Assembly: GCA_030604635.1 (NCBI GenBank)
Contig: JAUVVL010000005.1
Span: forward strand, 1 to 33,330
Length of the DNA: 33,330 nucleotides
Source of the DNA: Desulfobacteraceae bacterium
GTDB taxonomy: Bacteria; Desulfobacterota; Desulfobacteria; Desulfobacterales; UBA11574
Reading direction: 5' to 3'
This document shows, in pieces, positions 1 through 33,330 of this stretch. The notes under the pieces are model-generated. The model saw nothing but the letters and a program-made list of their open reading frames with translations, had not been told where the DNA came from and made no database searches. A program made the translations under genes and the position numbers. The stretch's first letter is position 1. The number at the start of each line of letters is the position of its first letter.

Positions 1-124
1 ACATCAAACAGAATGGAAAAATAATACGATATTAATAAATTATACATTAATTTATCTCAAGTTCGGAATTGCAGACTGTAATAGTGCAAAATAAAAAAAG
101 GCATTTGATGTTCTTCACCAAAGG

Positions 125-221
125 CGAACCAGAGCGGCACAGGAACTGCGTTATTCAGCCCTCGAAGTAGAACACTACGTCTTCGGGCTGAAATGCCTTG
201 TTCCTGCACCGCTCTGGCTCG
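125..221. repeat. Long imperfect inverted repeat (hairpin) with GTAG-AACA-CTAC apex
   Basis: Left arm cgaaccagagcggcacaggaact...attcagccctcgaagtag pairs with right arm ctacgtcttcgggctgaaat...gttcctgcaccgctctggctcg. Confidence 0.75.
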
Positions 222-311
222 TGAGAAATCCGGGTTAATTTACCACCAGATGGACAGGAAAAATTCGACAAAATAATTAAATCAAAGAATTATTTTGCCG
301 AGGATTGCTTT

Positions 312-410
312 ATGGGTGAGATGGACATGGATTTCTACAAAAATGATCCAGAAGTAAATCGATCGACTTTTGATTCAAGAATGAAGAGGCTTGGTATAGG
401 TAAAAGATAA
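312..410 (+). pseudogene. Internally deleted remnant of a sigma-54 activator paralogue (32-aa in-frame mini-ORF)
   Basis: Translates to MGEMDMDFYKNDPEVNRSTFDSRMKRLGIGKR*. Its N-terminus matches MGEIDLDFYK and its C-terminus matches NDAKVNRSTFDSRMKKLGIYKR of the gene at 3077-4639. Confidence 0.8.
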
Positions 411-428
411 GGTACCTCTTACCGATCA

Positions 429-2321
429 TCATTTCAGCCCTGCCTTGCGCAAGGCGCCAATAACCCGCTCTTTATCCGTTTTCTTCTTGTATGTGACTTG
501 CTTTTCAAATTTCTCGAGAGAAAACTTGGGATTTATCCTAAGGACTTCCGCGGCTTCAGCCCGGGCTTCCTCCTCCCGTCCTGACAAGCTATAAACAACA
601 GCCATCATAATATGGGCCCACAAAGAATTGGGCTCCAAGCGAGTCGCTTTTTTACACCATGTTATTGCCTCCTCGTATTGCCCCGTCCAACCGTAGGACA
701 ATCCCAAACTATAGAAGTACATATTCGGCGGGATAGGATTGAGACGTATCGCTCTCTTATATTCCGGAATGGATTCCTCGTACCTGCCAGAAAAAGTAAG
801 TGTCTTACCTAGTCTAAAGTGCGATTCAGCTGAATTGGGATTAAGTGCCACAGCCTTCTCCCCTAAAGCAACGGCCTTATCATGCTGCCTTGTCATTGAA
901 AATAGGTAGCCCAAAAGGCCGTGGGCTTCAGCATAAGTGTCATCCAACACAATAGCCTGTTTCACTAATTTCATAGCCTCCGTTATCGAATCCTTAGGAG
1001 ATTTGCTGGATCCAAGCCACACGTCCAACATGTGGGCTCTACCTAGAGCCCTGTAAGCCATAGCATACTCTGGGTCTAAGGCAATGGCTTCCTGGGCCAA
1101 TTGCTTTCCCAAAGCATTACTCTCTATATTTATCCGGTCAATATAATCATCCGCCTGCAAGTACTTTAGGTAGGCCTCAAGATTATTTGTGCCCTTTGCA
1201 GCCGCTCGGACTTGCTCCCCCTCGGTTAGCTTTACCTGCATGGCCGTGATGATTTTTTTTGTGATCTCGTCTTGAACGGCAAATATGTCGTTCAGATTTC
1301 GGTCATACCGGTCCGCCCATAAGTGATGCCCAGAAAGAGCATCAATCAACTGGGCTGTTATTCGTATCCGATCGGCAGTTTTCTGTACGCTACCTTCCAA
1401 AACATACTTCACACCCAGATCCTCAGAGACCTTTTGAACCTTCACCGGCTTGCCTTTGTAAGTAAACGTCGAGTTGCGGGCAATTACAAATAAATGTGGG
1501 ACCTTGGATAGACCGATTATGATTTGGTCGGTAAGCCCATCGCTGAAATACTCCTGATCAGGATCACCGCTCAGGTTATCGAACGGAAGCACTGCAATGG
1601 AGGGTTTATCGGGTAATGGGAACGCCATCTTTTCTATAGAGGCAACCTCGATCGGCGGCTCTGACGGACGTAAATATAAATTTAATACTGCCACAGCCCC
1701 GGTTACGAGAATAAGTGTCGCCACGGCCAGGGCAGCCATCTGCCAACGCCCTGGTCTCGCCCTCTTCTCACCGACCACCTTGCCGGCTGCTTCAGGCTCC
1801 ATCATAACACGATACACCCGCACCGGCTCCGCTATGTTCTTAACAGCATGCTCTCCCAGATATTCATATCCCAGGGGTAGCTTATTCTTCACCTGGTCAT
1901 AGGCGGTTCTGGTGATGCAAATGCCTCCCCCCTCTGCCAGAGCCTCTACTCGGGCTGCGATGTTGACTCCATCGCCGTGAAGGTCTCCGTCCTTTTCGAT
2001 CACATCCCCAAGATTGATCCCAATGCGGAACTCCACCTTGCGATCTTCTGAAAGTTCAGCGTTTCTGGTCTTGAGTTCCTTCTGGATCTCCACAGCACAC
2101 TGCAATGCGTCTACCACACTGACAAACTCGGCCAGCAGGGAGTCCCCTGAGCCATGAACTACCCGGCCTCGATGCTGCTGGATGAGCACACCTATAACTT
2201 CCCTGTAGGCGGTTAAGGTGCTAACTGTCGCCTCCTCATTATCGTCCATGAGATGACTGTAGCCCTTGACATCGGCATGGAGGATAGCGACGAGCTTGCG
2301 TTTTAAACTTTTATCAGCCAT
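429..2321 (-). CDS. Class III adenylate/guanylate cyclase domain protein with TM segment, TolB/FlgO-like domain and TPR repeats
   Basis: N-terminal cyclase signature (AILHADVKGYSHLMDDNEEATV..., HGSGDSLLAEF, RIGINLGDV), TM region, PSIAVLPFDNLSGDPDQEYFSDGLTDQII, then TPR-like repeats. Confidence 0.85.
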   Translation of the reverse strand: MADKSLKRKLVAILHADVKGYSHLMDDNEEATVSTLTAYREVIGVLIQQHRGRVVHGSGDSLLAEFVSVVDALQCAVEIQKELKTRNAELSEDRKVEFRIGINLGDVIEKDGDLHGDGVNIAARVEALAEGGGICITRTAYDQVKNKLPLGYEYLGEHAVKNIAEPVRVYRVMMEPEAAGKVVGEKRARPGRWQMAALAVATLILVTGAVAVLNLYLRPSEPPIEVASIEKMAFPLPDKPSIAVLPFDNLSGDPDQEYFSDGLTDQIIIGLSKVPHLFVIARNSTFTYKGKPVKVQKVSEDLGVKYVLEGSVQKTADRIRITAQLIDALSGHHLWADRYDRNLNDIFAVQDEITKKIITAMQVKLTEGEQVRAAAKGTNNLEAYLKYLQADDYIDRINIESNALGKQLAQEAIALDPEYAMAYRALGRAHMLDVWLGSSKSPKDSITEAMKLVKQAIVLDDTYAEAHGLLGYLFSMTRQHDKAVALGEKAVALNPNSAESHFRLGKTLTFSGRYEESIPEYKRAIRLNPIPPNMYFYSLGLSYGWTGQYEEAITWCKKATRLEPNSLWAHIMMAVVYSLSGREEEARAEAAEVLRINPKFSLEKFEKQVTYKKKTDKERVIGALRKAGLK

Positions 2322-2978
2322 GGGATCATCCCCTTCACCCTAATGTCTCATGAATAATTTGTAAGGTCGTGGGATTGCTGGATGTAACAAATGAGCCAAA
2401 AATAACAATTTTAGAAATATTCTGATCAGAGATCAGGCATGAAACCCGTTCTTTTTTTAGCGCTTCTTTTCCCTTTGTTGTTAATTCCATGATTGTTTAC
2501 CCTGAGTTTTGCAGATTTCGATAAAGATTTTATTAGTGGAAAACAGTATCGGGATAATCTGGTTTGTTTAATTGACAACATCTGCCGATTATTTATGATA
2601 TACAGCAACTTTAAAATATACAATGATTTTTCATTTTCTTTTGACAAGGAATATTTTCCTTGTTTTTATGTCGATGTTACGATATTTAACAATAATCGCC
2701 ATATGTCAAAATGTAACATTTGACATAGACTTTTGATTTTTAGATAAATTAGCCACAGACCCACGCAGACTGAACAAACAGTTTGTCCGGTCGACACTTG
2801 TCCCGTTAAATGCCTGCCCAACAAAATGTAGAGCTTATTTCATCGGGGCGTAGCATATTATCTGGGATGGCCGAACAAAAAATGTCACGCCTATGGTGGA
2901 ATGACATTCAGTGCTTAAAGGATATTAAAGATGTCACTCTTGGTTGTTTTTTAATATGCCCGAAGGGCATTGACGTAT

Positions 2979-3005
2979 AATATCTGGCCAAGTTGGCCAG
3001 ATATT
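2979..3005. promoter_or_regulatory. 27-bp perfect palindrome, operator-like
   Basis: AATATCTGGCCAA-G-TTGGCCAGATATT, about 70 bp upstream of the likely start of the sigma-54 activator. Confidence 0.5.
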
Positions 3006-3076
3006 TGTCTGTGTCCGTCTGTGTATGTCTGTGGTTTCAAATATTTAATATAATTCAAAAATTGGAGGGTTGTTTT

Positions 3077-4639
3077 ATGGGTGAGATTGACCTGGATTTT
3101 TACAAAGTACTCTTTGAAGATCTAGATCCTGAAAACCTCAAAAAGAGATTTCTAAAGTTGCTTTTGAGAATCCAAAACGTAGATCGAGGATCAATCTGGG
3201 TCAAACGAGAAAACAGGTATGTATGTATCGAAGCCCTTGAGAGTCCTACAGATACAGATACCATCAAAGGAGCCAGTATCAGCACCGACCGACCAAGCAT
3301 TGTTGGCTGGGTGATGGAAAACGCTGAAATAACTATCGCGGAGGCTGGCAAGGACCCCCGTCATTATCAAGAGTTTGAAGAGGGATGGAAAGTAAAGAGC
3401 GCCTGGATTCTTGCTTTTCCGCTAATTTTGAGAAATGGGCAAGTTTACGGAGTCGTCCATCTCATTGATACAAACAAGGACAACAAACGTCTCAATATTG
3501 ATGAAAAATACCTAGAACTCCTCAAGAGCATCGTCGATATGGGTTCCATCGCTTTAAGCAACGCTCTGTCCTATACTGAGCAACTCGAAAGGAATTTTGA
3601 ACTTGAGAAAACCCTTGCAGAGATTCAGAGCAAGGTTCAAATCATTGGTCAAAGCAGCCCATTTATCGATGTAATGAAAAGGGTTCGCGAATACGCACGA
3701 ACGGACTTTCCCGTATTGATTACCGGCGAAAGCGGAACTGGTAAGGATCTCATCGCTGCTGCGTTGCACAATCTCAGTTCCCGTAAAGATAAACCGTTTG
3801 TTGCCCAGAATTGCAGCGCCATCCCGGATACGCTGCTGGAAAGTGAGCTCTTCGGATACAAAAAAGGCGCGTTTACCGGCGCAACAGAAGACAAGATCGG
3901 TCTTTTGAAAGCCGTTGACGGCGGTACAATTTTCCTGGATGAAATTGGAGACATGTCTTTACGCCTCCAATCGCGCATATTAAGAGTTATCCAAAACTTT
4001 GAAATCAAACCCCTTGGTGATACCAGGACCAGCAAGATCAACATAAGGATTATTTCTGCCACAAATAAGGATTTAGACCAAGCAATAGCCAAAAAAGAAT
4101 TCAGAGAAGATTTGTTCTATCGTATCAATGTTCTTCCGCTCCATCTTCCACCATTGCGGGAGCGGAGGAAAGATATACCGCTTTTGCTGAATTATTTTCT
4201 CAAAAGAGAATCTCTCAAACTAGGGGTTTCTCAGAAAAGAATTTCAAAAAAGGCATTGCAATATCTGGAAGATTACCAATGGGAAGGAAATATTAGGGAA
4301 CTTGAAAATTTTGTCAAATATATTCTAAGTACAGTTGATAATGATATTGTGGGTGTTAACGAAATGCCGGATTATTTTAAGAAAAAAGGAATTCCTAAAA
4401 GAGACGCTATCGACCGCTTTGCTTTTCAAGAGGAACCAATGTTTTCAGCAAAAAATCTTTCTGCATCAAAAGCTGAGTCTTCATTTGTCGGTTATTCCTG
4501 GGAAGAGCTTGAAAAAGATTATGTTCTCTATCTTCTTAATAAAAACCGATGGAACATAACACGTGCTGCAAATGATGCAAAAGTAAATAGATCAACTTTT
4601 GATTCAAGGATGAAGAAACTTGGTATCTACAAAAGATAA
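3077..4639 (+). CDS. Sigma-54-dependent transcriptional activator (GAF + AAA+ + Fis-type HTH)
   Basis: GESGTGKD Walker A, GAFTGA loop, AAA+ core and C-terminal HTH (NITRAANDAKVNRSTFDSRMKKLGI). ATG at 3077 follows ggaggg at 3064; the 2993 start in the ORF track lies inside a palindrome. Confidence 0.88.
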   Translation: MGEIDLDFYKVLFEDLDPENLKKRFLKLLLRIQNVDRGSIWVKRENRYVCIEALESPTDTDTIKGASISTDRPSIVGWVMENAEITIAEAGKDPRHYQEFEEGWKVKSAWILAFPLILRNGQVYGVVHLIDTNKDNKRLNIDEKYLELLKSIVDMGSIALSNALSYTEQLERNFELEKTLAEIQSKVQIIGQSSPFIDVMKRVREYARTDFPVLITGESGTGKDLIAAALHNLSSRKDKPFVAQNCSAIPDTLLESELFGYKKGAFTGATEDKIGLLKAVDGGTIFLDEIGDMSLRLQSRILRVIQNFEIKPLGDTRTSKINIRIISATNKDLDQAIAKKEFREDLFYRINVLPLHLPPLRERRKDIPLLLNYFLKRESLKLGVSQKRISKKALQYLEDYQWEGNIRELENFVKYILSTVDNDIVGVNEMPDYFKKKGIPKRDAIDRFAFQEEPMFSAKNLSASKAESSFVGYSWEELEKDYVLYLLNKNRWNITRAANDAKVNRSTFDSRMKKLGIYKR

Positions 4640-4817
4640 GCGGCGGTTAAGACTATGTGAATATATAGACCATCTATACGAAATACACTGGTCAAATCTT
4701 GACATTAAAGTACTTTGGTGACATACATTGAATTAATAATTTTCATAAAATGAAGAACAAATGTTAAAATTCAATGGATGTATTTGAAAATAAGCCATTG
4801 TTAAATAAAATAATAAA

Positions 4818-5807
4818 ATGGAAACTGTAAGAATACTTGGAACAGGTTCTTATCTACCGCCAAAAGTCCTGACGAATTTTGATTTGGAAGAAATGGATCT
4901 GGACACCTCTGATGAATGGATTATACAACGCACCGGCATAAGCGAGAGAAGAATCGCTGATCCGGAAGTCACCACCTCGGATCTCGGTTATGAAGCCTCC
5001 CTCAAGGCCCTTGACATGGCCGGAATGACCGCCAAGGATCTTGATCTTATCATCGTAGCCACTATAACGCCTGATACCTGCTGTCCTTCCGCTGCCAATT
5101 GGCTTCAGGCCAAGCTGGATGCTCCGCATGCCGTAACGTTTGACATTACGGCAGCCTGTTCAGGTTTTATTTTCGGACTGAATGTGGCCGAACAATATCT
5201 TAAAAATAAAACATGCAAATATGTTCTTGTGGTGGCATCCGAGGTCATGACCAGAACCCTTAACTGGAAGGATCGAGCCACTTGCATTCTATGGGGTGAC
5301 GGGGCCGGTGCTGCTCTGTTAACGCTGGACAAACAGGGCCACGAAGTTTTGTCTTCCCATCTTCATACGGACGGCGCCAATGGACAGGATCTTTTAATGC
5401 CGGGTGGCGGCTCGAAAACCACGCCGATTTCTCATGAAAGCGTGGATAAAGGGCTTCATTTTCTCAACATTATCGAAGCCAATTTAAGCTTCAGAGTGGC
5501 GGTAAAATATTTTATTGAGGCCATCAAGGAGGCAGCACAATTTAACAATGTAAACATCGAGGATATCGACTGGTTTATTCCCCACCAGGCAAATATCAGG
5601 ATGTTCCAAAACATCTCCAAAACATTGAAGATTCCATTCAAAAAATTTTACCTGACGCTTCAAAAATATGGGAATGTTTCTTCAGCTTCCTGCGCCATTT
5701 CACTCGATGAGGCCGTTCGGGACCGGTCCATTCAGCCGGATAATCTGATCTGCCTTCCTGTTTTCGGTGGCGGGTTGACCTGGGGAAGTGCACTTATCAG
5801 ATGGTAA
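4818..5807 (+). CDS. fabH: 3-oxoacyl-[acyl-carrier-protein] synthase III
   Basis: Family motifs: TSDEWIIQRTGISERR, ITAACSGFIFGL (Cys), WGDGAGAALL, IPHQANIRM (His), YGNVSSAS (Asn). Confidence 0.92.
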   Translation: METVRILGTGSYLPPKVLTNFDLEEMDLDTSDEWIIQRTGISERRIADPEVTTSDLGYEASLKALDMAGMTAKDLDLIIVATITPDTCCPSAANWLQAKLDAPHAVTFDITAACSGFIFGLNVAEQYLKNKTCKYVLVVASEVMTRTLNWKDRATCILWGDGAGAALLTLDKQGHEVLSSHLHTDGANGQDLLMPGGGSKTTPISHESVDKGLHFLNIIEANLSFRVAVKYFIEAIKEAAQFNNVNIEDIDWFIPHQANIRMFQNISKTLKIPFKKFYLTLQKYGNVSSASCAISLDEAVRDRSIQPDNLICLPVFGGGLTWGSALIRW

Positions 5808-5871
5808 GCACCTCTATTAGCCTCCCAATAATAATATAATTATTGCCACCATATATTGTATTATTTTTTGC

Positions 5872-5900
5872 TTGACATACAATATACATTATTCTATACA
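5872..5900 (+). promoter_or_regulatory. Consensus-like sigma70 promoter
   Basis: TTGACA (5872-5877), 17-nt spacer, TATACA (5895-5900); no coding ORF follows directly. Confidence 0.55.
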
Positions 5901-5906
5901 GCCTTC

Positions 5907-6116
5907 AAGATTATTTTGTAATTTATAAAGTTTTGAAGGGTCGATCAATATAGCTCGACCCTTGGTATATGCTATAATTAATAGTGTATACCTTTTTAAT
6001 AACAGTTCGGACGACTCCACACTCAACTTGATGGCTCAACCGAACTTAATGATGCCTTGAAAGATGATTTCAAGGCGGACAAGGCAGGATCAGTGATGAT
6101 CCTGCCTTAATTTTTT
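5907..6116 (+). ncRNA. Candidate small non-coding RNA
   Basis: Hairpins AAGGGTCGA/TCGACCCTT (5936-5963), GGTATATGCTAT/ATAGTGTATACC + TTTTT (5964-5997), GTTCGG/CCGAAC (6005-6045), GCCTTGAAA/TTTCAAGGC (6054-6076) and a final terminator. Start inferred from the promoter. Confidence 0.45.
6081..6116 (+). terminator. Rho-independent terminator
   Basis: AAGGCAGGATCA-GTGA-TGATCCTGCCTT followed by AATTTTTT; perfect 12-bp arms. Confidence 0.8.
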
Positions 6117-6153
6117 GACAATGATACTAAAATGTTAAAACAGATTCCCGTAC

Positions 6154-6225
6154 CTTCTCAACAAATTTTGGAGCCCACTGGCGGGCGAGTCTTTTATCAT
6201 CTTATTCTCCATTAATTATTGAGAA
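6154..6225. repeat. Short dispersed element, copy 1 (partner at 15210-15280)
   Basis: cTTCTCAACAAATT..GAGCCCACTGGCGGGCGAGTCTTTTATCAT...TTATTGAGAA; ends are inverted, with a central GCCCACTGGCGGGC hairpin. Confidence 0.7.
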
Positions 6226-6751
6226 ATTACAGATTTCCTGTCAGGGATGGTTTTGAGAATTTGATCAATCTTTCAGGCAAGGGCTCTGGAATCCCGGTGC
6301 AACTGGTCCCAGAAGATGGTACTGGGGCGGCCCTGCGGTGAGTAAAGGATAATTTAAACCCTTTTAGGGTTCCAATCAAGCCACCCTTTTTAGTGGTGGC
6401 TATTGACTTATCGTACAAGTTCTTTAAATCATTAGACCAAAATTTTTCTTCCCGGCAAAGATACTTGCTTGTTATGCAAGTAAGTATAGAAAAGGGGATT
6501 GTTTGTGTCAAATAAAAATAGTTGCCAACACTTTTGGCTGTCTTAATAGGCAGTTGCGAAAACCAGCGCTTTGTTGTTGACATTTTATATAATATATGAT
6601 CGAAAAAGTATTATGATTTCCCACCAAAGTGTTTGCACATCTTTAAATCTTTACAAGTAACTATTTAGCGCCTTGAAAATGCCTGTTTTTTTCACTGATT
6701 TTTCAAATGTTAAACTGATAACTAAAATAATTATGACCATGGAGATATCGA

Positions 6752-7180
6752 TTGTACGGTTTTAAAGCAATATCTTATTACAACGGCTGGGCCATGGCCC
6801 TGACAGGCGCTTTGATTGTCTTTGCCGGCCTTGTGGTTTTGTCTACCACAATTTATATTTTCCCTAAGATACTTATGTTATGGGAAAAAAGACAAATCAA
6901 ATATAAAATGCCGATAGAAGTTGAACCCGAAGAGCAACAGGCCCTTTCATTGCCTAAACAATTTCCTTCGGACATTAATGAAATCGCCAATCTTTACAAA
7001 CCTTTGATTGAAGAGCTTGGTGAAACTTTTTATCTTACCGACCTTTATGAAATTTCAAAAAAATATGATTTCCCGCACCCACACATAACACTTGCTGCCT
7101 TTCGCGATTCTGAAATATTAATTCCTCACGGCAAAGGTGTTTTTACCTGGAATCAACCGGAAGATAACGAAAAGGAATAA
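6752..7180 (+). CDS. OadG-like small membrane subunit of a sodium-pumping decarboxylase
   Basis: Single N-terminal TM helix (NGWAMALTGALIVFAGLVVLSTTIYIFPKI) directly upstream of the beta subunit; TTG start. Confidence 0.65.
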   Translation: MYGFKAISYYNGWAMALTGALIVFAGLVVLSTTIYIFPKILMLWEKRQIKYKMPIEVEPEEQQALSLPKQFPSDINEIANLYKPLIEELGETFYLTDLYEISKKYDFPHPHITLAAFRDSEILIPHGKGVFTWNQPEDNEKE

Positions 7181-7194
7181 ATAAAGGTTAATCA

Positions 7195-8322
7195 ATGGAG
7201 CTGTTATTTCAATTTTTGGCTAATACCGGGTATTGGCTGGCTGACTATCGACAAATCATTATGATCGTGGTCGGTTCTGTCTTTGTGTATTTGGGGACTG
7301 CGAAAAAATATGAACCGCTTCTGCTTGTACCGATCGGTTTTGGAATTTTGGTGGGGAATATCCCTTTTTTCAAGGGATTTGGGCTTGGAATATATGAACC
7401 CAACAGTGTTTTGCACTATCTGTATTTTGGTGTTACCACGGGTCTCTATCCTTCGATAATTTTTCTGGGTCTCGGAGCGATGACCGATTTTTCTTCTCTG
7501 CTGGCTCGGCCAATCCTCATGCTTTTGGGCGCCGCAGCACAGATGGGAATATTCTTTACGCTTCTGAGTGCACTGGCCCTTGGCTTTTTGCCCAAGGAAG
7601 CCGCCTCCATCGCCATCATTGGCGGCGCCGACGGACCCACATCTATATTTCTTACCGCCAAGCTTGCACCCCATTTGATCGGTCCCATCGCCATCGCCGC
7701 ATATTCCTACATGGCATTGATCCCTGTAATCCAGCCTCCCATCATGAGACTGCTGACCACCCGCAAGGAGCGGCTGATCCGAATGCAGGAACTTAGAGCT
7801 GTGCCTAAAAAAGAACTCGTCATTTTCCCTACCATAGCCGTTTTGCTCTGTTGTTTCCTCGCACCAGCCTCCATACCGCTTTTAGGGATGTTTTTTTTCG
7901 GGAATTTCTTGAAGGAATGCGGCGTTACTGACCGCCTGGCTCAGACAGCCCGCACGGCCATTATCGATACAGCAACAATACTTCTGGGCTTAACGGTCGG
8001 CGCCAGCACCCAGGGCGATGTTTTTTTAACTCCAAAATCTCTGGGGATCTTTTTACTTGGCGCCGTAGCCTTCAGCATCGCGACCGCCTCTGGCATTATT
8101 TTCGCTAAAATTATGAATCTCTTTCTAAAAGAAAAGATAAACCCCCTGTTGGGCGCATCCGGCGTATCGGCCGTTCCCGGTTCGGCCCGAGAGGTTCATT
8201 TGATGGGTCAGTCAGAAGACCCGGAAAATTACCTTCTCATGCATGCCATGGCTTGCAACTCTTCCGGTGTTATCGGGTCTGCAATCTGTGCGGGAGTTTT
8301 GTGGAGCTTTTTGCTCGCTTGA
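7195..8322 (+). CDS. Sodium ion-translocating decarboxylase subunit beta (OadB/GcdB/MmdB family)
   Basis: Polytopic protein with GGADGPTSIF, IPVIQPPIMRLLTT and LTVGASTQGDVFLTPKSLGIFLLG. Confidence 0.9.
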   Translation: MELLFQFLANTGYWLADYRQIIMIVVGSVFVYLGTAKKYEPLLLVPIGFGILVGNIPFFKGFGLGIYEPNSVLHYLYFGVTTGLYPSIIFLGLGAMTDFSSLLARPILMLLGAAAQMGIFFTLLSALALGFLPKEAASIAIIGGADGPTSIFLTAKLAPHLIGPIAIAAYSYMALIPVIQPPIMRLLTTRKERLIRMQELRAVPKKELVIFPTIAVLLCCFLAPASIPLLGMFFFGNFLKECGVTDRLAQTARTAIIDTATILLGLTVGASTQGDVFLTPKSLGIFLLGAVAFSIATASGIIFAKIMNLFLKEKINPLLGASGVSAVPGSAREVHLMGQSEDPENYLLMHAMACNSSGVIGSAICAGVLWSFLLA

Positions 8323-8457
8323 TTGTGTCGCGGTATTAAACAGTCCTGTTTCTCTCTTTAAATCAACCCCATGAATTGAGGCTATTTTTGTCAAATGAAG
8401 CGCAACGCAGAAGTTGGACTTTTTACGAAGCCATCAAATGTAGGGTTCCAATGTCGT

Positions 8458-8808
8458 TTAACTATCGTTCCCTTCCCGTTTCAACAACTCCTGGTACCAG
8501 ATGGCAAATTCGAACATCCCCCTGTACTTGTCATCATCGTTGATGATGCCGAGGCAAATCTCAAACACCCCTCCTCCATATGCATTGCTATAATCTTCTG
8601 AACTTCTTGTCTGCAAAAACTCACGGACAAGCTGCTGAGTCGTTCGTTTTGTTTTATCTTTTCTTATATCTATTGGATCTTTCGGTTCCAAAAACGGGTC
8701 CCATTTTTCATATCCTTTTTTTAGAATATGCTTCTGGCGCCTCGGAGACATGCTTTCGAAAATAGCCCTTTTCCTCTTTTCCTCTTCTTCAGGAGAGATA
8801 TTCGTCAT
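8458..8808 (-). CDS. Conserved-looking hypothetical protein
   Basis: 116-aa ORF with coherent hydrophilic composition; its start overlaps the stop of the upstream YkgJ-like gene. Confidence 0.6.
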   Translation of the reverse strand: MTNISPEEEEKRKRAIFESMSPRRQKHILKKGYEKWDPFLEPKDPIDIRKDKTKRTTQQLVREFLQTRSSEDYSNAYGGGVFEICLGIINDDDKYRGMFEFAIWYQELLKREGNDS

Positions 8809-9491
8809 TTTCCTTTCCTTGTTTCTTCTTCGGTTTTTTCCGTATCGGCAAGTCCAAGGTGGTTTTCATCATAGTCTGTAAGAATCGCCATTGACAGCGG
8901 GACGAGCATTTCTGCCATTTTTACATACTTGGTTTTAATCTGGCCTACAAATTCAGCGGAAATTTCGTAAAGCTTTTTTTGAATTATATCCAGATTAACC
9001 GTGGGATACTGTTTGCCCTCAACAAATCCAGACATGCCACAGGTATGGCCGATCCCTTCAATGGATGTCGGTATACCGTAAAGCCGACATGTTATCGGCC
9101 GATATTCATAAAGGTCACACATTTTCTCATCGTTTAGAAGGGGGCACCTGGCGCGTTCGCCGGCCATATCCATCAGTATCTCTACATCGTTCTTGCCGGC
9201 CTCTTTATCTTTATACGCTTGTCTTTTAATCATGTATATTTTACGATCAACCCGGTTTGTCTTTTCGATCAGCTCCTCTTTTTTCTGTCCCTTAAAAGTT
9301 TTATTGAACTGATGGTTTATATAGATCGCTTCGATCAGCGTAAGATCAAACAGTGCATAACAGCAGTCGTCGCATTTAATTTTACATTTTACACATTCCG
9401 GAAACTCATTTTGCACTCGCGCGAACGCTTCGTACGCCATGGCTACAATCGCTTCGTATTTTTCAAAATACGGCGTAAAGTCTATTTCCAC
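8805..9491 (-). CDS. YkgJ-family cysteine cluster protein
   Basis: CVKCKIKCDDCC cluster, then CPLLNDEKMCDLYEYRPITCRLYG. Confidence 0.8.
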   Translation of the reverse strand: MEIDFTPYFEKYEAIVAMAYEAFARVQNEFPECVKCKIKCDDCCYALFDLTLIEAIYINHQFNKTFKGQKKEELIEKTNRVDRKIYMIKRQAYKDKEAGKNDVEILMDMAGERARCPLLNDEKMCDLYEYRPITCRLYGIPTSIEGIGHTCGMSGFVEGKQYPTVNLDIIQKKLYEISAEFVGQIKTKYVKMAEMLVPLSMAILTDYDENHLGLADTEKTEEETRKGK

Positions 9492-9570
9492 AATCTAGCT
9501 CCTGACCCGGACGAGCCGGAAATCCAAAAAACTATCACCGCAGAGCAGAGGACGCAAAGAAATTTGTTTT

Positions 9571-9660
9571 TGTATTAATTTAGCTTTTTGAAAACGTGCC
9601 CCACAAGCATTCAGGTGATCCGATTTTAAAGTGGGTCACTGCCTGAGTGTATTATTTCAT
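9571..9660. repeat. Fold-back family 1, copy A (left arm only)
   Basis: TGTATTAATTTAGCTTTTTGAAAA...AAGCATTCAGGTGATCCGATTTTAAAGTGGGTCACTG.CTGAGTGTATTA is nearly identical to 16901-16985; no right arm seen. Confidence 0.75.
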
Positions 9661-9781
9661 CGGGAGCAACGGAAAACAAAAAATCCTTAACTCTGCGCCC
9701 TTTGCGATGAGACAAAAATATTTTATGCTATAAAAATCTTAAATTTGATTATTAAGCGCTTAATTTGTTTCACGTGAAACA

Positions 9782-11197
9782 TTATTTTCCGATACAGAAT
9801 CGACTGAAAATCTGATCGATTACATCTTCCTTAACGGTAACACCAATAATTTCGCCAAGCGTGTCAATTGCTTCCTGGATATCGATGGCAATCAGCTCAA
9901 AAGGCGTTCCCTTGCGTATTTCTTCCACTGCAGAAACGGAAAGCTGCAAGCTCCGCTCAAGGGCTATCTTATGCCTCAGGTTTGGAATGATCGTATTTCG
10001 AACCTCGAAACGATGCTCACCGATTGTAAGCTTTGCGATTAAATCCTTAAGCTCGTTTAGCCCACTGCCATAAAGCGCTGAAATCTTTATGCTCGGAATT
10101 TTCTTCCAAAAATCGGCAGCTTCAAGTTCAAAGTCATCCTCCACAAGATCTGACTTGTTTACAACAAGTATCATCTGTTTGTCATTAATTGTTTCATATA
10201 TTTTGTAATCTTCCCTGGTTAAGGAATCGCTTGCGTCAACCATGAAAAGAACAAGATCAGAACCGTTAATATATTCCTGCGCCTTTTTTATTCCGATAAC
10301 TTCAACAGGATCATCGGTTTCATGAAGACCCGCAGTGTCGGCAATAATGACTGGAATACCACGAATGTTCAATGTTTCTTCGATCAAATCTCTCGTCGTT
10401 CCAGGAATAGAAGTAACAATAGCACGATCGTCTTGTATCAAGCGATTCATAAGGCTCGACTTTCCGACATTGGGCCTGCCGACCACAACCATTTTAAGAC
10501 CGTCCCTTAAAATATGTGCATTTTCATATTGGTCGACAAGATCTTTTAAATCGGCTATAACATGATTCTCTAACACTTTTATTGCTGTCTCCGTATTAAT
10601 TATTTCCCCAACGTCATCTGGAAAATCTATTACAACCTCTATTTCTGTCAATAAATTAAGCAGTGAATTCCTTATCGACTCAACACTGCTTTTCAATCCA
10701 CCCTTTATCTGGGAGGCGGCAATGTCAAGCGCCTTATCGGTCCTTGAATTTATAATATCGATAACAGCTTCGGCCTGCGTTAAGTCTATACGGCCGTTAA
10801 GATAGGCTCTCTTTGTAAACTCCCCCGGTTCGGCCAATCGGGCACCCTTCTTTATCACCAAATCGAGAATAGAAGCCAGCACAACAGGTCCAGAATGCGT
10901 GTTTATTTCGACAACATCCTCCATGGTATACGTACGGGGGGCCAGCATCACTGAAAGGAGAACCTCATCAAGCACCCGTCCGTTTGCCGGATCCACAACA
11001 TGTCCATAATAAAGTTGATGGGATTTCAAGGAAGAAAAACAAGAAGAATTTGTATCCTTGGGTTTATCTGATGAAGCAGTTGACCTTTGAAAAATTGATG
11101 AAGCAATTGATAAAGCGTCTTTACCGGAAATTTTAATAATCCCGATACCACCATAGCCGGTTGGCGTCGCTATGGCGGCGATAGTGATGTTGTCCAT
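9782..11197 (-). CDS. mnmE: tRNA uridine-5-carboxymethylaminomethyl modification GTPase
   Basis: IAAIATPTGYGGIGIIKISG start, GRPNVGKSSLMN, DTAGLHETDD, NKSD, C-terminal FCIGK. Confidence 0.95.
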   Translation of the reverse strand: MDNITIAAIATPTGYGGIGIIKISGKDALSIASSIFQRSTASSDKPKDTNSSCFSSLKSHQLYYGHVVDPANGRVLDEVLLSVMLAPRTYTMEDVVEINTHSGPVVLASILDLVIKKGARLAEPGEFTKRAYLNGRIDLTQAEAVIDIINSRTDKALDIAASQIKGGLKSSVESIRNSLLNLLTEIEVVIDFPDDVGEIINTETAIKVLENHVIADLKDLVDQYENAHILRDGLKMVVVGRPNVGKSSLMNRLIQDDRAIVTSIPGTTRDLIEETLNIRGIPVIIADTAGLHETDDPVEVIGIKKAQEYINGSDLVLFMVDASDSLTREDYKIYETINDKQMILVVNKSDLVEDDFELEAADFWKKIPSIKISALYGSGLNELKDLIAKLTIGEHRFEVRNTIIPNLRHKIALERSLQLSVSAVEEIRKGTPFELIAIDIQEAIDTLGEIIGVTVKEDVIDQIFSRFCIGK

Positions 11198-11232
11198 TGT
11201 TTTATTTGTTATTAATTAAGAAATGTTCAATA

Positions 11233-12018
11233 TCAGTTAGATCTTCGCTTACGTGATGAATTTTTCCTGGGGAATATGACCAGCTTCCTTAAAAAACCTT
11301 CCCCCATGCTTTGGGTTCTGACCATACTATCATCTTTTAAAGCTATGTGCGCAATTCTTCGGTCGTGAGCATTCAGTTGACCCATTGTAGCAGGTTTTCC
11401 GGTGCGTTTTACTTTTTCTGACAGCCGAACGGCCATTCTTTGCAAGCTTATCTTTCTATTTTCCAGGTATCCTTCAACATCTATCTGGATGCGAACCCAT
11501 TCTTCTCTGTGCTTGTTTACAATTTTCTCAACTAGATATTGAATCGCCTCAAGGGTTTGCCCGCGCTTACCAATGAGGACCGCAGGGTTTCCGCCTTGAA
11601 CATTAAATATAATTCGATCCGAACTCTTCTCAATTGATATTGTTGCATCTGTAGTTATTGAATCGAGTATGCGTTGCAAAGCATTTCGGCCAAGATTCTT
11701 GACATCAGCAGCAAAAGTGTGAATTTCTCCTTCATCATGTATAGCTTCAATATGTGAATCTGCATCTTCCCGTGTTTGTTCATGAAAACTTTCCTTTTGC
11801 TTTTCGGCGACTTGCTCTTCATGAACAACCCCTGAAGTCGGCTCGGATATGGTAACGCGAATTCGAGCTTTCTTTGACCCAACCAGCCCAAAAATGCCTG
11901 TTGATCCATAAGAAATAACATCATGTTTGAGTTTTTCCCTGGGTATATTCAGTTTGTCACAAGCTTTCTTGACAGCCATTTCAACACTTTTATCTTCAAA
12001 TTCCAAACTATGCGACAT
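11233..12018 (-). CDS. jag: Jag/KhpB-type RNA-binding protein (Jag-N, KH, R3H)
   Basis: Position between yidC and mnmE, KH region (GKRGQTLEAIQYLVEKIVNK) and R3H region (NAHDRRIAHIALKDDSMVRTQSMGEG). Confidence 0.9.
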   Translation of the reverse strand: MSHSLEFEDKSVEMAVKKACDKLNIPREKLKHDVISYGSTGIFGLVGSKKARIRVTISEPTSGVVHEEQVAEKQKESFHEQTREDADSHIEAIHDEGEIHTFAADVKNLGRNALQRILDSITTDATISIEKSSDRIIFNVQGGNPAVLIGKRGQTLEAIQYLVEKIVNKHREEWVRIQIDVEGYLENRKISLQRMAVRLSEKVKRTGKPATMGQLNAHDRRIAHIALKDDSMVRTQSMGEGFLRKLVIFPRKNSSRKRRSN

Positions 12019-12033
12019 GTATAACCTCCGTTG

Positions 12034-13719
12034 TTAAGCACTTTTCTTTTGAATATAATACTGTTGGGCGATCGAAATTATATTATTAACAAGCCAGTAT
12101 AAAACAAGTCCGGATGAAAAATTTATAAAAATTACGGTAAAAACAAGCGGCATAAACTTCATCATCCTTGCTTGTGAAGGATCACCCATGGGAGGCGACA
12201 TTTTCTGTTGTAAAAACATTGTCGCCCCCATAATAATTGTCAAAACAGGAATACCGTACGGCGGCTGCATGAAAGGAATGGAAATATCAAAACTAAAAAG
12301 CCGATCAGGAGCAGACAGATCGTTAATCCACAAGAAAAAAGGCGCATGCCTTAGTTCTATGGCTCCGTATAACATCCGGTAAAGGGCAAAGAACACCGGA
12401 ATCTGGACAACCATAGGAAGACATCCGCCCAAGGGATTTACTTTGTATGTTTTATACAATCTCATCACCTCTTCATTCATCTTTTTCTTATCATCCTTAT
12501 ATCTTTCTTTCATCTCCGCCATCAGGGGCTGGAGTTTTTTCATTTCAGCCATCGATTTATAGCTCTTACTTCCAAGCGGCCACAGAATGATCTTGGTAAA
12601 TAAGGTTAAAATTATGACGGCAACACCATAGTTGGGAATAAAATGATCATACAGGAAATTCATTATCCAGACGCATGGTTTGGCTAAAAAATCAAACCAG
12701 CCGAAATTGACGGCTTTGACCAGATCACAATCGAGTTTGCTTAGTCTTTTCAAGCTTTTCGGCCCAAAAAAAATCCGGTATTTAAAAATATGCTGTGTGC
12801 CTGAGTTAATTACGCTGGCCGGCTGCACATACTGGTTTTGCAGTACATTGTTTTCGTTCATATAAAGACGCATGCTGGCTTCTATCGGCTCGTCGGGTAT
12901 AATAGCCGACATGAAATACTGATCCTGGACTGCAATCCATTTCAGTTTTCCTGTATATACATTTTTGTCCTTTATCTTCTTTGTCTTAATCTGCTCAAGC
13001 TCATTATTTATCAGTGCACTCGGTCCTTCAAAACCATACCTGCCCGCCGAACTAGATTTAGTAGATCCGTTCTTTTTTACATGCTCAGTTTGCACTAAGG
13101 TCAGGGTAAGATTGTCCTGAATGGTCTTTTTGGAACCGTTTTTTATTGTAACATTGAGATCGATCACGTAAGTTTCAGGTGAAAACAAAAACTTCTTTTC
13201 AACAACTATCCCCTCAGGAGATGTCCAGGAAAATGAGATCTCCTGTGATTTATCGTCAATGTCTACAGAATCGGACTTTAAATTTGCTGAAAAAACCGCA
13301 TCATCGAGACCGCGAAGGCTATTACCGGCAAAACCCAGCTTAACTGTTCTCGCAGATATGTCCGGAGATATCATTTCAAATAACGGCGAATCGGCATCCA
13401 GACTCTCCCGGTATTCTTTGAGGACAAAACTTTTAAATACAGCTCCTCTTTCTGCAATCTGTGCCTTGTATAATGACGTGTTTACGGTGATTGTTCTGGA
13501 AGGCTGAATCGGTTTTGACGGAATCTCTTTGGACAATGGTAGAGTTGTGGCTATAACCTGTTCTTTTTCTTTTATATATGTCTCTTCGTCTATTTGCTGC
13601 TCTGCTTTCGCGGCCTGCTCGGGCTTCGGAACCTCTTTTTCCCCTGGAAAGAAATAACTCCATAACATAAAGATCACAAAAGAAATCGCTATGGCAATAA
13701 GTAATCGAGTTTGTTCCAT
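12034..13719 (-). CDS. yidC: Membrane protein insertase YidC
   Basis: MEQTRLLIAIAISFVIFMLWSYFF start, periplasmic domain, YidC core (NYGVAVIILTLFTKIILWPL...). ATG at 13719 follows GGAGAGGATA, so it is preferred over 13752. Confidence 0.95.
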   Translation of the reverse strand: MEQTRLLIAIAISFVIFMLWSYFFPGEKEVPKPEQAAKAEQQIDEETYIKEKEQVIATTLPLSKEIPSKPIQPSRTITVNTSLYKAQIAERGAVFKSFVLKEYRESLDADSPLFEMISPDISARTVKLGFAGNSLRGLDDAVFSANLKSDSVDIDDKSQEISFSWTSPEGIVVEKKFLFSPETYVIDLNVTIKNGSKKTIQDNLTLTLVQTEHVKKNGSTKSSSAGRYGFEGPSALINNELEQIKTKKIKDKNVYTGKLKWIAVQDQYFMSAIIPDEPIEASMRLYMNENNVLQNQYVQPASVINSGTQHIFKYRIFFGPKSLKRLSKLDCDLVKAVNFGWFDFLAKPCVWIMNFLYDHFIPNYGVAVIILTLFTKIILWPLGSKSYKSMAEMKKLQPLMAEMKERYKDDKKKMNEEVMRLYKTYKVNPLGGCLPMVVQIPVFFALYRMLYGAIELRHAPFFLWINDLSAPDRLFSFDISIPFMQPPYGIPVLTIIMGATMFLQQKMSPPMGDPSQARMMKFMPLVFTVIFINFSSGLVLYWLVNNIISIAQQYYIQKKSA

Positions 13720-13945
13720 TATCCTCTCCAAATTTGAAGCTTTCGGCAGCAAGACTTCGGTGAGCTCAGCCGAGCCGCTTCAGGGAATCTTCCCTTGTAA
13801 GATATTTTGTTATTTAATATTGATGGTTTTGTAATAATTAATATTATGCATCATTTGAGCTCAGAAGGGCATCATCCTTGTGGTAGTGACAGAAGGCGGG
13901 CGAATACGATCCCAATAGGATCTGCATCCTTTGTGCCAAGTCTAG

Positions 13946-14101
13946 AGACCTTTGCAAAACGCCCCCTTTTGCCTCCCGCCATTGGCGGGATGTCAGGCTC
14001 AAATTTTAATCCTCAAAATACTCAATGTATTCCTATGGTTAAAATTTTCGCCTTCCTTGAACTTGAATCCCGCTTTAGCGGGAAGCATTTTTCAAAGGTC
14101 T
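13946..14101. repeat. MITE-like fold-back element between yidD and yidC
   Basis: Ends AGACCTTTGCAAAACGC / GCATTTTTCAAAGGTCT; nested inner arms GGCTCAAATTTTAATCC / GGTTAAAATTTTCGCC. Confidence 0.7.
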
Positions 14102-14215
14102 TTCTATTCTATCAAAATTGTAAGATTTTGCTCTTTTTGAAACTCTCAACAGGAAAAATGAAGGGCTCTGCAGGCTTAAAGCTTGTTATTTGATTATTCT
14201 TTACTATTTTGCGCT

Positions 14216-14464
14216 TTAAGGAACAGTATCAATTCCTCCTGGATTAAAGGGATGACACCTTAGAATTCTCTTTACTGCAAGGGAAAATCCTTTAGGGAGT
14301 CCATAACGCAAAATAGCCTGATAGGCATATTCGGAACAGGTTGGATAAAAACGACATGCAGGAGCCAAAACAGGAGACAATATGAGTTGATATGCCCTAA
14401 TAAGCAATAAAGGAAGTATCAGATATATTCTTTTAATGATCAATACTCCTGTATATGCTGTCAA
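14216..14464 (-). CDS. yidD: Membrane protein insertion efficiency factor YidD
   Basis: [35 protein letters not shown]...RCHPFNPGG. Start overlaps rnpA; a downstream TTG with CAGGAG is an alternative start. Confidence 0.92.
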
Positions 14465-14786
14465 AAATGTCTTGCAGGGATAAAAAAGCCTGTCCAGATG
14501 ATATATCGCTGGCCTTTTTTTTAGCTATGATATTTATATCCCAGTAACCTGTAATAATGTGCCTGTTTAGCCGAAAATATTCACGAATAAACCGTTTAAT
14601 CCTGTTACGTGTTGTTGCGCGCCCAACTTTTCTCGTAACAGTGATGCCAAGGCGTGTTCTTTGAAAGCGACCCGGAGAAAAATTAGCTACAAAGTGTCTA
14701 TTTTGAATTTTCTTGCCGATCTTTGATAATCGAAGAAACTCGGAGCGTTTCCAAATTCTGTCCGCCTTGGTAAAACAAAAGCGCAA
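14433..14786 (-). CDS. rnpA: Ribonuclease P protein component
   Basis: [28 protein letters not shown] signature; position between rpmH and yidD. Confidence 0.93.
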
Positions 14787-14849
14787 AAGGTGTTTGCCCT
14801 CCGTAATCCGCTGTTTTTAAGCTTATATTTTCAATGCAAACAAAACGTT

Positions 14850-14984
14850 TTAAACCGACACCCGGGCTCTGCCTTTAGCTCTTCGCCTGTTAATAATCCT
14901 TCTGCCCTGTTTTGTTGACATTCTTTTTAAAAACCCGTGTTTTCTGGCACGCTTAATTCTGCTTGGCTGAAATGTTCTCTTCAT
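14850..14984 (-). CDS. rpmH: 50S ribosomal protein L34
   Basis: Manual minus-strand translation: [44 protein letters not shown]. Absent from the ORF track. Confidence 0.97.
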
Positions 14985-15010
14985 AATTCACAATCCAAAA
15001 TCAGATGTTC

Positions 15011-15081
15011 AGTATTAATTTACCTTTTTGAAAAACTTGTCCAACAATGCGATAATGTTTTCAAAGGGCTAAAATGTTACA
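15011..15081. repeat. Fold-back family 1, short copy C, upstream of rpmH
   Basis: AGTATTAATTTACCTTTTTGAAAAACTTGTCCAACAATGCGATAATGTTTTCAAAGGGCTAAAATGTTACA; the ends form an inverted repeat. Confidence 0.75.
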
Positions 15082-15209
15082 ATATTGAAACAATGTCCTT
15101 CCATGCTTGTTGAACCGACCGAGATATATTAACTTAAACGGATAAAATAAGCACAAGCTTTTCATAAAGTCAAGACTCAAATTTTAAGAATATGGAAAAT
15201 ATTAGGCAA

Positions 15210-15280
15210 CTTCTCAACAAATTGTTTGAGCCCACTGGTGGGCGAGTCTATTATCATTAATCCCCATATCTTATTGAGCA
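15210..15280. repeat. Short dispersed element, copy 2 (partner at 6154-6225)
   Basis: CTTCTCAACAAATTGTTTGAGCCCACTGGTGGGCGAGTCTATTATCAT...TTATTGAG. Confidence 0.7.
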
Positions 15281-15306
15281 GCGACAATCTTAGCTCTTAA
15301 CGGGCT

Positions 15307-16851
15307 TTAATCTTTGAGAATTTCGAAAACATCAAACTCTTCCATATGAAGTTGTGAACTGGAGTATATTACAATCTGTTTGCCGATTATACGTTCGAGT
15401 GAAATGATGATATGATTTTCTTCACCATGGAGAATCTCGGCAATTTCAGGGTTTACCCTCAGCGTAACCTTGCCCCCCATAATATCGTGCGAATCCCGGA
15501 GTATTTCCCGGTATATATTGTAACAGATCGTCTTCCTGGATGTCAAATAACCTTCCCCGTTGCAATAGAAGCACGACTCACATAGCACCCTGGTAAGCGG
15601 CTTTTTGGTCCGCTTGCGGGTCATCTGTATCAAGCCCATCTCCGACATGGGGAGTATATTAGTCTTGCTCCTGTCCTTTTTAAGAGCTTCTTGAAACGCA
15701 TTAAAAACCTTCTCCTGGTTGGACTTTTTTTCCATATCGATAAAATCGATAACAATAATACCGCCGATATCCCGAAGACGGATTTGATAGGCGACCGCCC
15801 TTGCCGCTTCGAGATTTGTCTTCAAAATTGTTTCTTCCAGATTATGTTTTCCGACATAGCTGCCGGTATTAACATCGACTGCCACAAGCGCCTCTGTTTG
15901 CTCAATCACGATATAGCCACCTGATTTCAGCCATACCTTCTTTTTTAAAGCACGGGAAATGTCGCCCTCTAAATTATAGACATCAAAAATCGGCTCCAAG
16001 CCCTCGTAAAGCTCCACCGAACTTTTAAGGCTTGGCATGAATGTGTCGAGAAATGAAAGAATAGATTCATATCCTGAACGTGAATCAATGATCAGCTTTT
16101 CAGCTTCGTGAATCAACAGATCCCGGACAGCACGAAGACTAACGGTAAGTTCCTTATGTAAAAGAGATGGCGCCGAAGCTGACTGGTACTTTTTTTGAAC
16201 ATTTTCCCGCAAATTATTTAGAAAACGCATTTCATATGCGAGTTTTTCTTCCTGGACACCTTCCCCGGCAGTTCTTACAATGTAGCCGAAATCATTTTGG
16301 CGTAAAGATTCAACCATATCCTTCAACCGATTCCGTTCGGTTATATCCTCTATTCGCCTCGAGATTCCGATATGATCAGACGTCGGCATAAGGACTAGAA
16401 AGCGGCCGGGCAGAGATATATTTGTTATTACGCGAGCCCCTTTTGTTCCTAGGGGAGCCTTGGCCACCTGAACCATTATTTCCTGTCCTTCTGTAATCAG
16501 TTCCTCGATCTGCCAATCACGATTAATCGCCGGCGAAGCCGAACCTTCGATATTGACGCCGTGAATAGTATCTTCAACCTCATTACTATACATTAAAAGT
16601 TTTTCAATGTTATTATTATAATTAACGCCAATTAAATCACTTACATAGATAAAAGCGGCCTGATTCAGACCGATATCCACAAAGGCGGCATGCATACCCG
16701 GCAGAACCCGCTGCACCTTTCCCTTGTATATATTTCCCGCTATATCCGAAACATCCCCTCTCTCGATAAGAAGTTCTGCTATGTTTCCATCCTCAAGGAG
16801 GGCCACCCGGGTTTCATGCTCGGCGACATTTATAACTATCTGTTTATGCAC
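15307..16851 (-). CDS. rng: Ribonuclease G / E family
   Basis: S1-like N-terminus (GNIYKGKVQRVLPGMHAAFVDIG), DVNTGSYVG, GGIIVIDFIDM, CxxC-type CESCFYCNGEGYL. Confidence 0.93.
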   Translation of the reverse strand: MHKQIVINVAEHETRVALLEDGNIAELLIERGDVSDIAGNIYKGKVQRVLPGMHAAFVDIGLNQAAFIYVSDLIGVNYNNNIEKLLMYSNEVEDTIHGVNIEGSASPAINRDWQIEELITEGQEIMVQVAKAPLGTKGARVITNISLPGRFLVLMPTSDHIGISRRIEDITERNRLKDMVESLRQNDFGYIVRTAGEGVQEEKLAYEMRFLNNLRENVQKKYQSASAPSLLHKELTVSLRAVRDLLIHEAEKLIIDSRSGYESILSFLDTFMPSLKSSVELYEGLEPIFDVYNLEGDISRALKKKVWLKSGGYIVIEQTEALVAVDVNTGSYVGKHNLEETILKTNLEAARAVAYQIRLRDIGGIIVIDFIDMEKKSNQEKVFNAFQEALKKDRSKTNILPMSEMGLIQMTRKRTKKPLTRVLCESCFYCNGEGYLTSRKTICYNIYREILRDSHDIMGGKVTLRVNPEIAEILHGEENHIIISLERIIGKQIVIYSSSQLHMEEFDVFEILKD

Positions 16852-16908
16852 AGCTTATAAGCTCCCGATTCGCAAAAGACTTTTTCCGAATTCGTTATAC
16901 TGTCTTAA

Positions 16909-17186
16909 TTTAGCTTTTTGAAAAACTTGTCCCAAAAGCATTCAGGTGATCCGGTTTTAAAGTGGGTCGCTGTTTGAGTGTATTAGAGAGCGTTAGGAAA
17001 GAACAGCAAAATAGCAAATTTTACCTGTGAGTTAAATAATATGCGCATTTAATCGGCTTTTATATACAGGTTAGCACCTGTTCTTTCTTTACGCTCACTT
17101 ATTCACGAGTTTTATCCGCCTTCGGCGTGGTTGACACGGTTTAAAACCGGATTACCTGAATGCGATAATGTTTTTAAAGAGCTAAA
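16909..17186. mobile_element. 278-bp MITE-like fold-back element (family 1, full copy B)
   Basis: Outer arms TTTAGCTTTTTGAAAAAC...GCATTCAGGTGATCCGGTTTTAAA versus TTTAAAACCGGATTACCTGAATGC...TTTTTAAAGAGCTAAA; inner arms GAGCGTTAGGAAAGAACAG / CTGTTCTTTCTTTACGCTC. Confidence 0.75.
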
Positions 17187-17225
17187 TGTTACGTTATACT
17201 TACATTAGAAACTCTCATCTCAAAA

Positions 17226-19727
17226 CTATAACTTGACAACCTTTGCCTGTTTTATTTCTTCTTCTTTGAGACTGAAAATTTTATCAATAACTTCAAAGGG
17301 CCTCACAGTTTTACCGGGTTCTGACTTCAGCGTCATCTTCAATCTGTCGGGTGCCGGCAACTCTATGTTTATAACCATCTCTTTTAAATCTATCCTTTTA
17401 ATTTTCCCTTTTCGCCGGGTGCGGGAAAAGATAAATTCGGGACTCTTTGCAAAACATTTTAATTCCTTTTCATCAAAAAAACCATCCCTTTTTGTGACCA
17501 TATAGGTCGCTGACGTCGTCGCTTTACGTGCAGACTTTGCCGGGACAAGCTGACAGTCAAAGACACGAAGACCCTCTGGAAGATGTTCATTGAACCGGTC
17601 TATTATGAACTGCGGTTTAACATTGCCGGCCACCAATATATAAAAACATTCATTCAGACTTTCCATGCCTATGGGAAGTGGGTCTTCAAAAGAGATCCTC
17701 GGCTTTGGATGAAAACCTTCTGAAAATTGAACGGTTATTCCGGCGCGCCGAATGGCTCGTAAAAATATTTTAACCAGTTCAAGATGTCCGAAATACTTTG
17801 CATGGCTCTGCTTTGAATAGGAGATCTTGAGTTTTTTATAAAACGTTTTTTTAAAATCATCTTGCGATAAAGGTTTTTCCGTCTCTTCTTTACAGGTCTC
17901 AAATACCTTTGGTTCAATAAAATCAAAGTCACACACACCGCAGACGCTACAATCACCGCTTCGACAATCGGCTGTAAGTTCTCCCTTTGAGGCCTTTTGC
18001 CATTCGTTTATTAAGAAATTCCTTGTTACCCTGGTATCGATATGATCCCAGGGAAGCGGCTCTGCTAAATCCCTTACACGGGTTGTATAAAAATCGATAT
18101 CCACACCTTCATCGCAAAAAGCCTCTTGCCATAATTTATATTGAAACTTGTCGCTCCAGCCGTCAAATTTACAGCCTTTATTGTATGCAGCCAGCAGTAA
18201 ACGGCTGAGACGCCTGTCACCCCGTGCCCAAAGCCCTTCAAGCATGCTGACTTCAGGACCCTGCCATTTAAAATGAATCCCGGACATTTTTAGGCTTTTT
18301 TGCAACCAGCGTATTTTTTGTTTTGATTCAGCCAGAGTAATCTGAGGAGACCATTGAAATGGCGTATGGGGTTTTGGAATAAAAGTTGCCACACTGACAT
18401 TTATCTTGGCTATGCGCCCATTTGGCCTTTTGATCCCCCGCAGTGTTTTTACTAGATCTACAATCGCCTGGAGATCCTCATCGGTTTCAGTTGGAAGACC
18501 AATCATAAAATAGAGTTTTATCACCCGCCAGCCCAGGCTGAATGCATCTTTAACCGTATCTGCAATCTCTTTTTCCGTAATATTTTTATTAATAACATCC
18601 CGCAGCCGCTGGCTGCCGGCTTCCGGCGCTATGGTAAAACCTGTTTTTCTGACCCTTTTGACAAGGTTCATAAGTTCCGGTGTTAATGTGCCGGCCCGTA
18701 AAGAAGGAAAGGAAACCGCTATATGACCCGACTCACACCGGGCCATCAGGCGCTCCATGAGCGGGACGATACATCCATAATCCCCCGTACTCAGAGATAA
18801 AAGCGATATATCCTCGTAACCGGTTGAAGCAATAGAAGCGTCAGACAGGGCAATCAATGTTTCCGGAGATCGTTCACGAACCGGACGATATATCACCCCG
18901 GCCTGGCAGAAGCGGCATCCTCTGGTGCACCCCCTCGACACTTCAAGACTAAGACGATCATGCACGGGCTTGCCATAATGAATAATAGGCGCTTCAGGGA
19001 AAAATGCCCTGTCAAGATCATCCACAACAGCTCTTTTAACTGTCTGATAATGCGAATATTCGGGATCAATAGTCTGGAAACCGGCTCCGCCAAATTTTGG
19101 GTTAAAAAACATGGGGATATATACACCTTCAATGTCAGACCACATTTTCAAAAGTGTTTCCTTGTCGCTTATATCACTCGTCTTCCATTTAAGCCATATA
19201 CGTGACATCTCCATGATCACATTTTCCCCGTCCCCGACAACCATCGCGTCAAAAAAGTCGGCAACGGGTTCAGGATTACATGTACAGGGACCGCCTGCAA
19301 TGACAAGCGGAAAAGAACCGTCTCTTTGTCGAGCAAAAAAAGGAATGTTTGCCAGATCAAGCATGGTAAGCATATTGGTATAGTTAAGCTCATAAAGTAG
19401 ACTGAAACCGATGATATCAAAGCGATCAAGCGGTTTTTGAGATTCCAGGGACACAAGGGGGATGTCATACGTCCTGAGATAGGCTTCCAAATCAACCGCG
19501 GGGGCAAAAACCCTTTCGGCAGCGATCTCATCATGGCTGTTTAAGATATGATAAAGTATCTGAAGACCTAAATGTGATGTGCCGATTTCATATAGATCCG
19601 GAAAGGCAAGGGCAAAACAGAGTTTAACCTTATCGTGATCCTTTTTGATGGTGTTTATTTCCGAGCCTAAATATCGGCTGGGTTGCTCTACCAGCGGTAA
19701 GATGTCTTGAATGGATGTTATGCTCAT
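17226..19727 (-). CDS. TIGR03960-type radical SAM protein fused to a DUF2344 (TIGR03936) domain
   Basis: SRGCTRGCRFCQAGVIYRPVRER radical SAM motif and C-terminal KISYSKQSHAKYFGHLELVKIFLRAIRRA. Start at MSITSIQD (19727) preferred; the longer N-terminus runs through repeats. Confidence 0.9.
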   Translation of the reverse strand: MSITSIQDILPLVEQPSRYLGSEINTIKKDHDKVKLCFALAFPDLYEIGTSHLGLQILYHILNSHDEIAAERVFAPAVDLEAYLRTYDIPLVSLESQKPLDRFDIIGFSLLYELNYTNMLTMLDLANIPFFARQRDGSFPLVIAGGPCTCNPEPVADFFDAMVVGDGENVIMEMSRIWLKWKTSDISDKETLLKMWSDIEGVYIPMFFNPKFGGAGFQTIDPEYSHYQTVKRAVVDDLDRAFFPEAPIIHYGKPVHDRLSLEVSRGCTRGCRFCQAGVIYRPVRERSPETLIALSDASIASTGYEDISLLSLSTGDYGCIVPLMERLMARCESGHIAVSFPSLRAGTLTPELMNLVKRVRKTGFTIAPEAGSQRLRDVINKNITEKEIADTVKDAFSLGWRVIKLYFMIGLPTETDEDLQAIVDLVKTLRGIKRPNGRIAKINVSVATFIPKPHTPFQWSPQITLAESKQKIRWLQKSLKMSGIHFKWQGPEVSMLEGLWARGDRRLSRLLLAAYNKGCKFDGWSDKFQYKLWQEAFCDEGVDIDFYTTRVRDLAEPLPWDHIDTRVTRNFLINEWQKASKGELTADCRSGDCSVCGVCDFDFIEPKVFETCKEETEKPLSQDDFKKTFYKKLKISYSKQSHAKYFGHLELVKIFLRAIRRAGITVQFSEGFHPKPRISFEDPLPIGMESLNECFYILVAGNVKPQFIIDRFNEHLPEGLRVFDCQLVPAKSARKATTSATYMVTKRDGFFDEKELKCFAKSPEFIFSRTRRKGKIKRIDLKEMVINIELPAPDRLKMTLKSEPGKTVRPFEVIDKIFSLKEEEIKQAKVVKL

Positions 19728-19777
19728 GATATAGAGATATATAAGGAACCGATCAATGTCCCTGTATGGAAGTGAAG

Positions 19778-19824
19778 CCCCCCGCCCTAAAGGGCGGGGG
19801 TTCTGCCTAACGGCAGTGCTTCGC
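19778..19824. repeat. REP-like double-hairpin unit, copy 1
   Basis: CCCCCCGCCCTAAAGGGCGGGGG + TTCTGCCTAACGGCAGTGCTTCGC. Confidence 0.75.
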
Positions 19825-19865
19825 AGCCCGGGTAAGGATTTTTTCAATTTCATATAGCTCCCCTC

Positions 19866-19912
19866 GGCCCCGCCCTACAAGGCGGGGGTTCTGCCTAACG
19901 GCAGTGCTTCGC
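19866..19912. repeat. REP-like double-hairpin unit, copy 2
   Basis: GGCCCCGCCCTACAAGGCGGGGGTTCTGCCTAACGGCAGTGCTTCGC; same orientation as copy 1, offset 88 bp. Confidence 0.75.
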
Positions 19913-19980
19913 GGCGGGGAGCAGACCGGTTAAACAACGTTCCTGTTCATTTAAAGATCTTTTACAGAACCGCCATTTTT

Positions 19981-20163
19981 ACGGTCTCGTAAAAAGTCAA
20001 AATTGCGATGGCAAAGTAATCCCGCCTGGGCGGGACCAAATTCAAGACGCGTGAATTTCGTGTCATACCGCTAACATGGTACCCGAAGAGTGCGTAATAA
20101 GCGTACGCCGCAATGAAGTGCAAGGAAGTCCCGCTCAAGCGGGATTTACGAAGCCATCATTTT
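19981..20163. repeat. Probable MITE-like element between the radical SAM gene and degQ
   Basis: Ends ACGGTCTCGTAAAAAGTC and GGGATTTACGAAGCCATCA are imperfect inverted repeats; inner CCCGCCTGGGCGGG and CCCGCTCAAGCGGG hairpins. A solo end (GGACTTTTTACGAAGCCATCA) lies near 8417. Confidence 0.5.
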
Positions 20164-20210
20164 AAATAATAAACACTCTATAATACTTTACAAACTATTT
20201 TGGAAATATA

Positions 20211-21614
20211 ATGTCACAACACACTAATAAAATTTCAAACTCTATCTTTGCCTTTTTTGTTGTTACTGTCCTTCTCATTTTAACATCTTCTGACAACCTT
20301 TGCGCTGAACATCAGCGGGAAAATGCTGTTGTTAAAGCCGTCCGAAAAGTCAGTCCTGTTGTTGTAAACATAAGTTCGGAGTCAGAGGTTCGCAAGCGGG
20401 TCAACCCTTTTTCCGGATTTGATATGGACCCTTATTTCGAATCATTCTTCAGGGATTTTTTCGATCACGGATTTGAACATCAATACAAGCGAACCAGCCT
20501 GGGATCAGGTGTTATTATTGACGGAAACCGTGGGTTTATCCTAACCAATGAACACGTCATTCTAAAAACCGGAACCATTACTGTTGTTCTCAAAGACGGG
20601 CGAGAATTCGATGCCCAGATTGTGGGCACAGATCCTGACTCTGACATGGCGGTGCTTCGTATCTCTTCCAAGGAGCCTTTGCCCGATATAGATATGGGTG
20701 ATTCTGATGACCTGATGATCGGCGAAACGGTATTCGCCATCGGAAATCCATTCGGGTTTTCAAACACCGTAACAACCGGTGTCATCAGCGCAATAAACCG
20801 GAGCATACGAACAGAAGGCATGGTCTATCATGGCTTTATTCAGATCGACGCCTCCATTAACCCCGGCAACAGTGGAGGACCGCTTCTGAACGTAAATGGC
20901 GAACTCATAGGAATTAATACCGCCATATATGCCAAAGCCCAGGGCATCGGTTTTGCCATACCGATTAATAAGGCCAAAAGAATTGTTTCCGATCTTATTA
21001 GATACGGAGAGGTTATACCGGCATGGATCGGCATCACTGCCCAGGATATTGATGCTGATCTTGCCCGGTATCTGAAAGCGTCGGACATTAAAGGAGTTCT
21101 TGTTAAAAAAGTTGAAAAGACCGGTCCTGCCCGTAAGGCCGGCATCCGGATCGGTGATATAATACTTACGCTCGGAAACCGGGACATCCTCTCTGTAGAA
21201 AATTATCAGACGGTCATGGGCGGCTTTCCGGCCGGAGAAACCATCAATATAAGCTTATGGCGGGACGGCAAGGTCAGAACCGTTTCCGTGAAGTCGTCGA
21301 CTTTTCCAAAAGAACTGGCTCTGGACCTGGCCTACAGCCTTCTGGGCGTTGCCGTGGAAAACCTTTCTAATAAAACCCGTTATATCAATAAAATTTTCGC
21401 AAAAGAAGGCGTGCTGATTTCAGAAATCCATCGTCAATCCTTTCTTGCCCAAATCGGTGTCAGGCCAGGAGACGTTATCCGACAAATGGATGATATAACC
21501 ATTAAAAACATTAAAGATTTTGAAAGGGCTGTCATAAAATACCGCCAAAAATCATCGGTGGTAATCCTGTTGCAGCGTGGGGATCAGCTCTATAATATTA
21601 CTGTAAAATTATAG
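20211..21614 (+). CDS. degQ: HtrA/DegQ-family periplasmic serine protease with PDZ domains
   Basis: Signal-like N-terminus, TNEHV (His), DSDMAVLRI (Asp), GNSGGPLLN (Ser), two PDZ-like regions. Confidence 0.9.
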   Translation: MSQHTNKISNSIFAFFVVTVLLILTSSDNLCAEHQRENAVVKAVRKVSPVVVNISSESEVRKRVNPFSGFDMDPYFESFFRDFFDHGFEHQYKRTSLGSGVIIDGNRGFILTNEHVILKTGTITVVLKDGREFDAQIVGTDPDSDMAVLRISSKEPLPDIDMGDSDDLMIGETVFAIGNPFGFSNTVTTGVISAINRSIRTEGMVYHGFIQIDASINPGNSGGPLLNVNGELIGINTAIYAKAQGIGFAIPINKAKRIVSDLIRYGEVIPAWIGITAQDIDADLARYLKASDIKGVLVKKVEKTGPARKAGIRIGDIILTLGNRDILSVENYQTVMGGFPAGETINISLWRDGKVRTVSVKSSTFPKELALDLAYSLLGVAVENLSNKTRYINKIFAKEGVLISEIHRQSFLAQIGVRPGDVIRQMDDITIKNIKDFERAVIKYRQKSSVVILLQRGDQLYNITVKL

Positions 21615-21688
21615 TAACCATTCAGCCCTTTGAAAACATTATCGCATTGCTGTGTGGGACACGTTTTTTAAAAGGCTAAATTAATACA
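21613..21688. repeat. Fold-back family 1, copy D (reverse orientation)
   Basis: agtaaccattCAGCCCTTTGAAAACATTATCGCATTGC...ACGTTTTTTAAAAGGCTAAATTAATACA; fills most of the degQ-asnS gap. Confidence 0.75.
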
Positions 21689-21702
21689 GATGGAGATTAT
21701 GA

Positions 21703-23085
21703 ATGAAACGTATCAAAATATCTAAGCTTTTAAAATCAAACGTCCCAAAGGACGAAGTTCTTATCAAGGGATGGGTCCGAACCCGGCGTGATTCAAAGGG
21801 TTTTTCTTTCATAGAAGTCAATGACGGATCATGCCTCAAAAACATACAGATTGTTGCTGACAGCACCTTGAATAATTACCAGGATGTTTCCAGGCTTTCA
21901 ACAGGATCTGCGGTTGTTATCGCCGGTAAACTGGTGGAATCGACGGGTCCCGGACAGGAATGGGAGGTCATAGCAGGCCGTGTAGAAATCGTCAGCCTTG
22001 CTCCCGAGTCATATCCTCTTCAGAAAAAGCGCCACACGGACGAATTTTTAAGAACAATCGCCCATTTAAGACCCAGAACCAACAAGTATGGCGCTGCATT
22101 TCGTATAAGATCCGAGCTCTCATTTGCCATCCATAAATTTTTCAGGGACAGAGATTTCAAATACATCCATTCTCCCATCATAACAGGTTCTGATTGCGAA
22201 GGCGCAGGTGAACTGTTCAAGGTAACAACCCTGGCCCTGGGCAACCCGCCCAAAAAAGACGGCAAAACCGACTATTCCCGGGACTTTTTCGGCAAGGAGG
22301 CAAATTTGACTGTTTCCGGACAGTTATCCGCCGAAATGTTCGCCCTGGCCCTGGGGGACGTCTACACCTTCGGCCCGACGTTCCGGGCTGAAAATTCTCA
22401 CACCAGCCGGCATGTGGCCGAGTTCTGGATGGTGGAGCCAGAGATGGCGTTCTGCGATCTTGAAGGCAACATGGACCTTGCCGAAGAAATCATAAAATAT
22501 CTCACATCTTACATCTTGGATGAATGTATTGATGATCTCGAACTCTTTGCAAAATTTGTCGATAAAAGTTTGATGTCGACCCTGGAAAACGTTGCATCAT
22601 CCGATTTTAGACGGCTGTCGTACACAGCGGCTGTGAAAATATTACAAAAATCCGGCAAAAAATTTGAATATGATATCGCTTTTGGAAAGGATCTCCAGAC
22701 CGAACACGAACGTTACCTTGCCGAACATCACTTTAAAAAGCCTCTGATTATCTTTGATTACCCTAAAAACATAAAACCGTTTTACATGCGCTTAAACGAC
22801 GACAATCAAACCGTGGCTGCCATGGATGTTCTGGTGCCGAAAATCGGAGAAATTATCGGCGGAAGTCAGCGTGAAGAACGGATCGAAGTGCTGGAAAAGC
22901 GGATGGATGAAATGGGGATGCCAAAAGATGATTACTGGTGGTATCTCGATTCCCGAAGATTCGGATCTGTTGAACACAGCGGGTTTGGTCTCGGTTTCGA
23001 ACGTCTGCTCATGTTAATGACAGGTATAAGCAACATCAGGGATGTGATCCCCTTTCCGAGAACCCCCAACAGTATAGAATTTTAA
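21703..23085 (+). CDS. asnS: Asparaginyl-tRNA synthetase
   Basis: OB-fold start, [49 protein letters not shown]. Confidence 0.94.
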
Positions 23086-23101
23086 ATACAATTCTATAAT
23101 A

Positions 23102-23893
23102 TTATTCTCTCATGCACCTAAGCTTCGCAAGATCTTCGGCATACCCGTACAGGTGAAGCCCCTTGCTCTCTACGATCATTTCGCCGTCTTTTACGCCGAT
23201 CTCTCCTGCCATGTATTCTTTGAGATTCTGAATTCCCGCCAAATTGGCGGGCAAGCCCCCCCAAAGATCCCATGAACGAAAATATACAATAAAATGAAGA
23301 GTTTCATCCTGTATGCGGGTGTCGATCGATCGTAAACATGGCGGATCTAGCAGGGTAAGATCTGAAGGATGTGCCACCTGGAGCACCATCTGGTTATTCC
23401 GGCTCCCGAATTTTTTGTAGGTTTGAATAACCCATTCTATCTGATTCAGGCAGAGCTGGCCGTTTTCTTCAAAAACAGCTTTTCCGTCGATATCTCTTTT
23501 GTCGATGATTTCAGTGTTGCCTTCTTCCCACCAGGTCAGTTTAGCACCGGTAAGCGGCGCCGTGGTCAGTCGTTCACCATATGTGTATGATTCACCCGGT
23601 TCCTTGCGCCCGGTCATGAGGTATTCGATATACGACCGTTCGTAACCTTCTCCACCGTAAATGTAAGCCTCTTCGACCGGGTTGGGAATTCCTACTGCCG
23701 GAGGAATATCCGGCAAAAGTGGCTGGGTACCGGGATATTTTACATGACCCATAAAATAATCGTATTCAAGGCGAGTCTGCCCTGCGTATGACCCTCGATC
23801 AATATTAAACCTGCGCCCGTGGTCCAAAATATCATATACTGCCTGGAACCAAAGGTCAGGTAAATCTCTGGCTTGAATCTTATGAACATACAT
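23102..23893 (-). CDS. Thymidylate synthase-like protein
   Basis: DPPCLRSIDTRI (catalytic Cys region), FRSWDLWGGLPANLAG (compare RSxDLxxGxPxN of ThyA) and HLYGYAEDL (HxY). Confidence 0.75.
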   Translation of the reverse strand: MYVHKIQARDLPDLWFQAVYDILDHGRRFNIDRGSYAGQTRLEYDYFMGHVKYPGTQPLLPDIPPAVGIPNPVEEAYIYGGEGYERSYIEYLMTGRKEPGESYTYGERLTTAPLTGAKLTWWEEGNTEIIDKRDIDGKAVFEENGQLCLNQIEWVIQTYKKFGSRNNQMVLQVAHPSDLTLLDPPCLRSIDTRIQDETLHFIVYFRSWDLWGGLPANLAGIQNLKEYMAGEIGVKDGEMIVESKGLHLYGYAEDLAKLRCMRE

Positions 23894-23895
23894 AA

Positions 23896-26334
23896 CTATA
23901 TATCCAGCATGCTTACATCAAGGGCATTGTTGCTGATAAATTCTCTTCGGGGTTCTACCTCTTCTCCCATGAGGACGGTAAAAATTTCATCGGTTTCAAC
24001 AGCATCTTCGACCTTAACCTGCAAAAGGGTTCTCTTTGCCGGATTCATTGTTGTTTCCCACAGCTGTTCGGGATTCATTTCACCAAGACCTTTGTATCGC
24101 TGTAAGCTGAGCCCTTTTTTTCCTTCATCTATAAAAAATGAAAGAAGTGTTTTTTTATCTTCGATACGAACGGAATCTATTTTATCGTCTTTATTAAAAA
24201 CAAAAAACGGAGGATTATCAAATTTTAAAATTTTCTTTGCCAGGATCAGACTTTTCTGAAAATCTTTGGAATATATAAGCCCCCTGCCTACTTTTACTGG
24301 TTTAACATCTTTCTCGGCCGGATCTGTTAATAAACTTTTTTGTTGTCCTGTAAAAGAAGGTACAACTGTCATTTCATATACACTTCTTTCAGGATTCCAG
24401 CTTAAATCACTGACATTATACTCTTTCTCTCTAAAGGTCGCCTTTAGGGCTGACATTTTTTGTTGATTTTGAAGAAAACTTTTATTTTCAACCCCTTCTT
24501 TTATAAGCAATTCAACAAGATCTGTATTTATTCCGCGCTTTTTCAGTCTCGACATAACTGAAAAATACTCAGAAAGATCACAGACAAAAACATAAAGATT
24601 ATGTTCAGGTAATATCGATTCTTCTTTTCCGATCTTAACGCTCTTTATGTTGCAAACCCTCTTTAAAATATGATCATTTAATTCCCCCTCGTTTTTTAGA
24701 TAAATAGCTTTCTTTCCTTTGCCGACTCTAAATAAGGGGGGTTGTGCGATATACAAATACCCTTTATCCACCATCTCTGGCATGTGCCTGTAAAAGAAAG
24801 TTAACAGAAGTGTCCTGATATGAGATCCGTCAACATCAGCATCTGTCATAATAATGGTTTTGTGATACCTGATTTTTTCAATATCGTATTCTTCCTGGCC
24901 AACGCCGGTGCCAAGGACGGTTATTATATTTTTAATCTCCTCGCTTCGTAGAATTTTATCGATGCGGGATTTCTCAACATTTAATATCTTTCCTTTTAAC
25001 GGCAGAATCGCCTGAAACTTTCTATCTCTTCCCTGTTTGGCGCTGCCACCTGCGGAATCACCCTCAACCAGAAATATTTCTCTTTCAGGCGGATCTGAAA
25101 TCTGACATTCCGCCAGCTTGCCGGGAAGTGTTGAATCTATTAAAGCGCCCTGTTTTCTGGCAAGATCCCGCGCATGCTTGGCCGCATCTCTTGCTCTTGA
25201 AGCTTCCACCGCTTTTGCCAATATCTTTTTTGCAGTTGCGGGATTCTCTTCCAAAAATGCACTTAATTTTTCATGTATCAGCGACTCAACGAGGCCTTTA
25301 ACTTCACTGTTCCCGAGCTTTGTCTTTGTTTGACCTTCAAATTGAGGAGATTTCATTTTAACACTTACAACCGCAGCCAATCCTTCCCTAACATCATCTC
25401 CGCCGATCTTGGCCTGTAGATTTTTTGGAAGCCTGCCATTGGTTGCATATTGATTAATAGTTCGCGTCAACGCCGCTTTAAAACCGATAAGATGAAATCC
25501 CCCCTCGGCCGTATTAATATTGTTGGCAAATGAAAACATTTTCTCCGTAAATGTATTATTATATTGTATTGCAACCTCTATCCGAACCCCATTTTTTTCT
25601 CCTTCCATAAAAATGGGTTTATGAAGGGTTGAATGTCTTCTGTTGAGATATTCAACAAATGAAACTATTCCCCCCTTATAAAAAAATTCATCCTTATCAT
25701 CCGAGCGTTCATCTTCTATAGTTATTCTGACCCCTTTATTTAAAAAGGCCAGCTCCCTTAATCTGCGAATCAGTATTTCATAACCGAAATTATCTGTGTC
25801 TAAAATTTCTGTGTCGGGAATAAAATGTACTTTTGTGCCACTTTTTTTTGTTTTGCCTATAACGCTTAGTGCGCTTGTTTTTTTCCCTTTTTCATAGGTC
25901 TGATAATAAATTTTACCGCCGCTATAAATTTCTACTTCCAAAAATTTTGAAAGAGCATTTACCACTGAAACCCCTACGCCGTGAAGCCCTCCTGAAACTT
26001 TGTAAGAATGATCATCAAACTTACCGCCGGAATGAAGCTTAGTCATAACAACTTCAACCGCCGGCATATTTTCTGTTTTTTGAATACCGACAGGGATTCC
26101 CCTTCCATTATCTTCAACGCTCACACTATTACCAGTATGAATTGTAACCTTTATCAGATCACAATATCCTGCCATGGCTTCATCAATACTGTTATCTACA
26201 ACTTCACTGACAAGATGGTGAAGCCCTTCGACACCTACATTACCGATATACATTGCAGGCCTTTTTCTAACCGCCTCAAGGCCCTCGAGAACCTTTATTT
26301 TGTCTGCATCATATGTGTATTGTTCTTTATTCAT
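23896..26334 (-). CDS. gyrB: DNA gyrase subunit B
   Basis: [92 protein letters not shown]. Confidence 0.97.
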
Positions 26335-27449
26335 AATCTCATGGGCATGATTATACTTAAAAAAGTATCGTCGTTCTCTCCTTCAATAATACAGGGTTTT
26401 TCTTCATCAATTATATTTATAACAACCTTTTCGGAATCGATAACGTTCAGTGTTTCAATAAAATACCTGGGGTTAAAGGCAGCTTCAATGGGGTCACCCT
26501 TAAAATCTATAACCATATCTTCCTTAGATTCACCGAAATCTGGATTAACTGCGTTTATAAAAAGTTTGTCGTCTGAGAAATTAAAAATAACGCCTTTGTA
26601 GTCTTCAGAGTAAAATATGGACATTCTTTTTAGCATCATTAAAAAGAGTTCTCTATCCATATGGATTTCATGAGAATCCCCTTTTTTTATAATATCACTG
26701 TATTCTGGAAATTCACCTTCAAGAAGCCGTATAATAATTGTCTCGGCATCCTTTTTAATAATAAAATTATTGTTTTTAAAACCTATTTGAACCGTACCTT
26801 CGGGATCAAGAAACTTTATAGCCTCATTTATTCCCTTTTTCGGTATAATTATATTAGGTCCTTGAGGTAGCTTTATATCTTTTTTATAAAAGCAATCTAC
26901 CTTTGAAAGCCGGTTTCCGTCGGTTGAAACCATTCTAACGATATTTTTATCGTCTTTTTGAATTATTTCAAAATAGATTCCAATAATATGTGCTCTTTTT
27001 TCATCAGAGGCACCGGGGATAATAACAGTTCTATCTATCATCTTTTTAAAAACAGACGAATCTATATTAAAAAATTCAACATCTTCTATCTGGGGTGATT
27101 CAGGAAAATCATCCGGATTCATTCCAACAATATTATATTCTACTTTTTCATTGCTGATTTTTATCCAATGGTTTTCAAATTCTTCTATGTGAATTTCATC
27201 ACTTGGAAATTCTCTTACTATTTCGTAAAACTTTCTGGCATTAATCGCTATTGTGCCCTGTGATTCGATGGTTGCAGGATATAATCCTTCATAACCGGTT
27301 TCAAGATCAGTTGCTATTATTGTTATACCGTAATTATTTGTCTTTATTAAAACATTTGTAGTTATAGCCAGGTTGCTTTTTCTGCCGGTTATTCCTTGAA
27401 CCTTTGACAAAACATCTAAAATATCATCTTTTTTAATAATAAATTTCAT
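26331..27449 (-). CDS. dnaN: DNA polymerase III subunit beta (sliding clamp)
   Basis: [20 protein letters not shown] start, [10 protein letters not shown]-terminal IIMPMRL; ATGA overlap with gyrB. Confidence 0.96.
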
Positions 27450-27499
27450 AATCAGTTCCTATATTAATTATATAGATTCATATATTATAAATAAGTGGT

Positions 27500-27633
27500 G
27501 TTAATAAGTATAATAACAGTTTAAATTGTTTATCTTATAGGGAAAATCAAATATTAAATGGTTAATAAAGTATAATAAAAAAATATAAAAATATTAAGTT
27601 ATGAAAAGAAAAAAAATAGTTGTTAATAAGTAA
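27500..27633. repeat. Three GTTAATAA-core repeats spaced exactly 61 bp (candidate origin/iteron array)
   Basis: GTTAATAAGTATAATAAC (27500), GTTAATAAAGTATAATAAA (27561), GTTAATAAGTAAAGAGTTATT (27622). Confidence 0.5.
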
Positions 27634-27680
27634 AGAGTTATTGAAAAAATATCAATATAAAAACAGAGATATTCCTGTAT

Positions 27681-27802
27681 TACCTAAATTTTGCAAGCGT
27701 CGAGTTTGCCGCCCCGGTGAAATAGGCTTCGCATTTCACTGGGCAGGGAGATGCAATGTCTATTTTAATCTTTTTAAGAATAATTTATGCAGATTTTAGG
27801 TA
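27681..27802. repeat. Fold-back element in the dnaN/EndoQ-UvrD gap with an internal CCCCGGTGAAAT hairpin
   Basis: Ends TACCTAAATTTTGCA / TGCAGATTTTAGGTA (13/15 match); internal CCCCGGTGAAAT...ATTTCACTGGGCAGGG (27712-27748). Confidence 0.65.
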
Positions 27803-27848
27803 TTAACAAAGCGGCCCTATATAGGAAGCTCTATAGGTACCTTTTTAA

Positions 27849-27872
27849 AATAATACTATATATAGTATTATT
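27849..27872. promoter_or_regulatory. 24-bp perfect AT-rich palindrome
   Basis: AATAATACTATA|TATAGTATTATT; extra half-site TAATACTATATA at 27881. Confidence 0.45.
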
Positions 27873-27960
27873 ATGTTTATTAATACTATATACTGTTTAT
27901 AATCAGGTTACAAGAAGTTTTTACTATTTATGGAATAACAAAACATGATATAAAAAAAAT

Positions 27961-30900
27961 ATGAAATTTATAGCCGATTTCCATGTTCATTCCCGGTTTT
28001 CAAGGGCCACAGCAAAAAACCTTGATTTTGAAAACCTATACATAGCAGCCCGGCTAAAGGGTATAACGGTTGTAGGAACCGGCGATTTTACACATCCAGG
28101 CTGGTTTGCGGAAATCAAGGAAAAATTGGTTCCGGCCGAACCAGGACTATTTAAGCTAAGGGATGATATATCAAAGATATGCGATCAACAGGTTCCACCG
28201 TCATGTCGCGGGAAAGTCCGCTTTTTACTGGTTTCCGAAATCAGCAACATATATAAAAAAAATAGCAAAACCCGCAAAAATCATAATCTTGTATTTCTAC
28301 CCGACCTTGATCTGGCAGAGAACTTTATTTCAAAATTAGATAAAATTGGAAATATAAAATCAGATGGTAGGCCGATTCTTGGTCTGGACGCAAAAGACCT
28401 TCTTGAAATTCTCCTCGAGACCTCAGACCAGGGGTTCCTAATACCTGCTCATATCTGGACACCATGGTTTTCGCTCCTGGGCTCAAAATCCGGCTTTGAT
28501 TCCATAGAAGAATGTTTTGAAGATTTGGCGTCAAATATCTTTGCCGTTGAAACCGGACTTTCATCCGATCCTGCCATGAACTGGCGCGTGTCAGGTCTCG
28601 ACGGACTGACCCTGATATCCAATTCCGATGCCCATTCCCCTTTAAAACTCGGGAGGGAGGCAAACCTTTTTGATACAGAACTTTCTTATAACACAATAAA
28701 GTCTGCCATAAAGAACGGCGACCCCGAACATTTTCTGGGAACTTTTGAGTTTTATCCCGAAGAGGGGAAGTATCACCTTGATGGTCACAGAAATTGTAAT
28801 GTTCGACTATGGCCGGAAAAGACCCGGGAAAAGGGAGGTATATGCCCGGTATGCCAAAAACCACTGACCCTGGGTGTTTTATACAGGGTTGAGGAGCTGG
28901 CCGATCGGCCGGAGGGTGAGAAACCCAAAAAACATCACCCATTTAATAATATTATTCCCCTTATAGAAATCTTGTCGGAAGTTTTAGAGGCCGGTCCGGG
29001 AACAAAGAAGGTCATGAGATATTACAGGGCGCTTCTTGAGAAATTGGGGCCGGAATTTAAAATTCTTAATAACTTGCAAACAGAAACCATTAATTCCTCC
29101 GGCGGCCCCTTGCTGGGTGAGGCTATCTCAAGAATGCGCCGGAACGAGATTGTTGTTTTACCCGGATATGACGGTGAATTCGGAAAAATAAAAATTTTTA
29201 ATCAGCACGAGCGGGGAAAAATACTCGGCCAAAAAACGCTTTTTGTTCTGTCGCCGCCAGAACCTGGTTTACAAAACAAAGAAAAACAGAAAAAAAAGAA
29301 ACTGCATATACGTGACACGGACAAGCCCTACCAATCAGGCCAACAAACACGTTGTTTTCATCCACCCTTGCAAGACAAGGAAGCAGAATCCGATCCAGGC
29401 GAGCTAAACCAGAGACAGCGTCAGGCCGTAGAGTATGAACGGGGGCCTTTGATGATTGTTGCAGGTCCTGGAACCGGCAAAACACGCACACTGACCCACC
29501 GTATAGCAAACCTTATGACCGATAAAGGAGTTTCACCGCAAAACATTCTGGCCGTCACCTTCACAAATAAAGCGGCTCGGGAAATGAAAGACAGGCTCAA
29601 AAGTCTTATTGGTGAAACAAAGCCTCTTCCTTTTGTTGGTACATTTCACAGTTTTTGCTATAAATTGTTAAATGATTACAATGAAAAAACCAGCAAGATT
29701 ATTGATGAGGATGATCGGAAATCTTTAATTTCTGACGCGATAAGAAATGTTGAGCGGACAGGTATCAAAGTTTCCATAAAATACAAAGCACTGTTAGGCT
29801 GGATTATATCCGTCAAACAGAAGATACTCGAACCGAACGAGTGTCTTGATGAAATTGACGTTTCAGAAAAGCAATTTTATTTAAAGGTTTATAGCTCTTA
29901 CCAGAATCTGTTATCCATGCAGGGCCTATACGACTATGAGGACCTGGTGTTTAATATTGTGCGGCTTTTTGAAACCGACGAACAGTTTGCCGGAAGATAC
30001 CGGGATCTTTATAAGTTTGTTTTTGTGGATGAATATCAGGATTTAAACCATGGCCAGTACCGGATTATAAATGCCCTTGCTCCGCCAGGTGCAACAGGCA
30101 GAGATATTTGTGTTATCGGAGATCCGGATCAGTCGATTTACGGGTTTAGGGGTTCGGATGTTAAACATTTTAAAAGTTTTATAAACGATTATCCGGACGC
30201 CAAGGTGGTGAAACTGACTCGCAACTATCGTTCGACCCAGACAATTCTCGACGCATCGTATCACGTGGTAAACGCTCTCGAAAAAGATGATACCAGATCC
30301 CGAATATATTCTCAGGCCGGCGGCGCCAAAACCATCAGCGTGATTGAAACAGGTTCGGAAAAAGCCGAAGCCGTGGCTGTGGGAAAGACAATAGAATATT
30401 TAATCGGCGGCATCGGTTTTCATTCCCTGGATTTCGGCAGCGTTGACAACCAACAACAGATCACGCACCGAAGCTTTTCTGATTTTGCCGTATTATTCCG
30501 CACAGCCGATCAGAGCAGGATTTTTTCAGAAGTTTTTGATGCAGCGGGTATTCCGTATCAGATTGTTAGCAGAAAAAATATTTTCAACGCAAAAGGCGTA
30601 TCAGAACTGATTTCATTATTAAAAACCATCGAAGGGTCAGGCTGTTATGCGGATTTTGAAAGAACCATAGATTTAACGCAAACAAATATCAGCAAACAGA
30701 GCATGGAAATTTTTAAAAGCTGGTGTTACAAGAACAACCTTACAATCTCGTCGGCCATAGACAATGCACGGCGGTTTCCCGTCAGCGGTATGAGCAAGAA
30801 CCGGCAAATCAGGCTGTGTGAATTTTTGGACGGTTTTTTGTCGATGAAAAAAAAGATCAAGGGGCTGACGGTTGAAAAAAAGCTGATTTTTCTTGCGGAA

Positions 30901-31392
30901 AGCACCAAGCTTTCGGAAATCATAAACAGCAGCCCAAAAGCAGAAGAAGCCATAAACCGGCTGATTGATCTGTCAAGAACGCTTGATAATAATATTTCTG
31001 ATTTTTTCTCTATGACTGCACTCCAGACCGATACAGACACATACACAGCCAAGGCTGAGAAGGTTGCATTCATGACAATGCATGCCGCTAAAGGACTTGA
31101 ATTCCCGGTGGTTTTTGTTGCCGGCTGTGAAAGTGGTTTTATACCGTTTAAACGATCAGACAAAGACTCAACAGATATTGACGAAGAAAGACGGCTCTTT
31201 TTTGTTGCCATGACCCGCGCCAAAGAACGGCTCTATTTGACATGTGCCAAAAAACGAAAAATTTACGGCAAAACAGAAAAACGGACACTTTCCCCCTTTG
31301 TAGGAGAAATCGAAGAACACCTGAGAACACATGAAGAGCCCGCTTTGGGAAAGAAAAGAAAGGACGGGCATACACAGATGAAGCTTTTTTAA
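27961..31392 (+). CDS. Endonuclease Q-like PHP domain fused to UvrD/PcrA-type helicase; C-terminal QMKLF
   Basis: N-terminal PHP motifs (DFHVHSRFS, GTGDFTHPGW, SNSDAHS), Cys-rich CNVRLW...CPVCQKP; helicase motifs GPGTGKT, DEYQD, GDPDQSIYGFRG, LTRNYRST, VAMTRAKERLYL. Confidence 0.88.
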   Translation: MKFIADFHVHSRFSRATAKNLDFENLYIAARLKGITVVGTGDFTHPGWFAEIKEKLVPAEPGLFKLRDDISKICDQQVPPSCRGKVRFLLVSEISNIYKKNSKTRKNHNLVFLPDLDLAENFISKLDKIGNIKSDGRPILGLDAKDLLEILLETSDQGFLIPAHIWTPWFSLLGSKSGFDSIEECFEDLASNIFAVETGLSSDPAMNWRVSGLDGLTLISNSDAHSPLKLGREANLFDTELSYNTIKSAIKNGDPEHFLGTFEFYPEEGKYHLDGHRNCNVRLWPEKTREKGGICPVCQKPLTLGVLYRVEELADRPEGEKPKKHHPFNNIIPLIEILSEVLEAGPGTKKVMRYYRALLEKLGPEFKILNNLQTETINSSGGPLLGEAISRMRRNEIVVLPGYDGEFGKIKIFNQHERGKILGQKTLFVLSPPEPGLQNKEKQKKKKLHIRDTDKPYQSGQQTRCFHPPLQDKEAESDPGELNQRQRQAVEYERGPLMIVAGPGTGKTRTLTHRIANLMTDKGVSPQNILAVTFTNKAAREMKDRLKSLIGETKPLPFVGTFHSFCYKLLNDYNEKTSKIIDEDDRKSLISDAIRNVERTGIKVSIKYKALLGWIISVKQKILEPNECLDEIDVSEKQFYLKVYSSYQNLLSMQGLYDYEDLVFNIVRLFETDEQFAGRYRDLYKFVFVDEYQDLNHGQYRIINALAPPGATGRDICVIGDPDQSIYGFRGSDVKHFKSFINDYPDAKVVKLTRNYRSTQTILDASYHVVNALEKDDTRSRIYSQAGGAKTISVIETGSEKAEAVAVGKTIEYLIGGIGFHSLDFGSVDNQQQITHRSFSDFAVLFRTADQSRIFSEVFDAAGIPYQIVSRKNIFNAKGVSELISLLKTIEGSGCYADFERTIDLTQTNISKQSMEIFKSWCYKNNLTISSAIDNARRFPVSGMSKNRQIRLCEFLDGFLSMKKKIKGLTVEKKLIFLAESTKLSEIINSSPKAEEAINRLIDLSRTLDNNISDFFSMTALQTDTDTYTAKAEKVAFMTMHAAKGLEFPVVFVAGCESGFIPFKRSDKDSTDIDEERRLFFVAMTRAKERLYLTCAKKRKIYGKTEKRTLSPFVGEIEEHLRTHEEPALGKKRKDGHTQMKLF

Positions 31393-31511
31393 TTAACCTA
31401 TTAAACCTTCATCTAAGCGGAAGGCGCGAGCTTTGCTGTTCAAAAGTAGTGTGTATTCACCGCCCGCTTCGCTCAAGACGCAGAGAGCGCAGAGATGAAT
31501 GATTTTTTCCA

Positions 31512-31610
31512 TTGCCGTTGACCCCGGTTAAATAGCTTTCACCCCGATGAAATAATAGAAACAACTACGTTTCATTGGGCAGGAATTTAACGGGGCAGGG
31601 ACGACGGCAA
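31512..31610. repeat. Composite nested hairpin: one CCCCGRTKAAAT module inside the loop of another
   Basis: Outer CCCCGGTTAAAT (31522) / ATTTAACGGGGCAGGG (31585); inner CCCCGATGAAAT (31542) / GTTTCATTGGGCAGG (31569); flanking TTGCCGT / ACGGCAA. Confidence 0.65.
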
Positions 31611-31720
31611 CGGAAAAGTGCTCAGTCCCGCTGAATGCGGGACGATAAAAACTATAAGCTTATACTGTCTGGTGCTGGATAATGATCGTGAGCATTTGTA
31701 TTCCTTCAGGGGCTATGTCT

Positions 31721-31753
31721 TTTTTCTTTACGCCCTCTCAGCGTAAAGAAAAA
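31721..31753. terminator. Possible bidirectional intrinsic terminator
   Basis: TTTTTCTTTACGC-CCTCTCA-GCGTAAAGAAAAA: perfect 13-bp arms with T and A flanks. Confidence 0.45.
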
Positions 31754-31857
31754 AATATATGAAGCCTCTGCGTCCTCTGCGGCTCTGCGGTGAGTAAATG
31801 ATAATTCAACCCTTTTTAGGGGTGGTTATTGACTTTAAAAAACTAAGGAGGTGGATC

Positions 31858-32649
31858 TTGGCACAGTTCAATTATCATGAGACAGCGGATTTTATTCAAA
31901 ACGAATTGCGACTGAAAACTTTTCCTCTGGCGGTAAAATTTTTAAAGGATAAGGCGGATTTTCCGGAAAAAACCCGCCAACCTTCCAAAGTTCTGAGCAA
32001 ACGAGTCGCCATCTGCCAGGGTGTTACCATGGCCCGCATCCATGGCTGGACCGTAGGTCTCACCCGCGAAGATTTGATATGTGTTCCGGCCATGATCACA
32101 TTTGGTTTCAGTGGTGCATCAGACCCGGTCGAAACCCTGGGTAAACTCTTCTGCGAGATAAACTTTTCACAGGACGAGAAAAGAGGGATTGAAGAAGTTA
32201 AAGACATGGTCCGTCTGGAGAATGATGAATATGAAGCCGTTGTTCTGGCGCCTTTACAAAAGGGATTATATGATCCGGATACGGTGGTATTTTACGGCAA
32301 CCCTGCCCAGGTGATGCGCATGGTTCAGGCCATGGTTTATCAAGAGGGCAGGCGTATCGCGGGCAACTTCGGCGGAAAGGTGGAATGCAGCGAATATCTG
32401 ATTGCACCTTTTAAAACCCAGGCGCCCCGCATAGTTGTTCCGGGTATGGGAGATCGCATTTTTTCCATGGCCCAGGATGATGAGATGGTTTTCTCCATAC
32501 CGGGTAAACAACTTGAAGGTATGGTCGAGGGCCTGAAAGCGGCGGGCAAAAAGATCGGTGCACGCTATCCCGTGACATTCTACCAGAACTTTCAGCCGGA
32601 GTTTCCAAAAATGTATAATGAGCTGGGAAAGGAGCTGGGGCTTTTCTAA
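31858..32649 (+). CDS. DUF169-like family protein
   Basis: AQFNYHETADFIQNELRLKTFPLAVKFLKDKADFPEK...PGMGDRIFSMAQDDEMVFSIP. TTG start at 31858 follows AAGGAGGT (31845), preferred over 31798. Confidence 0.7.
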   Translation: MAQFNYHETADFIQNELRLKTFPLAVKFLKDKADFPEKTRQPSKVLSKRVAICQGVTMARIHGWTVGLTREDLICVPAMITFGFSGASDPVETLGKLFCEINFSQDEKRGIEEVKDMVRLENDEYEAVVLAPLQKGLYDPDTVVFYGNPAQVMRMVQAMVYQEGRRIAGNFGGKVECSEYLIAPFKTQAPRIVVPGMGDRIFSMAQDDEMVFSIPGKQLEGMVEGLKAAGKKIGARYPVTFYQNFQPEFPKMYNELGKELGLF

Positions 32650-32694
32650 AACATTTTCCTAATCCTTGACTTGGACGGAATAGCATTTATTATA

Positions 32695-32734
32695 TAGTGC
32701 TTGACCGAAAACCGGGGTTTTCGGTCAAGCACTA
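32695..32734. terminator. Perfect 19-bp-arm palindrome after the DUF169-like gene
   Basis: TAGTGCTTGACCGAAAACC-GG-GGTTTTCGGTCAAGCACTA; no strong U-tract follows, so the role is uncertain. Confidence 0.4.
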
Positions 32735-32806
32735 ATTATGCGTTTCTTCCGGGATTTGATTTGGAGAGGCAGTTGAGGGGTTCATTTTCAACCGCCTTTT
32801 TTCTTT

Positions 32807-33109
32807 TTAAGAGTCCATTTTGGGCGGAAGGGGAGGCGACAAATACGCCTTAAGATCTCTGTAGTAATTCTCGTGAGGGCCAATCATTATAAGTTCGAGA
32901 TCATCGCCGAAAAACCGGTAGGACAATAAGTGCTGGATGGTTTGAATCTTGAATTTGTGTATATAGACTCCTCAAAGGTCACCCTTTTTTTCTTGCCCGA
33001 TAGAGGGGTTGTCGATTATTTTTTGGATTTGTTTGTCTAATATCTTTTTCTCTTGTTTTTTGAACCTCTTGACTTTTTTTTCAAAAGAACGAGATTGGAT
33101 GATTTTCAT
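32807..33109 (-). pseudogene. RelE/ParE-superfamily toxin with one in-frame TGA
   Basis: Manual translation: MKIIQSRSFEKKVKRFKKQEKKILDKQIQKIIDNPSIGQEKKGDL*GVYIHKFKIQTIQHLLSYRFFGDDLELIMIGPHENYYRDLKAYLSPPLPPKMDS; TGA at codon 46 (32972-32974). Confidence 0.7.
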
Positions 33110-33115
33110 GGGCGA

Positions 33116-33330
33116 TTATCCGAATTTGTATTCTGAAGACTCTCCTTGTTCCAACTCTTCCAGCCCTATCAAAATTTCTTTAATCAAACTGTATGTTAAC
33201 TCAGGGTTTTCTTCAGCACACTTTCCAATTTTTGCCCAGTGTTCGATCTGACCGGTTACAGACCGGTTATCCACTTTGCTGTATAGTCTGGCCTCTCGGG
33301 CCAGTTTGTCAGAAACTCTTACCGCAGTTG
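33116..33330 (-). CDS. ParD-like antitoxin (N-terminus outside window)
   Basis: TAVRVSDKLAREARLYSKVDNRSVTGQIEHWAKIGKCAEENPELTYSLIKEILIGLEELEQGESSEYKFG*, resembling the ParD-like family (NRSVxGQIEHWAKIG). Confidence 0.75.
   Translation of the reverse strand, partial: TAVRVSDKLAREARLYSKVDNRSVTGQIEHWAKIGKCAEENPELTYSLIKEILIGLEELEQGESSEYKFG

Follow-up and report, generated by a model that had tools for sequence, protein, structure and literature searches.

What an EndoQ-like endonuclease and a UvrD-type helicase do when joined in one polypeptide, and whether the last residues of that polypeptide tie it to the sliding clamp, are the questions raised by a locus in a Desulfobacteraceae bacterium (contig JAUVVL010000005.1). 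The window, that is, the whole stretch of 33,330 nucleotides analysed here, contains at 27961-31392 (+) a single open reading frame with an ATG start, encoding 1,143 amino acids that end in HTQMKLF before a TAA stop, exactly as the first-pass annotation had proposed. The protein comprises an EndoQ module (residues 1-421; 27961-29223, +), a lysine-rich linker (residues 429-480; 29245-29400, +), a UvrD/PcrA-type helicase (residues 481-1122; 29401-31326, +) and a C-terminal clamp-binding-like motif, QMKLF, conserved in fused relatives (residues 1139-1143; 31375-31389, +). In the AlphaFold2 model (mean pLDDT 84), values fall below 50 in the tail (1129-1143) and at about 427-479, so that the linker, also claimed in that annotation, is both present and disordered in the model.

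The EndoQ half was assigned by phmmer matches (5zb8 and 7k30), alignments and structure comparison. Residues 5-421 match PfuEndoQ (5zb8) with an E-value of 1.2e-50 and ∼31% identity, and Foldseek returned the same enzyme with a target-normalised TM-score of 0.88; the PHP-type catalytic domain, the Zn ribbon and the C-terminal domain of the EndoQ fold are all represented. The three essential catalytic residues of PfuEndoQ, E76, H84 and H139 (PMC8307549), correspond in the phmmer alignment to E93, H108 and H164. In the base pocket, G169 and S171 are read from that alignment as G199 and S201, and all five positions are invariant in an alignment of 49 fused relatives. The EndoQ-like identity claimed from the sequence is thereby upheld, and the loss of active-site residues that had been named as a possible objection is not seen. 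What had been called a CxxC segment is the ribbon H276/C279/C295/C298 (C295xxC298), aligned with the CSRC..CPKC ribbon of PfuEndoQ. The Pfam PHP model gave no match to the protein in a Pfam profile search, and TIGR00375 scored 167 bits against a curated cut-off of 326.6, a naming threshold for a 'hypothetical equivalog' rather than a biochemical definition; in control genomes TIGR00375 had matches in three and passed the cut-off in only two. Family names alone would therefore miss the EndoQ half, whose nicking activity is predicted from fold and catalytic residues.

The helicase half, likewise claimed beforehand, is equally clear from profile, sequence and Foldseek matches. Both UvrD domains, N- and C-terminal (PF00580 and PF13361), score above cut-off, residues 481-1122 match PcrA/UvrD (1pjr) with an E-value of 6.3e-97, and Foldseek gives target-normalised TM-scores to UvrD structures of up to about 0.88. 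Walker A, DExx and the downstream motifs that define SF1A helicases are kept, and the residues invariant across the 49-sequence alignment include G504, G506, K507, T508, D690, E691, Q693 and D694 as well as G720, D721, P722, Q724 and R757. The match to PcrA stops at residue 646 of 724, with no PcrA/UvrD-type C-terminal region beyond it, and TIGR01073 (487 versus 911 bits, match ending at 640/725) and TIGR01075 (371 versus 1144 bits, ending at 635/715) both remain below their curated cut-offs.

Conservation of the C-terminal QxxLF among orthologues had been suggested as a check on the clamp idea, and it proved extensive. Relatives were collected by genome search and from the GTDB contig collection, giving 134 distinct complete fused proteins. 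Within the last 15 residues, Q[LM]x[LM]F occurs in 105 of the 134 and the looser Qxx[LMIF][FLIYMW] in 125, the motif forming the very last five residues in 83. Shuffled tails yield 0.0013 (strict form) and 0.058 (loose form) per tail, figures that are not probabilities because the fused relatives are not independent of one another, and the remainder of the same proteins gives an expectation of 0.0006 for the strict form; a chance match of the C-terminus is ruled out by these comparisons. In the 49-sequence alignment, whose members come from several phyla and are 40-62% identical to the window protein, every sequence has Gln1139 and at least 90% have Leu1142. Position 2 is L or M in 117 of the 125, and the codons of the motif differ synonymously within the family while its residues stay unchanged. 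The residues directly before it are freely variable and the tail is otherwise variable and disordered, placing a conserved QxxLF in a flexible, accessible segment. Its sequence fits the published clamp-binding consensus, QL[S/D]LF or QxxLF (PMC12309361; PMC4549789). Among the nine exceptions to the loose form is a gene with a frameshift (L015); most others have a displaced or altered motif, such as QLSLL (L198), QPHLF (L066) and THLSLF (L090). Five actinobacterial fusions (L181, L187, L192, L197 and L198) have QLRLL, QLSLL or QLTLI at or close to the C-terminus; the replacement of Phe by Leu or Ile may mean that their clamps prefer a different peptide. Of about 16 stand-alone UvrD-type helicases in the window genome and its relatives, none has a QxxLF-type end, which rules out the motif as a general feature of UvrD helicases.

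A second copy, overlooked in the first-pass annotation, lies directly after the last EndoQ element: Q424-KTL-F428 (residues 424-428; 29230-29244, +), at the site where stand-alone bacterial EndoQs often end in QLSLF, QLTLF, QMGLF and similar sequences. Counted up to 30 residues away from the conserved GYDGxYG segment, Qxx[LMIF][FLIYMW] is found internally in 100 of 131 fusions, versus 8% in shuffles, and 94 fused proteins carry both the terminal and the internal motif. Position 2 is relaxed here, with K, G and Q common, and the lysine of QKTLF may mean a low clamp affinity, judging from its sequence. In three Desulfotignum fusions (L147, L148 and L150) the internal region reads LQLQMTLGGK, with no QxxLF, and the terminal QLELF or QLEMF is kept.

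The two halves also occur as separate genes. Of 44 complete stand-alone EndoQs, 15 are followed immediately, on the same strand, by a uvrD-like gene or its remnant, and in 12 of these 15 pairs the downstream UvrD ends in Qxx[LF]F (QMKLF, QLTLF, QMELF, QLKFF or similar); in the remaining pairs UvrD is degenerate (L034 and L084) or has NQPALF further in (L174). EndoQ's own motif is present in 14 of 15 proteins with a linked uvrD versus 8 of 25 without (Fisher p 2e-4, not tree-corrected). When fusions are counted as linked and tree-independent pairs are compared, 9.0 of 14 support the association of the EndoQ-end motif with linked uvrD and 0.1 oppose it (median sign-test p 0.004), a comparison that slightly helps the linked side, as residues always follow the EndoQ end in fusions and maybe not in solitary EndoQs. 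A requirement of the fold for the internal motif is unlikely, since 17 of the 25 EndoQs without linked uvrD have no motif. Each module thus appears, from these sequences, to tend to retain a clamp tag, whether fused or separate.

It could be argued that the QxxLF ends, though genuine, have a partner other than DnaN, or that they are hydrophobic caps with no partner at all. The pairing of motif and DnaN is read from sequence, and the frequent K, G or Q at position 2 of the internal motif fits such a view. Against it, the ends match the consensus published for clamp binding, Q, L and F being retained amid variable flanks, the motif closes both proteins when they are separate, and solitary EndoQs can be without the tail altogether, so that the tail is not needed for the fold; we regard this explanation as very improbable. 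The DnaN of the window (26331-27449, −; TIGR00663 above cut-off) was compared with the E. coli clamp at positions that we take to be its peptide-pocket residues, most of which are conserved. R152, T172, G174, R176, L177, P242, N320, Y323, M362, P363, M364 and R365 are kept, L155I, V247I and V360I are conservative changes, and H175N, R246D, V344E and S346P are differences (E. coli numbering). The DinB of the same genome carries PVQMDIF, plausibly, by its sequence, a Pol IV clamp motif.

The dnaN gene is divergent from the fusion gene, 511 nt away. The region between them (27450-27960) has 24% GC, a GC-skew minimum and four DnaA-like boxes with one mismatch each (0.88 expected; four were reached in 4 of 300 shuffles). 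Because of the skew minimum and the boxes, it is a candidate replication origin. The divergent arrangement across a shared intergenic region, put forward in the first-pass annotation, holds at this locus; as a general feature it is ruled out, as 26 of the 176 loci with sufficient flanking sequence have a divergent dnaN upstream, and by their records all 26 belong to the lineage of the window. Elsewhere in the window, a divergent thymidylate-synthase-like protein is encoded directly downstream of gyrB (23102-23893, −; PF00303, E 3.7e-11, C-terminal half only), possibly relevant to dUTP and uracil; a radical SAM protein (Radical_SAM_N2 plus Radical_SAM) is fused to DUF2344 (17226-19853, −); and an adenylate/guanylate cyclase domain is found with TPR repeats (429-2321, −).

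UvrD-type helicases act at replication forks, and a gene located at a candidate origin beside dnaN, as it is in the window's lineage, might have Rep/UvrD-like fork maintenance as its main job, the clamp motif only bringing the helicase to forks and EndoQ being a passenger. This is unlikely: the catalytic residues of EndoQ are invariant, EndoQ bears a motif of its own, the other UvrD paralogues have none, and several relatives retain EndoQ with UvrD lost or degenerate. Such relatives belong to the window's own family, and in some of them EndoQ still lies beside dnaN, so the helicase is dispensable there. In L034, L035, L084 and L015, UvrD is lost, degenerate or frameshifted, and EndoQ remains with a lysine-rich stub or the internal QxxLF. 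The EndoQ tree requires 21 changes between the fused and the stand-alone state, to which no direction was assigned and of which at least 15 are forced by well supported branches, ruling out a single clean fusion event.

Of 128 genomes from the window's phylum, 90 have EndoQ, about 37 of them in the fused form, as judged by open-frame length. Fused forms were also found in records labelled Chloroflexi, KSB1, Binatia, Gemmatimonadetes, Actinobacteria, Planctomycetes, Latescibacterota, Myxococcota and Elusimicrobia, many of them metagenome bins whose taxon labels may err; cultured carriers include Desulfonema magnum, Saccharothrix algeriensis and Saccharopolyspora hirsuta. By these counts EndoQ is common in bacteria, in contrast to the limited groups described in an earlier report, in which the Bacillus pumilus enzyme was active (PMC6202378). 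A search of a plasmid collection gave no match at E ≤ 1e-100, by which plasmid carriage is ruled out. This distribution bears on whether the fusion could be an anti-phage or anti-mobile-DNA system, in which EndoQ would attack foreign DNA rich in uracil or hypoxanthine, to be unwound by UvrD. A review cites an antiviral role of Bacillus EndoQ as possible (PMC8307549), and the UvrD half matches GajB models. The GajB matches, however, are limited to the generic UvrD core, the window showed neither GajA nor another defence gene beside the fusion, and the prevalence of EndoQ in the phylum, the housekeeping surroundings (gyrB and dnaN) and the result of the plasmid search all speak against defence, which we consider quite unlikely.

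Taken together, these results make it likely that the EndoQ–UvrD fusion is an enzyme for repairing deaminated bases that works docked to the beta clamp, held there probably by the tags after each half. The clamp-tethered nickase/helicase envisaged in the first-pass annotation is strengthened by the internal motif, the split pairs and the motif-free UvrD paralogues, while the general linkage to dnaN falls away. From the homologies and motifs we infer DnaN binding, nicking, unwinding direction and resynthesis as follows. The EndoQ module would cut on the 5′ side of an AP site or of hypoxanthine, uracil or xanthine, and the 3′-OH so formed could prime synthesis; because the cut is 5′ to the lesion, the damaged base would stay on the downstream strand, at its 5′ end. 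The UvrD module, a 3′-to-5′ motor, would then start at the nick, run along the intact strand and strip off the one with the lesion, much as UvrD does when it sets out from a nick during mismatch repair (PMC8744996). The clamp, through QKTLF and QMKLF, would keep enzyme, nick and clamp-bound polymerase together, so that the patch could be resynthesised, the flap being removed by other nucleases. All 40 relatives searched have a UDG-family protein. This rules out the fusion as a substitute for uracil glycosylase, uracil repair by the fusion would be redundant, and for the same reason hypoxanthine and xanthine may, as a guess, be the more important substrates.

More tentatively, and with rather less than even confidence, the two motifs could form a hand-off device on the two peptide clefts of the clamp dimer, one chain filling both clefts or moving between them; the EndoQ-end motif would correspond to the incision state and the UvrD-end motif to the unwinding state that follows. 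If so, the clamp would programme a self-sufficient route for excising deaminated bases, which many bacterial phyla have retained either in fused form or as an operon. These observations bear on what follows the EndoQ nick, after which the downstream strand still begins with the damaged base: the conserved fusion or pairing of EndoQ with a helicase, both clamp-tagged, suggests that a UvrD dedicated to this step does the unwinding while on the clamp. They point to a little-noticed DNA repair route, and the cultured carriers make direct testing possible.

Part of this picture is already known. Archaeal EndoQ binds PCNA through a C-terminal PIP box (Kd 55 nM) and is stimulated by it (PMC4858679), and the Pyrococcus abyssi protein was found with PCNA (PMC3820547); for bacterial EndoQ, beta-clamp-like consensus sequences were noted, untested there, in PMC4858679. 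In the literature searched, which covered few subscription papers and no supplements, no mention was found of the EndoQ–UvrD fusion, of the operon or of the two clamp-like motifs, which are new relative to it. With the archaeal enzymes (PfuEndoQ and TkoEndoQ; PMC4858679) the window protein shares the PHP-type core, the Zn ribbon, the catalytic Glu/His/His and a sliding-clamp peptide right after the core, its QKTLF occupying the position of the archaeal PIP box. It differs from them in the bacterial clamp-type motif, the fusion to UvrD, the second motif at the far end and its modest identity. Bacterial EndoQ (Bacillus pumilus) similarly has a probable beta-clamp motif ending the EndoQ module, whereas the accessible parts of PMC6202378 and PMC4858679 describe EndoQ alone, mentioning no helicase fusion or operon. 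Among SF1A helicases (UvrD, PcrA and Rep), PcrA is the nearest solved relative and all helicase motifs are shared, but the fusion has a short disordered QxxLF tail where the C-terminal region of PcrA/UvrD would begin, unlike the UvrD paralogues of the same genomes. The closest parallel in logic, as far as sequence tells, would be beta-clamp-dependent mismatch repair (MutS/MutL and UvrD), with its clamp-linked nick, unwinding by UvrD, excision and resynthesis; in contrast to that system, the fusion would place lesion recognition, incision and helicase on one chain and the nick at the lesion itself.
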